Source of the DNA: Oscillospiraceae bacterium
GTDB lineage: Bacteria; Bacillota; Clostridia; Monoglobales; WRAG01
NCBI GenBank assembly: GCA_009780345.1
Contig: WRAG01000014.1
Coordinates: 1 to 49,831, forward strand
Direction of reading: 5' to 3'
Length of the DNA: 49,831 nt
Under the pieces are notes generated by a model, which worked only from the letters and a program-made list of their open reading frames with translations, ran no database searches and was not told where the DNA came from. A program made the position numbers and the translations under genes. How positions within the stretch are numbered: position 1 is the first letter of the stretch; each line of letters starts with the position of its first letter. This document shows, piece by piece, positions 1 through 49,831 of the stretch.

Positions 1-486
1 ATCGCTAAAACTGCGGAACTTGAAAAATGCAAATATAACGCGCGGTCATTGTCGCTTGACTTCTACGACCAATGGTTAGGAATGCAGGACGGCGGCGGGA
101 AATGGCGTTATACTTCGCCAACCCACGTTGTTAGAGCGTTTTGTCAAGCTATGATTGAACTCGAAGTCGAGGGCGGTATTGCGGCGCGATTTGCGCGTTA
201 CGACAACAGTCAAAAAACGCTTGTCGCGGGAATGAAAAAGTTAGGATTTATGCCGTTGCTAGATGAAGATATGCACTCGCCAATCATCACGTCGTTCTAC
301 TATCCCGAAAATTGCAATTTCTCGTTTGCGGAGTTTTACAAGGCGTTGAAGTCGCGCGGATATGTAATCTATCCGGGGAAAATCAGCAAAGCGGAAACAT
401 TCCGAATCGGAAACATCGGCGTTGTTGATGAAAAAGATATTGTCGGACTGCTTGGTGCGATTGAGGAGTTTCTAAAAGATAGATAA
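1..486 (+). CDS. phnW: 2-aminoethylphosphonate--pyruvate transaminase, 3' part
   Basis: PLP-dependent class V aminotransferase that converts 2-aminoethylphosphonate and pyruvate to phosphonoacetaldehyde and alanine (phosphonate use, cytosol). The frame is already open at base 1, so the N-terminal half, including the PLP lysine, lies outside the window; the TTG at 49 is only the first internal start-like codon. The visible 161 residues match the PhnW C-terminal domain: [10 protein letters not shown], then [38 protein letters not shown], and [20 protein letters not shown] near the end. A strong hairpin terminator follows directly. The upstream partner genes (phosphonatase or phosphonopyruvate decarboxylase) cannot be seen. 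Identification is by recognition of conserved segments and is quite secure. Confidence 0.9.
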
Positions 487-497
487 AGAATACATAA

Positions 498-534
498 AAA
501 ATTGCCGCCCCAATGTTTGGAGCGGCAATTTTAT
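498..534. terminator. Terminator after phnW (usable in both directions)
   Basis: Arms ATTGCCGC (501-508) and GCGGCAAT (522-529) enclose a 13-base loop. A-runs lie on the left and T-runs on the right, so it can end phnW on the plus strand and the small minus-strand gene that faces it. Confidence 0.85.
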
Positions 535-548
535 TCATATATTTTTTG

Positions 549-788
549 CTAATCATCTTCGTTTCCGTCCACACATCTTGCCGCCATTATTTCGATAAAC
601 TCTTTATTTGACGGCAATTTTCCGTGTGGAAACAATTTTGTGAAAAATTCTTTTGCCGCACTCCCCTCGGGTTGGTTGTACGCCGCTTTTATAGCCGCCG
701 AAATTTCCGTTTCCACTTCTTTCGGCGTAACTCCAAAATGCTCCGCCGTTTTCTTGTAATCCTTTTTTCTGTGCTTTGGTGTTTTCAT
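549..788 (-). CDS. Small Spo0A C-terminal-domain-like protein
   Basis: 79-residue basic-then-acidic protein resembling the DNA-binding C-terminal domain of Spo0A as found in stand-alone small proteins of Clostridia mobile elements. The pattern is an HTH-like AEHFGVTPKEVETEISAAI, then an amphipathic segment and KLPSNKEFIEIMAARC, which matches the 'PTNSEFIA' end of Spo0A. There is no receiver domain, so it is not Spo0A itself. The start ATG is preceded by AAAGGGG at good spacing. It converges on phnW and diverges from the XRE gene across a 150-bp AT-rich gap, which suggests a regulatory pair for the element. The family assignment is by pattern only. Confidence 0.6.
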   Translation of the reverse strand: MKTPKHRKKDYKKTAEHFGVTPKEVETEISAAIKAAYNQPEGSAAKEFFTKLFPHGKLPSNKEFIEIMAARCVDGNEDD

Positions 789-942
789 CTTAAAATCCCC
801 TTTTAATTAAATTTTAATACCTTATAAGTTGCACTTTAACATAAAATTATCAAAAATGCAACCTTAAATGTAAATATAATTAAATTTAATGTAGTTTACA
901 AATTGTTATGCAAGTTATAAACTATTTGCAGAGGTGATTTTT
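789..942. promoter_or_regulatory. AT-rich divergent control region
   Basis: About 150 bp between the minus-strand Spo0A-like gene and the plus-strand XRE gene. It is very AT-rich and carries repeated half sites: CTTATAAGTTGCAC near 820-835, ATGCAAC near 856, and GCAAGTTATAA near 910. These could be XRE operators. No single promoter can be chosen with certainty. Confidence 0.35.
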
Positions 943-1173
943 ATGAGAAAACATAACGACCAATTTAATAACATTGCTTTGAACATTGCGTATTACAGAA
1001 AAAAAGCGGGATTTACACAAATGCAATTAGCTGAAACAATAAAAATCAGCAGAACGCATATGAGCCGAATTGAGGCGGCAAATATCGAAACAAGTGCCTC
1101 GCTTGACACTATATTCGATATTGCGGAAATCCTTAATGTTCCGGCGTATAAATTTCTTATGCCGAAAGATTAA
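943..1173 (+). CDS. XRE-family HTH regulator
   Basis: 76-residue Cro/CI-type repressor made almost wholly of one helix-turn-helix domain: NIAYYRKKAGFTQMQLAETI, then KISRTHMSRIEAANIETSASLDTIF as recognition helix and C-terminal helices. Start ATG 943 is chosen because AGAGGTGA (930-937) lies 5 bases upstream; the GTG at 934 overlaps that ribosome binding site. It ends one base before the convergent relaxase gene's stop at 1175. Expected role: control of mobilization or of the neighbouring Spo0A-like gene, inferred from context only. Confidence 0.85.
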   Translation: MRKHNDQFNNIALNIAYYRKKAGFTQMQLAETIKISRTHMSRIEAANIETSASLDTIFDIAEILNVPAYKFLMPKD

Positions 1174-1174
1174 C

Positions 1175-2689
1175 CTACCTACCGCCTCTATCTCTGCGCT
1201 GTTTGGGCGTATGTGTTCGCTGTGCATTGTGCTTATCAGCTTGCTTTTTGCCCCAAGCCATACGCTCTTTCATATTCATTTGCTTGTATGGTTTTTCGGG
1301 TGGCTTTATCTCGCCTGTAACAATTTTGCGGACTGTATTAACGACCTTTACATCTGTTTCCAACGCTTGATACTCGCCATTTAATCGGGATTTATCAGCG
1401 TTCAACTTCAAGCGTTCCGCTTTCCAATCCTGTGTCGGCACGGTTTTATGTCCATTCAAAATGCCGTCCAAATAAGATTTTGCGGACTTGAATGACGATA
1501 ATTCTTGCCGATGTTCTGCGCGATATTTTTCCTGTAATTTCGGTTTTTTCAAGGCTTTGTATTCGTCAGAAAACTTTTTGTATTTGAAATAATTATCCGA
1601 CTGCTCCAAATGCTCGTCAAGCGTTTTCAATCGTCTATCAATCGGAGTAAATTCCTTTTTAATATCATATTGGCGGTTGGCAATATCTTTCAATTTATCG
1701 TCCAATTCCGTCAAGTTTTGGATTTGATTTTCCTGTAAAAATTCCAACATCATAGTAATAACTTCCGATTTTAGGTTGTAATTTTTGCCGTTATCTTGAT
1801 TTAGAATATCCGAAACAATGTCCGCAAACGTGGGCGGCGTTTTGATTTTGATTGCTTTATTGAGCCAAGTTTGCAACTTTGAAATTCGGCGTTTGAGTTG
1901 CCGCAACCGCTTATTTGTAATTTCGATTTCCCGATTTCTGTCGCCGCGTTCGGTACGGATTCCGCGCTTTTCAAGTTGATGTGCAACCGTGCCAAGATGG
2001 ATTGTAGGGATTTGCTGAACGCCTTGACGAGCGTAACTTCTGTGGTCGATACGCTGTTCTGAATTAGCCAATTCGAGATGTTTGTTACACACATTCGCCC
2101 ACGCCGAACGCCATTCTTCCGCTTTTGTTTGGTCGTTCCAGTCCGTTGACGGAATGGATTTGCATTTATATTGTCGTTTCTTTTTATCATAAATTTTCTC
2201 GCCTTGTGTGTCCAAAATATATTCTTTACGCTGTTTCCCACCCCAACTTTTATCGGAATTGAATGGTCGCATTGTCAATAGAATATGTGCGTGTGGATTG
2301 CCTTTTCCTGTATCGTGAACGCAAATATCAGCGCACATTCCTTTATCAACAAAGTTCTCTGTTACATATTCGCGAACGAGCAAAATGCTTTGTTCCCTTG
2401 TCAATTCTCTCGGTAACGAAATTTCAATTTCTCGCGCAAGTTGTGAATTTTTATTTTTCTCAATCCGCTCGACTGCGTTCCACAAAACGGAGCGGTCAGC
2501 GTATTCGCTCGGCACATTTTCCGGCAACAAGATTTCTGTATGCACGATTCCACCCTTGCGTGTGTAGTCGTTCACGCGCCCGTCATACTCGCTTGTGATA
2601 TTTTCGCCCGCTCGATAAGCGGCGGCGGCAACGGCAGATTTGCCGCCGCCGCGTGAAATAATTTTAATGCTGCAATGGTAAATTGCCAT
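1175..2689 (-). CDS. mobA: MobA/MobL-family relaxase (MobQ type)
   Basis: Conjugative relaxase that nicks oriT and stays bound to the 5' end of the transferred strand. Start ATG 2689 (MAIYHCS) has GGAG 8 bases upstream; the longer frame starting at 2710 is rejected. The catalytic tyrosine is at residue 25 (AAAAYRAGE), the same residue number as the known nicking tyrosine of RSF1010 MobA, and the metal-binding histidines are H125, H133 and H135 (ICVHDTGKGNPHAHILL). The roughly 360-residue C-terminal part is highly charged and coiled-coil-like (residues 280-430), as in the Gram-positive MobQ family; no helicase or primase domain is visible. 504 residues and apparently intact. The putative oriT lies 270 bp upstream. 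Confidence 0.92.
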   Translation of the reverse strand: MAIYHCSIKIISRGGGKSAVAAAAYRAGENITSEYDGRVNDYTRKGGIVHTEILLPENVPSEYADRSVLWNAVERIEKNKNSQLAREIEISLPRELTREQSILLVREYVTENFVDKGMCADICVHDTGKGNPHAHILLTMRPFNSDKSWGGKQRKEYILDTQGEKIYDKKKRQYKCKSIPSTDWNDQTKAEEWRSAWANVCNKHLELANSEQRIDHRSYARQGVQQIPTIHLGTVAHQLEKRGIRTERGDRNREIEITNKRLRQLKRRISKLQTWLNKAIKIKTPPTFADIVSDILNQDNGKNYNLKSEVITMMLEFLQENQIQNLTELDDKLKDIANRQYDIKKEFTPIDRRLKTLDEHLEQSDNYFKYKKFSDEYKALKKPKLQEKYRAEHRQELSSFKSAKSYLDGILNGHKTVPTQDWKAERLKLNADKSRLNGEYQALETDVKVVNTVRKIVTGEIKPPEKPYKQMNMKERMAWGKKQADKHNAQRTHTPKQRRDRGGR

Positions 2690-2721
2690 CGGCAAATCTC
2701 CTTCCGTCAAAAATTATTTAG

Positions 2722-2770
2722 ACATAACAAAGACTACATTTCGGTTTGGGAAATGTAGTCTTTGTTATGT
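2722..2770. repeat. 20-bp perfect inverted repeat upstream of relaxase gene
   Basis: Arms 2722-2741 and 2751-2770 are perfectly complementary with a 9-base loop. No U-run follows on either strand (minus strand continues CTAAATAATTTTTG), so it is a poor intrinsic terminator. It lies between the relaxase gene and oriT, where accessory protein binding sites and termination hairpins of MobQ systems are found. Confidence 0.8.
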
Positions 2771-2849
2771 TGCGTGGGGGTTTGGGGGCGACGATTAGCC
2801 CCCATATAAAAGAAAACAGCAACCGATTTTCGGCGCTGTTTTCTACCTT

Positions 2850-2886
2850 TTCTCAATGCGGAATGGGTTATATTCCGAATTGAGAA
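2850..2886. repeat. 15-bp imperfect inverted repeat in the transfer region
   Basis: Arms 2850-2864 and 2872-2886 pair at 14 of 15 positions around a 7-base loop. It sits between the 20-bp hairpin and the oriT hairpin, and is probably part of the transfer-region architecture. Confidence 0.65.
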
Positions 2887-2927
2887 GTTTCGTGACGCAG
2901 GCACGAAAGCCGTCTGCAAGACCGCAC

Positions 2928-2966
2928 ATACCACAAAAATTTATTTTTGTGGTATATAAGTGCGCC
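2928..2966 (+). other. oriT: Putative oriT with MobQ nic site
   Basis: A perfect 13-bp inverted repeat (2928-2940 and 2943-2955, 2-base loop) is followed at once by TAAGTGCGCC (2957-2966). In RSF1010/R1162 and Gram-positive MobQ plasmids the relaxase recognises an inverted repeat followed by TAAGTGCG|CCCT, so the nick is predicted between 2964 and 2965 on the plus strand. The relaxase gene lies to the left, so mobA would enter the recipient last, as usual. Only the last bases (CCAA, not CCCT) differ from the classical core. Confidence 0.82.
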
Positions 2967-2979
2967 AACATTCGTTGGG

Positions 2980-3012
2980 TTGATACACAAGGCTAAACGC
3001 CTTGTGTATCAA
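2980..3012. repeat. 14-bp perfect inverted repeat over the DUF3847 stop codon
   Basis: Arms 2980-2993 and 2999-3012 are perfectly complementary; the 5-base loop holds most of the stop codon of the DUF3847 gene. No U-run follows, so it may stabilise the transcript's 3' end or bind a protein near oriT rather than terminate. Confidence 0.7.
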
Positions 3013-3388
3013 CGATTTCCGCGCTTGGCGCGGAAACGCCGCCGACATTCTCTGCAATCTCAATTTGAGTGTCGGCGGTTTCATCGTTCCGTTTTGACGG
3101 AACGATGACAGGTTTTTCGTCTTTTGGTTGTACGATTGCCGTTAATTTTTCACGACCAAAATTGTTGGCGGTTGTCATTTTCACAAATTTTTCAAACTGT
3201 TCGTCCGTCATCGTTTTTAATTCGGGGAGCATACTTTCAATCAAGCCCATTCGCCTGCAAAGCCGATGTGTTCGTGCCCTGTCCTCTTTTTCCTTATGCT
3301 CTTTCAGTAATTTGTCTAAATGGTTTTGCTCGCTCTCAATCTTTTTTTGCGCCGCCGCAATTCTTTCCTCTAATGTTCTTCTTGCCAT
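2993..3388 (-). CDS. DUF3847 protein, probable mobilization accessory factor
   Basis: 131 residues. The N-terminal half is a coiled coil rich in K and E (residues 1-40: LEERIAAAQKKIESEQ, then KLLKEHKEKEDRART), followed by HRLCRRMGLIESMLPEL and MTDEQFEKFVKM, the hallmark of the DUF3847 family that accompanies relaxases in Bacillota mobile elements. The C-terminal tail is low in complexity and variable. AGGAGG 7 bases before the ATG supports the start. Its place next to oriT and upstream of mobA on the same strand suggests a MobC-like oriT-binding or relaxosome role; that role is inference. Confidence 0.8.
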   Translation of the reverse strand: MARRTLEERIAAAQKKIESEQNHLDKLLKEHKEKEDRARTHRLCRRMGLIESMLPELKTMTDEQFEKFVKMTTANNFGREKLTAIVQPKDEKPVIVPSKRNDETADTQIEIAENVGGVSAPSAEIVDTQGV

Positions 3389-3406
3389 TGTAATTCCTCC
3401 TAATTT

Positions 3407-3885
3407 TTATGATTTTTTGCGCTCTAATTCGGGATAGAACGCTGATAATTGTTTATAAAATTTGTCTTGCCATTCGATTAACTTCTGTCGGTTGCCGATG
3501 ACTTCTTTTGCCGATAATCGCCCGTCTTGCGTAAGCGGAACAAAACAAAGGTGCATATGCGGCGGCGTTAGTTCGCCCAAATGCACCACGGCTGAAAATA
3601 TATTTTGTTGTCCGACCTCGCTCGTCAAAAACTGCGCCGCCAACGCAAAGAACTGTTCCAAAGAATTGTTCTTGAAAAATTCGGGCGTTGCTGTTACGAG
3701 CGTGTCAATAAGTTTGATACTATCTCGCCGCACCTTGCAATTCACTTTCTCAATCCGGCGTTCGATTTCCGCGCGATATGAGTTTTGCGGTTTTATGATA
3801 TGATAATCCTCGCCGTTGTGATGATTTTCGAGAAACGCTGTGCGTTTCTCATTTTAGTAAACTGCATAATTGCGTATGATATAAT
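3407..3885 (-). pseudogene. Decayed MobV/Pre relaxase, N-terminal domain only
   Basis: The frame from 3745 to 3407 encodes the Mob/Pre (PF01076) catalytic region: DSIKLIDTLVTATPEFFKNN, SEVGQQNIFSAVVHLGELT, PPHMHLCFVPLTQDGRLSAK, EVIGNRQKLIEWQDKFY. The frame stays open upstream to a stop at about 3856 (RTAFLENHHNGEDYHI). The true N-terminus (SYAIMQFTKM) is in another frame, so there is a frameshift near 3840-3856. After AAGGAGG at 3892-3898 the expected start codon is ATT (3885-3883), one base from ATG. The His motif also has an extra P in TPPHMH, and the protein stops after about 150 residues where intact MobV relaxases have 300-500. All this indicates a non-functional relic of a second relaxase. 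Confidence 0.75.
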
Positions 3886-3910
3886 GCTCACCTCCTTAAA
3901 AATTTGCATA

Positions 3911-3943
3911 GAAAAAGCCGTTGGAGTTTTAACTCCAACGGCT
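3911..3943 (-). terminator. Terminator of the TnpV gene
   Basis: Arms AGCCGTTGGAGTT (3916-3928) and AACTCCAACGGCT (3931-3943) are perfect complements; read on the minus strand the stem is followed by TTTTTC. It lies just downstream of tnpV and upstream of the MobV relic. Confidence 0.88.
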
Positions 3944-3970
3944 CTCACATACTACCCATATCCCAAATAT

Positions 3971-4309
3971 TTAATTGTAGATGATGTCGTGCAGAACTTG
4001 TTCGTCTGCGATGGCGCGCAAACGATTTTGCCATTGCACCCATTGCATAGTTCCCTGTGGCGGCGGTACACTTTGTCGTTCCAACTGCTCCATAATCGTT
4101 TCCCACATTGACCACGCTTGTTCGTCAATCTCGTTTAGGTGAGCGGTCAACTCCGCTTTGATTACAAGTAGGTTGTATTGGACAGGGCAATGGTTTTTGA
4201 GATAAGTCCGGCGAATTTCGCCCCATTTGGTGTAAGTTCGTTTTGGCTGTTTGGGTAAAGTCAAATTTGGAATTAGGTAATCGCCCTCTTGTCTATAAGT
4301 GATTTCCAT
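3971..4309 (-). CDS. tnpV: TnpV-family transposon-encoded protein
   Basis: 112 residues. Typical TnpV layout: MEITYRQEGDYLIPNLTLP at the N-terminus, KWGEIRRTYLKNHCPVQYN in the first third, LTAHLNEIDEQAWSMWETIM in the middle and MQWVQWQNRLRAIADEQVL plus HDIIYN at the end. TnpV proteins ride on Clostridia transposons such as Tn4451-type elements; their biochemical role is not established. AGGAG lies 10 bases before the ATG. Seemingly intact, with its own terminator. It marks this stretch as mobile-element DNA. Confidence 0.82.
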   Translation of the reverse strand: MEITYRQEGDYLIPNLTLPKQPKRTYTKWGEIRRTYLKNHCPVQYNLLVIKAELTAHLNEIDEQAWSMWETIMEQLERQSVPPPQGTMQWVQWQNRLRAIADEQVLHDIIYN

Positions 4310-4323
4310 AGTGTAACACTCCT

Positions 4324-4370
4324 TGATATGTTGATTTTAATTATTTGTTATTCCTGTTTTCAACATATCA
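4324..4370. repeat. 11-bp inverted repeat upstream of tnpV
   Basis: TGATATGTTGA (4324-4334) and TCAACATATCA (4360-4370) are perfect complements 25 bases apart, directly upstream of tnpV. It may be an operator or lie near the element's edge; neither can be shown. Confidence 0.55.
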
Positions 4371-4433
4371 GCCGCCGTTGTGTAATTCATATCGCGCCCG
4401 ACTTGGCTTGATTTTATTGGCTTTTACGCCAAA

Positions 4434-4470
4434 GGGCGACTACCTTCGTTTAGGTAGTCGCCCAATCGGC
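4434..4470 (-). terminator. Hairpin downstream of the DUF975 gene
   Basis: Arms GGGCGACTACC (4434-4444) and GGTAGTCGCCC (4453-4463) with an 8-base loop. On the minus strand it lies about 35 bases after the DUF975 stop but is followed only by TTT, so as a terminator it is weak. Confidence 0.55.
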
Positions 4471-4495
4471 GGTTTTTTTATTATACATACATAAT

Positions 4496-5362
4496 TTATT
4501 CTTCAATATCAAGCTCAACTTCCACTTCAACTTCAGGCGCAACAGGCGCAGGCGCCGCGTTTGCAAAGCTAGGTTGCGATGCCGACTTACCCTTCACCGC
4601 ATGATAGAAGTTCGCCAAAGTCGTGTAGAAGTAAGGTCCGATCCAAATAAACGCAATACCGAGCGTTATCATTCCAAGCAAGAACCAACCTATAAACGAC
4701 AATTCAAGAACAAACAATTTGCCTTTGTTTCCACGCATAATGCTTACGCTTTCTCTAAGACATTCTCTTGCCGTCATATGCGGATTTTCAGCCAGTATGT
4801 AGAACGACTGCCAATAAGCAAGCAACTTAATAACTACCATAACAAGCGCCGCAATAGACAACAATATCCCCAAAATAGCAAATACGACGACTAAGGCCTG
4901 AGAATTGAGAACCGGAATAACTGCCAACAAAATTATCGCCGGAAGGTGGAACGGCAACGTCCATAGGAAAATGAAAAATCCCCATAGAATATAAAGCCAT
5001 AACGCTTTTCCGAAACTCTTAAATCCACTAAACAAATCCGCAACCTTCGGTTTTTGATTGTTTGTTAGACCTAGGAATATCTTAGTCCAACCAAGCATAA
5101 ACGCAGGCGCGATAAGACCAACAATCATAGTTCCCGCAAATCCTATCCAATACCAAACCCCCAAATCCGCCAACCCTACGCTCGCCAACTCCGGAGTTGC
5201 CGTAATTGCAAACAAATTGACAATAGGAGCTGTCATCATTGCAATAAACGGCGCGAATACAGCGCTGAATATCAAGCTGTAAACCAGATAAATCAAAAAC
5301 AGTATACCGATATTTCCTTTAATTTGCGATTTCGCCTTTGCCTTTAACTCCGCTCTAATCAT
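4496..5362 (-). CDS. DUF975 integral membrane protein
   Basis: 288 residues with about six hydrophobic segments (about 18-45, 70-100, 120-145, 148-185, 220-250 and a shorter one). Family signatures are MIRAELKAKAKSQIKGNIG at the N-terminus, then ARECLRESVSIMRGNKGKLF, LELSFIGWFLLGMITLGIAF and WIGPYFYTTLANFYHAV, which is the DUF975 pattern common in Bacillota. The tail is Ala/Pro-rich, then a run of V/E residues ending DIEE. AGGAGG 7 bases before the ATG and a promoter at 5419-5447 support a single-gene unit. Function of the family is unknown; it sits in the cytoplasmic membrane. Confidence 0.88.
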   Translation of the reverse strand: MIRAELKAKAKSQIKGNIGILFLIYLVYSLIFSAVFAPFIAMMTAPIVNLFAITATPELASVGLADLGVWYWIGFAGTMIVGLIAPAFMLGWTKIFLGLTNNQKPKVADLFSGFKSFGKALWLYILWGFFIFLWTLPFHLPAIILLAVIPVLNSQALVVVFAILGILLSIAALVMVVIKLLAYWQSFYILAENPHMTARECLRESVSIMRGNKGKLFVLELSFIGWFLLGMITLGIAFIWIGPYFYTTLANFYHAVKGKSASQPSFANAAPAPVAPEVEVEVELDIEE

Positions 5363-5418
5363 AAAAATACCTCCTAAAAAATATTGTTAAAAAATATCAT
5401 TATAATTGTTTATGCTTA

Positions 5419-5447
5419 ATTCTACCGCATTATACTTTAAATGTCAA
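5419..5447 (-). promoter_or_regulatory. Sigma-A promoter of the DUF975 gene
   Basis: On the minus strand TTGACA (5447-5442) and TAGAAT (5424-5419) are separated by exactly 17 bases. The expected transcription start is about 50 bases before the ATG at 5362. Confidence 0.7.
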
Positions 5448-5457
5448 CAAAAATATA

Positions 5458-5525
5458 TAGACAAAGACAAAATTAAGTGGTAAAATATAATAAGTTTACG
5501 TGAAATTACGCAAACTTTACGTAAA
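5458..5525 (+). promoter_or_regulatory. GH13-pgm promoter with operator-like palindrome
   Basis: TAGACA (5458-5463), 17 bases, TAAAAT (5481-5486) form a plausible promoter. Just downstream ACGCAAACTTTACGT (5508-5522) is a 15-bp near-perfect palindrome of the LacI/MalR operator style, which would suit maltodextrin control. Caution: TTTACGTGAAATTACGCAA here is also the end sequence of the dispersed about 100-bp repeat family, so it could be a repeat remnant. Confidence 0.45.
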
Positions 5526-5536
5526 GGACGTGGATT

Positions 5537-7441
5537 ATGAAAGTATACTTCAATTCACATGATAAATTTTACAAAAACCCGTTCGGCGCCGTTAAAACCG
5601 ACGACTTAGCGGAGTTTAAGATTTCGATTGCCGACACAACTGCGCCTGCGGAAGTTTTTCTGCGTATTTGGCAGAACAACGCCGAAGTTCTGCATAAAAT
5701 GACGCTAATTTCCGAAATTAACGGCGAATTCACATACGGCGCAACGGTGCAAATGCCGCCCGCGCCTATGCTTGTGTGGTATTACTTTGTAATCCATACG
5801 GCGGATAATAGAACGTTCTACTACGGCAATAATGCCGAATACTTAGGCGGCGTTGGAGAGTTATCAACCGAACCACCGCAACATTCGTATCAAATTACGG
5901 TGTACGATAAAGATTTCACCGTTCCGCAATGGTTTCGCGACGGAATAATGTATCAAATTTTCGTCGATCGCTTTGCAAAATCGTGTAGGGGCGGCATTCT
6001 GCCGCCCGTCGAAAAAAATATACTCCCCAAAGTGCGGTATAGAAATTGGAACGAACCTATGCAATTCCACCAGCATCCGTTTGAGAACGGCTACGCGGCA
6101 AACGATTTCTACGGCGGCAATTTGGAGGGCGTGATCGAAAAACTGCCGTACTTAAAAGAGTTGAACGTTAGCATAATATACCTCAATCCCATATTCGAAG
6201 CGTATTCGAACCATAAATACGACACCGCCGACTACAAAAATATCGACAGTTACTTCGGCGATAACGAAACGTTCACTCATCTGTGCAAAGAGGCCGAAAA
6301 GTTCGGTATAAAGGTGATTTTGGACGGCGTGTTCAGCCACACCGGCGCAGATAGCCTTTACTTCAACAAATACGGCACTTACGGCGAGAATGTCGGCGCA
6401 TATCGCGACAAAACTTCGCCATATCGCGAATGGTACGAGTTCGGCGACGGGAATTCCTACCAAAGTTGGTGGGGCTGCACTACGCTTCCGAACGTGAAAG
6501 AGTTAACGCCAAGCTATCTTGACTATATTTTGCGTTCTGACGATTCGGTGGTAAAACTGTGGCTTGATCGCGGCGCAAGCGGTTGGCGGCTCGATGTTGC
6601 CGACGAACTTCCGCCTGAATTTTTGAAAATCCTGCGCCGCGAGGTGAAATCGAAAGACCCGAACGCCATTATTATCGGCGAAGTTTGGGAAGACGCGTCA
6701 AACAAAATCAGCTATGGGGCGCAACGCGAATACCTTCTCGGCGGCGAGCTTGACACCGTTATGAACTACCCGTTTAAGGACAACGTTATCGCATTCGTGC
6801 TCGGACATATCTGCGCAAACACGCTTCATCGCCGCATGATGCGCATTTTCGAGAATTACCCACGCGATTGCGCGTTTGCCTTGATGAATCTTGTCGGCGG
6901 GCACGACGTCGTGCGGCTCAAATCAACGCTTGGCGAGATGTACGACGATCCGAACGTGCCGAAATACGATAAGCAGTTTTGGAAACTCTCGCCCGAAGCG
7001 GAAGCCCTCGCGACCAAGCGGCAAAAGCTTATCACACTTCTGCAAATGACGTTTGTCGGCGTTCCGTGCATTTACTACGGCGACGAAATCGGAATGCAAG
7101 GGTTAAGCGACCCGCTTAACCGCGCGACGATGAAGTGGTCCGACGGTGATAGCGAACTTTTGAAATATTATCGTTGCTTGACCAAGATTCGGCGGGAACG
7201 AGATGTGCTGCGCCGCGGAGAATACAAAACGGTATACGCGCAAGATGGCGTCTTCGCATTCGTGAGATTCAACGAAAGCGAAAAAATATTGTGCATCGTA
7301 AATCGGGATAATGAAGATAGAGAAGTTCGCCTTGATCCGGATTGCGAAAAGTTAGTAAGTTTAATAGATGGAGCAGTCGAGTCAAGCAAGATATTGAAAA
7401 TTAAATCGTTGGAGGGAAATATCTATGAATTATATGACTGA
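5537..7441 (+). CDS. GH13 alpha-amylase family maltodextrin hydrolase (neopullulanase/cyclomaltodextrinase type)
   Basis: 634 residues, no signal peptide, so cytoplasmic. The N-terminal beta-sandwich (about 1-125, begins MKVYFNSHDKFYKNPFGAV) is of the CBM34-like kind. The TIM barrel follows from GIMYQIFVDRFAKS (about 138). GH13 motifs: DGVFSHTG near 263, GWRLDVADE with the nucleophile Asp near 352, IIGEVWED with the acid Glu near 381, LVGGHDVVRL near 454. Likely substrates are maltodextrins, cyclodextrins or pullulan; the exact activity cannot be told. SD AAAGGA is 8 bases before ATG 5537. It overlaps pgm by 17 bases, so glucan cleavage and glucose-phosphate isomerisation are coupled. A GTAGGGG palindrome is inserted in frame at residues 149-157, in the loop after the first barrel strand. 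Confidence 0.92.
   Translation: MKVYFNSHDKFYKNPFGAVKTDDLAEFKISIADTTAPAEVFLRIWQNNAEVLHKMTLISEINGEFTYGATVQMPPAPMLVWYYFVIHTADNRTFYYGNNAEYLGGVGELSTEPPQHSYQITVYDKDFTVPQWFRDGIMYQIFVDRFAKSCRGGILPPVEKNILPKVRYRNWNEPMQFHQHPFENGYAANDFYGGNLEGVIEKLPYLKELNVSIIYLNPIFEAYSNHKYDTADYKNIDSYFGDNETFTHLCKEAEKFGIKVILDGVFSHTGADSLYFNKYGTYGENVGAYRDKTSPYREWYEFGDGNSYQSWWGCTTLPNVKELTPSYLDYILRSDDSVVKLWLDRGASGWRLDVADELPPEFLKILRREVKSKDPNAIIIGEVWEDASNKISYGAQREYLLGGELDTVMNYPFKDNVIAFVLGHICANTLHRRMMRIFENYPRDCAFALMNLVGGHDVVRLKSTLGEMYDDPNVPKYDKQFWKLSPEAEALATKRQKLITLLQMTFVGVPCIYYGDEIGMQGLSDPLNRATMKWSDGDSELLKYYRCLTKIRRERDVLRRGEYKTVYAQDGVFAFVRFNESEKILCIVNRDNEDREVRLDPDCEKLVSLIDGAVESSKILKIKSLEGNIYELYD
5985..6008 (+). repeat. GTAGGGG palindromic repeat inside the GH13 gene
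   Basis: A 24-bp near-palindrome starting GTAGGGGCGGC and ending GCCGCCCG. It is read in frame as RGGILPPV. The same unit occurs twice at 10603-10682. The hairpin arms are GGGCGGC and GCCGCCC. Confidence 0.85.
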
Positions 7442-9233
7442 GTATCAACGTTGGCTGAAACTCGCGGACGAAGAAACGAAAAACGAACTTTCGCAAATCG
7501 CCGATGATGATTTGGAAATCAAAGAGCGATTTTTTAAGGAACTGGAATTCGGAACCGGCGGAATTCGCGGCATCATGGGCGCGGGGATTAACCGCATGAA
7601 CAAATACACCGTCGCGCGCGCGACGCAAGGACTTGCGAACTGCCTGCTAAAGTCCCGTACTGCGGCGATTGACGGATTATGCACCGACGCGAGCGGAGTC
7701 GCGATTGCGTACGATAGCCGCAATAACTCCGACGTGTTCGCAAGGGTTGCGGCGTGTGTGCTTGCGGCGAACGGGATTAAGGTTTACCTATTCGAATCGC
7801 TGCGCTCAACGCCGGAATTGTCTTTCGCCGTGCGTTATCTTCACGCAAGCGCGGGAATCGTGGTAACCGCAAGTCACAATCCTTCGAAGTATAACGGCTA
7901 CAAATGCTACGGCGACGACGGCGCGCAGCTATCACTCGAACTGTCCGATGTTGTGATTTCTGAGGTCGAGAAAATCGACTTATTCGCCGACGTTAAGTTG
8001 ATGGATTTTAACGAAGCGAAGCATAGCGGGATGATCGAAATGATCGGCGCGGAGGTTGACAAAGCATACCTTGCCGAGGTTGCGAAGCAATCGATAAATG
8101 GCGATTTGGTTCGAGAAAAGGGCGGCGCGTTTCCGCTTGTGTATACGCCGTTCCACGGCGCGGGAAATCGACCCGTGCGAGCGATATTAGATATGGTTGG
8201 ATTCAAAAACGTAATTGTCGTGCCCGAACAAGAGCTACCCGACGGGAACTTCCCGACAATGCCGTATCCAAACCCGGAGGAAAAAGAGGGTTTCAAGCTT
8301 GGCATTGAACTTGCGAAGAAAAATAACGCCGAATTAATCATCGCGACCGACCCGGATTGCGACCGTGTCGGAATTGTGGTAAAAGACGATAAAGGCGAGT
8401 ATGTAACGGTTAGCGGAAATCAGGTCGGCATACTTCTGACCGAATATATCCTAAGTTGCCGCGCCGCGCGGGGCGATTTGCCGAAAAATGGCGTAGTGAT
8501 TAAAACCATCGTTACTTCCGATTTAATTCGAGCGATTTGCGCGCATTACGGCGTTGAGATGATGGAAACACTAACCGGATTTAAGTTTATCGGCGAGAAA
8601 ATCCGCCAATTCGAGCAGGCAAGCCTGCACCAATCCCACGCTGAAACAAGTGCGAACAATTCTCCGCGAGGCACGGAAGTTTCAAAAAATGACGATTACG
8701 AATATGTGTTCGGTTTCGAAGAAAGTTACGGCTATCTCGCCGGTACATACGCGCGGGACAAGGACGCGGTTGTGGCAAGCATGCTTATCGCCGAAATGGC
8801 GGTGTATTATAAGTATGAAAAGGGTTTAAGCTTGTTCGGGCAGCTTGGCGAAATTTATAAAAAGTACGGATATTATTTGGAGGAAGTTGTATCGGTTACG
8901 ATGGAGGGAATCACCGGACTGACGCGGATTCAGGAGATTATGGCGGAGTTGCGGGCGAATCCGCCCACGACAATCGGCGGACTGAAAGTTATCGCGGTTC
9001 GAGACTACCAATCAAGCGTACGCAAAGTCATCGACGGCGGCGAAGAGCCAATTTTACTGCCCAAATCGAATGTTTTGTATTTCGAATTGGAGAATAAGAA
9101 CAACTTTATCGTCCGTCCAAGCGGAACCGAACCGAAGATTAAGCTGTACTGCCTGCTATGCGGCGAAACCGAAGCCGCCGCGAAAGAAATATTGAAAAGG
9201 TGTAAAGAAAGCATAGACGAAATCATAGCATAA
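7425..9233 (+). CDS. Phosphoglucomutase/phosphomannomutase family protein
   Basis: 602 residues, alpha-D-phosphohexomutase superfamily, long PgcA-like type, probably interconverting glucose 1- and 6-phosphate. FGTGGIRGIMGAG (about 42) opens domain 1; the phosphoserine is in TASHNPSKYNGYK (Ser about 149); the metal loop is DPDCDR (about 308); the sugar loop is GFEESYGYL (about 430); the phosphate-binding loop is RPSGTEPKIKLY (about 563). SD GGAGGG is 8 bases before ATG 7425, and the start lies inside the end of the GH13 gene. Residues about 397-421 (EQASLHQSHAETSANN and following) are an insertion absent from the usual EKIREFE-to-EYVFGFEE spacing and are encoded by a dispersed repeat (8616-8668). 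The frame is preserved, so the enzyme may remain active. Confidence 0.92.
   Translation: MNYMTEYQRWLKLADEETKNELSQIADDDLEIKERFFKELEFGTGGIRGIMGAGINRMNKYTVARATQGLANCLLKSRTAAIDGLCTDASGVAIAYDSRNNSDVFARVAACVLAANGIKVYLFESLRSTPELSFAVRYLHASAGIVVTASHNPSKYNGYKCYGDDGAQLSLELSDVVISEVEKIDLFADVKLMDFNEAKHSGMIEMIGAEVDKAYLAEVAKQSINGDLVREKGGAFPLVYTPFHGAGNRPVRAILDMVGFKNVIVVPEQELPDGNFPTMPYPNPEEKEGFKLGIELAKKNNAELIIATDPDCDRVGIVVKDDKGEYVTVSGNQVGILLTEYILSCRAARGDLPKNGVVIKTIVTSDLIRAICAHYGVEMMETLTGFKFIGEKIRQFEQASLHQSHAETSANNSPRGTEVSKNDDYEYVFGFEESYGYLAGTYARDKDAVVASMLIAEMAVYYKYEKGLSLFGQLGEIYKKYGYYLEEVVSVTMEGITGLTRIQEIMAELRANPPTTIGGLKVIAVRDYQSSVRKVIDGGEEPILLPKSNVLYFELENKNNFIVRPSGTEPKIKLYCLLCGETEAAAKEILKRCKESIDEIIA
8616..8668 (-). 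repeat. 53-bp dispersed repeat inside pgm
   Basis: The minus strand of this stretch aligns without gaps to 18625-18677 at about 41 of 53 positions by eye, including the identical end GGTGCAGGCTTGCCTG. It encodes the extra residues just before the sugar-binding loop of the mutase. Confidence 0.75.
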
Positions 9234-9257
9234 GTTTGCGTCAAATCGCACAATCTT

Positions 9258-9290
9258 AAAAAAGAGCCGACACAGCGTGTCGGCTCTTTT
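9258..9290. terminator. Bidirectional terminator between pgm and the D,D-carboxypeptidase gene
   Basis: Stem AAAGAGCCGACAC (9261-9273) with GTGTCGGCTCTTT (9277-9289), 3-base loop, A-run before and T-run after. It serves both converging genes. A half copy of the dispersed repeat end (TTTGCGTCAAATCGCACAA) lies just before it at 9236-9254. Confidence 0.92.
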
Positions 9291-9300
9291 AAATTTTTAT

Positions 9301-10698
9301 TTATATTCTTCTCACATATTTATTTTTGCGCTTACTTCTCTTAATCGCATTGCGTACGCCGATTAAGAAAAGAATAAAAAATAACCCAAGTCCAATCAGC
9401 AGAATATACACCACAACTCTAACCGCCGTAAAGCTCCAAACCCAATCAACCGCCATGAAAAACCACCAAAACGCGTGACGATTTATCGTTTGATTAGACA
9501 GCAAATCCACTCGCCCAATCACGTTGTCGTTATACAAAAATTCTATCTCGCCGATTCTTTGTCCGCGCTCAATCGGCGCTCGAACGTAATCCGGCATAAT
9601 CGCCCGCGTTACAACGTCGTTTACATCCGAATCCGTCGGAATAAGCGCAATCAGCGGCGCGTCCGCCACAAGCGAGAGGCGATTCGTGCCCCGCCCGTAT
9701 CGAATCCGAACTTCGCCTAAAATTTGGTCAACCCGCGCAAGATTTGTCTGCCTAAAATTATTGTATCCAAAGTCGAACAAAGCCCGCGTGTCGGTAAACG
9801 AATAAGTCGCGGTCCCCCTCGGCGGCGCGCCGAATGTAACCGAAATCAACTCAAACGGCCGCCCTCTACCTGCCGAAGCGGCAAGACACAACCCCGCTTG
9901 CGACGTAAATCCGGTCTTAATCCCAATCGCCGGCGCAAAATAATACGCGGCAGTACGCTGACGGCTTACCAAAGCGTTTGTGTTAATAATATACCGCCGC
10001 TCGGGATACAAATTCGTACCCTCAAGAAACATATGCGCGTTAACCACAATTCCGCGAAACGCCGGAATCGTCATCGCAAATTGGCTGATTCGCGCCATAT
10101 CGTAAACGGTGGACAAATGCTTGTCATGATGAAGCCCCGTCGGGTTCATAAAATTTGTGTTATACGCGCCAAGCTCGGCCGCCCGCACGTTCATCATATT
10201 GACAAATGTCTGAATATCTCCCGCAACATGCTCGGCAATCGCGTTCGCCGCGTCATTCCCCGACATAAGCATAATCGCGCTCACAAGATCAGACAGCGAC
10301 ATCTCCTCGCCAACCTCAAGCCCCAACGTCGCCGCCAAAGGCGGCATATTGACAAGCGTGGATTCTTGAATCGTTACCATATCATCAAGATTCCCATGCT
10401 CAATCGCAAGAATCGCAGTCATAATTTTCGTCGTACTTGCCGGATACATCTGCTCATGCATATTTTGCCCAAACAACACATTCCCCGTTCGCGGATCCAT
10501 TAAAATCGCAGCTTCCGACATTAACTCCGGCGGCTGAGCCGAAACCATGGGTAAAGCAAGGGATAATGTAAGAAATAATACTACCAAACAGAAAAACATC
10601 TTGTAGGGGCGGCATTTTGCCGCCCGCCGATGCTTAATCCCAATTTCTTCATTGTGTGCGGGCGGCAAAATGCCGCCCCTACTAATCTTCCTTAACAT
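9301..10698 (-). CDS. D-alanyl-D-alanine carboxypeptidase (serine type, PBP5/DacF family)
   Basis: Trims the terminal D-Ala of peptidoglycan stem peptides at the outer membrane face. Active-site motifs in the 465-residue frame: STTK (88-91, in [13 protein letters not shown]), [18 protein letters not shown] signal-like hydrophobic stretch lies at 34-55 ([19 protein letters not shown]) and a C-terminal membrane anchor ([19 protein letters not shown]) is followed by a basic tail. Start is uncertain. ATG 10698 overlaps the end of ireB, has GGAGGAG 13 bases upstream and gives a basic n-region, but that region (residues 6-33) is encoded by a pair of GTAGGGG repeats. ATG 10599 gives a repeat-free protein without basic residues or a clear ribosome site. 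The longer form is listed. Confidence 0.88.
10603..10682. repeat. Inverted pair of GTAGGGG palindromes between ireB and the carboxypeptidase
   Basis: Units 10603-10626 (plus) and 10659-10682 (minus) are perfect inverted copies of each other, 32 bases apart; each is itself a palindrome. The outermost base of the right copy is the last base of the ireB stop codon (TAG, 10684-10682). The 80-bp structure can fold into one long hairpin or two short ones. Confidence 0.88.
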
Positions 10699-10942
10699 AG
10701 AACTTCACAAGCTCCTCCAAAATCTCATCCCGCTCAAGTTTGCGAATCAAACTCCGCGCGTTATTATGCGCAGTAATATACGACGGGTCGCCGGATAAAA
10801 TATACCCCACAATCTGGTTGATAGGGTTGTATCCCTTATCCACCAGCGCGGCGTAAACCGACAGGATAATCTCCCGCGGCTCAAGCTTTTCCTCTTTCAC
10901 ACTGTCAAACTTCAGGGTCTGGTTAATGTTGTTGTTTTCCAC
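10682..10942 (-). CDS. ireB: IreB family regulatory phosphoprotein (UPF0297)
   Basis: 86 residues matching Ire[79 protein letters not shown]. In Enterococcus IreB is a substrate of the IreK Ser/Thr kinase and affects cephalosporin tolerance. The threonine near position 10 lies in the region corresponding to the phosphorylation site. Start is GTG 10942, preceded by AAGGGGG. It starts 6 bases after the pheT stop. The usual neighbours alaS and ruvX are absent here; a wall D,D-carboxypeptidase follows instead, which fits a wall-stress role, though the neighbourhood is only suggestive. Confidence 0.93.
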
Positions 10943-10947
10943 AAAGA

Positions 10948-13311
10948 TTACCCCCTTATATTCGCGTTTAACTTGGAGTTTAGATCCCCCAAAATTTTAT
11001 TCATAACTGCTGTAACCTCATCATCCGTAAGCGTCCTGTCTTTCGAGCGGAAAGTAAGCGAATACGCCACCGATTTCTTGCCCGCCTCAATCTGCTCGCC
11101 CTTGTAAACGTCGAACAAAGTGAAACTTTCCAATATACTCCCGCGATTCTTCGTGAAAATCGCCTCAATCTCACCGACAGGCGTCTCATCGTCAATCAAC
11201 ATCGCAATATCCCGCGACATCGCCGGAAACTTCGGCAATCCCTTATACTGCTTCGTCTTCTTGCTATACTTAAGCAAAGCGGCAACGTCAAACTCGGCAC
11301 AGTAAACGTCTGCCGAAATTTTAAAATTCTTCGCGCACTGCGGATGAATCTGCCCAATCACGCCGATTTCCATGTTGCCAACGTAAATTCCCGCACACTT
11401 CCCGGGATGGTAAGTCGCATTGTCACTCTTCGGCTTAAACGCAACCGTGACCGACAACATATCCAATAACTCTTCCGCAACGCCCTTTAGAACATAAAAA
11501 TCAAAATGCTCGCCGTAACCGCCGACACACAACGTCGGCAACTCGGTCGGAAGCTCGCCCTTCTCGGTCGGCAAATATATATGCCCCATTTCAAACAGCA
11601 GCGCCTGCGGATTCCGCATATTATAATTATGCCGCAAAACTTCCAACATCGACGGCAACATCGACGTTCGCATTACCGACGTTTCCTCGCCCAACGGATT
11701 TTGAATCTTTACCATATTCCGTCGCGAATCGTCGCTTGCAAGCAATAAATCGTCGTTCACCCTCTCGTTCAAAAACGAATACGTCACAATCTCGAAAAGT
11801 CCTTGCGCCGTAAGATTTCGCTTAATTTTATGCCTTATTTCCTGCGCAACCGTCCGCCCGCCGCAAAGCGTCGCGCCCAACGTCGTCGTGGACGGAATTT
11901 TATCGTATCCGTAAATCCTTACGATTTCCTCGGCAATATCCTCGAAACAAACGATATCATTGCGGAACGACGGCACGGTGATTTTTCCGTTCTCCACCGA
12001 AAACTCCAACTTATTCAGTATTTTAACCATTTCCGCTTCATTTATCACGCAACCTAGGAATTTGTTAATTCGATCGACCTCAAGCGGCAAAACAACCGCC
12101 GCTTGAGCAGGCGCGCAAACGTCCACAACGCCCGACACAACTTCCCCCGCGCCCATATCGGCAAGCAACTGGCACGCGCGGTTTAGCGCGGGCAAAGCGT
12201 TGTTCGGATCAAGCCCTTTATCAAACCGCCCGCTCGCCTCCGTCCGCATTTGCAGCTTTTTCGCCCCGCTTCGAACACTTGAAGGGTTAAAATTCGCCGA
12301 CTCAAACAAAATTGTGGTCGTACTATCGCTCACTTCAGTACTCGCGCCACCCATAACGCCCGCAACGCCAATCACACCGCTCTCGTCAGTAATCGCGATC
12401 ATCTCAGAATCCAACTTCCGTTCCTGCCCGTCCAAAGTTTCCAAAATCTCACCATCTTTGTCGGCGCGAACGATAATCTTCCCGCCCGCGATCTTGTCGA
12501 AATCATACGCGTGCATAGGCTGCCCATACTCAAGCATAACGTAATTCGTAATGTCAACGATATTGCTAATCGCGCGAATCCCAGCCGCCTCTAAGCGTTT
12601 TTGCATCCAAGTCGGCGACGGACCGATTTTCACATTCTTCACAATCCGCGCGCAAAACCGCGGACACAAATCAAAGTCCGCAATCTCAACTTTCGCCATG
12701 TCTTCGGCGTTTCCGCCAACTTCGGGAACGTTAATTTGCGGAATATCAAACGCGCGATCAAACGTCGCCGCCGTCTCCCGCGCAATCCCAATCACGCTTA
12801 GGCAATCCGGACGATTTGAAGTAATCTCAAACTCGACAACGCTCTCGTTAAGCCCCAAAATATCACGAATATCCGCGCCAATCGGCGTATCGTCCGCCAA
12901 AATCATAATTCCGTCCGCGTCATCCCCGATTTTAAGCTCAATTTCCGAGCAAAGCATCCCATAACTCTCCACGCCGCGCAGCTTTCCTTTGGTAATCTTC
13001 ACACCGCCGGGCAAGGTGGACTTATGCTTCGCAACAGGAATAATCGCACCCTCAAACACGTTCGTCGCGCCGGTTACAATCTGAATCGGTTCGCCTTCGC
13101 CAACGTCAACAACGCACACCACAAGCTTTTCAGCGTCAGGATGTTGCGTGATTTTCGAAATCTTGCCGGTAACAACGTTCGTTATCTCCGCGCCAAGACT
13201 TTCGATTCCCTCCACTTTAGAGCCGGACATTGTCATGCCATGCTCGTAATCTTTCAAATCAATTCCGTTAATATCGGTGAAATCGTTTAGCCAGGAAATT
13301 GGTAGTTTCAT
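10948..13311 (-). CDS. pheT: Phenylalanine--tRNA ligase beta subunit
   Basis: 787 residues, normal length for bacterial PheT. Domains in order: start [18 protein letters not shown]/tRNA-binding OB fold (about 40-150, [18 protein letters not shown]); B3/4 editing domain (about 205-385, [20 protein letters not shown]); B5 domain (about 405-475); catalytic-like core with RIYGYDKIP and [10 protein letters not shown]-terminal anticodon-binding FDX-ACB domain (about 695-787, [19 protein letters not shown]). It works as alpha2beta2 with PheS. Normally pheS and pheT are adjacent; here a 737-bp palindrome-rich stretch separates them. SD is AAGGAG about 10 bases before the ATG. Confidence 0.97.
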
Positions 13312-14048
13312 AATAATATAACTCCTTTATTTTATAGGGCGAATGCCCTAAGACCTTTTTGCGCGTGCGCGCGCGAGCTTAAAACCTTTTTCGTGTCCAT
13401 CCTGAGGGCGAATGCCCTGCCGGGCGGGCGGTAAGGGCTCTGCCCTTACCAATCCCGGTCGCCTATGGCGTCAAACGCACAAACCGCGATTTGCGCCAAA
13501 GCCGGCGACAATAAAAGCATTAGTTAGCGAACCGCATTCGCGGAAAGACTAGCGAATACGAGCATCGGCTCAGTCGAGAGCGAACCGCGCCTAAAAGCGC
13601 GAGATCTAACTTGTTTAGGGTGCTTTGTTTGCAGTAACTTTCGCCCGTGGTTCCGTCAGCGGGGCACCCGCCCGACGCTTTTTGTCGGGGAGGGTCGCGA
13701 CGGGGAGGGCGACGGTTTTGATCAAACTTTTGTCGCGCAAAAGTTTGGCAGATGGCTGTGGATTTTGCCAAAACCGCAAAATCTTACGCCCCTGCACTTT
13801 TCGACTACCACTTGTGAAAGATCACACAAGTGAAGTCTCAAATGCTGGATTGGGGCAGAACCGTCCAAAACTTGTTTTGGCGAACGGTTCGTCCTTGAGG
13901 GTTTCCCAAGAACACGAGTCGTTCTTTGACGAAGTGTGATTGGTTGAAACCTACCGCAAGGACTGGTCCTTGCCGCGCCGCGCGCGCCCGCGCAATTTTG
14001 GTCTAAGGCGCAACGCGCCTTAAGCCCGCGCCCGCAGGGCGCAAAGCC
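13312..14048. repeat. GC-rich palindrome mosaic between pheS and pheT
   Basis: 737 bp with no credible gene. It is a chain of short palindromes: GGGCGAATGCCC (near 13337), GTAAGGGCTCTGCCCTTAC (13431-13449), CCGCATTCGCGG (near 13530), GCGCCTAAAAGCGC (near 13590), TTTTGTCGCGCAAAA (near 13730), CAAGGACTGGTCCTTG (13957-13972), AAGGCGCAACGCGCCTT (near 14004), GCGCCCGCAGGGCGC-like ends. The 13553-13746 part recurs at 35508-35702 (same orientation) and at 15181-15370 (opposite orientation). Open frames through it repeat the same translation ([16 protein letters not shown]), which reflects the repeat, not a gene. Confidence 0.8.
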
Positions 14049-15068
14049 CTAAAACTGCATCAAAAACCGCACATCATTCTCATAAAACAGCCGCATATCA
14101 TCAATATCATACTTAAACATCGCAACCCGCTCAAGCCCGATTCCAAACGCGAATCCCGAATAAACTTCCGGGTCAATGTTACACCGCCGCAGAACTTCCG
14201 GGTGAACCATTCCCGCGCCTAAGATTTCAATCCAACCCTCATTTTTGCAAATCCTACACCCGCTACCGCCGCACGAGAAACAAGAAATATCAACCTCCGC
14301 CGACGGCTCGGTAAACGGAAAATGATGCGGACGAAAACGTAATTTTGTCTTCTCACCGTAAAGTTCACGCACGAAAATCTCCAAAGTCCCTTTCAAATCA
14401 GCCATCGTGACGCCCTTGTCGATAACAAGCCCCTCAATCTGATGAAACACCGGCGAATGCGTCGCGTCCACCGCGTCAGAGCGATAAACCCGCCCCGGAG
14501 CGATGATCCGAATAGGCGGCGCCTCTTGCTCCATCACCCGAATTTGCACAGGCGACGTCTGCGTCCGCAAAACAATATTGTCGCTGACGTAAAACGTATC
14601 CTGCGTATCCCTTGCGGGATGGTCTTTCGGAATATTCAACGCCTCAAAATTATAATAATCGAACTCAACCTCCGGACCCTCCGAAATGGAAAATCCCATG
14701 CCGATAAAAATATCCTCAAGCTGTGCCAAAACGGCATTAAGCGGATGAATCCGCCCCAAACTTCCCCGCTTCCCGGGCATGGTAACATCAATTTTCTCAT
14801 TCGCGATTTTCGCCGTCAAAATCTCAGATTCTAAGGCGGAACGCCGCGTCTCAATGTGCTCCTCCAAAAATTCGCGCACTTCGTTGGCAAGCGCGCCCAC
14901 AACCGGACGCTCTTCGGCAGACAACCCGCCCATTCCTTTAAGAACGGCAGTCAACTCGCCTTTCTTACCCAAATATTTCACACGCAAAGCCTCAAGCGCA
15001 TCCGGCGCCGAAACCTGCGCCAACTCCGCCTCCGCGGCGGTGCGTATATTCGAAATTTGCTCTTTCAT
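14049..15068 (-). CDS. pheS: Phenylalanine--tRNA ligase alpha subunit
   Basis: 339 residues, the usual PheS length, when started at ATG 15068 ([16 protein letters not shown]) with GAAAGGA about 9 bases upstream. A longer frame back to 15329 runs through repeat DNA and is rejected. N-terminal coiled coil (1-85) for tRNA binding; class II core with motif 1 ([17 protein letters not shown]), motif 2 ([20 protein letters not shown]) and motif 3 ([18 protein letters not shown]). A cysteine cluster ([13 protein letters not shown]) before [13 protein letters not shown] could bind zinc, as in many Clostridia PheS. No T-box leader was recognised upstream. Confidence 0.97.
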
Positions 15069-15398
15069 AAGATTGTTTTCCTTTCGTTTATCAATAGCGC
15101 ACGTAGGCGCAGATTTTTGCGCCTGCGGGCGCGGGCTTTTGGGCTTCGAAGCCCGTCTTTGTTTGTCAAGGACCAGCCCTTGACAATCCCGCAAGTTTTT
15201 GCGCGTCAAAAACTTGACAAAAACCGTCGCCCTCCCCGTCGCGACCCTCCCCGACAAAAAGCGTCGGGCGGGTACCCCGCTGACGGAACCGCGGGCGAAA
15301 GTTAGTGCAAACATAGCACATTCACCCAAGCAATATCTCGCGCTCTTAGGCGCGGGACGAACACTTAAACCTAATCATATCACACTTGTCTGCAAAAA
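15069..15398. repeat. GC-rich palindrome mosaic upstream of pheS
   Basis: 330 bp without a gene. It holds GCGCCTGCGGGCGCGGGC (near 15119), CAAGGACCAGCCCTTG (near 15168), CAAGTTTTTGCGCGTCAAAAACTTG (about 15192-15216) and GCGCTCTTAGGCGC (near 15344). 15181-15370 is the reverse-orientation copy of 13553-13746. It forms the 5' leader of pheS, and so any control of pheS must act through or beside it. Confidence 0.75.
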
Positions 15399-16103
15399 TC
15401 AACCGCCGCGCCGAATTTTTTTCATACTTCTCGGGAACCGCTCGGGCGTTGGGCTTACCTTCCGCACAACTACAATTTTCCGCGTAATATCAGTGTACGG
15501 AACTTCCGCCGAAAACTCATCCTCAATCTTTCCGCCAAGTTCGGCAATGATCGGCTTTGCCGCCTCAATTTCATCGTCACTGTCCGCCGATTTAAGTACC
15601 AAAAACACGCCGCCAACCTTCACAAACGGCAAGCAAAACTCCGACAACATATCAAGGGTTGCAACCGCCCGTGACGTCGCCACGTCAAACGTTTCCCGCC
15701 ACTCCGAAAGCCGCCCAAGCTCCTCCGCTCGCCCGTGAACGGCACAAATACCGTCCAATTCAAGTTCCGCAATCACGTGATCCAAAAAATGAATCCGCTT
15801 ATTAAGCGAATCAAGCAACGTTATCGAAATATCAGCCCTCGCAAGCTTTATCGGCACTCCCGGAAACCCCGCCCCGGTTCCAACGTCAATCATTCTCGCC
15901 CCCTGCGGAATATCGAACACCGTAAGCGGCAGCAGCGAATCCAAAAAATGCTTGGTCATAATGCCGAAACTATCAGTAATCGCGGTCAAATTCATCTTCT
16001 TATTCCACTCAAGCAGCAACCCCTCAAATTCCGAAAACCGCCGCAAATTCACATCGTCAATCGGAATATTCAGCCCACCTAAAGCGGTTTTTAAGTCTGA
16101 CAT
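15399..16103 (-). CDS. rsmG: 16S rRNA (guanine527-N7)-methyltransferase
   Basis: 234 residues from ATG 16103 (MSDLKTALGGLNI), with GGGTGAG about 5 bases upstream; the longer frame from 16142 lacks support. RsmG signatures: KKMNLTAITDSFGIMTKHFL then DSLLPL, SAM site ARMIDVGTGAGFPGVPIKLA, NKRIHFLDHVI, and TSRAVATLDMLSEFCLPFV followed by GGVFLVLKS. The last 12 residues (RFPRSMKKIRRGG region) abut the upstream edge of a palindrome mosaic. It forms a minus-strand run with the decarboxylase-like gene, the methyltransferase and rlmH. Confidence 0.95.
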   Translation of the reverse strand: MSDLKTALGGLNIPIDDVNLRRFSEFEGLLLEWNKKMNLTAITDSFGIMTKHFLDSLLPLTVFDIPQGARMIDVGTGAGFPGVPIKLARADISITLLDSLNKRIHFLDHVIAELELDGICAVHGRAEELGRLSEWRETFDVATSRAVATLDMLSEFCLPFVKVGGVFLVLKSADSDDEIEAAKPIIAELGGKIEDEFSAEVPYTDITRKIVVVRKVSPTPERFPRSMKKIRRGG

Positions 16104-16157
16104 TATACTCACCCAGCTCTCTCTTTTCGCTCCTCGCGGCACGTTTGTTAGAATATA

Positions 16158-17294
16158 CTAAAGTGCGGGCAAACGCGGCTTGCCGCCCACACACAATTCC
16201 GCAATCGCCTCATAAAGATTATCCAAATCCTCCAAAGCGTTGCAAGCCGTGACAATGCACACGATATTGTGGTCGTCGTGCATCTCCGGACGAATTTTAT
16301 AGCGTTCCCACAGCGCGTCCCACAACGCCTTACCCGGCAATCCCGCGCGCGACATACTTATAACAAGCCGTGTCTGATCCTTTTGCGCAACGTGACAATC
16401 ATCCATGTAGTTCCATGTAATACAAGCCGCCCGCGTATTTTCGTTGACTTTCCTCGCGAAATCATTGCAGGCGGCAATCAATTTTTCGTAATGCGACGAA
16501 AGCCCCGGCATCTGCGCAATCCCGTCCAACATCTGCGCAATCAGCATAAACGACGGACTGGAAGTTTGCAGCATATTGAGATATTCCTTCACCCGCGAAT
16601 GATCCGCGAAAGCCTTGCCAATATTAAGAATCGCCGTCTGTCCCGGCGCGGGCAAAGTTTTGTGCGCCGAAACCACACACATGTCCGCGCCTTGCTCCAT
16701 AGCGGTTTGCGGCAAATTATCGCTGAAATAAAAATGCGCCCCGTGCGCCTCGTCAACAAGCAAAAACTTGCCGGCGTTATGCAAAACATCCGCAATCGCG
16801 CGAATGTCGGAGCAAACGCCGTAATATGTAGGCGATGTGATAATCGCGCCCTTCAATTTTTTGTTCTTCTTATTTTTCTTCAAAAGTTGCTCAACTTCGT
16901 AAGGGTTGATTCCGCCATGGATTGAGGAATTCAAATGAACGCTTCGCTCCAAATAAATCGGCTCAACGCCGAACAGTTTAAGCGCGTTCGGAACACTTCG
17001 ATGACAAAGACTGTCCACGATAATCTTATCTCCCGGCTGACAAGTGGCAAGAATCATCGCGTGATTCCCCGCGGTCGCGCCATTTACAAGGATATGCGAC
17101 CGCTCCGCGCCGAATATTCGAGCAAGTTCCCGCTCCGCCTCGGCGAAAACACCGGAAGAGTCAGTTAAATCTCCGGTTTCATCAAACTCGGTTACGTCGA
17201 GCGGCGAAAGCTTTCCCTTATGTCCGGGCATAAAAAAATTACCGCGAACCTGCGCGGAAAAGTCCAGTATTTGCTTTGAAAAGTTGCTTTGCAT
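16158..17294 (-). CDS. Short Orn/Lys/Arg decarboxylase-family PLP enzyme
   Basis: 378 residues; fold-type I PLP enzyme of the Orn/Lys/Arg decarboxylase major-domain family. It begins FMPGHKGKLSPLDVTEFDET and DLTDSSGVFAEAERELARIF, then LVNGATAGNHAMILA, LLVDEAHGAHFYFS and the PLP lysine motif VVSAHKTLPAPGQTAIL. Usual members are 450-490 residues with a C-terminal decarboxylase domain; most of that domain is missing here, and the usual TLT/ALTQ after the PLP lysine reads LPAPGQ. Substrate (lysine, arginine or other) cannot be given. It starts 5 bases after the methyltransferase stop, so the two are co-transcribed. It looks intact rather than broken. Confidence 0.78.
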   Translation of the reverse strand: MQSNFSKQILDFSAQVRGNFFMPGHKGKLSPLDVTEFDETGDLTDSSGVFAEAERELARIFGAERSHILVNGATAGNHAMILATCQPGDKIIVDSLCHRSVPNALKLFGVEPIYLERSVHLNSSIHGGINPYEVEQLLKKNKKNKKLKGAIITSPTYYGVCSDIRAIADVLHNAGKFLLVDEAHGAHFYFSDNLPQTAMEQGADMCVVSAHKTLPAPGQTAILNIGKAFADHSRVKEYLNMLQTSSPSFMLIAQMLDGIAQMPGLSSHYEKLIAACNDFARKVNENTRAACITWNYMDDCHVAQKDQTRLVISMSRAGLPGKALWDALWERYKIRPEMHDDHNIVCIVTACNALEDLDNLYEAIAELCVGGKPRLPAL

Positions 17295-17298
17295 GAAA

Positions 17299-18081
17299 TC
17301 AATCCTTCTTTTGTAATATCCAGGTAATCGCCGTGATGTTGCTTTCCAAATCTTCGCATTCGTTGAGCTGACTGGCGACGTAATTTTCGAAAATCGCGCG
17401 TTTGTCGGGATGTTTCGCTATCAACTCGTCCGTCCGCGTGCTGATCAACTTGTTGTCCGAATCGAAGTCGTAATCGTCGGTGTTTTGCAGTTCCTCAACC
17501 AACGTCAAACCGCACTCGTCAAACAGTTGCAGCCACTCTCCGCGTGTTAGGTATTCGTAATTTTGATATTTTACGTCATCGTTGGTCATATCGTCCGGCA
17601 AATACGCCTCGTCGATGATGATAAATCCGTTGAATTTAATGGTTTTCGCCAGTTTTTCCAGCGTTTCCCGCGGCTCGCCCAAAATATTCCCCGCCGCGCC
17701 GAAGATAACGCAGTCGTAGTTTCGCTCGGTCTCCACCGTTTCGTTCGCGTCGCCGCAAGTGAAGCGACACAGCTTGTCAACGCCGAACTCAGCCGCCTTT
17801 TGCTCGGCATACTTGACAAAATCGGGAAACAAATCAAATCCGTGAACATGTACCCCCAAACTTTCGGCAATCCTTACTGACACCGCGCCCTTACCGCACG
17901 CCAAATCCAAAATTTTCGAATTTTCCGACAACGGAATGTGCCGCTTGATTAGCGTGATCATATCCCGCGGACTGCTTCCCAATTCCCATAAATCTTGCAG
18001 CAAATACGGCAAAAACGGAAGCAATTCAACGGTTTCCGCCGTCAGCGAACGCGCCAAATTTTCGTCAATATCTCTTATCAT
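17299..18081 (-). CDS. Class I SAM-dependent methyltransferase
   Basis: 260 residues. Rossmann-fold motif I ILDLACGKGAVSVRIAESLG (about 57-76), then GFDLFPDFVKYAEQKA (motif II) and CVIFGAAGNILG with TIKFNGFIIIDEAYLPDD (motifs III-IV). No target-specific domain is recognised, so it could act on a small molecule or a protein. AGGAGG lies 8 bases before ATG 18081. It begins 11 bases after the rlmH stop, and the decarboxylase-like gene follows 5 bases later, so all three share one transcript. Confidence 0.82.
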   Translation of the reverse strand: MIRDIDENLARSLTAETVELLPFLPYLLQDLWELGSSPRDMITLIKRHIPLSENSKILDLACGKGAVSVRIAESLGVHVHGFDLFPDFVKYAEQKAAEFGVDKLCRFTCGDANETVETERNYDCVIFGAAGNILGEPRETLEKLAKTIKFNGFIIIDEAYLPDDMTNDDVKYQNYEYLTRGEWLQLFDECGLTLVEELQNTDDYDFDSDNKLISTRTDELIAKHPDKRAIFENYVASQLNECEDLESNITAITWILQKKD

Positions 18082-18092
18082 TTTTGCGCCTC

Positions 18093-18554
18093 CTACTTAT
18101 GATATGTATGGTTGTTCAATATCTTAAACGCGCGGTAGAGTTGCTCACTTAGGATTACCCGCATAAGTTGGTGCGGGAACGTCATTTTCGAAAAGCTTAA
18201 ACGTGCATTCGCGCGGCGTTTCACCTCGTCCGCCAGCCCAAGTGAACCGCCGATAATAAAGGTAATCGCGCTTACACCGTCCACTTGCAGTTTGCCGATT
18301 GCCCCCGCCAACTCTTCGCTGGAATAGGAAGCGCCCTCGACGCAAAGCGCGAATATGTACGAATTTTCGGGAATTTTTGACAAAATTAACGCGCTCTCTT
18401 TTTCAAGAATTGCGTTGCTCGTTTCGGGCTCGTCCTTGACTTCAACTATGTTAAATTTGCAAAATTTTGATAAACGCTTTGAATATTCATTCAAAGCGTC
18501 AGTAAAATATTTTTCTTTAATTTTTCCTACCGCAATCACGTTTACAGTTAACAT
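18093..18554 (-). CDS. rlmH: 23S rRNA (pseudouridine1915-N3)-methyltransferase
   Basis: 153 residues, SPOUT-class enzyme that methylates pseudouridine 1915 in helix 69 of 23S rRNA. Begins MLTVNVIAVGKIKEKYFTDA with LNEYSKRLSKFCKFNIVEVK; SAM-binding knot FIIGGSLGLADEV; end LRVILSEQLYRAFKI-like (RVILSEQLYRAFKILNN) with HTYHK, the conserved tail. Its length is normal (about 155-160). First gene of a minus-strand unit with the methyltransferase and decarboxylase-like genes, and it follows walJ, as in many Bacillota. Confidence 0.96.
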   Translation of the reverse strand: MLTVNVIAVGKIKEKYFTDALNEYSKRLSKFCKFNIVEVKDEPETSNAILEKESALILSKIPENSYIFALCVEGASYSSEELAGAIGKLQVDGVSAITFIIGGSLGLADEVKRRANARLSFSKMTFPHQLMRVILSEQLYRAFKILNNHTYHK

Positions 18555-18624
18555 AAAATCGTCGCCTCGTTTACATAATAATTACCGCGCACGTATGGTG
18601 GTTTTTATGTTAACTATCATGTCG

Positions 18625-18677
18625 CGCGGTGAAATGTTTGCACAAAAATTAGCGCGGAAGTGGTGCAGGCTTGCCTG
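18625..18677 (+). repeat. 53-bp dispersed repeat abutting the walJ stop codon
   Basis: Aligns without gaps to the minus strand of 8616-8668 within pgm (about 41 of 53 identical). It ends with the palindrome GCAGGCTTGCCTGC, whose last bases adjoin the walJ stop codon (18680-18678). It fills the gap between rlmH and walJ. Confidence 0.75.
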
Positions 18678-19478
18678 CTAACTCGCTTTGTATATTCGGC
18701 TCGTTTCCATACGCGTCGCAACGTCCAAAATAATATCCGACCCAACTGAAATATCGTTGGATTTCAGTATGCCGTTCACCGTCTCGTATGCTAAATCGGG
18801 ATGGTTGTTCTCATCGCTCAAGTGTCCGAGCAGGATTTGCCGCGTCCCCGAAAGCGTAAGCTGAACCGCCAGTTTCGCCGCCGCCTCGTTTGACAAATGC
18901 CCGAGGTCGCTTTTGATTCGCCGCTTTAAAAAAGCCGGATACCGGCACACATCAAGCATATTCAAATCATGATTCGCCTCAAGCAGCACCATATCGCTGT
19001 TCGCAAGCGCGGCAACGGCGGTATCGCTTATATGTCCCATATCGGTTGCAACCGCCGCTTTTTTCGCGCCGTTGAAAAAGGCATACCCGACAGGGTCTGC
19101 GGCGTCATGCGGAATCTCGAACGGTTGAACCGCGATATCGCCGATTTCGAATTCTGCCCCGTTTTTAAAGGTCTTTTGGTTGCTCTCGGCAACGTTTCCG
19201 ATTTTGTCGAGCATTGCGATAAACGTCGCCGTGTTCGCGTAAATCGGGAGATCATACCGCCTCGACATCACGCCGACCGAATGGGTGTGGTCGCTATGTT
19301 CATGGGTCACCAAAATCGCGTCAAGGTCGCGAGGGGAAACATCTATATCGGACAGGCAGCTCTCAACGTTCTTTCCGCTGATTCCGCAGTCCACAAGTAT
19401 TTTGGTCTTTTCGGTGAATACCAACACGGCGTTGCCGCGGCTCCCGGAACGGAGGGAGCAGATCTGTAAATTCGACAT
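18678..19478 (-). CDS. walJ: MBL-fold metallo-hydrolase, WalJ/YycJ type
   Basis: 266 residues from ATG 19478 (MSNLQICSLRSGSRGNAV); GGAG lies 7 bases upstream, and the longer TTG-start frame overlaps that site. Metallo-beta-lactamase motifs: VTHEHSDHTHSVGVMSR (HxHxDH), AVATDMGHISDTAV, LLEANHDLNML, LGHLSDENNHPDLA. The WalJ/YycJ family is linked to the WalRK wall-control system and acts in cell-wall or DNA end metabolism; the exact substrate is not settled. walR/walK are not next to it here. It is followed by rlmH, the common Bacillota order. Confidence 0.88.
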   Translation of the reverse strand: MSNLQICSLRSGSRGNAVLVFTEKTKILVDCGISGKNVESCLSDIDVSPRDLDAILVTHEHSDHTHSVGVMSRRYDLPIYANTATFIAMLDKIGNVAESNQKTFKNGAEFEIGDIAVQPFEIPHDAADPVGYAFFNGAKKAAVATDMGHISDTAVAALANSDMVLLEANHDLNMLDVCRYPAFLKRRIKSDLGHLSNEAAAKLAVQLTLSGTRQILLGHLSDENNHPDLAYETVNGILKSNDISVGSDIILDVATRMETSRIYKAS

Positions 19479-19519
19479 TTTTTTCTCCAATGCAATCTAA
19501 AGGTATTATGTACGATGAT

Positions 19520-19942
19520 TCAAATTTCAAAATCTTCAAGTGTGAAATTTGCATAAAATTTTCCTGAATTTGGCGTGAATCTAAGCACACAAAAGTCAGG
19601 ATCGGTAAAGGATTTTTCCGGATAAGCGCCTTTGAATTTACTCTGCCAATACTTCTCTTTAACGTCCATATCGGTCACAATTTCCATGTCGCCTTTGAGA
19701 TAACAGCCTTTCCACACAATCATCTTTCGGCTGTAAAAATAAACGTTGGATTTCGGATTCTTACTTATTTCGGCGACAAAATTCGAGGATGTGTTCGTGC
19801 AGAAGTATAGCGCATTCAACGATTCTCTATGCTTGCCGGGGACAACCGCTTTTGTCAGCGGATATCCGTCTGAACCAACGCAGGATAGCATAAATGTGTT
19901 AACTTTTTTGTGCAGTTGCTCGGCTTTATCTCTTGTGGTCAT
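19520..19942 (-). CDS. Pyridoxamine 5'-phosphate oxidase-like flavin-binding protein
   Basis: 140 residues with the split-barrel PNPOx fold: LSCVGSDGYPLTKAV near the N-terminus, LNALYFCTNTSSNFVAEISK, NPKSNVYFYSRKMIVWKGCY, LKGDMEIVTDMDVKEKYW, and a C-terminal half with FCVLRFTPNSGKFYANFTLE. Proteins of this type bind FMN, F420 or haem; true PdxH is longer (about 200) and has substrate residues not seen here, so vitamin B6 synthesis is unlikely. AGGAGGG directly before the ATG. Lies between murA and walJ on the same strand; no functional link is evident. Confidence 0.82.
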   Translation of the reverse strand: MTTRDKAEQLHKKVNTFMLSCVGSDGYPLTKAVVPGKHRESLNALYFCTNTSSNFVAEISKNPKSNVYFYSRKMIVWKGCYLKGDMEIVTDMDVKEKYWQSKFKGAYPEKSFTDPDFCVLRFTPNSGKFYANFTLEDFEI

Positions 19943-19984
19943 TTTGCCCTCCTATATGTTACAGTTGCCCGCCGCCGAACATAG

Positions 19985-21283
19985 TTATCCCGTGCGTTTT
20001 TTCTTGCGCGAGCCGTTTCGGCGGGTGATTTGCGCGCCGAGCGCTTTCAGCTTTTGCTCGAAGTTTTCGTATCCGCGGTCGATGTGCGTTAAATCGTGAA
20101 TTTCGGTTACGCCGTGTGCCGCAAGAGCCGCGATAAGCATTGCCGCGCCGGCGCGCAGGTCAGTCGCCGCGACAGGCGAGCCGGATAATCGCTTCACGCC
20201 TTCAACCACCGCGACTTTGCCGTCAACCATAACGTTCGCGCCCATTCGGATCAATTCGTCAACATAGCGGAAACGATTGTCCCATACGCCTTCGGTGACT
20301 ATGCTTGTTCCCTCCGCCAAAGTGAGCAAAGTTAGGATTTGCGGTTGCAAATCGGTTGGAAAGCCCGGGTAGGGCAGTGTTTTTACGTTAATTTTGTTGA
20401 ATTTGCCGTTTGAGGTAACGCGGATTGAGTCGTCGAATTCTTCCACAGTTACGCCGGCTTCGAGAAGCTTTGCGGTAATGGATTCCAAGTGTTTCGGGAT
20501 AACGTTTTTGACCAAAACGTCGCCTGCGGTCGCCGCCGCCATAATCATATAAGTTCCCGCCTCAATTTGGTCGGGGATAATCGAATAAGTTCCGCCACCG
20601 AGTTGTGGCACGCCTTTAACTTTGATAACATCGGTTCCCGCGCCCACGATGTTCGCGCCCATTGCGGTCAGGAAGTTCGCAACATCAACGACGTGCGGCT
20701 CTTTCGCCGCGTTTTCGATAATTGTTGTGCCTTGCGCGCGTGCCGCGGCAAGGATTAGGTTGATGGTTGCGCCAACCGACACAACATCCATGTATATATT
20801 GGTTCCGACCAATTCGTCGGCGTAAATGTCAATCATTCCGTGTTCGATATTCACCGTCGCGCCGAGGGTTTCGAAGCCTTTAATATGCTGATCTACCGGA
20901 CGGACGCCGAAGTCGCAGCCGCCGGGCATTGCAACCGACGAGCGGTTAAACCGCCCGAGTAACGCGCCCATTAGGTATGATGACGCGCGCATTTTTCGAA
21001 CAATATCGTACGGCGCGCTGTGTTGCGACATTTTCGAGCAGTCGATTTCCACGGTGCTTGAATTTATGTGCTTCACGTCGGCGCCGAGGGTGGTGAGAAT
21101 CTTTAACATTCCCGCAACGTCGGAGATGTTCGGGATATTGTCGATTACGCATTTACCTTCGACAAGAATTGCCGCCGGAATAATCGCGACCGCCGAATTT
21201 TTCGCGCCGCTTATTTCAACCTCGCCGATAAGCGGGCTTCCGCCTAAGATTATCAATTTATCCTTGTTATTAGATTCGCTCAT
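19985..21283 (-). CDS. murA: UDP-N-acetylglucosamine 1-carboxyvinyltransferase
   Basis: First committed step of peptidoglycan synthesis: transfers enolpyruvate from PEP to UDP-GlcNAc. 432 residues from ATG 21283 ([15 protein letters not shown]); GAAGGG lies about 10 bases upstream, preferred over the TTG at 21301. Signatures: [15 protein letters not shown] (catalytic Lys/Asn loop near 25), [16 protein letters not shown], catalytic cysteine in [19 protein letters not shown], and [18 protein letters not shown]. The cysteine suggests fosfomycin sensitivity at this target. The C-terminus is very basic ([12 protein letters not shown]). Whether this is MurA1 or MurA2 cannot be told. Confidence 0.95.
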
Positions 21284-21708
21284 TTGATTCGCGCCCTTCA
21301 ATATATAATGGAAAACAAAATCTTGTTTTAAATTCTTAATTTAAGTGACAGATATACATTGGGCGTGTCGGCAAAGTTAGGGCGCAAATTTTTGCGAGAA
21401 AATTTTTAGGTAAAATCGAACAAAAAACGTAGTGAATAATTTGTTTATTCACGAGGCTTTTTGAGCGATTTTAACAAAAATTTGCCGCATAAGATTTGTG
21501 TCATAATTTTGCCGACACGTCCACATAAGTAGTATACCACAAAATTTGGATTTTGCAACATTTTTTACAAAAAAATTAAGTTTTTGTAAACAAGTTGTAA
21601 AAAACCACGAAAATCACAAAATATATACACGACTTATGGAACTTTTTTTGATTTTTATCGTCTAACAAAGTGAATGATAAAAATTTATTAAGAAGGCAGG
21701 TAAAAAGT
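21284..21708. other. Intergenic region upstream of murA and the stalk-domain gene
   Basis: 425 bp between two divergent genes without a supported gene. The left half (21361-21522) is a long imperfect hairpin, listed separately. The right part is AT-rich (poly-A/T runs at 21540-21665) and must hold the promoter of the stalk-domain gene, though no box pair is convincing. Confidence 0.6.
21361..21522. repeat. About 160-bp imperfect hairpin with terminal inverted repeats (MITE-like)
   Basis: Ends GGCGTGTCGGCAAA (21362-21375) and TTTGCCGACACGTCC (21508-21522) are complementary except one base. Further pairing continues inward: GCGCAAATTTTTG with CAAAAATTTGCCGC, then TAAAATCG with CGATTTTA, and at the tip GTGAATAA (21432-21439) with TTATTCAC (21445-21452). 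No coding sequence inside. It could be a non-autonomous transposon or a structured RNA. Confidence 0.7.
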
Positions 21709-22608
21709 ATGAAAAAAATATTAGCTATGGTAGTTGCGGCAGTAGTGATCGTTGGCGTAATCGGCGTTCTTGCAATGCCGGCGGAAGTGCCGGAAAGCAC
21801 GATGACCGAACGGTTTACGGTTGTTGAAGGCGTTGTGCATTCTGACACTCAATTTTCAATGATAAGCGAAGATGGTGAGTTGATTATCTTTATCAACGAC
21901 GATGTTGAAGTTTTGTTTGAAGATTACGTTCCGTTGGGCGACGACGTGGAAGGTTATACAAGAGACGCGCGCGAAGTTTTATTCGGAAGAACACTTGCGG
22001 AAGTTTTAGATGGCAGAACTCTTACCATAACTTACAATTTTATCGGCATGAGTATTCCGGCGAACACTACTCCTACAACGGTTGTAATAATGTTTGAAAC
22101 TGCTGTGCCGCTTCCGGGAATTGAAATCGAAACGGGAGAAGGTTATGAGAACATCGTAACTTTGCCGGAAGATATCGGCGACCTTGATTGGGATTTCGAG
22201 ATTGATTTTGACGATGTTGTGCTTAACGGCGAAATCGTTGTAAACGGCGAAATTATTGACGCGCCGGCGCCGTTTTGGAGCCGCGGCGGATATACAGAAG
22301 ATGGAATAGCGGTTACAACCGCAACTTCAATTATGGTTCCGCTTCGGGCAGTTGCAGAGGCGCTTGGATATGAAGTTAGCTGGAGCGAAGAAACTCAAAG
22401 CATTATGCTTGGCGTTGGCGTTCACGTTTTTATCGGAAGAGCGGAAGCGTATCTTGGGCGAATGGCTCCGATTGAACTTTCAACCGCGCCGATTATCGTG
22501 GAAAACTTGACTTTTGTTCCGATGGATTTCTTTAGAAATGTTTTGGGGCAAACAGTTTACTCGTTTGAGGGACAACTGGTGATTGAGACTTACTCGGATA
22601 TGTACTAA
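21709..22608 (+). CDS. Exported stalk-domain protein (copper amine oxidase N-terminal-like domain)
   Basis: 299 residues from ATG 21709 (MKKILAMVVAAVVIVGVIGV), SD AAGGCAGG 8 bases upstream. Signal peptide or membrane anchor at 1-25. The middle part (30-190) is acidic and unidentified. The C-terminal domain (about 205-299) is a stalk domain of the copper amine oxidase N-terminal type: ATSIMVPLRAVAEALGYEVS, WSEETQSIMLGVGVHVFIGR, LTFVPMDFFRNVLGQTVY. Such domains are common on Clostridia surface proteins and presumably bind wall polymers; no oxidase is present. A clear terminator follows. Confidence 0.8.
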   Translation: MKKILAMVVAAVVIVGVIGVLAMPAEVPESTMTERFTVVEGVVHSDTQFSMISEDGELIIFINDDVEVLFEDYVPLGDDVEGYTRDAREVLFGRTLAEVLDGRTLTITYNFIGMSIPANTTPTTVVIMFETAVPLPGIEIETGEGYENIVTLPEDIGDLDWDFEIDFDDVVLNGEIVVNGEIIDAPAPFWSRGGYTEDGIAVTTATSIMVPLRAVAEALGYEVSWSEETQSIMLGVGVHVFIGRAEAYLGRMAPIELSTAPIIVENLTFVPMDFFRNVLGQTVYSFEGQLVIETYSDMY

Positions 22609-22649
22609 AAAATCAAAATACCACAAAGTTTACTAAAAATACTTAAAAT

Positions 22650-22678
22650 ATCCGCCCGAACTTTGGGCGGATTTTTTG
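22650..22678 (+). terminator. Terminator of the stalk-domain gene
   Basis: ATCCGCCC (22650-22657) pairs with GGGCGGAT (22665-22672) across a 7-base loop, followed by TTTTTTG. Confidence 0.92.
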
Positions 22679-22707
22679 TTGCAATATTCGTTTAAATGTG
22701 TTATGCT
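22679..22707 (+). promoter_or_regulatory. metY promoter
   Basis: TTGCAA (22679-22684) and TATGCT (22702-22707) with a 17-base spacer, directly after the previous terminator and 30 bases before the metY ATG. No SAM riboswitch fits in the short leader. Confidence 0.6.
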
Positions 22708-22736
22708 GTAAGGAAAATTTTTAGGAGGCGATATTC

Positions 22737-24017
22737 ATGACAAAAAAATTAGGATTCGACACTTTGGCGATTCACGCGGGACAAGAAGTTGATCCGACCA
22801 CCAAATCACGCGCGGTTCCGATCTATCAAACCGCAACCTATGCGTTCGAAAACTCTCAGCACGGCGCGGACTTGTTCGCATTGAAAACACCGGGGAACAT
22901 TTACACGCGAATTATGAACCCGACAACCGACGTTTTCGAAAAACGAATGGCGGCGCTTGAAGGCGGAGTGGGCGCGCTTGGACTTTCTTCGGGACAAGCG
23001 GCGATTACATATTCTATCATGAATATCATGGGAACCGGCGACGAGCTTGTTTCCGCAAGCGCGATATACGGCGGGACTTATAACCTGTTCGCGAATACGC
23101 TTCCGAAATATGGCATAAAAACCGTGTTTGTGGACGGAAACGATGTGCAAAACTTCGAAAATGCCATCAACGATAAGACGCGCGCGATTTTTATCGAAAC
23201 CATCGGGAATCCGAATTGCGATATTCCTGATATTGAGGCGATTGCTAAAATCGCGCACAGTCACGGTATTCCGTTGCTTATCGACAACACTTTCGCGACG
23301 CCGTATCTGTGCCGTCCGATTGAACACGGCGCGGATATCGTTATTCATTCGGCGACAAAATTTATTGGTGGACATGGGACAAGCATTGGCGGCGTTGTGG
23401 TTGACGGGGGGACGTTTGACTGGGCGAAGTCGGGGAAATTCCCCGGATTTACCGAGCCGGACAAAAGCTATCACGGTTTAGTTTACTCGCGCGATATCGG
23501 CGCGGCGGCGTTTATAATCAAAATGAGGGTGCAGCTTCTGCGCGACATGGGTTCGTGCCTAAGTCCGTTCAATTCGTTTATGTTCCTGCAAGGGTTGGAA
23601 ACATTGCCGTTGCGCGTGCAACGGCACGTTGATAACGCTTCAAGAATCGCGGATTATTTGAAAGATCATCCTAAAGTTGCGTGGGTAAGTTACGCGGGAC
23701 ATGCGGACAGTCAGTTCTATAATTTAGCGCAAAAGTATACGCCGAAAGGCGCGGGAAGTATATTCACGTTCGGAATCAAGGGAAGCGTTGAAAATATCGC
23801 GAAATTTGTAGATAGTTTAGAGATTTTCACCAATCTTGCGAACGTTGCCGACGCGAAATCGTTGGTAATTCATCCGGCAAGCACAACCCACTCTCAAATG
23901 TCGGACGAAGAAAAAGCATCAGGCGGAATTACGCCGGATTTGGTGCGACTTTCGGTGGGGATTGAAGATGTCGAGGACCTAATCGCCGACTTGGAGCAGG
24001 CATTCGCTAAGATTTAA
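22737..24017 (+). CDS. metY: O-acetylhomoserine sulfhydrylase
   Basis: 426 residues, Cys/Met-metabolism PLP enzyme that makes homocysteine from O-acetylhomoserine and sulfide (direct sulfhydrylation). Signatures: [83 protein letters not shown] lysine in [19 protein letters not shown]. The 420-430 length and the long insert after the PLP lysine favour MetY over cystathionine gamma-synthase (about 380). AGGAGG lies 8 bases before the ATG. A dispersed hairpin repeat follows one base after the stop codon. Confidence 0.95.
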
Positions 24018-24113
24018 TGAAATCACGCAAACTTTCGCCGAAAGTCCAAAATCGGGTATCTTTATACACGCTCTTTCGGGCTTTCGACGAAATTTTACGC
24101 AATTTGATTCAAT
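24018..24113 (+). repeat. Dispersed hairpin repeat, copy A
   Basis: About 96 bp. Ends TGAAATCACGCAA and TTACGCAATTTGATTCAA; core GGGTATCTTTATACACGCT (24054-24072); the stem before the core (CGCCGAAAGTCC) pairs with the stem after it (GGGCTTTCGACG). It lies between metY and comF and starts one base after the metY stop. Confidence 0.85.
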
Positions 24114-24136
24114 CTTAGAATTGCGGGTTGAAAGGA

Positions 24137-24823
24137 ATGAGTTCTGATTTGAAGCTACTCAACCTAATTTTTCCGCCGAAGTGCGTGTTTTGCGGCGGTT
24201 TGCTGAAAATTGGGGATAGTGACGAGACTTGTTTAAGTTGTCGTCAAAGTTTGCCTTACTGCATGAAATCAGGCAAAGGTGAAATTGACGGAGAGACAAG
24301 CGATTTTCACTTTACGCGCGCGGTTGCGGCGTTTGTTTACAAAGGATATGTAACCGATAGCATTTATCGTTTCAAAACGCGCGGCTGTCGGCAGTATGCC
24401 AAAACATACACGAAGTATCTAAAGCATACAATCGAGCATTATTACGGCGATGTGGAATTCGATTATATTGTAAGCGCGCCTATGACGAAAAAGAAACTTG
24501 CCGCACGCGGTTACGACCAAACGCGTCTGATTTCGGAACATTTAAGCCGTGAGGTGAAAATTCCGTATCTTTCCGGTGCGATGATAAAAGTAAAGGAAAC
24601 GCAGAAACAGCAGGGTTTATCGCAACAAGAGCGCAAATACAACCTTGCCGGCGTATTTGAGGTTGCGAAGTCGCAGGAGATAGACGGTAAAACGCTTTTG
24701 CTTATTGACGACGTATTCACAACCGGCGCAACGGCGGAAGAATGCAGTTACGCATTGCTTGCCGCCGGCGCGGAAAAAGTGTATGTGGCAACCGTCGCAA
24801 CGACATTGCTTGCGAAAAATTAG
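24137..24823 (+). CDS. comF: ComF family phosphoribosyltransferase-like protein
   Basis: 228 residues from ATG 24137 (TTG 24128 is an in-frame alternative; neither has an ideal ribosome site). N-terminal zinc-finger-like segment KCVFCGGLLKIGDSDETC, LSCRQSLPYC (four or more Cys), then a type I phosphoribosyltransferase domain with the PRPP loop LLLIDDVFTTGATAEECSYA near 195 and ARGYDQTRLISEHLSRE plus QQGLSQQERKYNLAGVF. ComF proteins are needed for DNA uptake in naturally competent bacteria, but the family is widespread and the role here is not proven. A strong terminator follows. Confidence 0.88.
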   Translation: MSSDLKLLNLIFPPKCVFCGGLLKIGDSDETCLSCRQSLPYCMKSGKGEIDGETSDFHFTRAVAAFVYKGYVTDSIYRFKTRGCRQYAKTYTKYLKHTIEHYYGDVEFDYIVSAPMTKKKLAARGYDQTRLISEHLSREVKIPYLSGAMIKVKETQKQQGLSQQERKYNLAGVFEVAKSQEIDGKTLLLIDDVFTTGATAEECSYALLAAGAEKVYVATVATTLLAKN

Positions 24824-24840
24824 TAAATACATATAAAAAA

Positions 24841-24864
24841 GCCGCGCATACGCGCGGCTTTTTT
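24841..24864 (+). terminator. Terminator between comF and deoD
   Basis: GCCGCGC (24841-24847) with GCGCGGC (24852-24858), preceded by A6 and followed by T6. The deoD ribosome binding site begins about 7 bases after the T-run, leaving no room for a promoter in between. Confidence 0.93.
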
Positions 24865-24883
24865 CACTAAAGGAGGAAAACAT

Positions 24884-25597
24884 ATGAACATTCCAACGCC
24901 GCACATAAACGCGAAAGCAGGCGATTTCGCGAAAACCGTATTAATGCCGGGCGATCCGAAACGCGCCGAACATATCGCGAAGAACTTCTTAACCGACGTT
25001 CGTTTGGTGACCGACGTGCGCGGCATGTTAGGATTTACCGGCACCTATAAAGGGCAAAAAATTTCGGTAATGGGAAGCGGTATGGGCGTTCCGTCCATCG
25101 GAATTTACGCGTACGAGCTTTACAACTTCTACGATGTTGAAAATATTATCCGAATCGGAACCTGCGGCGCGGCAAGCGATAAACTGAAAGTTTTAGACAT
25201 CATCGCCTCGGTCGGCGCAAGCTATGACACCGCATTTGCGACGCAATACAACCTGCCCGGAACGTTTTCCGCCGCCGCGACGTTTAGCTTGCTTAAAACA
25301 ATCGACGAAACCGCGCAAAGTCTTAATATTCCTGTGATTTTTGGCAACACGGTTACCTGCGACAGCTTTTACGCCGAACGTGCGGCAATTCCCGCGTGGG
25401 CGACCATGGGAATTTTGGCGGCTGAAATGGAAACGGCGGGATTATACATGACCGCAAGCGCGGCGGGCAAAAATGCGGCAAGTTTGCTATCCGTTGCGGA
25501 CAATATGTTCTCCGGCGAAACCACGGATATCGACACGCGGGAGAAATCGCTAAACGACATGGCAATCCTTGCGCTTGAAGCGGGGATAAAGCTGTAA
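24884..25597 (+). CDS. deoD: Purine-nucleoside phosphorylase (DeoD type)
   Basis: 237 residues, the hexameric low-molecular-weight PNP that splits purine (deoxy)nucleosides with phosphate. Signatures: TPHINAKAGDFAKTVLMPGD, VMGSGMGVPSIGIYAYELYN, IIRIGTCGAASDKLKVLDII, EMETAGLYMTASAAGKNAAS and LLSVADNMFSGE with the catalytic Asp in ADN. AAAGGAGG lies 6 bases before the ATG. It works with hpt, elsewhere in the window, in purine salvage. Transcription must read through the comF terminator or start within it. Confidence 0.96.
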   Translation: MNIPTPHINAKAGDFAKTVLMPGDPKRAEHIAKNFLTDVRLVTDVRGMLGFTGTYKGQKISVMGSGMGVPSIGIYAYELYNFYDVENIIRIGTCGAASDKLKVLDIIASVGASYDTAFATQYNLPGTFSAAATFSLLKTIDETAQSLNIPVIFGNTVTCDSFYAERAAIPAWATMGILAAEMETAGLYMTASAAGKNAASLLSVADNMFSGETTDIDTREKSLNDMAILALEAGIKL

Positions 25598-25753
25598 ACT
25601 TTGACAAAATCGCTTGTTTGTGAGCGAATAATCCCAAAAAATATATAAACGGTGGGAAATGAATATTCGTTATTGTTTTGTCATTAAGTTTTAGTATGGA
25701 ATATATAACTGTTAATGAAGGAATCCAAAATTTTTCTTCAGAGATAAGAGTTT

Positions 25754-25939
25754 TTGAAAATCATCATTGACAGCGATGAGCTTACACTCGCAATCGGCGA
25801 AACGATCGCAGGGATGGACGTTCCCGCGCAGATAATAAATGATAGAACATTCGTGCCATTGCGATTTATCAGCGAATTTTTCGGCGCAACCGTTGAATGG
25901 GACGAAGATACGCAGACGGTTATAATAACGACAAATTAA
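25754..25939 (+). pseudogene. Stand-alone stalk-domain fragment (copper amine oxidase N-terminal-like)
   Basis: 61 codons that form only the second half of a stalk domain: LTLAIGETIAGMDVPAQIIN, DRTFVPLRFISEFFGATVEW, DEDTQTVIITTN. There is no signal peptide, no ribosome binding site before the TTG at 25754, and an in-frame stop 9 bases upstream. It is therefore probably the tail of a lost surface-protein gene. A short unrelated frame (ATG 25696 to TGA 25770) overlaps it. It could still be expressed as a small protein, but export would need a signal that is not there. Confidence 0.5.
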
Positions 25940-25950
25940 TAATTAACAAA

Positions 25951-25975
25951 AAACCGCCAATTGGCGGTTTTTTTA
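25951..25975. terminator. Terminator after the stalk-domain fragment
   Basis: Perfect 20-bp palindrome 25951-25970 (AAACCGCCAA/TTGGCGGTTT) in a run of A before and T after; it works on either strand. Confidence 0.9.
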
Positions 25976-25986
25976 TCCCGCTCTAC

Positions 25987-26015
25987 TTGAAACATTCCTC
26001 CGAATGGAGCATAAT
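25987..26015 (+). promoter_or_regulatory. Promoter of the M14 peptidase gene
   Basis: TTGAAA (25987-25992), 17 bases, CATAAT (26010-26015). The spacer holds the small palindrome ATTCCTCCGAAT. The ATG follows 20 bases after the -10 box. Confidence 0.5.
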
Positions 26016-26035
26016 ATAATTCGGAGGTGGAATTT

Positions 26036-26947
26036 ATGGAAAAATACGACCATTACGATTACGAAAAGCTTACCGCTGACATAAAGCGGCTACGATATGA
26101 GCATCCCGAACTTTCCATCGGAAGCATCGGAAAAAGTGAGCTTGGACGGGATTTGTACTACATAAAACTTGGTTGCGGCGCGAAATCGGTGTTCTGCAAC
26201 GCAACACACCACGCTCTCGAATGGATTACCACGCCGATTTTGATAAAATTCGCCGAAGATTATATGAAAGCATACGCTTGCGGCAAATCTCTTTACGGCT
26301 TCAGCCCGCGGGAATTATTTAACAAAGTAAGCATCTATCTCGTTCCTATGGTAAATCCCGACGGAGTTGACCTTGTGCTAAACGGATTGCCGCAAGACAA
26401 TCCGAATTACGATAATTTGCTCGCATGGAATGGCGGCAGCGATGATTTCTCGACGAAATGGCAGGCAAACAACAACGGAGTTGATCTAAACCACAATTAC
26501 GACGCGCTGTGGGCAGTCGGAAAAGCCGCCGAACCCGAAAACGGAATCTTCGGCCCCGGCCCGACTCGTTACAGCGGCGAGTTCCCCGAAAGCGAGTCCG
26601 AAAGCCGCGCGGTCGCGAACTTTTCACGAAGCGTGAACTTCGATTTGGTAATCGCGCTTCACTCGCAAGGGGCAGTTATCTATTGGACGTTCGACAGTAT
26701 AAATCCGCCGAACAGTTACGCAATCGGCAAGAAGCTTGAAAAAGCCTCGGGTTATGCGCTTGATTTGACCGAAGGAATGGCGTCCTATTCGGGCTACAAA
26801 GATTGGTTTATGCAGGAGTTTAACAATCCGGGATATACCATTGAGGTTGGCTTGGGCGAGAATCCGCTGCCAATATCGCAGTTTGACGAGATATACAAGC
26901 GAGTTTGCCCCGCGCTTTTGACGGCGGCGGAAAGCGTGATAAACTAA
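26036..26947 (+). CDS. M14 family zinc carboxypeptidase (peptidoglycan-peptide type)
   Basis: 303 residues from ATG 26036; GGAGGTGG (26023-26030) lies 5 bases upstream and the GTG at 26027 is inside it. Zinc ligands: THHALEW (His and Glu, about residue 58-62) and LHSQGAVIYW (His, about 207). NNNGVDLNHNYDALW carries the substrate-binding Asn/Arg-type loop; the catalytic Glu is probably in YTIEVGLGENPLP. This layout is that of gamma-D-glutamyl-diaminopimelate or related wall-peptide peptidases. No signal peptide is visible, so it may act on recycled wall peptides in the cytosol. Single-gene unit. Confidence 0.88.
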   Translation: MEKYDHYDYEKLTADIKRLRYEHPELSIGSIGKSELGRDLYYIKLGCGAKSVFCNATHHALEWITTPILIKFAEDYMKAYACGKSLYGFSPRELFNKVSIYLVPMVNPDGVDLVLNGLPQDNPNYDNLLAWNGGSDDFSTKWQANNNGVDLNHNYDALWAVGKAAEPENGIFGPGPTRYSGEFPESESESRAVANFSRSVNFDLVIALHSQGAVIYWTFDSINPPNSYAIGKKLEKASGYALDLTEGMASYSGYKDWFMQEFNNPGYTIEVGLGENPLPISQFDEIYKRVCPALLTAAESVIN

Positions 26948-27070
26948 ATGACGGGTATCTGCCCCAGGGCAAGCCCTGGACCTGCGCCTTCGGCGCATTG
27001 CGAGGCAAGCCTCGCGATATTTACCCGGCTGTCGCAGCAAAAATGCCATTGCAAGCAAGCATTTTTGCAA
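26948..27070. repeat. Cluster of four short hairpins
   Basis: Successive perfect or near-perfect palindromes: CCAGGGCAAGCCCTGG, TGCGCCTTCGGCGCA, GCGAGGCAAGCCTCGC and a longer one whose arms are GCAAAAATGC and GCATTTTTGC. They are framed by GACGGGTA on the left and TACCCGGCTGTC on the right, which can pair and close a multi-branched structure. No gene. Confidence 0.7.
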
Positions 27071-27085
27071 ACTCGAATAAGTTAA

Positions 27086-27123
27086 AACAAAAATTGCGTG
27101 ATTTCCATCACGCAATTTTTGTT
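27086..27123. terminator. Bidirectional terminator
   Basis: 16-bp perfect arms (27086-27101 and 27108-27123) with a 6-base loop, A-rich and T-rich flanks. It separates the M14 gene from the decayed XRE gene on the opposite strand. Confidence 0.9.
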
Positions 27124-27226
27124 ATTCGTCAAAGTCAAATAAAGTTGCAAGCTTAATGTCCAACGCTTTTGCGATGTCGAATAATATCTTGATTGAAAAC
27201 ACCCGAACTATGCCGGGAACTTCGAA
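27122..27226 (-). pseudogene. C-terminal remnant of an XRE regulator
   Basis: The minus-strand frame ending in TAA at 27122-27124 encodes SIKILFDIAKALDIKLATLF then DFDE, the typical end of a Cro/CI-type helix-turn-helix protein. No helix-turn-helix or start codon remains upstream because the frame meets the start of the restriction-gene relic. Too short for normal gene finding. The terminator at 27086-27123 would have served it. Confidence 0.6.
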
Positions 27227-27865
27227 ATGGATTTTTTGGATCAGATAAAACAATTTTCAAAGAAATTCCGCAAAGACACGTTTTATGTTGAAAGTGTTTT
27301 AAGCACGGCGTCAGAGTTAAAATATTCTAAGTCTATAAAAGACCATTTTTCGGGACAATTAAAGCACCCGCAAGAAGGTTTTGTGAAATATATATTGTCA
27401 AATGTTTATTCAGGAAGAGCTACGCAGGCTGTTATCGAAAATTTTACACCTATCATTAAAAAATCGTTAAATGATTTGATAAGCGAGATGATGACCGACA
27501 AAATTTCAGCGGCACTTAAAAGCAACGGCGGTGATGTTGCCGAAAATCCGCCCGAAGTAAGCGATGATTCGGAAGATAATAAGCAAACCGAATTAACCTC
27601 CGAAGAGTTGGAGGCATTTTACACAATTCGCGCTTTGATTTGCAAAGATATTCCATATTCCGATATTACATATAGAATTGCGAAGACTCAAATAAATATT
27701 TTACACCAAGACAGTCAACGCAAATTGATTTGCTGACTTATAGTGTCGGGAACGAACAAAAAGCTTGAAATACTCGGCGAAAAAATCGAATTGACCAATG
27801 GGTTGGAAGATTTATATGCTTATGAATCTCAACTTTTAGAGATTTTGCAAAAGTATGTTGTATAA
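27227..27865 (+). pseudogene. Decayed restriction-endonuclease-like gene (internal deletion, in-frame TGA)
   Basis: The frame runs from ATG 27227 to TAA 27863-27865 with one in-frame TGA at 27734-27736. It begins MDFLDQIKQFSKK like the Clostridia 'type I restriction endonuclease'-annotated proteins of about 330-360 residues, then jumps to their C-terminal half: STASELKYSKSIKDHFSGQL, EGFVKYILSNVYSGRATQAV, IIKKSLNDLISEMM, SEELEAFYTIRALI. About 150 residues holding the nuclease core (the family's VDYAI and PIILIE-type motifs) are absent. At the TGA (QRKLIC, stop, LIVSGTNKK) homologues as I recall them have an arginine, so CGA to TGA is the simplest change. Not functional as a nuclease. Confidence 0.65.
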
Positions 27866-27870
27866 CGCTA

Positions 27871-27905
27871 AAAACTCCCGCTCGTATGAGCGGGAGTTTT
27901 TATAT
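27871..27905. terminator. Bidirectional terminator before rlmD
   Basis: AAAACTCCCGCTC (27871-27883) pairs with GAGCGGGAGTTTT (27888-27900), 4-base loop, then TATATT. It insulates rlmD from the relic upstream. Confidence 0.92.
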
Positions 27906-27931
27906 TGCCGCGAACAATGTCGTCCGCCTGC

Positions 27932-27960
27932 TTGACTTAATTCCACGGGTTTGGTATGAT
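27932..27960 (+). promoter_or_regulatory. rlmD promoter, probably leaderless
   Basis: TTGACT (27932-27937), 17 bases, TATGAT (27955-27960), close to consensus. The ATG of rlmD (27967) begins 7 bases after the -10 box, which is where transcription should start, and there is no ribosome binding site between them. Confidence 0.7.
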
Positions 27961-27966
27961 ATACGC

Positions 27967-29007
27967 ATGACAAACGAACTAACACTCCAAATTATCGATT
28001 ATAATAGCTCGGGCGAAGGCGTCGGCAAGTCAGACGGCTTCGTTGTTTTTGTACCGTTTTCCATAGTCGGTGAACTTGTGCGCGTGAAAATTATCGAAAC
28101 ACACAAATCCTACGCCCGCGCGGAAATTATCGGAATTTTAGAATCCTCACCGCAGCGCATCACGCCCGAATGCAAACATTTCGGACTTTGCGGCGGGTGC
28201 GGACTTCTGCACATGACATACGATGAGGAACTGCGCTTCAAGCGGCGCAAAGTCGCGAACGCATTGCGCTTAGACGAGATCCCAATTATTCAATCGCCCG
28301 TGACGAGGCATTATCGCAATAAAACCATTTGGCAAACCGACGGAGAGAAAATCGGATTATATGCGCAGAAGTCGCACGATGTGATTGAGGTTGAAAACTG
28401 CCTCCTCCAAAGCGAGGAAGCGAATAAATTGAAAAACAAGCAACTATTCTATCGCAATCCTAAGCAATTGCTGTGCGGCTTGGAATTCGAAGTCGGCGAA
28501 AAATCGTTTTTTCAGATAAATAACGCTTCCGCCGAGAAGATGATTGCGTTTGTCGCCGACAATCTTTCGCCGACCGACAGAGTCTTAGACTTATATTGCG
28601 GCGGCGGCGCAATTAGCCTATGCGTCGCGCGAAAAGCCGCAAGCGTTGTCGGTGTTGAAGTGAACAAACAAGCTATAATCGAAGCGATTGCCAACGCGCG
28701 GCGGAATAATATCGAAAATATTGAATTTATCGCCGGGAAAAGCGAGAGAATAATTGACAACATCGACTTTTCTGAATTTGACGCGGTGATTTTAGACCCG
28801 CCGCGCGCGGGATGTGATAAACACCTGCTTGAACGACTGCAATTGAGTGGAATCAAAAAAATAATCTACGTCTCATGCAATCCCGCAACATTGGCAAGAG
28901 ATTTGAAACGACTGGACAATTATGAAATGACTGCGGTTACCGCGGTTGACATGTTCCCACGAACGGCGCATGTGGAAGTGGTTTGTGTATTGGAGGGAGG
29001 AATATAA
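27967..29007 (+). CDS. rlmD: 23S rRNA (uracil-C5)-methyltransferase, RlmD/RumA family
   Basis: 346 residues from ATG 27967 (MTNELTLQIIDYNSSGEGV); the 27-residue longer frame would include the promoter. N-terminal TRAM domain (1-55), iron-sulfur cysteines in CKHFGLCGGCGLLHM (about 75-90), SAM motif VLDLYCGGGAISLCVARKA (about 205), LDPPRAGCDKHLLERL, and the catalytic cysteine in IIYVSCNPATLARDLKRL (about 303). It modifies U1939 and/or U747 of 23S rRNA; in Bacillota the paralogue RlmCD does both, and the target here is not certain. Shorter than usual (about 450), mainly in the central domain. Next gene starts 2 bases after its stop. Confidence 0.88.
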   Translation: MTNELTLQIIDYNSSGEGVGKSDGFVVFVPFSIVGELVRVKIIETHKSYARAEIIGILESSPQRITPECKHFGLCGGCGLLHMTYDEELRFKRRKVANALRLDEIPIIQSPVTRHYRNKTIWQTDGEKIGLYAQKSHDVIEVENCLLQSEEANKLKNKQLFYRNPKQLLCGLEFEVGEKSFFQINNASAEKMIAFVADNLSPTDRVLDLYCGGGAISLCVARKAASVVGVEVNKQAIIEAIANARRNNIENIEFIAGKSERIIDNIDFSEFDAVILDPPRAGCDKHLLERLQLSGIKKIIYVSCNPATLARDLKRLDNYEMTAVTAVDMFPRTAHVEVVCVLEGGI

Positions 29008-29009
29008 AG

Positions 29010-29519
29010 ATGTATTGCCCGAATTGCAAAGATGAATATCGTGAAGGCTTCGTTTCTTGCGCGCGTTGTGATGTGGCGCTTGTGGCTGAGTTGCCTAAAG
29101 AGCCGCCTAAAGAGATATCGGAGGAATTAACGCATGCAAATTGGCAACATTTGCTTACTGTTTCGAATGATATGGAGGCTTCTTTTATAGAAAGCTTTCT
29201 TGACGGCGAAAATATCCCCGTTTACAAAAAGCCTATTGGAATCGGCGCTTATATGCAGGTTGTCGCGGGACAAACGAACTTCGGGATTCAAATCCTTGTG
29301 CCGGAGGATTGTTTGGAAAAAGCAATAGAAGTTGTGAAAGCCTACCGCGAAACCGAGCTTCCCGAAACGGATTGCGATGACGACGATTGCGACGATTTTG
29401 AAAAAAAGCATGAAATCAAAAAGGGCGTAATGCGTTTTTCTATTCTTTGGATTTTTGTCGCACCCTTTCTCGTTGGAATAGGTATTTCTTTAGCATGGGT
29501 GCTTCATTGTTTTAACTAA
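29010..29519 (+). CDS. Zinc-ribbon and DUF2007 domain membrane-anchored protein
   Basis: 169 residues from ATG 29010 (MYCPNCKDEYREGFVSCARC); GGAGGGAGG upstream inside the rlmD end. Residues 1-22 form a zinc ribbon with two CxxC motifs. The middle part (45-115: LLTVSNDMEASFIESFLDGE, IPVYKKPIGIGAYMQV, ILVPEDCLEKAIEVVKAY) is the DUF2007 putative signal-transducing domain. An acidic, Asp/Cys-rich linker (DCDDDDCDDFEKK) precedes one C-terminal membrane helix (ILWIFVAPFLVGIGISLAWV). Cell role unknown. It probably shares the rlmD transcript. Confidence 0.8.
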   Translation: MYCPNCKDEYREGFVSCARCDVALVAELPKEPPKEISEELTHANWQHLLTVSNDMEASFIESFLDGENIPVYKKPIGIGAYMQVVAGQTNFGIQILVPEDCLEKAIEVVKAYRETELPETDCDDDDCDDFEKKHEIKKGVMRFSILWIFVAPFLVGIGISLAWVLHCFN

Positions 29520-29540
29520 GCCGCTCCGATATTGCATAAA

Positions 29541-29576
29541 AAATCCGACTCACATTAGTGAGTCGGATTGTTTTTT
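29541..29576. terminator. Bidirectional terminator between DUF2007 and SLH genes
   Basis: AATCCGACTCAC (29542-29553) and GTGAGTCGGATT (29558-29569) are perfect complements; A-run before, G and T6 after. The two flanking genes converge on it. Confidence 0.93.
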
Positions 29577-29596
29577 ACTTAATTTACGATAAATTT

Positions 29597-31249
29597 TTAG
29601 ATTATCGGATTCGGCAAAATATTGAATCTTGCGTTTGAGTTAAAGTCTACATCAATCGAATTGTTGATTGACAGGCATGTTGCCGGAATGGTAATTGAAA
29701 ACGCTTCGGAGTATACGCGATTCGGCGTTCCGCTGAATGAAAGTGTGATAGACCTTCCGTCATTGCTTGCAGTCGCGCGCACATTCACTCCCAAATCTGC
29801 CAAACTCATATAAACCGGAGAATCGTTGACAAAGTCAATCAAGAAATTGTTAAACCAATCAGTTACGTCAAGGTTACGAATCCGCGCCGGATCGGTAACC
29901 GTAACGCCGCTAAGTGTAATCTGTGCGCTCACTGCTGAAATGTCGTTATCGACAGTTCCGCTTACGTTTACTCCACTGATTGCCGCGTTCGCGTCTTCTA
30001 CCGTTCCGACATATTCCCAACGAGCGAACAGTTCTAAATATCTGCCGCCGTTATTTTCGGGACGATAATATCCGCCGGCGTTGGCGATTTTCCTGCCGCC
30101 ATACGCGTCGGAGAACCAACCTCGGAATGCGTAGCCGCTAAAATCTACGTTGCGATAATATCTTTCGATATCGTACCTGGTCGGCGCGGTTACATAGCCG
30201 TCGCGGTCGGTATCCAAAACATCAAGCACATCGAATCTGCGCTCGTTCGTTTCTTCAGGGTCTTCGCTGACACGGAATGTAACGCTGTAATACCTTTCGC
30301 CGTATCCGGTATAGCCGCTTTGACCGTATCTCACTACGATATTCCCTTGCGCGTCCACAACGTTCGCCGAGCGGCTTTGGTTATTAACGTAAGTTCTTGG
30401 CGTCGTTACGCTGACATCGCGTGTAACATCTTGCGTTACTGTCAAGTTTCTAAGAGTTCCCAACCCGGCGATAAATGTGTTCGAACGCAATACCGCGTTG
30501 TCGATATCGCTATTACCACCAATGTTAACCGCGTTTCCGCCGAATATGATTACGCGTCCTTGAACCGTCACGCCGTTCAAGGTGACAGCGCTGTTTCCGG
30601 CGCCTTGCCCGATGATAAGATCGCCGTAAATTGTAACATTTTGAAGCGTAATATTCGGACGGCGGATGATGACGGTTTTATCGAACGATTGGTTCGAAAT
30701 GTTGTAATCAACAATCGCCGAAAGAGCGTTATAACAAATATGAACCACTTCCGCCCGTGTGAGAGAAAGCGCCGGCCCAAATTGCCGTCCGCCTATGCCG
30801 TCAATGTTCAATATGCCTTTTTGTACGAGACCGTATATGTATGGTCTGTATTGCTGATTAATCGCCGCGTCGTCATTAAAACGCACACTTGGCGAGTTTA
30901 GCGGGTCAACGCCAAGCGCAATCGCGATTTGATAAGCCGCGCGTTCGCGGGTAATCGGAGTGCTGGCATACCACTGATTGTCCGAAACGCCTAACATGCG
31001 ATTAAGTATGAGGTCAAGGTCGCGTGACATAATCGGCAAATCCGGACCGAAATCTCCGTCCCCATACCCTTCAAGCACAGGCGTCGCGCCCGTACTCCAT
31101 TGCATTATAGAGTTATACGCCCAGTGACTGATCGGCACATCGTTGTAATCGCCGTACGCCGTCACCGGCATTGCCGTGAGCAAGAGCGCGGTCACCACCA
31201 CAAGCGCTAATGTTTTTGCTATTAACGAACTGTTTCTTATCGTTTTCAT
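29597..31249 (-). CDS. S-layer homology domain surface protein
   Basis: 550 residues. Signal peptide at 1-33 (LALVVVTALLLTAMPVTAYG). SLH repeats follow: YNDVPISHWAYNSIMQWSTG, EGYGDGDFGPDLPIMSRDLD (about 35-85), ITRERAAYQIAIALGVD (98-115) and IYGLVQKGILNIDGIGGRQF, GPALSLTRAEVVHICYNALS (about 135-175). They bind secondary wall polymers. A repeat-rich beta-solenoid-like region (195-270, NITLQNVTIYGDLIIGQGAG) and a possible InlB B-repeat-like segment (YAFRGWFSDAYGGRKI then ELFARWEYV, about 370-415) follow. The C-terminal 130 residues are unassigned. AGGAGG lies 7 bases before the ATG. Role: S-layer or adhesin; ligand unknown. Confidence 0.85.
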   Translation of the reverse strand: MKTIRNSSLIAKTLALVVVTALLLTAMPVTAYGDYNDVPISHWAYNSIMQWSTGATPVLEGYGDGDFGPDLPIMSRDLDLILNRMLGVSDNQWYASTPITRERAAYQIAIALGVDPLNSPSVRFNDDAAINQQYRPYIYGLVQKGILNIDGIGGRQFGPALSLTRAEVVHICYNALSAIVDYNISNQSFDKTVIIRRPNITLQNVTIYGDLIIGQGAGNSAVTLNGVTVQGRVIIFGGNAVNIGGNSDIDNAVLRSNTFIAGLGTLRNLTVTQDVTRDVSVTTPRTYVNNQSRSANVVDAQGNIVVRYGQSGYTGYGERYYSVTFRVSEDPEETNERRFDVLDVLDTDRDGYVTAPTRYDIERYYRNVDFSGYAFRGWFSDAYGGRKIANAGGYYRPENNGGRYLELFARWEYVGTVEDANAAISGVNVSGTVDNDISAVSAQITLSGVTVTDPARIRNLDVTDWFNNFLIDFVNDSPVYMSLADLGVNVRATASNDGRSITLSFSGTPNRVYSEAFSITIPATCLSINNSIDVDFNSNARFNILPNPII

Positions 31250-31321
31250 AATTATTCCTCCTTTGATATTTGGGTTTGTGTCAATATAACCTCAAAATAT
31301 CAAATTGCGGGGACATTTTTA

Positions 31322-32434
31322 TCAAAACCGTTCCAAAATCGCCTTAACTATACGTTCGGACGCGAAACCGTCACCGTATGGATTTACCGCTTTCGCCATT
31401 TTATTGTAAGCATCCGAATTTTCAATTAATTCGCTCGCCATTCGGAAAATAGTATCTCGATCAACGCCCGCAATCTTCACCGTTCCCGCGTCAACCGCTT
31501 CAGGACGCTCGGTCTCGTTGCGCAACACAAGAACCGGCTTGCCAAGCGACGGAGCCTCCTCCTGAAGTCCGCCCGAATCGGTCAGAACCATATATCCCCG
31601 CGCGATAGAATTATGAAGCTCGTCCGCGTTTACCGGGTCAATCAACTTCACTCTGTCCAATCCGCCCAAAATCTCGAAAGCAACGTCCCTTACCGCCGGA
31701 TTCAGATGAACCGGATACACAACAACGATATCCTCAAACTTCTCCACCAAATCACGCACCGCGAGGCAGATATTTCTAAGTGGCTCGCCCAAATTCTCCC
31801 GCCTGTGCGCCGTCATGATGATTACTTTATTTTTATCGAAGTCAACCCCCGCAAGGGTTTCATCCTTAAACTTATAATCGCTCGAAACCGTCGTTTTAAG
31901 CGCGTCAATCACCGTGTTTCCCGTAACGAATATATCTTTATCGCTCACGTTTTCCGCAAGCAAATTCTTGCGATTCGTTTCGGTCGGCGAAAAGTGCATG
32001 TCGGTCATAACGCCGGTCAATCGGCGGTTTACCTCCTCCGGATACGGCGAATATTTATCGAAAGTGCGCAATCCCGCCTCAACATGTCCCACCGAAATTT
32101 GATTATAAAACGCGGCAAGACTTCCCACAAAAGTGGTGGAAGTGTCGCCGTGAACAAGCACGATATCCGGCTTCGCCTCTTTCATAATCCGATCAAGCCC
32201 TTCAAGCGAACGAGTTACAATTTCCACCAAAGTTTGCCGCTCGCGCATGATATCAAGGTCATAATCCGGCGTAATATCGAAAATATCAAGCACCTGATCA
32301 AGCATCTGCCTATGCTGTGCCGTTACGCAAACGATAGACTGAATTTTGTCGGGATGTTTTTCGAGTTCTTTAATCACCGGCGCCATTTTAATCGCCTCGG
32401 GGCGCGTGCCGAAGATGGTCATAACTTTTATCAT
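31322..32434 (-). CDS. wecB: UDP-N-acetylglucosamine 2-epimerase (non-hydrolysing)
   Basis: 370 residues from ATG 32434 (MIKVMTIFGTRPEAIKMAPV), GAGAGGTGAT upstream; the longer frame to 32512 runs into a dispersed repeat. Converts UDP-GlcNAc to UDP-ManNAc for wall teichoic acid or surface polysaccharide. Signatures: TAQHRQMLDQVLDIFDI, VLVHGDTSTTFVGSLAAFY, VGHVEAGLRTFDKYSPYPEE, NRRLTGVMTDMHFSPTE, DSGGLQEEAPSLGKPVLVLR, NETERPEAVDAGT. The next gene upstream, the TagO-like transferase, belongs to the same linkage-unit pathway. Confidence 0.96.
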   Translation of the reverse strand: MIKVMTIFGTRPEAIKMAPVIKELEKHPDKIQSIVCVTAQHRQMLDQVLDIFDITPDYDLDIMRERQTLVEIVTRSLEGLDRIMKEAKPDIVLVHGDTSTTFVGSLAAFYNQISVGHVEAGLRTFDKYSPYPEEVNRRLTGVMTDMHFSPTETNRKNLLAENVSDKDIFVTGNTVIDALKTTVSSDYKFKDETLAGVDFDKNKVIIMTAHRRENLGEPLRNICLAVRDLVEKFEDIVVVYPVHLNPAVRDVAFEILGGLDRVKLIDPVNADELHNSIARGYMVLTDSGGLQEEAPSLGKPVLVLRNETERPEAVDAGTVKIAGVDRDTIFRMASELIENSDAYNKMAKAVNPYGDGFASERIVKAILERF

Positions 32435-32451
32435 TTTTATATCACCTCTCG

Positions 32452-32573
32452 GTTTACGTGAAATTACGCAACCTTCCGCCGAAATGCCATCTCGAAAATC
32501 CTCAACGTACATTTGTACGCCTGCGGTTTACGTGATGTCATTTAGACGAAATTTTACGCAATTTGACGCAAAC
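32452..32573 (+). repeat. Dispersed hairpin repeat, copy D (long-loop variant)
   Basis: About 122 bp with the family ends GTTTACGTGAAATTACGCAA and ACGCAATTTGACGCAAAC. The inner stem CGCCGAAATGCCAT pairs with ATGTCATTTAGACG. The core is replaced by a longer loop with ATCCTCAACGTACATTTG and a second hairpin GTACATTTGTAC. It lies between wecB and tagO. Confidence 0.8.
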
Positions 32574-32628
32574 TTAATTGTTGTGTTTTGATGTAAGCTT
32601 AATTGTCATATGTTGTATTTTCGGGATT

Positions 32629-33726
32629 TCATTCCTGCTCCTTTTCAGCCTCTTCCCGCTCTTTGCGGCGCGCTAGCCTCGGTGCCGCTTTTTGCATTCT
32701 AATCTTCATTCCCAACATCATTATCACCGCGACCGCCAAAACAAGCAAAAGCCCGCGCGAAAAACCTCTTGTTGAAATTACAACCGCGCTGAGCGATAAC
32801 ACCGCCGCCATTGTGTAAAGTATCGCGACCGCTTGCCGCTGTGTAAATCCCATATCCAGCAATCGATGGTGCAAATGCCCGCGGTCGGGCGTCATTGGCG
32901 ATTGCCCTTTTAACATTCGGCGCAAAAACGCGAACCCCGTGTCGAAAAGCGGAAGCCCCAAAATCAATATCGGAATCGCAAGCGACATAACCGCCGACAT
33001 TTTAAATAATCCTTGAACCGCCACGCAAGCGAGGATAAACCCTAAAAACGTCGAGCCGGTATCGCCCATAAATATCTTCGCCGGATTATAGTTGTACGGC
33101 AAAAATCCGAAGCCCGCGCCCGCCACGGCGGCGGTAATAATCGGAATATTCGGCTCGCCCACAACGAATAAAGTCAGCGCGAGAAGCGACATTGACGCGA
33201 TACTGGACACGCCAACCGCAAGCCCGTCAAGCCCGTCAATCAAGTTGACCGCATTCGTCGCCGCGACAATCCATAAAACCGTAACTCCCGTCGAAATCCA
33301 GCCGGTAAGCGGGATAACCCCGCCATATTCCGAGATAAAGTTCGGAATTCCCAAAAATTCAATCTGCACGCCGGAATATACAACAACTCCCGCCGCGATA
33401 AGCTGAAAAATCAGTTTCACAATCGCCGGCAACCCTTTTATATCGTCAATAACGCCGACGGTTACGATAATCACGCTTCCGATTAAAATTCCCATCATTT
33501 CCCGGTCAATCGCCGCGAAAATCAGCACCGATATGATAAATCCATAGAAAATCGCAAGCCCGCCTATGCGCGGTATCGGTTTTTTATGAACGCGCCGATT
33601 ATCTTTCGGAACATCCATTGCGCCGATTTTGTTGGCGTAAAGCATAACAACCGGCGTCGCCGAAAACGACACCAAAAACGCAACAAGCAGTGATAAAATG
33701 ATTCGTAATCCGTTATTGTCGAACAT
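32629..33726 (-). CDS. tagO: Undecaprenyl-phosphate GlcNAc-1-phosphate transferase (TagO/WecA-like, MraY family)
   Basis: 365 residues with about 10-11 membrane helices. It transfers GlcNAc-1-P to undecaprenyl phosphate, the first step of wall teichoic acid or other wall glycopolymers. Family motifs: DVPKDNRRVHKKPIPRIGGL (about 38-57), NAVNLIDGLDGLAVGVSSIA (about 158, DDxxN-like catalytic region), NYNPAKIFMGDTGSTFLGFI (about 210), TPDRGHLHHRLLDMGFTQRQ (about 275, His motif). The basic tail (RLARRKEREEAEKEQE) is cytoplasmic. SD AAGAGGAAA before the ATG. Followed by wecB on the same strand. Confidence 0.92.
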   Translation of the reverse strand: MFDNNGLRIILSLLVAFLVSFSATPVVMLYANKIGAMDVPKDNRRVHKKPIPRIGGLAIFYGFIISVLIFAAIDREMMGILIGSVIIVTVGVIDDIKGLPAIVKLIFQLIAAGVVVYSGVQIEFLGIPNFISEYGGVIPLTGWISTGVTVLWIVAATNAVNLIDGLDGLAVGVSSIASMSLLALTLFVVGEPNIPIITAAVAGAGFGFLPYNYNPAKIFMGDTGSTFLGFILACVAVQGLFKMSAVMSLAIPILILGLPLFDTGFAFLRRMLKGQSPMTPDRGHLHHRLLDMGFTQRQAVAILYTMAAVLSLSAVVISTRGFSRGLLLVLAVAVIMMLGMKIRMQKAAPRLARRKEREEAEKEQE

Positions 33727-34266
33727 GATTTTTCCTCTTTTCTTTTTCTCTTTTGTAGCAGAAATTGCTTTTTTTTGCCGCTGCGGCGGCGGGCTATTTT
33801 GCGCCTGCGGACGCGGGCGTTTATTTTGTTAAGGACCAGTCCTTAACAATCCAGCAAACTTTTGCGCGCCAAAAGTTTGATCAAAAGCGCCGCGCTCACG
33901 AACACGCTCACAAACCGAGCGCACGTGGCGCGGAGGCGAGTGCAAACAACTCACTCCTATTCAAACAATATATCGCGCTTTTAGGCGCGGGTCGTTCTTG
34001 ATCGACAGCGGTGTTATATCTCGCTAATCTTTCCGCGAATGCGGCTCTCTAACTTGTGTCGCCCTCATGCCAGACGGGGTACCCGCCCGACGCTTTTTGT
34101 CGGGAAGGGTCGGCGGCATAGTGGCGACGGTTTTGTAAAACTTTTGCCGTCAAAAGTTTTTTGGGGATTGACAAGGGTGTCAATACACCCTTGTCGTCCT
34201 GCCCTGACAAGGGCAAAACGCTACAGCGACTTCGCTGAAAAAGGTTTTTAGGGTTTTTGCAAAATC
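33727..34266. repeat. GC-rich palindrome mosaic between trpS and tagO
   Basis: 540 bp, no credible gene. Contains GCCGCTGCGGCGGCGGGC, TAAGGACCAGTCCTTA (near 33830), AACTTTTGCGCGCCAAAAGTT (near 33849), GCGCTTTTAGGCGC (near 33974), TCTTTCCGCGAATGCGG (near 34028), GGGTACCCGCCCGACGC (near 34077), AACTTTTGCCGTCAAAAGTT (near 34140) and GACAAGGGTGTC-type repeats (near 34170-34210). It ends next to the trpS stop. Confidence 0.75.
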
Positions 34267-35274
34267 CTATTGCAAAAACCCAACTTTCTTATAAACCTTC
34301 CTAAGCGTCTTATTCGCCAACCCTTGCGCCTTTTGCGCGCCGGCGGTATAAACTTCCTGCAAATAATCCTTATTTTTCATCAAATCGTTATATTTTTCTT
34401 GAATCGGACGCAAACAATCGGCAACACTCTCGGCAACCGTGCCTTTAAAGTCGCCGTATCCCTTGCCCTCGAACTCAAGTTCGATTTCTTCCATATTTTT
34501 GCCGGTAACCGCGGAATAAATGTTCATCAAATTCTCAACGCCCTCTTTACCCTCGCCACGTTTGACCTCCGCGCCGCTGTCTGTAACCGCGCGCTTAACT
34601 TTCTTCACCGCCGTGTCAATCGGGTCAAGCAACAAAATATACGAATTCGCGTTATCATCCGACTTTGACATCTTCGAAAACGGATCTTGCAAACTCATAA
34701 TCCGCGCCGCAACCTTTGCGATATACGGCTCGGGAACCTTAAACGTTTCGGAATACGCGTTGTTAAACCGAACCGCCAAATCCCGCGCAAGCTCCAAATG
34801 TTGCTTCTGATCGGCGCCAACAGGCACAAGATCGGCTTGATAAAGTAAAATATCCGCCGCCATCAATGACGGGTATGTAAACAGCCCGGCGTTGATATTC
34901 TCGCCCGCAACCGAACCGGAATATCGCTGTGACTTATCCTTAAACTGCGTCATGCGGCTAAGCTCGCCCATATAAGTGTTGCAAGTCAGCACCCACGAAA
35001 GCTGCGCGTGCTGCGGCACCTGCGATTGGATAAACAAAATATGCTTTTCAACGTCAATTCCCGCCGCGATAAACAGCGCAAGCAAATCAAGCGAGTTTTT
35101 GCGCAATTCCGCCGGCACTTGCCGCACCGTAATTGCGTGCATATCCGCAACGCAGAAACAGCAGTTGTATTCGTCCTGTAACGCCGCCCAATTCTTCAGC
35201 GCGCCCAAATAATTCCCGATTGTAAGCGCGCCCGACGGCTGTATCGCGCTTAATATGGTTTTTTTATTTTCCAT
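34267..35274 (-). CDS. trpS: Tryptophan--tRNA ligase
   Basis: 335 residues, class I synthetase of normal length. The HIGH-like motif is in AIQPSGALTIGNYLGALKNW (about 10-29), KMSKS is in DPFSKMSKSDDNANSYI (about 200), and MTQFKDKSQRYSGSVAGENI, SLMAADILLYQADLVPVGAD, QKQHLELARDLAVRFNN are typical. GAAAGGAAG about 12 bases before the ATG. No Trp T-box or trp leader was recognised upstream; the leader is instead a palindrome mosaic. Confidence 0.97.
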   Translation of the reverse strand: MENKKTILSAIQPSGALTIGNYLGALKNWAALQDEYNCCFCVADMHAITVRQVPAELRKNSLDLLALFIAAGIDVEKHILFIQSQVPQHAQLSWVLTCNTYMGELSRMTQFKDKSQRYSGSVAGENINAGLFTYPSLMAADILLYQADLVPVGADQKQHLELARDLAVRFNNAYSETFKVPEPYIAKVAARIMSLQDPFSKMSKSDDNANSYILLLDPIDTAVKKVKRAVTDSGAEVKRGEGKEGVENLMNIYSAVTGKNMEEIELEFEGKGYGDFKGTVAESVADCLRPIQEKYNDLMKNKDYLQEVYTAGAQKAQGLANKTLRKVYKKVGFLQ

Positions 35275-35865
35275 AAAGTAATATCTTCCTTTCTTGTTAG
35301 GGCGTGTGCCCTAAGACCCGTTTTTGCGCCTGCGGGCGCGGGCTTTTTCGGGTCTGGCCCGAGGGCGTGTGACCTGCCGGTCGGGCATTAAGGGCTCTGC
35401 CCTTAATAATCCCGGTCGCCTGGCGATCACAAACGCAAAAGACGCGATTTGTGCCGCAAGCGGCGACGAAAAACCGCAGATAGCCGCATTCGCGGAAAGA
35501 CTAGCGAGATATAGCACTGCTCTCCGTTTGAGACCGTCCCGCGCCTAAAAGCGCGAGATATAATTTGCTTAGGGTGCGTTGATTGTAGTAACTTTCGCCC
35601 GCGGTTCCGCCAGCGGGGCACCCGCAAGCGGTTTTTGCTTGTGGGTCGCGGCGGGGAGGGCGACGGTTTTGATTAAACTTTTGTCGCGCAAAAGTTTGCT
35701 GCATTGGCAAGGACTGGTCCTTGCCGCGCCGCGCGCGCCCGCGCAACGCCCGCCGCCACAGCGGCAAAATTGGTTTTTAGGGCTTTGCCCTAAAAACTAT
35801 GCGGCATTCGCCGCAAGGTCTAAGGCGCATTGCGCCTTAACCCGCGCCCGCAGGGCGCAAAAAAC
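35275..35865. repeat. GC-rich palindrome mosaic upstream of trpS
   Basis: 591 bp with no credible gene. Left end: AGGGCGTGTGCCCT (near 35299), GCGCCTGCGGGCGC (near 35326), TAAGGGCTCTGCCCTTA (near 35388). Middle: GCCGCATTCGCGGAAAGAC (near 35478), GCGCCTAAAAGCGCGAGAT (near 35541). 35508-35702 repeats 13553-13746. Right end: AAGGACTGGTCCTTG (near 35708), AAGGCGCATTGCGCCTT (near 35822), CGCCCGCAGGGCGC. Confidence 0.78.
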
Positions 35866-37056
35866 CTAAATTTCATTCCACAACACATTCCCAAGCATTT
35901 TAATCCCCAACTCTATCTTCTCACTCGACATATTCGAATAATTCAGCCGAAACGTGCTGTAAACCGCCTTATCGTCAATCATGGTTGTCGCCCCCGGGAC
36001 AAAGGCTACATTTTTCTTGAGCGCCCTTTCCATAATCTCCCGGGAATCAACCCCGTCCGGCATTGTGCAGAATATAAACAGCCCGCCCTGCGGACGCGTA
36101 AACGTCACTTCGTTCGGGAAATAATTCTTGATACATTTTATCATTTTGCGGCACCGCTTCCCGTAAAGCCCGCACAAATTTTCAATATGCTCGTCAATCG
36201 AATACTGCGTCACAAACTCATGCACAAGCATTTGCGCGAACACGTTTGTATGAACGTCGCTCGTCTGCTTGCAAACCACCATGCGGTCAACCAAACTCGC
36301 ATCTGCGCAGACGAAGCCAACCCGCAAGCCGGGCGAGAGTATTTTAGAAAACGAACCGATATAAATCACGCGTCCCTCAGTATCCATTGACTTTATCGTC
36401 GGAATATCCTCGCCCTCAAACCGCAACTCGCCGTAAGGATTATCTTCCATAATCATCACATCGTACTCTTTCGCAAGCGACAACAGCTTTTTACGCTTCT
36501 CAAGCGACATGGTAATCCCTGTCGGATTCTGAAACGTCGGAATTGTATATATAAATTTCACATTTTTCTTCTGTTTTAAGATATTTTCCACCGCGACGAC
36601 GTCAATGCCGTCCGGCTCAATCGGTGCGCCGCAAATCTCGGCGTTATACGAACGAAACGCGTTCAATCCGCCGATAAAACTCGGTTCCTCACAAATCACA
36701 ACATCGCCTGCGTTAATCAGCGAGTGTGCGGCAAGATCAATCCCCTGCTGACCGCCTGAAACGATCACGGTTTCGTCGTAATCGCCACCAATTTCCTGTT
36801 CGGCAAGCCGCTCTTTTACCCATTCACGAAGCGGCGCGTATCCCTCGGTAATACCGTACTGCAACGCAACTCCGCCCCTATCGCGCAGGATTTGCTTTGA
36901 AATGTCCGATAATCGGTTCGCGGGAAATCCTTCCGCCGCAGGCGCGCCGCCCGCGAACGAGATAATCCCCGGCTTGCCGATAAGTTTGAATATCTCGCGT
37001 ATCGCCGACGCGTTTAGGTTAATAACTTTATCGGAAAATTTAGATTGTATGTTCAT
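35866..37056 (-). CDS. PLP-dependent aminotransferase (class I/II, 2-aminoadipate/MocR-like clade)
   Basis: 396 residues from ATG 37056 (MNIQSKFSDKVINL), with AAAGGAGG 8 bases upstream; the longer frame to 37194 is repeat-derived. Fold-type I motifs: GKPGIISFAGGAPAAEGFP, VIVSGGQQGIDLAAHSLINA, YTIPTFQNPTGITMSLEKRK, MIMEDNPYGELRF, PLP lysine in VIYIGSFSKILSPGLRVGFV (about 235) and the final FRLNYSNMSSEKIELGIKML. This is the clade of multi-substrate aminotransferases acting on 2-aminoadipate, leucine or aromatic acids; no HTH domain is attached. Physiological substrate not determinable here. Confidence 0.88.
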   Translation of the reverse strand: MNIQSKFSDKVINLNASAIREIFKLIGKPGIISFAGGAPAAEGFPANRLSDISKQILRDRGGVALQYGITEGYAPLREWVKERLAEQEIGGDYDETVIVSGGQQGIDLAAHSLINAGDVVICEEPSFIGGLNAFRSYNAEICGAPIEPDGIDVVAVENILKQKKNVKFIYTIPTFQNPTGITMSLEKRKKLLSLAKEYDVMIMEDNPYGELRFEGEDIPTIKSMDTEGRVIYIGSFSKILSPGLRVGFVCADASLVDRMVVCKQTSDVHTNVFAQMLVHEFVTQYSIDEHIENLCGLYGKRCRKMIKCIKNYFPNEVTFTRPQGGLFIFCTMPDGVDSREIMERALKKNVAFVPGATTMIDDKAVYSTFRLNYSNMSSEKIELGIKMLGNVLWNEI

Positions 37057-37595
37057 GTTATTGCCTCCTTTCGTTAGGGCGTATGCCCTAAGACCCTTTT
37101 TCAGAGCGAGGCTCTGGAGCCTTTTTTGCGCCTGCGGGCGCGGGTTTTTGCCGCTGCGGCGGCAGGCGTTGCTCGGGCGCGCGCGGCGCGGCAAGGACCA
37201 GTCCTTGCCAATCCAGCAAACTTTTGCGCGCCAAAAGTTTGATCAAAAGCGCCGCGCTCATGCACGTGCTTACAAACCAAGCACACATGGCGCGGAAGCG
37301 AGTGCAAACAACTCGCTCCTATCTAAACAATATCTCGCGCTTTTAGGCGCGGATCGGTCTCGAATGGGCGCAGTACTATATCTCGCTAATCTTTCCGCGA
37401 ACGCGGTTCGCTAACCCAGTTTTTTTGTCGCCGCTCGCGGCACAAATCGCGTTCTTTGCGTTTGTGACCGCCAGGCGACCGGGATTATTAAGGGCAGAGC
37501 CCTTAATGCCCGACCGGCAGGTCACAATGCTCCAGAGCCTCGCTCTGAAAAAGCCTGCCGCCGCAGCGGCAAAAAGCCCACGCCCGCAGGGCGCA
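37057..37595. repeat. GC-rich palindrome mosaic between gltX and the aminotransferase gene
   Basis: 539 bp, no credible gene. It is roughly symmetric: the left arm has AGAGCGAGGCTCT, GCGCCTGCGGGCGC and GCCGCTGCGGCGGCAGGC (37100-37165), and the right arm has the reverse order near 37530-37595 (CCAGAGCCTCGCTCTG, GCCTGCCGCCGCAGCGGC, GCCCGCAGGGCGC). Between lie CAAGGACCAGTCCTTG, AACTTTTGCGCGCCAAAAGTT, GCGCTTTTAGGCGC, TCTTTCCGCGAACGCGG and TTAAGGGCAGAGCCCTTAA. The whole can fold into one large branched hairpin. Confidence 0.8.
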
Positions 37596-39035
37596 CTACA
37601 ACTTCGCAACGCCTGCTCGTATGCGGCTTAACGTCTCATCTTTTCCTAAAATATACGCCAAATCGGGCGAACCGCCCGGTGACGCAGGTTTGCCTGATAA
37701 CGCAACGCGAAGCGGGCTAAGCACTTGCCCGTTTTTCGCGCCCATTTTCTCAACCAAACGCATCAACTCATCGTGAATATTATCGCGCGTCCAATCAGAA
37801 ATCGCCTCAAGTGTGGGCAAAATCTGCTCTAACGCAACTTTCGAATTCTCTCGATCCGTTTTCATCTTCTTGTGCACATATAATTCGGTATCATAATCCG
37901 GCAAACGGTCGAAAAAGTCTACTTGCTCCGGAATATCGCTCAACTTCTCACACCGCTTCTGCAAAAGCGCGCTCACCAAAGTTGTGTCAATATTCGGATT
38001 GGTAATAACGCCCTCATAGTACGGCAAAGCCTTTTGGTGAAACTCATCCGCACTCATTTCCCGCAAATACTCGCCGTTAAGCCACAAAAGCTTATTCTCG
38101 TCAAATATCGCGGGCGATTTGCTGATGCCCGACACGTCGAACGCCTCAATCATCTCTTCAAGCGTAAACTTCTCCCGCTCGCCCTTAGGGCTCCACCCAA
38201 GCAACGCGATATAGTTCAGCACCGCCTCTTTTAGGTATCCTTTTTCGATAAAATCTTCATACGACGCGTCGCCGTCCCGCTTGGAAAGCTTGCGCGACGA
38301 GTCTTTCATAACCGGCGAACAGTGAATATATGCCGGAATGTCCCACCCGAACGCCTCATACAACAAATTATACTTCGGCGTCGATGACAAATACTCCGAC
38401 CCCCGAATAATATGCGTAATTTTCATCAAATGGTCGTCTATAACGTTTGCAAAGTTATACGTTGGCATACCGTCCGATTTAAGCAAAACGTTATCGTCCA
38501 AAACGCTGTTCTCGGTCGTAATCGAGCCAAAAACTTCGTCAACAAAGGTGGTCTCACCGCTGTGCGGCATCTTCTGCCGAATCACCCACGGAACGCCCGC
38601 CGCAAGCTTCGCATCAACTTCCTCTTTCGACAGTCGCGAACAATGCCCGTCATACTTCGGCGGTTGTTTAGACAACTCCTGACGGCGGCGAACATCGTCC
38701 AGCCGCTCTTTATCGCAGAAGCAGTAATACGCCCCGCCCTTTTCAACAAGCTCCAATGCGTATTCCTTATACATTCCCCGCCGCTCGCTTTGGATATACG
38801 GTCCGTAATCCCCGCCGACGTCGGGACCTTCGTCATGGACTAATCCCGTCTCCGCAAGCGTTTTGTATATCACGTCAACCGCGCCGTCAACATATCGCTC
38901 CTGATCGGTATCCTCAATTCGCAAAATAAACTTGCCATTGTTCTTCCTCGCCAAAAGATAGGCATAAAGCGCCGTCCGCAAGTTCCCAACGTGCATATAT
39001 CCCGTAGGACTGGGCGCAAATCTAGTACGTATCAT
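37596..39035 (-). CDS. gltX: Glutamate--tRNA ligase
   Basis: 479 residues from ATG 39035 ([20 protein letters not shown]); the GTG at 39047 sits on its ribosome binding site. Class I synthetase: HIGH-like motif [58 protein letters not shown] (KMSKS equivalent, about 245), [20 protein letters not shown]. No paired GatCAB genes are visible, so whether it also makes Glu-tRNAGln cannot be told. Downstream of hpt on the same strand, separated by a dispersed repeat. Confidence 0.97.
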
Positions 39036-39061
39036 TATTATAGTCACTCCTTATTTTATAA

Positions 39062-39160
39062 TTTGTGTCAAATTGCGTGCATAGTGTTTGAACCGGCGAC
39101 GCTGTGTATATAGATACTCAAGGAGCCGGTTCGAACGCTAGGTGCGCGATTTCACGCAAA
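39062..39160 (-). repeat. Dispersed hairpin repeat, copy E, forming the end of hpt
   Basis: Read on the minus strand: TTTGCGTGAAATCGCGC (end), stem GAACCGGC, core GAGTATCTATATACAC, stem GCCGGTTC, end CACGCAATTTGACACAAA. Bases 39118-39160 of this repeat are coding: they give the last 13 residues and stop codon of hpt. Confidence 0.82.
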
Positions 39161-39648
39161 TTCCTAAACTTGCCCGCACAATCCAATCCGTACCCCACCA
39201 CAAACTCATCTTCAATTTCAAACCCCACATAATCAGCGGAAAAATCGTTCACCCGCCGACTTTGCTTATTCAGCAATGCGCAAACCTTGATACTTTTCGT
39301 ATTGCGCGATTTCAGCATTTCAACCAATCGCGCCGCGGTAACCCCGCTGTCAATAATATCTTCCACCACCAAAACATCCGCCGCATTCAAATTTAGGTGA
39401 ATATCTTTGGTAATCAGCAACTTCCCCGTACTTTCAGTGCCGTCCTGGTAGCTTGAAATCCCCATAAATTCTATCTTCAAATCAACATCAAGCGCGCGAA
39501 CCAAGTCAGCCATAAATATAAATGAACCGTTCAAAATGCCGATAACGTAAAGCTCTTTGCCCTTATAGTCCGCATTTATCCGCGCCGCCAAAGCTTTTAC
39601 GCATTCGGCGATTTCCTCTTTAGTTATCAAAATTTTCGAGACTTTCAT
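39118..39648 (-). CDS. hpt: Hypoxanthine phosphoribosyltransferase
   Basis: 176 residues; converts hypoxanthine or guanine plus PRPP to IMP or GMP. Signatures: YVIGILNGSFIFMADLVRAL, IEFMGISSYQDGTESTGKL, PRPP loop VLVVEDIIDSGVTAARLVEM (about 95-115) and ADYVGFEIEDEFVVGYGLDC. The family normally ends AEKYRNLPYIGVLKPEVY or similar; here it ends KFRNL then REIAHLAFEPAP, encoded by repeat copy E, so the native tail has been replaced. The start overlaps the tilS end by 29 bases, the common Bacillota tilS-hpt order (ftsH is not next). Confidence 0.95.
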   Translation of the reverse strand: MKVSKILITKEEIAECVKALAARINADYKGKELYVIGILNGSFIFMADLVRALDVDLKIEFMGISSYQDGTESTGKLLITKDIHLNLNAADVLVVEDIIDSGVTAARLVEMLKSRNTKSIKVCALLNKQSRRVNDFSADYVGFEIEDEFVVGYGLDCAGKFRNLREIAHLAFEPAP

Positions 39649-41017
39649 ATCTAATCAAAATCCCTTCCTTAGTATCGCTGTCCGCCCTATATTTCTCGCT
39701 CACGCGAACTCCTAAAATAGCAATCACTTCATCATTTGTCGCAAGAATCAACTGTCGATCACGGTGATGCCGCGCGATTTTCATATCGGTAAAAATATCG
39801 TTCACTTTCTTCGTCCGCCCATCGGCGTAAACCGCCATTTTATCGCCGTCCTGCCGCTTGCGAAGATGCAGCTTCCGTCCCGCAAGCTTGTCGGCGTCAA
39901 CAAACGTATCATACTTCTCCGGCGTATAATCCGCATAAGCAATCTGTCGCGCGGTAATCCTCACGCCATACTTTTTAATCTCATAAACCCCGTTCGGCTC
40001 AATTTCAAGATAAAACGCGCCGAACATCTGAACCTCGCTCTGTTTAGAAAACGTCAGCCAATCATAATTCACCGTAACCCTTAAATCATGCGGCAAATCC
40101 AACGAACTTCCCGATTTCCCCGCGCCCGCAAGGGCTAAAATATCGTCAATATGCTTATTTTCCAACTGCGGAAAATATCCCAATGCATCTTCCGCCGCAA
40201 TTCGAATCAATCGCGCCAAAATCGGCTTTCCGACCATCAAAATACTCGAAATATGCAAGCAAATCGGCTCGCTTTGCGGCAAAGGATTTTTAAGCCGCTT
40301 GTATAAGCGGCGCGCGTAATTCTCCAAAAACGCGCCGTCCTCTCCGGCGGTTGTAACAAGTCGGCAAAGCGCCTCTTTGATGTTCGGGTTAAAGCTCGCC
40401 TCCAAATACGGAAAAAGCTCGGTGCGTATACGGTTGCGCGTAAACTCTGTATCGGAATTCGTGCTGTCCGTTCGATAATCTATATTGTTCGCGCGCAGAT
40501 ACTCCTCGATTTCCTTTCGGGAAACGTCCAATAACGGACGAATAACGCCATCATCGCGAATATATTGAATCCCGCCAAGTCCGCTAATCCCCGTCCCGCG
40601 CATAATTCGCATAATCACGGTCTCCGCCTGGTCGTCCATATGGTGCGCCGTCGCGATTTTGTCAAACTTATGCGCCCGCTTCAAATCAGCGAAAAACTTA
40701 TACCTCGCTCGCCGCCCCGCGGATTCGACGGTATCGTTATCGCTCAATAAGTCAACTTTCTTACTATAAAACTTAATCCCCAATCGATTGCACAATTCCG
40801 CGACAAATCGCTCGTCATTATCCGCGTCCGCCCCGCGCAAACCGTGGTTTAAATGCGCAACCGACAGCTTAATATTAAGCTCGTCCCTCAGGTCATGCAA
40901 AACATAAAGTAAACACACCGAATCTGCGCCGCCCGAAACTCCGACAAGCACCGAATCGCCGCATTTTAGCATATCGTATGAATTTATCGTATTTTTAATT
41001 TGTTCTACGATTTTCAT
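39620..41017 (-). CDS. tilS: tRNA(Ile)-lysidine synthase
   Basis: 465 residues. It puts lysine on C34 of the minor tRNAIle (CAU), which is essential for AUA decoding. N-terminal ATP-pyrophosphatase with the P-loop SVLVGVSGGADSVCLLYVL (about 22-40), VAHLNHGLRGADADNDERFV, ARYKFFADLKRAHKFDKIAT, AHHMDDQAETVIMRIMRGTG; linker TilS substrate-binding domain (about 240-330) and C-terminal TilS_C domain (about 365-455, RKLHLRKRQDGDKMAVYADG). Start ATG shares one base with the stop codon of the upstream P-loop gene, and its end overlaps hpt, so all three are translationally coupled. Confidence 0.95.
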   Translation of the reverse strand: MKIVEQIKNTINSYDMLKCGDSVLVGVSGGADSVCLLYVLHDLRDELNIKLSVAHLNHGLRGADADNDERFVAELCNRLGIKFYSKKVDLLSDNDTVESAGRRARYKFFADLKRAHKFDKIATAHHMDDQAETVIMRIMRGTGISGLGGIQYIRDDGVIRPLLDVSRKEIEEYLRANNIDYRTDSTNSDTEFTRNRIRTELFPYLEASFNPNIKEALCRLVTTAGEDGAFLENYARRLYKRLKNPLPQSEPICLHISSILMVGKPILARLIRIAAEDALGYFPQLENKHIDDILALAGAGKSGSSLDLPHDLRVTVNYDWLTFSKQSEVQMFGAFYLEIEPNGVYEIKKYGVRITARQIAYADYTPEKYDTFVDADKLAGRKLHLRKRQDGDKMAVYADGRTKKVNDIFTDMKIARHHRDRQLILATNDEVIAILGVRVSEKYRADSDTKEGILIRYESLENFDN

Positions 41018-41589
41018 TATAAAGAAAACCTTTCTTTTATCATCTTCGCCACAACGTCGGGCGGAAGGTTTGAGTTATCAATTTTTATATAACGCTCAAG
41101 CATATCATCGGGAATTTCCCCGTCATTGCTGACAAAACGAAATGTTTTATCCCATTCTATCAACCCTTGATTCGACCATTCAATATCTCTTTTTGACGGC
41201 TTATGTTTCAACCTATTTTCTGTTACGTTCCTTTGAAGCCTAATTTCTTGCGGCGCTACCAGTTCAGCATAATAAATTTCGGTTTCGGCGTTCGCTTGCT
41301 TGAAAATATCGCAAACTTTGTTTATAAAGTCCCAGCCATATTCGGATTGGTTATCAAATCCCAGCATATAAGTGAAAATTAATCCATAATTATCGGTTTT
41401 AGCGAATTCCTCAAAAATTACCTCTCTAATTTTCGAAATAACACCCATATTGAAGTTGTCAAATATTTCAACAACAAGGTCAATGGCCATATGATTGTGA
41501 AATAAACGCAAATCTGTAATTTTCATCAATTCTTGTCCAACTGTCATTTTACCCGAGGCGGGCGCGCCGAATATAAATAATAATTTCAT
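41017..41589 (-). CDS. P-loop nucleotide kinase-like protein
   Basis: 190 residues. Walker A is at the N-terminus (KLLFIFGAPASGKMTVGQEL), followed by FHNHMAIDLVVEIFDNF, IFTYMLGFDNQSEYGWDFIN, and a lid-like basic segment LQRNVTENRLKHKPSKRD. This is the AAA/shikimate-kinase-like family that often appears as stand-alone 'AAA family ATPase' near 190 residues. Substrate not known. AGGAGT upstream. Coupled to tilS (shared base) and 15 bases after the dnaB stop, so in the dnaB-tilS-hpt transcript. AT-richer than its neighbours by eye, which could mean late acquisition. Confidence 0.75.
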   Translation of the reverse strand: MKLLFIFGAPASGKMTVGQELMKITDLRLFHNHMAIDLVVEIFDNFNMGVISKIREVIFEEFAKTDNYGLIFTYMLGFDNQSEYGWDFINKVCDIFKQANAETEIYYAELVAPQEIRLQRNVTENRLKHKPSKRDIEWSNQGLIEWDKTFRFVSNDGEIPDDMLERYIKIDNSNLPPDVVAKMIKERFSL

Positions 41590-41604
41590 AAAACTACTCC
41601 TCGC

Positions 41605-42948
41605 TTACCACTCACCGTCCCGATGTCCGCCGGTATAATTCGAAAACTTCGTATACTCCGCAAGCCACGCAAGTTTCACCTTCCCAACCTCGCCGTTACG
41701 GTGCTTCGCAAGAATACACTCCGCGACGTTGCGCTCCTCGGTTTCCTCGTTATAATAATCGTCACGATACAAAAACATAACAACGTCAGCATCCTGCTCA
41801 ATCGCGCCCGACTCACGCAAATCCGACAACATCGGACGATGATCGGCACGACTTTCGGGACCCCTCGATAACTGCGACAACGTAACAACAGGCACGTCAA
41901 GCTCTTTCGCCAAAATTTTAAGCGACCGTGAAATCTCCGCCACCTCAGTTTGCCGATTCTCACTTCGCCGCGAACCTCGCATAAGCTGCAAATAGTCAAT
42001 TACAATCATTCCAAGCCCTTTTTCAAGCTTCAATCGCCGACACTTCGCGGCGATTTCGGTCACCGTAATCCCCGACGAATCATCGATATATATCGGCGCG
42101 TTGCAAAGCGGTTCCATCGCCCGCGTAACTTCCACCCAATCGTTGTCCCGCAAATCGCCGTTTCTGATTTTCGTCGAACTTATCATGGCTTGCGCCGAGA
42201 GCATCCTTGTCGCAAGCTGAACCCCCGACATTTCCAAGCTAAACACTGCGACGGGCGTATTTCTCATCACCGCCGCGTTTTGCGCGATGTTAAGCGCGAA
42301 ACTTGTTTTCCCCATCGACGGCCGCGCGGCAATCAGAATCAAATCCGACGGCTGAAACCCCGCCGTCATTCGGTCAAGATCAGCAAATCCGGTGTAAACG
42401 CCGGTCACCTGCTCCGACTTTTCGCTAAGCTCCTCAATTTTCTCCAAACTTTGTTCAAGCAACGATTTAATATGCTCAAAATCCCGCGTATTGCGGTTTT
42501 CGATAATATTAAATATCGCCTGCTCGGCGTTGGATACGATTTCCTCAACTTCCGACTCTCCGCCGAACGCCTCCGCTTCAATCTCGCCGCAAGCCTTGAT
42601 AAGCTTGCGAAGCGTCGACTTTTCTTCGATAATTTTAGTATAATATTTCACATTCGCACTCGTCACCGTCGCCGACATAACTTCGGCAACATACTCAAGC
42701 CCACCGATTCGGTCGAAACTACCGCGCAACTTCAAATGTTCAACTAAAGTCACCATTTCAATCGGCGTTCCGAGGTTATAAAGGTCGATCATCGCCTCGT
42801 ACAGCTCATTATTTCGCGGCATATAAAAATCGTCACCCGCCAGCCGCGGCGCAACGTCGGATATAACATTATTGTCCATAAACATGCTGCCAAGCACGGC
42901 GACCTCTGCCTCCGCCGACCACGGCAACGTTCTTTCGATAAATTCCAT
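41605..42948 (-). CDS. dnaB: Replicative DNA helicase
   Basis: 447 residues, hexameric 5'-3' helicase of the replisome. N-terminal DnaG-interacting domain (1-100: LPWSAEAEVAVLGSMFMDNN), linker, and RecA-like C-terminal motor: Walker A in LILIAARPSMGKTSFALNIA (about 200-220), Walker B in KGLGMIVIDYLQLMRGSRRS, TLSQLSRGPESRADHRPMLS and LRESGAIEQDADVVMFLYRD. No intein. It follows gdpP and rplI on the same strand, the order known from Bacillus and many Clostridia, though a 471-bp mosaic separates it from rplI here. Confidence 0.97.
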   Translation of the reverse strand: MEFIERTLPWSAEAEVAVLGSMFMDNNVISDVAPRLAGDDFYMPRNNELYEAMIDLYNLGTPIEMVTLVEHLKLRGSFDRIGGLEYVAEVMSATVTSANVKYYTKIIEEKSTLRKLIKACGEIEAEAFGGESEVEEIVSNAEQAIFNIIENRNTRDFEHIKSLLEQSLEKIEELSEKSEQVTGVYTGFADLDRMTAGFQPSDLILIAARPSMGKTSFALNIAQNAAVMRNTPVAVFSLEMSGVQLATRMLSAQAMISSTKIRNGDLRDNDWVEVTRAMEPLCNAPIYIDDSSGITVTEIAAKCRRLKLEKGLGMIVIDYLQLMRGSRRSENRQTEVAEISRSLKILAKELDVPVVTLSQLSRGPESRADHRPMLSDLRESGAIEQDADVVMFLYRDDYYNEETEERNVAECILAKHRNGEVGKVKLAWLAEYTKFSNYTGGHRDGEW

Positions 42949-43419
42949 TTATAATTCCTCTTTCTAGGGCTAAGCCCAAGTTTGTCAAGGGTGTTGTCGA
43001 ACACCCTCAACACACCCCGAAAAACTTTTAAAAAAGTTTTATCAAAACTTGCGGCGCAAACGCGCTTTCGCGCTATCAAAAACGCGCCGCTAAATATGTG
43101 CAAACAACTCACCTCTCAGTTTAGTGCTTACGGCGGCAAAAGCCGCAACCTCGACTAGAAACGGCGTTATATCTCGCTAATCTTTCCGCGAATGCGGCTA
43201 TCTAACCAAGATTTTCTGTCGCCGGCTTTGGCGCAAATCGCCGCATTTTGGCGTTTGCGTCCATAGGCGACCGGGATTATTAAGGGCAGAGCCCTTAATG
43301 CCCGACCGGCAGGTCATATGCCCGCCGCCTCAGCGGCAAAATGGGTTTTAGGGCAAAGCCCTAAAAATTATGCGGCATTCGCCGCAATCGCTCCCACGGA
43401 GGGATCATAGGGCAAAGTC
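42949..43419. repeat. GC-rich palindrome mosaic between rplI and dnaB
   Basis: 471 bp, no credible gene. Contains CAAGGGTGTTGTCGAACACCCT-like pairs (near 42986), AAACTTTTAAAAAAGTTT (near 43021), TATCTCGCTAATCTTTCCGC (near 43172) with GCGAATGCGGCTATCTAAC, GGCGACCGGGATTATTAAG with GGCAGAGCCC (near 43266), GCCGCCTCAGCGGC (near 43323) and GGGCAAAGCCC (near 43348). Confidence 0.72.
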
Positions 43420-43866
43420 CTACTCCCCAACAACCTCAACCTTAAACTCGCCAAAAACATTCGGAAACAAACTTGCCTTAACCGTATGCTCCCCTAAAGT
43501 TTTAATCCCATCCAAAAGGTCAACTTTCCGCTTATCAAGAGAAATTTTCGCCTGTTTATCAAGCGCGTCGGTAACATCTTTCGACGTAATCGAGCCGAAC
43601 AACTTTCCGTTCTCCCCCGCTTTTGCTTTAAGCGTAACGGTGATGGTTTCTAAGCGTTTCGCCATATCTTTCGCCGTTTGCTCGTCGCTCGCGAATCGTC
43701 GCGCGTCCGCCGCCTGCTTGTCTTGCAATTGCTTTACCGCCTGCGGTGTCGCCTCGACCGCTAACCCTTTCGGAATCAAAGCATTCCGCGCGTAACCGTC
43801 GCTAACTTTAATAACGTCACCTTTTTTGCCCTGCGCCTTTACATCTTGTAATAGTATAACTTTCAT
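43420..43866 (-). CDS. rplI: 50S ribosomal protein L9
   Basis: 148 residues, normal length. N-terminal rRNA-binding domain [40 protein letters not shown]; central helix [21 protein letters not shown]-terminal domain [51 protein letters not shown] before the ATG. Downstream of gdpP and upstream of dnaB. A dispersed hairpin repeat lies in the gap to gdpP. Confidence 0.97.
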
Positions 43867-43884
43867 TCACTTTTCCCCCTTATA

Positions 43885-43986
43885 TTTGCATGAAATCACG
43901 CAATCTTCCGCCGAAAACACACGGTCGGGTATCTTTATACACGCTCCCGTGTGTTTTCGACGAAACCTTACGCAATTTGATGCAAA
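43885..43986 (+). repeat. Dispersed hairpin repeat, copy B
   Basis: About 102 bp. Ends TTTGCATGAAATCACGCAA and TACGCAATTTGATGCAAA; core GGGTATCTTTATACACGCT (43927-43945), identical to copy A. The inner stem CGAAAACACACGG pairs with CCGTGTGTTTTCG, perfectly and with a different sequence from copy A. Confidence 0.87.
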
Positions 43987-43991
43987 TTATT

Positions 43992-45983
43992 TTACTCCGT
44001 TAATGTTTCATCTATCGCGGCCTGCAACCTTTCCTCCGCCTCAACTAAGTTCGCCGCCTCAATCTGCGCGCCGGCAACCATCATATGCCCGCCGCCGCCC
44101 AACTTCTCCAAAATAACCTGCACATTTATATCTCCAAGCGACCGACCGCTGATATAAACCGTATTATCGTGCTTCGCAAGCACAAACGCGGCGGCAATCC
44201 CGCTGATATTCAAAAGTTCGTCCGCCGTTTGCGCGGTAAGGGTTACAGCGTCTTTTTCATCGGCCTCAAACCCCGAAATCGCGATGTTCTCCCGTAAAAT
44301 CCTCGTCTGCGCAACGATTGACGCCTTCTTAACGAAACTGTCAATATTATTCTTAAATATTTTCTTCACTTCAAGGGTGTCAACCCCGATTCGCCGCAAA
44401 TACGCCGCCGCCTCAAATGTTCGAACACCGGTTTTAACCGTAAATCCTTTGGTATCCAAAACCATTCCCGCGTAAAGAACTTCCGCCTCAAACACCGACA
44501 ACTTCGGCGCGTCCTGCATGTATTGCAACATCTCGGTCACCATCTCGCACGCGGAAGACGCATACGGTTCGTGATAAGCCAAAACGGTGTTTTCCAAAAA
44601 TTCCGGCCCGCGCCGATGGTGGTCAATCAAAACCACCGACTCCGCTTCGTGAATCAAATCCGGATACGCGAGGAAACTCGGCTTATGAGTATCCACGATA
44701 ATAATCAACGTATCGCGGGTTCTAATGTTCTCCGCCTGCTCACCGGTCAGAATTACGCCGTTATACATAGGATTATCAAGTATTTTATCCACCAAAGTTT
44801 TCGACGTTCCGCTAACAGGGCCGGTAACAATATAAGCGTCTTTCCCCGTCGCGGCAACCGCGCGGTATACGCCCAACGACGCGCCGATACTGTCCAAATC
44901 GGCATTTTTGTGCCCCATAATTATGACTTTATCCGCTTTTAGAATCAATTCCCGCAAAGCGTGCGCCACAACCCGAACTTTAACCTTTGTCCGTTTTTCA
45001 ACTTCCCGCGACTTCGCGCCGAAAAACTCGAAAGTGTCGCCGTCGTAAACCACCGCCTGGTCGCCGCCCCGCCCAAGTGACATATCAATCCCGGTTCGCG
45101 CGAACTTGTCGCTCTCTATAATATTTTTCCCATTTTTCCCAACGCCAATGCTAAGCGTCACCGGAATTTGATTTTCCATATCAATCTCACGAATTTTATC
45201 CAAAATATCGAACTTATTCTCAACAATCCGCGCCAAATCCCGCTCGTACAAAAGCACCGAAAATTTATCCCGCTCGAATCGCTTAATCATTCCCTCATAT
45301 TCCGCCGCGAACTGCTGAACCATCTTTTCAATCTCCGCCGAAAGTGAAGCGTGATTATCGTCCGGCGTTTTTTGCAAAACCTCGTCATAATTATCAATCA
45401 TTATGATACATTCAACAATCCGCTCGTCGTTATAGGTTTTAAGAAGCCGTCGCTCCTCCGTTTTATCGAACCAATACATCACCAGAATTTTCTTGCCGTC
45501 CATTATATCTTCACTCTCGATAGAGTGGCTCGAAATACTGTAAATCCAATCATTATGCCGAATTTCAACTTGACTTTCCGCCGCAAGCTCTGAAACAGAA
45601 ATATCCGCAACTTTTTCCTGTATCGAAACTCCGAAAAGCTCATCCGTTTCCATGATATTCTCGAATTCTTTGTTACACCAAGCGATATCGCCATTCAAAT
45701 CGGTAATCACAATCGGCATAGGCAAATTGATAATCGCCTTACTGCTCTGATTGCTGATATAGTTGGAAATATTCCGGATATATCTGTGCAAATCCCGCTT
45801 ACGCTTCTTGCCGGTCAGCAAAACGTAAAGCGTGTAAACAATCGCGAATCCTGCCAACCACGCCGAAAACACGCGATTCACAAAAAACGCCGCCGCCGCA
45901 AATGCGAACACAACGAAAAGATTTACAAAAGTCGCCCGCTGTAGTCTTTTATATAGTTTTTTAAACTCAAACTTACTTGACAT
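43992..45983 (-). CDS. gdpP: Cyclic-di-AMP phosphodiesterase GdpP (DHH family)
   Basis: 663 residues. Two N-terminal membrane helices (about 15-55), a degenerate PAS domain (about 70-160: IVITDLNGDIAWCNKEFENI), a degenerate GGDEF domain (about 175-305, with LSIGVGKNGKNIIESDKFAR and no GGDEF signature: SLGRGGDQAVVY), then DHH (GHKNADLDSIGASLGVYRAV, about 355; VLIDHHRRGPEFLENT, about 450) and DHHA1 (ending KLGGGGHMMVAGAQIEA). It hydrolyses c-di-AMP and so affects wall stress, potassium and beta-lactam tolerance. GGTGAT upstream. First gene of gdpP-rplI-dnaB. Confidence 0.95.
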   Translation of the reverse strand: MSSKFEFKKLYKRLQRATFVNLFVVFAFAAAAFFVNRVFSAWLAGFAIVYTLYVLLTGKKRKRDLHRYIRNISNYISNQSSKAIINLPMPIVITDLNGDIAWCNKEFENIMETDELFGVSIQEKVADISVSELAAESQVEIRHNDWIYSISSHSIESEDIMDGKKILVMYWFDKTEERRLLKTYNDERIVECIIMIDNYDEVLQKTPDDNHASLSAEIEKMVQQFAAEYEGMIKRFERDKFSVLLYERDLARIVENKFDILDKIREIDMENQIPVTLSIGVGKNGKNIIESDKFARTGIDMSLGRGGDQAVVYDGDTFEFFGAKSREVEKRTKVKVRVVAHALRELILKADKVIIMGHKNADLDSIGASLGVYRAVAATGKDAYIVTGPVSGTSKTLVDKILDNPMYNGVILTGEQAENIRTRDTLIIIVDTHKPSFLAYPDLIHEAESVVLIDHHRRGPEFLENTVLAYHEPYASSACEMVTEMLQYMQDAPKLSVFEAEVLYAGMVLDTKGFTVKTGVRTFEAAAYLRRIGVDTLEVKKIFKNNIDSFVKKASIVAQTRILRENIAISGFEADEKDAVTLTAQTADELLNISGIAAAFVLAKHDNTVYISGRSLGDINVQVILEKLGGGGHMMVAGAQIEAANLVEAEERLQAAIDETLTE

Positions 45984-45997
45984 ATCATCACCTACCG

Positions 45998-46101
45998 GTT
46001 TGCGTGAAATTACGCAATCTTCCGCCGAAAACGCTGCGTCGGGTATCTGTTATACACGCTCCGGGAGTTGGAGGCGAAATCTTACGCAATTTGACGCAAA
46101 C
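45998..46101 (+). repeat. Dispersed hairpin repeat, copy C
   Basis: About 104 bp, with the most complete ends: GTTTGCGTGAAATTACGCAA and TTACGCAATTTGACGCAAAC. Core GGGTATCTGTTATACACGCT (46041-46060) has one extra base. The inner stem pairs less well than in copies A, B and E. Lies in the gap upstream of gdpP. Confidence 0.83.
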
Positions 46102-46153
46102 TTAATTTTATAACCTATTATATCAAATGTTCCTAAATTTTTCAAGAAATTTT

Positions 46154-46996
46154 TCAATCTTTGGAAATTTCCAAATAAATCGCGTAAACTTCCCGCTTCG
46201 GCAAGCTATATTCCTTCGCAATCACCTTTGCCGCCTCATTGCCGGACAATCCTTGTTCAATCAGCCTTTTAAGCTCTGATTCAATGCGACTTTGATCAAT
46301 CGGGACGTCGAGGACGCCGTCCCCTACAAACCCTTCAATCACCAGCACAAATTCACCTTTCGGAGTAACCTCCTCATACTTTTCAATCGCCGCCGTGATT
46401 GTCGTGCGGTTAACTTCCTCAAATTTTTTGGTAAGCTCCCGCGCGATAACGATATCACGGTCGCCAAACGCCTCTAACATATCAGCAAGCGTAGACTTCA
46501 ACTTATGCGGCGCCTCGTAAAATATCAAAGTCCGCGTATCGTCTTTCACGCCTTCTAAATGCGCCCTGCGGTTCTTCTTGTTTGTCGTCAAAAATCCTTC
46601 AAACGCAAATCGCCCCGTCGGCAACCCCGACGCAGTAAGCGCAACCGTAACCGCCGTCGCCCCCGGAAGCGCGATAACCTCAATCTCGTTTTCAACGCAC
46701 AACCTAACCATATCCTCGCCCGGATCCGAAATCCCCGGCGTTCCCGCGTCGGACACAATCGCGATATTCTCCCCACGCAAAAGCCGATCAAGCAGCAAAG
46801 TTCCCTTGTGCCGCTTGTTATGCTCGTAGTAGCTCGTCAGCGGCGTGTTAATCTCGAAATGATTAAGTAGTTTAATGGTATGCCGCGTATCCTCCGCCGC
46901 GATAAGGTCAACAGATTTCAACGTCGAAATCACTCGAAACGTAATATCTTCAAGATTCCCAATCGGCGTCGGGCATAAATAGAGTGTGCCGCTCAT
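46154..46996 (-). CDS. rsmI: 16S rRNA (cytidine1402-2'-O)-methyltransferase
   Basis: 280 residues, tetrapyrrole-methylase fold. Signatures: LYLCPTPIGNLEDITFRVIS, LKSVDLIAAEDTRHTIKLLN, IAIVSDAGTPGISDPGEDMV (about 80-100), IALPGATAVTVALTASGLPT, IFYEAPHKLKSTLADMLEAF and the C-terminal HTH-like LIEQGLSGNEAAKVIAKEYS. AGGGGTGAT lies upstream of the ATG, which comes 3 bases after the trmN6 stop, so the two are coupled. At residues about 223-231 the sequence VGDGVLDVP is encoded by a GTAGGGG-type palindrome (46301-46327) inserted in frame. Confidence 0.95.
   Translation of the reverse strand: MSGTLYLCPTPIGNLEDITFRVISTLKSVDLIAAEDTRHTIKLLNHFEINTPLTSYYEHNKRHKGTLLLDRLLRGENIAIVSDAGTPGISDPGEDMVRLCVENEIEVIALPGATAVTVALTASGLPTGRFAFEGFLTTNKKNRRAHLEGVKDDTRTLIFYEAPHKLKSTLADMLEAFGDRDIVIARELTKKFEEVNRTTITAAIEKYEEVTPKGEFVLVIEGFVGDGVLDVPIDQSRIESELKRLIEQGLSGNEAAKVIAKEYSLPKREVYAIYLEISKD
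46301..46327 (-). repeat. GTAGGGG-type palindrome inside rsmI
   Basis: On the minus strand it begins GTAGGGGACGGCGTCC and ends GACGTCCCG; outer arms GGGACG and CGTCCC pair. It is a sequence variant of the units at 5985 and 10603 (same GTAGGGG start, same CCCG end) and is translated as VGDGVLDVP. Confidence 0.65.
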
Positions 46997-46999
46997 AAA

Positions 47000-47740
47000 T
47001 CACCCCTGCCTTTCATATATCTCATTAATCTCGTCCGAATACTCGCCATTTTCGTTATACACATACAACGGCGGATCGAGAAACAGCTTCGGCTTCCCAT
47101 ACTTCGCCGCTTCAATCAACACCAAATTCGCCGTTTTACCCGGCTTGGGGTGAACCATTCGCAATCGCTTAGGCTCCAACCGATTCTGCCGCATTAGCGT
47201 CAGCAAATCCACCAATCGCTCGGGACGGTGAACCATACAAAGTCGTCCGCCCTCTCGAAGCAGCTTCGCCGAAACCGAAATAATATCGGATAGCGTACAC
47301 TTTACCTCATGCCGCGCAATGGTAAGCGCGTCCGCCTCATTAACAAGCCCGCCTCCCGCCTCCTTATACGGCGGATTGCAGGTGACAATGTCGAATGAGT
47401 TTGCCGACAAAATCTCACCGCAATTTTTCAAATCATCGCATATAATCTCCACTCGTCTCTGCAAACCGTTAAGTTCAACATTCCGCTGCGCTAAGTCAGC
47501 AACATCCGATTGAATCTCCACGCCGACAATATGATGTGCCTCTGTTTTCGCCGTAAGCAAAACAGGAATAATCCCATTTCCGCAACACAAATCCAAAATT
47601 TTGTCCGGCTGCTTCCCTTTAGACGTCGAAGCATAGTTCGCTAACAAAACAGCGTCCACCCCGAAGCAGAAATGGTCGCTGTTTTGAATAAGTTTTAAAT
47701 TATTGATTTGCAAATCGTCGATTCGTTCTATATAGCTCAC
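47000..47740 (-). CDS. trmN6: tRNA1(Val) (adenine37-N6)-methyltransferase-like protein
   Basis: 246 residues, TrmN6/YfiC family N6-adenine methyltransferase. RIDDLQINNLKLIQNSDHFC, FGVDAVLLANYA at the N-terminus; SAM motif DKILDLCCGNGIIPVLLTAK (about 45-65); catalytic NPPY in DIVTCNPPYKEAGGGLVNE (about 118-136). Start appears to be GTG 47740, whose ribosome site region (TCCGTTCGAGC on the plus strand) borders the left inverted repeat of the DUF559 cassette at 47755; the cassette has probably replaced the original upstream region. Coupled to rsmI, 3 bases downstream. Confidence 0.88.
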   Translation of the reverse strand: MSYIERIDDLQINNLKLIQNSDHFCFGVDAVLLANYASTSKGKQPDKILDLCCGNGIIPVLLTAKTEAHHIVGVEIQSDVADLAQRNVELNGLQRRVEIICDDLKNCGEILSANSFDIVTCNPPYKEAGGGLVNEADALTIARHEVKCTLSDIISVSAKLLREGGRLCMVHRPERLVDLLTLMRQNRLEPKRLRMVHPKPGKTANLVLIEAAKYGKPKLFLDPPLYVYNENGEYSDEINEIYERQG

Positions 47741-47754
47741 TCCGTTCGAGCATA

Positions 47755-47800
47755 GGCTCCTTTGGCAAAGGAGCTGTCAGCGAAGATGACTGAGGATTGT
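47755..47800 (+). repeat. Left terminal inverted repeat of the DUF559 cassette
   Basis: Starts GGCTCCTTTGGCAAAGGAGC, continues with the small hairpin GTCAGCGAAGATGAC and ends TGAGGATTGT. It covers the stop codon of the DUF559 gene at 47777-47779. Confidence 0.85.
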
Positions 47801-48136
47801 CTTTTCAATACTTTGACAAACGCCCTCAAAATTATTCTCTATATCTCTGTTAGAAAAGCGAAGCACATGAATATCTAACGAATTCAAGTATTCCGTTCTT
47901 AAAACATCATATTCTGCCGTTTCCTCTTTATAATGTTGTGAACCGTCAAGTTCAATTACCAATTTAGCGTTCGGACAATAAAAATCAACGATATAATTTT
48001 CGATAATTCTTTGTCTGTAAAACTGCAAATTATGTTTTTTAAGAAAATCGTACCATAAACGATTTTCTTGTTTTGTTGTGTTGTTACGAAGAATATTAGA
48101 TTTTGTTTTTAGATTTTTGTTTCTTGGTAAAATCAT
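47777..48136 (-). CDS. DUF559 endonuclease-domain protein
   Basis: 119 residues of the DUF559 family (PF04480; Vsr/PD-(D/E)XK-like restriction-endonuclease fold). KLKTKSNIL-like basic start (NLKTKSNILRNNTTKQENRL), WYDFLKKHNLQFYRQRIIEN, YIVDFYCPNAKLVIELDGSQ (the VDFYC Asp and IELDGSQH Glu/Asp are the presumed active site), HYKEETAEYDVLRTEYLNSL, DIHVLRFSNRDIENNFEGVC. Intact. GGAGG at 48146-48142, within the right inverted repeat, is the ribosome binding site. Biological role of the family is unknown; its place between inverted repeats suggests a nuclease that helps its own cassette spread, which is inference. Confidence 0.88.
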   Translation of the reverse strand: MILPRNKNLKTKSNILRNNTTKQENRLWYDFLKKHNLQFYRQRIIENYIVDFYCPNAKLVIELDGSQHYKEETAEYDVLRTEYLNSLDIHVLRFSNRDIENNFEGVCQSIEKTILSHLR

Positions 48137-48184
48137 ACAATCCTCCGTCAGGCTTCGCCTGCCACCTCCTTTGCCAAAGGAGGC
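48137..48184 (-). repeat. Right terminal inverted repeat of the DUF559 cassette
   Basis: On the minus strand it starts GCCTCCTTTGGCAAAGGAGG, continues with hairpin CAGGCGAAGCCTG and ends CGGAGGATTGT next to the DUF559 ATG. The inner hairpin has a different sequence from that of the left repeat but the same fold. Confidence 0.85.
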
Positions 48185-48187
48185 TTT

Positions 48188-49546
48188 CTAATTCTTCAAA
48201 CTACTAATCGGCGCGGGAATCCGCCCGCCTCTGCCGATAAAGTCCGCGCTGCTAAACTCACTCACCGGCATAATCGGCGCCGAGCCGAGCAACCCGCCGT
48301 AATCAAGCCGCTCGCCCGGTTTATATCCAACCGCCGGAATAATCCGCACCGCGGTCGTTTTATTGTTTATAACCCCGATCGCCATCTCGTCCGCAATAAT
48401 CGCCGAAATGGTCTCAGCAGACGCATTTCCGTCCACCGCAATCATATCAAGCCCAACCGAACACACGCAAGTCATGGCTTCCAGCTTATCAAGCGACAAA
48501 GCTCCAAGTTCCACAGCCGCAATCATGCCCGCGTCCTCACTGACCGGAATAAACGCGCCCGAAAGTCCGCCGACATGTCCCGACGCCATAACGCCGCCCT
48601 TTTTCACCGCATCGTTAAGCAACGCAAGCGCGGCCGTCGTTCCGTGCGTCCCGCATTTCTCGATTCCCATCTCTTCCAATATATAAGCAACGCTATCCCC
48701 AACAAGCGGCGTCGGCGCAAGGGATAAATCAACGATTCCGAACGGCACGCCAAGCATTTCGGACGCTTCCTTGCCCACCAATTGCCCCATTCGGGTAATC
48801 TTAAACGCCGTTTTTTTGATGGTCTCGGCGACAACATCAAACGGCTCGCCTTTCACCTGCTCAAGCGCCGATTTCACAACGCCCGGCCCGCTAACCCCAA
48901 CGTTTATCACACATTCGCCCTCGCCCGTACCATGAAACGCGCCCGCCATAAACGGATTATCCTCAACCGCATTCGCGAACACCACAAACTTCGCGCAACC
49001 GATACAACTATCTTTTTGCGTAAGCTGGGCAGTAGAAACAATCATCCTGCCAATGTCCGCAACCGCGTCCATATTGATTCCCGCCTTGGTTGACGCCACA
49101 TTCACCGACGAACATACCAAATTAGTGTTCGCCAACGCCGCCGGAATGGATTTTATAAACTCCACATCGTTTTTGGTGTACCCCTTATCCACAAGCGCCG
49201 AATATCCGCCGATAAAGTTCACTCCAACCGTCTCTGCCGCCCTCTGCAACGCCTGCGCGAGCAAAACATAATCGTCGCTTGAATATTTCCCGCCGATAAG
49301 CGATACGGGCGTAACCGAAATCCGCTTATTTATAATAGGAATTCCATACTTCGCCTCAATTGCCTCGCCGCTTGAAACCAAATCTTTGGCATAACGGGTA
49401 ATTTTATCATAAACCGCCTCGGCGGTATCCTTAACATTGCCTCGCGCGCAATCCAAAAGAGATATCCCCATTGTAACCGTTCGGATATCCAAATGCTCCT
49501 CGCGCAGCATTTTTATGGTCTGTAGAATTTCGTTAGTGTTTATCAT
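48188..49546 (-). CDS. UPF0210 (PFL family, DUF711) protein
   Basis: 452 residues, the normal length of UPF0210 proteins, which are related by structure to glycyl-radical PFL-like barrels but lack the glycyl radical. [141 protein letters not shown] small ACT-domain partner (UPF0237) is often adjacent, but the next DNA upstream here is mosaic repeat. AGGAGGT-type site (GGGAGGT) before the ATG. Function not known. The DUF559 cassette lies 3 bases after its stop. Confidence 0.92.
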
Positions 49547-49831
49547 GATTTACCTCCCAGTGGGTATCTTTTTTTCAGAGCGAGGCTCTGTAGCGATTTG
49601 CGCCTGCGGGCGCAGGCTTAAAACCATTTTCGGGTCCGTCCCGAGGGCATATGACCTGCCGGGCGGGCGATAAGGGCTCTGCCCTTAATAATCCCGGTCG
49701 CCTATGGACGCAAACGCAGCGGTCAACTGCAACCAATCGAGCGGCGGCACAAAACGCCTTGCCCTCTTGGGCAGTTTTCACAGGGGTGGCATTAGCCGAA
49801 TCCAAAATACGGATTCGGAAGCCACTCCCAA
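49547..49831. repeat. GC-rich palindrome mosaic at the right end of the window
   Basis: 285 bp, no credible gene. CAGAGCGAGGCTCTG (near 49575), GCGCCTGCGGGCGCAGGC (near 49601), TAAGGGCTCTGCCCTTA (near 49671), ATCCCGGTCGCCTATGG (near 49691), all shared with the other mosaics. 49785-49829 is a different, 40-bp imperfect palindrome (GGGGTGGCATTAGCCGAATCC against GGATTCGGAAGCCACTCC). The element may continue past the window. Confidence 0.7.

Follow-up and report, generated by a model that had tools for sequence, protein, structure and literature searches.

The DUF559 cassette and its ends

How a gene for a small nuclease might move without a transposase is the question raised by one locus in a 49,831-nucleotide contig of an Oscillospiraceae bacterium (WRAG01000014.1, assembly GCA_009780345.1), a stretch that was analysed whole and is called the window here. 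On its minus strand, at 47777..48136, lies a gene for a 119-aa nuclease of the DUF559 family (PF04480, Pfam E=3.4e-30). An earlier note, made from the DNA letters, had described this gene as a compact mobile cassette, enclosed by inverted repeats that carry palindromes and that supply both its ribosome binding site and its stop codon. This description of the gene and its repeats is correct. A search with the covariance model R1 placed an R-type two-hairpin repeat, the right end, at 47753..47800 on the plus strand, 3' of the gene (47.2 bits, E=3.2e-9), and an L-type two-hairpin repeat, the left end, at 48137..48186 on the minus strand, 5' of the gene (52.4 bits, E=1.6e-10, with its own sequence in the training set of the model). 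The two repeats, of about 48 nt, are inverted, and a repeat search of the window matched them over 27 nt at 89% and over 14 nt at 93%.

Both repeats follow a common plan, in which a first hairpin (H1), its 5' arm made of pyrimidines and its 3' arm of purines, is followed by a second hairpin (H2) and then by a tail that echoes the purine arm of H1. The R-type repeat is composed of H1 GGCTCCTTTGGCAAAGGAGC, H2 TGTCAGCGAAGATGACTG and the tail GAGGATTGT; the L-type repeat is composed of H1 GCCTCCTTTGGCAAAGGAGG, H2 TGGCAGGCGAAGCCTGAC and the tail GGAGGATTGT. The H1 palindromes, given without strand, are CTCCTTTGGCAAAGGAG at 47757..47773 and CTCCTTTGCCAAAGGAG at 48166..48182, and the palindrome CTCCTTTGSCAAAGGAG has 2 matches in the window versus 0.08 expected from shuffles. 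The second hairpin is unlike on the two sides (TGGCAGGCGAAGCCTGAC and TGTCAGCGAAGATGAC), and the proposal that its arms differ while its fold is preserved was borne out: an H2 stem of at least 5 bp was found in 85% of 100 homologous repeats versus 22% of shuffles, and the H2 arms of these 100 repeats comprise 43 different sequences. By this comparison H2 is conserved in fold, not in sequence.

The tail of the L-type repeat is the ribosome binding site of the DUF559 gene, with GGAGG at 48142..48146 on the minus strand and a spacing of 5 nt to the ATG, and the TGA stop codon (47777..47779, minus strand) is located in H2 of the R-type repeat. Two genes flank the cassette from outside, both on the minus strand: the UPF0210 neighbour of the earlier note, confirmed as a DUF711/UPF0210 gene at 48188..49546 (PF05167, E=2.1e-190), whose stop starts 2 bases beyond the L-type repeat, and a small methyltransferase gene at 47000..47740 (PF05175, E=5.2e-14), which the earlier note had named trmN6. 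The order along the minus strand is UPF0210/DUF711, L-type repeat, DUF559, R-type repeat and methyltransferase.

The nuclease

The DUF559 match scores 104.5 bits against a curated cut-off of 20.6. In Pfam the cassette protein matches only DUF559 and a related nuclease model, MTES_1575, with no HUH Y1 transposase, and inside the cassette the reading of an element without a transposase stands. An AlphaFold model of the protein (pLDDT 85.7) was compared with solved structures by Foldseek. The closest was 3HRL, the N. gonorrhoeae protein NGO0050, which also belongs to DUF559; the next was 3R3P, the catalytic domain of I-Bth0305I (E=1e-5, TM-score 0.82 by target length), and Vsr was a weaker match. 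The E. coli member YcjD had earlier been placed beside Vsr in the PD-(D/E)XK superfamily (PMC1189080).

The active-site residues of the 119-aa protein are E24, D51, E62, D64 and H68. R17, E24, Q42, D51, E62, D64 and G65 do not vary among the 95 homologues compared, a set that includes YcjD and the N. gonorrhoeae protein, and H68 is conserved in 99%. The PD-(D/E)XK/Vsr-type active site is intact by this conservation, and because it is kept over such a wide range of homologues it argues for an active enzyme. The Pfam matches and the AlphaFold model describe a single domain, without a separate DNA-recognition domain.

Repeat copies in the genome

The 2.05-Mb genome contains the exact H1 hairpin 18 times, with two of these occurrences flanking the DUF559 gene, and the hairpin is absent from 50 other genomes of the order. 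Since the genome holds a single DUF559 gene, gene-less repeat copies exist, and they share the exact hairpin of the cassette. The covariance model finds 33 repeat copies in this genome; the repeat-only copies whose search had been proposed are thus dispersed around it, beyond this locus. At the loci read, gene-less copies stand singly or as inverted pairs, and the pairs always combine an R-type repeat with the other, L-like type; no pair of two R-type repeats was seen among them. In four gene-less pairs the tails face each other at a distance of 6-15 nt, and in the remaining pairs the H1 hairpins face. The repeats have no match in Rfam and therefore belong to no curated RNA family.

A chance origin of the repeats was ruled out by shuffles, by the flanks of control genes and by the genome-specific hairpin counts. 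A pure terminator function was likewise rejected; the repeats are terminator-like in places, but the second hairpin, the genome-specific barcode and the mobility would be left unexplained. At one locus of this genome (L011, about 1420-1475) another repeat type, CCACCCCGTC...CACCCCTCCACAGAGGGG, adjoins an R-type copy, and it resembles the repeats that flank DUF559 genes of Bacteroidota.

Repeats at DUF559 genes of other bacteria

Homologues came from a single scan over 84,980 species genomes and from whole-genome searches, and their flanks were tested for a local inverted match with a score of at least 14, in which 95 DUF559 genes were set against 225 other ORFs from the same loci. Strong inverted flanks were found at 64% of the DUF559 loci versus 0.4% of the control ORFs, and mismatched DUF559 flanks gave strong inverted matches in 16%; about one third of the 95 loci have no strong flanking inverted repeat at this score. 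At the DUF559 loci read, the repeat sequence varies between genomes while the plan is kept. The hosts include Clostridia, Bacteroidota, Balneolaceae, Ignavibacteriales, Elusimicrobiota, a Buchananbacteria (CPR) genome, Rickettsiales and another alphaproteobacterium. Furthermore, DUF559 genes on plasmids, or in records filed as plasmids, lie between inverted or direct repeats in Pseudanabaena, Picosynechococcus, Deinococcus, Sphingomonas and Neisseria gonorrhoeae. The copies of Sinorhizobium, Photobacterium, Azospirillum, Pseudomonas and E. coli failed the flank test.

Homologues elsewhere thus carry such repeats in many phyla, and the pairing of DUF559 with repeats is, on the evidence of these flanks, general. 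A link between DUF559 or YcjD and these repeats was not found in the literature searched, in which subscription journals were mostly outside coverage. Cyanobacterial plasmid DUF559 genes at three loci adjoin DUF1156 or BREX pglX methyltransferase genes.

Empty sites and in-frame insertions

A comparison with empty sites had been proposed as a check, and a cassette-free site was found upstream of malQ. The cassette is present there in two species (G033 and G034) and cleanly absent from a near relative (G047). The flanks of G047 and G034 agree at 98% along 44 nt to one side of the site and at 90% along 1.4 kb to the other. The site measures 19 nt in G047 versus about 470 in G034, which gives about 450 bp extra. 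No long target duplication was seen in this comparison; a 6-bp TAATAC stands on both outer sides in G034 and is a possible short duplication. By genome comparison, here and at the in-frame sites described below, the cassette was either gained or precisely lost as a unit. The reading as a mobile cassette is supported by this empty site, by the dispersed gene-less repeats and by the homologues with repeats.

DUF559 is also found in frame within larger proteins, whose ORFs we take, from reading the proteins, to encode IleRS, LeuRS, MetH and RecG. Such insertions occur in IleRS of Rickettsiales and other alphaproteobacteria, in MetH of two Ignavibacteria-like genomes, in LeuRS of two Bacteroidota and in RecG of Lacinutrix, and the inserts bear repeat-coded linkers, for example PHPNPLPSRERE. 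Within one family (that of genome G060), 4 genomes have no insert at the IleRS site, 3 carry DUF559 there in an insert of 145-158 aa, and 1 carries a 30-aa insert made of repeat only.

The editing-region loop of IleRS, read at six loci, is an insertion hot spot in a single bacterial family; a DUF559 cassette, a repeat-only unit, a different REP-type unit (RHSREGGNP...DPRLRGDD) and a GNAT-like ORF were found in frame at about the same codon. In a Rickettsiales IleRS, an in-frame DUF559 is followed downstream by an in-frame stretch like a GNAT acetyltransferase. At the 3' end of malQ, three related genomes carry three different hairpin repeats at one place, as if the repeats replaced terminators or acted as such. 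This difference at the 3' end was considered as a repeat-only insertion and rejected, being not clean.

Gene-repeat co-occurrence and the source of mobility

Across 51 genomes of the order, dispersed copies were counted after two repeats had been subtracted per cassette. At least 2 dispersed copies were found in 13 of 16 genomes with a full-length DUF559 gene versus 14 of 35 without one (Fisher p=0.0065), and a rank test gave p=0.0025 for the same genomes; the covariance model was built partly from these flanks, and the genomes are related, with kinship left uncorrected in both values. Some genomes are rich in repeats with no DUF559 detected (G017 with 112 copies, G027 with 96, G029 with 80 and G007 with 79), so that either the gene was lost after the spread or another mobiliser exists. 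Such genomes would fit persistence after loss and equally allow another mobiliser.

The cassette is probably a single-gene mobile element that behaves much like REP/RAYT systems, in which the only enzyme is DUF559, a PD-(D/E)XK nuclease resembling Vsr and homing endonucleases. As far as genome comparison goes, the gene travels with two unlike two-hairpin ends, L-type and R-type, and the position of the cassette varies between genomes, one of which lacks it at a site that otherwise matches. We infer that DUF559 is the mobilising enzyme. Folded back as single-stranded or extruded DNA, such as would arise on the lagging strand or in a cruciform or triplex, the repeats would be recognised and nicked by DUF559, and the break could start copying or excision. 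A copied or excised cassette, or a short gene-less L/R pair or unit, would then be inserted at a new position, usually intergenic and occasionally in frame inside a gene, with the joining done by the enzyme or by host repair.

It seems unlikely that DUF559 is instead a passenger, captured between two MITE- or REP-type repeats that are moved in trans, for example by an IS200/IS605-type Y1 transposase. Hairpin ends and little target duplication are typical of IS200/IS605, repeat-rich genomes without DUF559 exist as described, and this genome has one Y1_Tnp gene of the IS200 type, away from the DUF559 cassette. Yet no such repeats lie near that gene (L127), and Y1_Tnp is absent from seven repeat-rich genomes (G022, G019, G017, G027, G029, G007 and G033), because of which a Y1 transposase is not the mobiliser as a rule; as a general candidate it was weakened on both counts. 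Capture would moreover have to recur by coincidence, the same family being found with matching repeats in many phyla, and the nuclease site has been kept intact. The Y1 transposase gene of this genome has an in-frame TAA within the match.

Homing, by which DUF559 would cut the empty allele and homologous repair would copy the cassette in, in the manner of free-standing homing endonuclease genes, leaves the dispersed repeats as degraded leftovers and is rather improbable. Apart from a DUF559 protein, the nearest solved relative is the I-Bth0305I catalytic domain; several genomes of one family share a single IleRS codon as the insertion site, and pairs of genomes share the regions entered in LeuRS and MetH. 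Empty malQ and IleRS sites exist, as allelic spread would have it, yet the cassettes and the 18 exact-hairpin repeats occupy many unrelated sites within and between genomes, and allelic conversion does not account for near-identical short repeats; the one-domain protein also has no separate part for DNA recognition. Dispersal to unrelated sites therefore fits simple homing poorly, despite the fold shared with a homing endonuclease, and at intergenic sites it resembles the spread of REP/RAYT elements more closely than homing between alleles. Least of all is it to be expected that DUF559 is a domesticated repair or structure-specific nuclease acting on hairpin or triplex repeats, which would gather nearby for regulation without any movement. 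This would suit the Vsr-like fold, the published link of triplex-type repeats to genome instability (PMC4666352) and the service of the repeats as a ribosome binding site and, in places, as terminator-like hairpins, but the gene relocates with its ends, as the empty malQ site and the insertions in IleRS, LeuRS, MetH and RecG indicate.

Relation to known elements

The proposed DUF559 element resembles the REP/REPIN-RAYT systems (REPtrons). In both, a single-copy partner gene lies between inverted palindromic repeats, each gene has its own repeat sequence, and the same genome holds many gene-less repeats, often as inverted pairs, mostly intergenic and sometimes within genes. The DUF559 system would work like REP/RAYT, but it falls outside that family because it has no HUH Y1 enzyme: the partner is a PD-(D/E)XK nuclease and not the HUH tyrosine transposase TnpA_REP. 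Unlike a REP, the repeat here has two hairpins and a purine tail. The GTAG tag was not seen in the repeat copies read; GGAG is present in the arms and tail of the flanking repeats.

With Vsr-like homing endonucleases such as I-Bth0305I the element shares the fold and the habit of a mobile gene that encodes only a nuclease, whereas dispersed repeat ends and repeat-only copies, and the lack of an intron or intein and of a separate recognition domain, set it apart from the I-Bth0305I type. Palindromic repeats in frame within protein genes are a further likeness, to the Rickettsia palindromic elements (RPE) and the CGTC-tagged REPs, for which no dedicated transposase is known (PMC3733652); the sequence tag here is different.

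If DUF559 moves the repeats, a role would be assigned to a widespread family of unknown function, an enzyme would be found for a large class of orphan repeats, and bacteria would possess a mobility chemistry distinct from that of known transposases. By entering tRNA synthetases, MetH and RecG in frame, the insertions would also supply proteins with new domains. Proof of the enzyme's role would establish a new class of mobile element.

E. coli ycjD and the BoxC/PIT repeats

BoxC/PIT-type repeats, which are short and palindromic, have been familiar since the 1990s, and no means by which they spread is known. Like these BoxC/PIT/TM_ECO repeats, the repeats at DUF559 genes combine a pyrimidine arm with its purine complement and one more purine copy, and they occur dispersed; this architecture of triplex type was judged by reading the repeats at many DUF559 loci, the triplex itself being predicted. 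Both are dispersed, intergenic and arranged in inverted pairs of two unlike types; in E. coli BoxC/PIT pairs, type A always stands with type B (PMC4666352). Holder et al. (2015) described 23 TM_ECO in MG1655, near which a mobility gene was never found (PMC4666352). Unlike the repeats as published there, those described here have a nuclease gene as their regular partner.

In E. coli strains that include MG1655, YcjD carries the DUF559 annotation, and 3365 of 5426 complete E. coli genomes have the region. Since K-12 has this member, the proposed role of DUF559 is directly testable. Whether the prokaryotes hold a new class of mobile element, in which a PD-(D/E)XK nuclease of about 120 residues is the sole mobility enzyme and spreads itself together with large populations of gene-less triplex/two-hairpin repeats, appears evenly balanced; in such a class DUF559 would be the missing BoxC/PIT mobiliser across many phyla, YcjD a member accessible in the laboratory, and essential genes would receive in-frame insertions. 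BoxC/TM_ECO-type repeats are located 3' of ycjD, no matching repeat was found upstream (flank score 8, the inverted-flank test failing), and the apparent link of ycjD to repeats in E. coli is one of neighbourhood only. ycjD was rejected as a clean empty-site case, strains without it carrying eefRABCD there (PMC12817139). At the three E. coli loci read, the site between sapF and fabI is occupied either by ycjD or by the eefRABCD operon.
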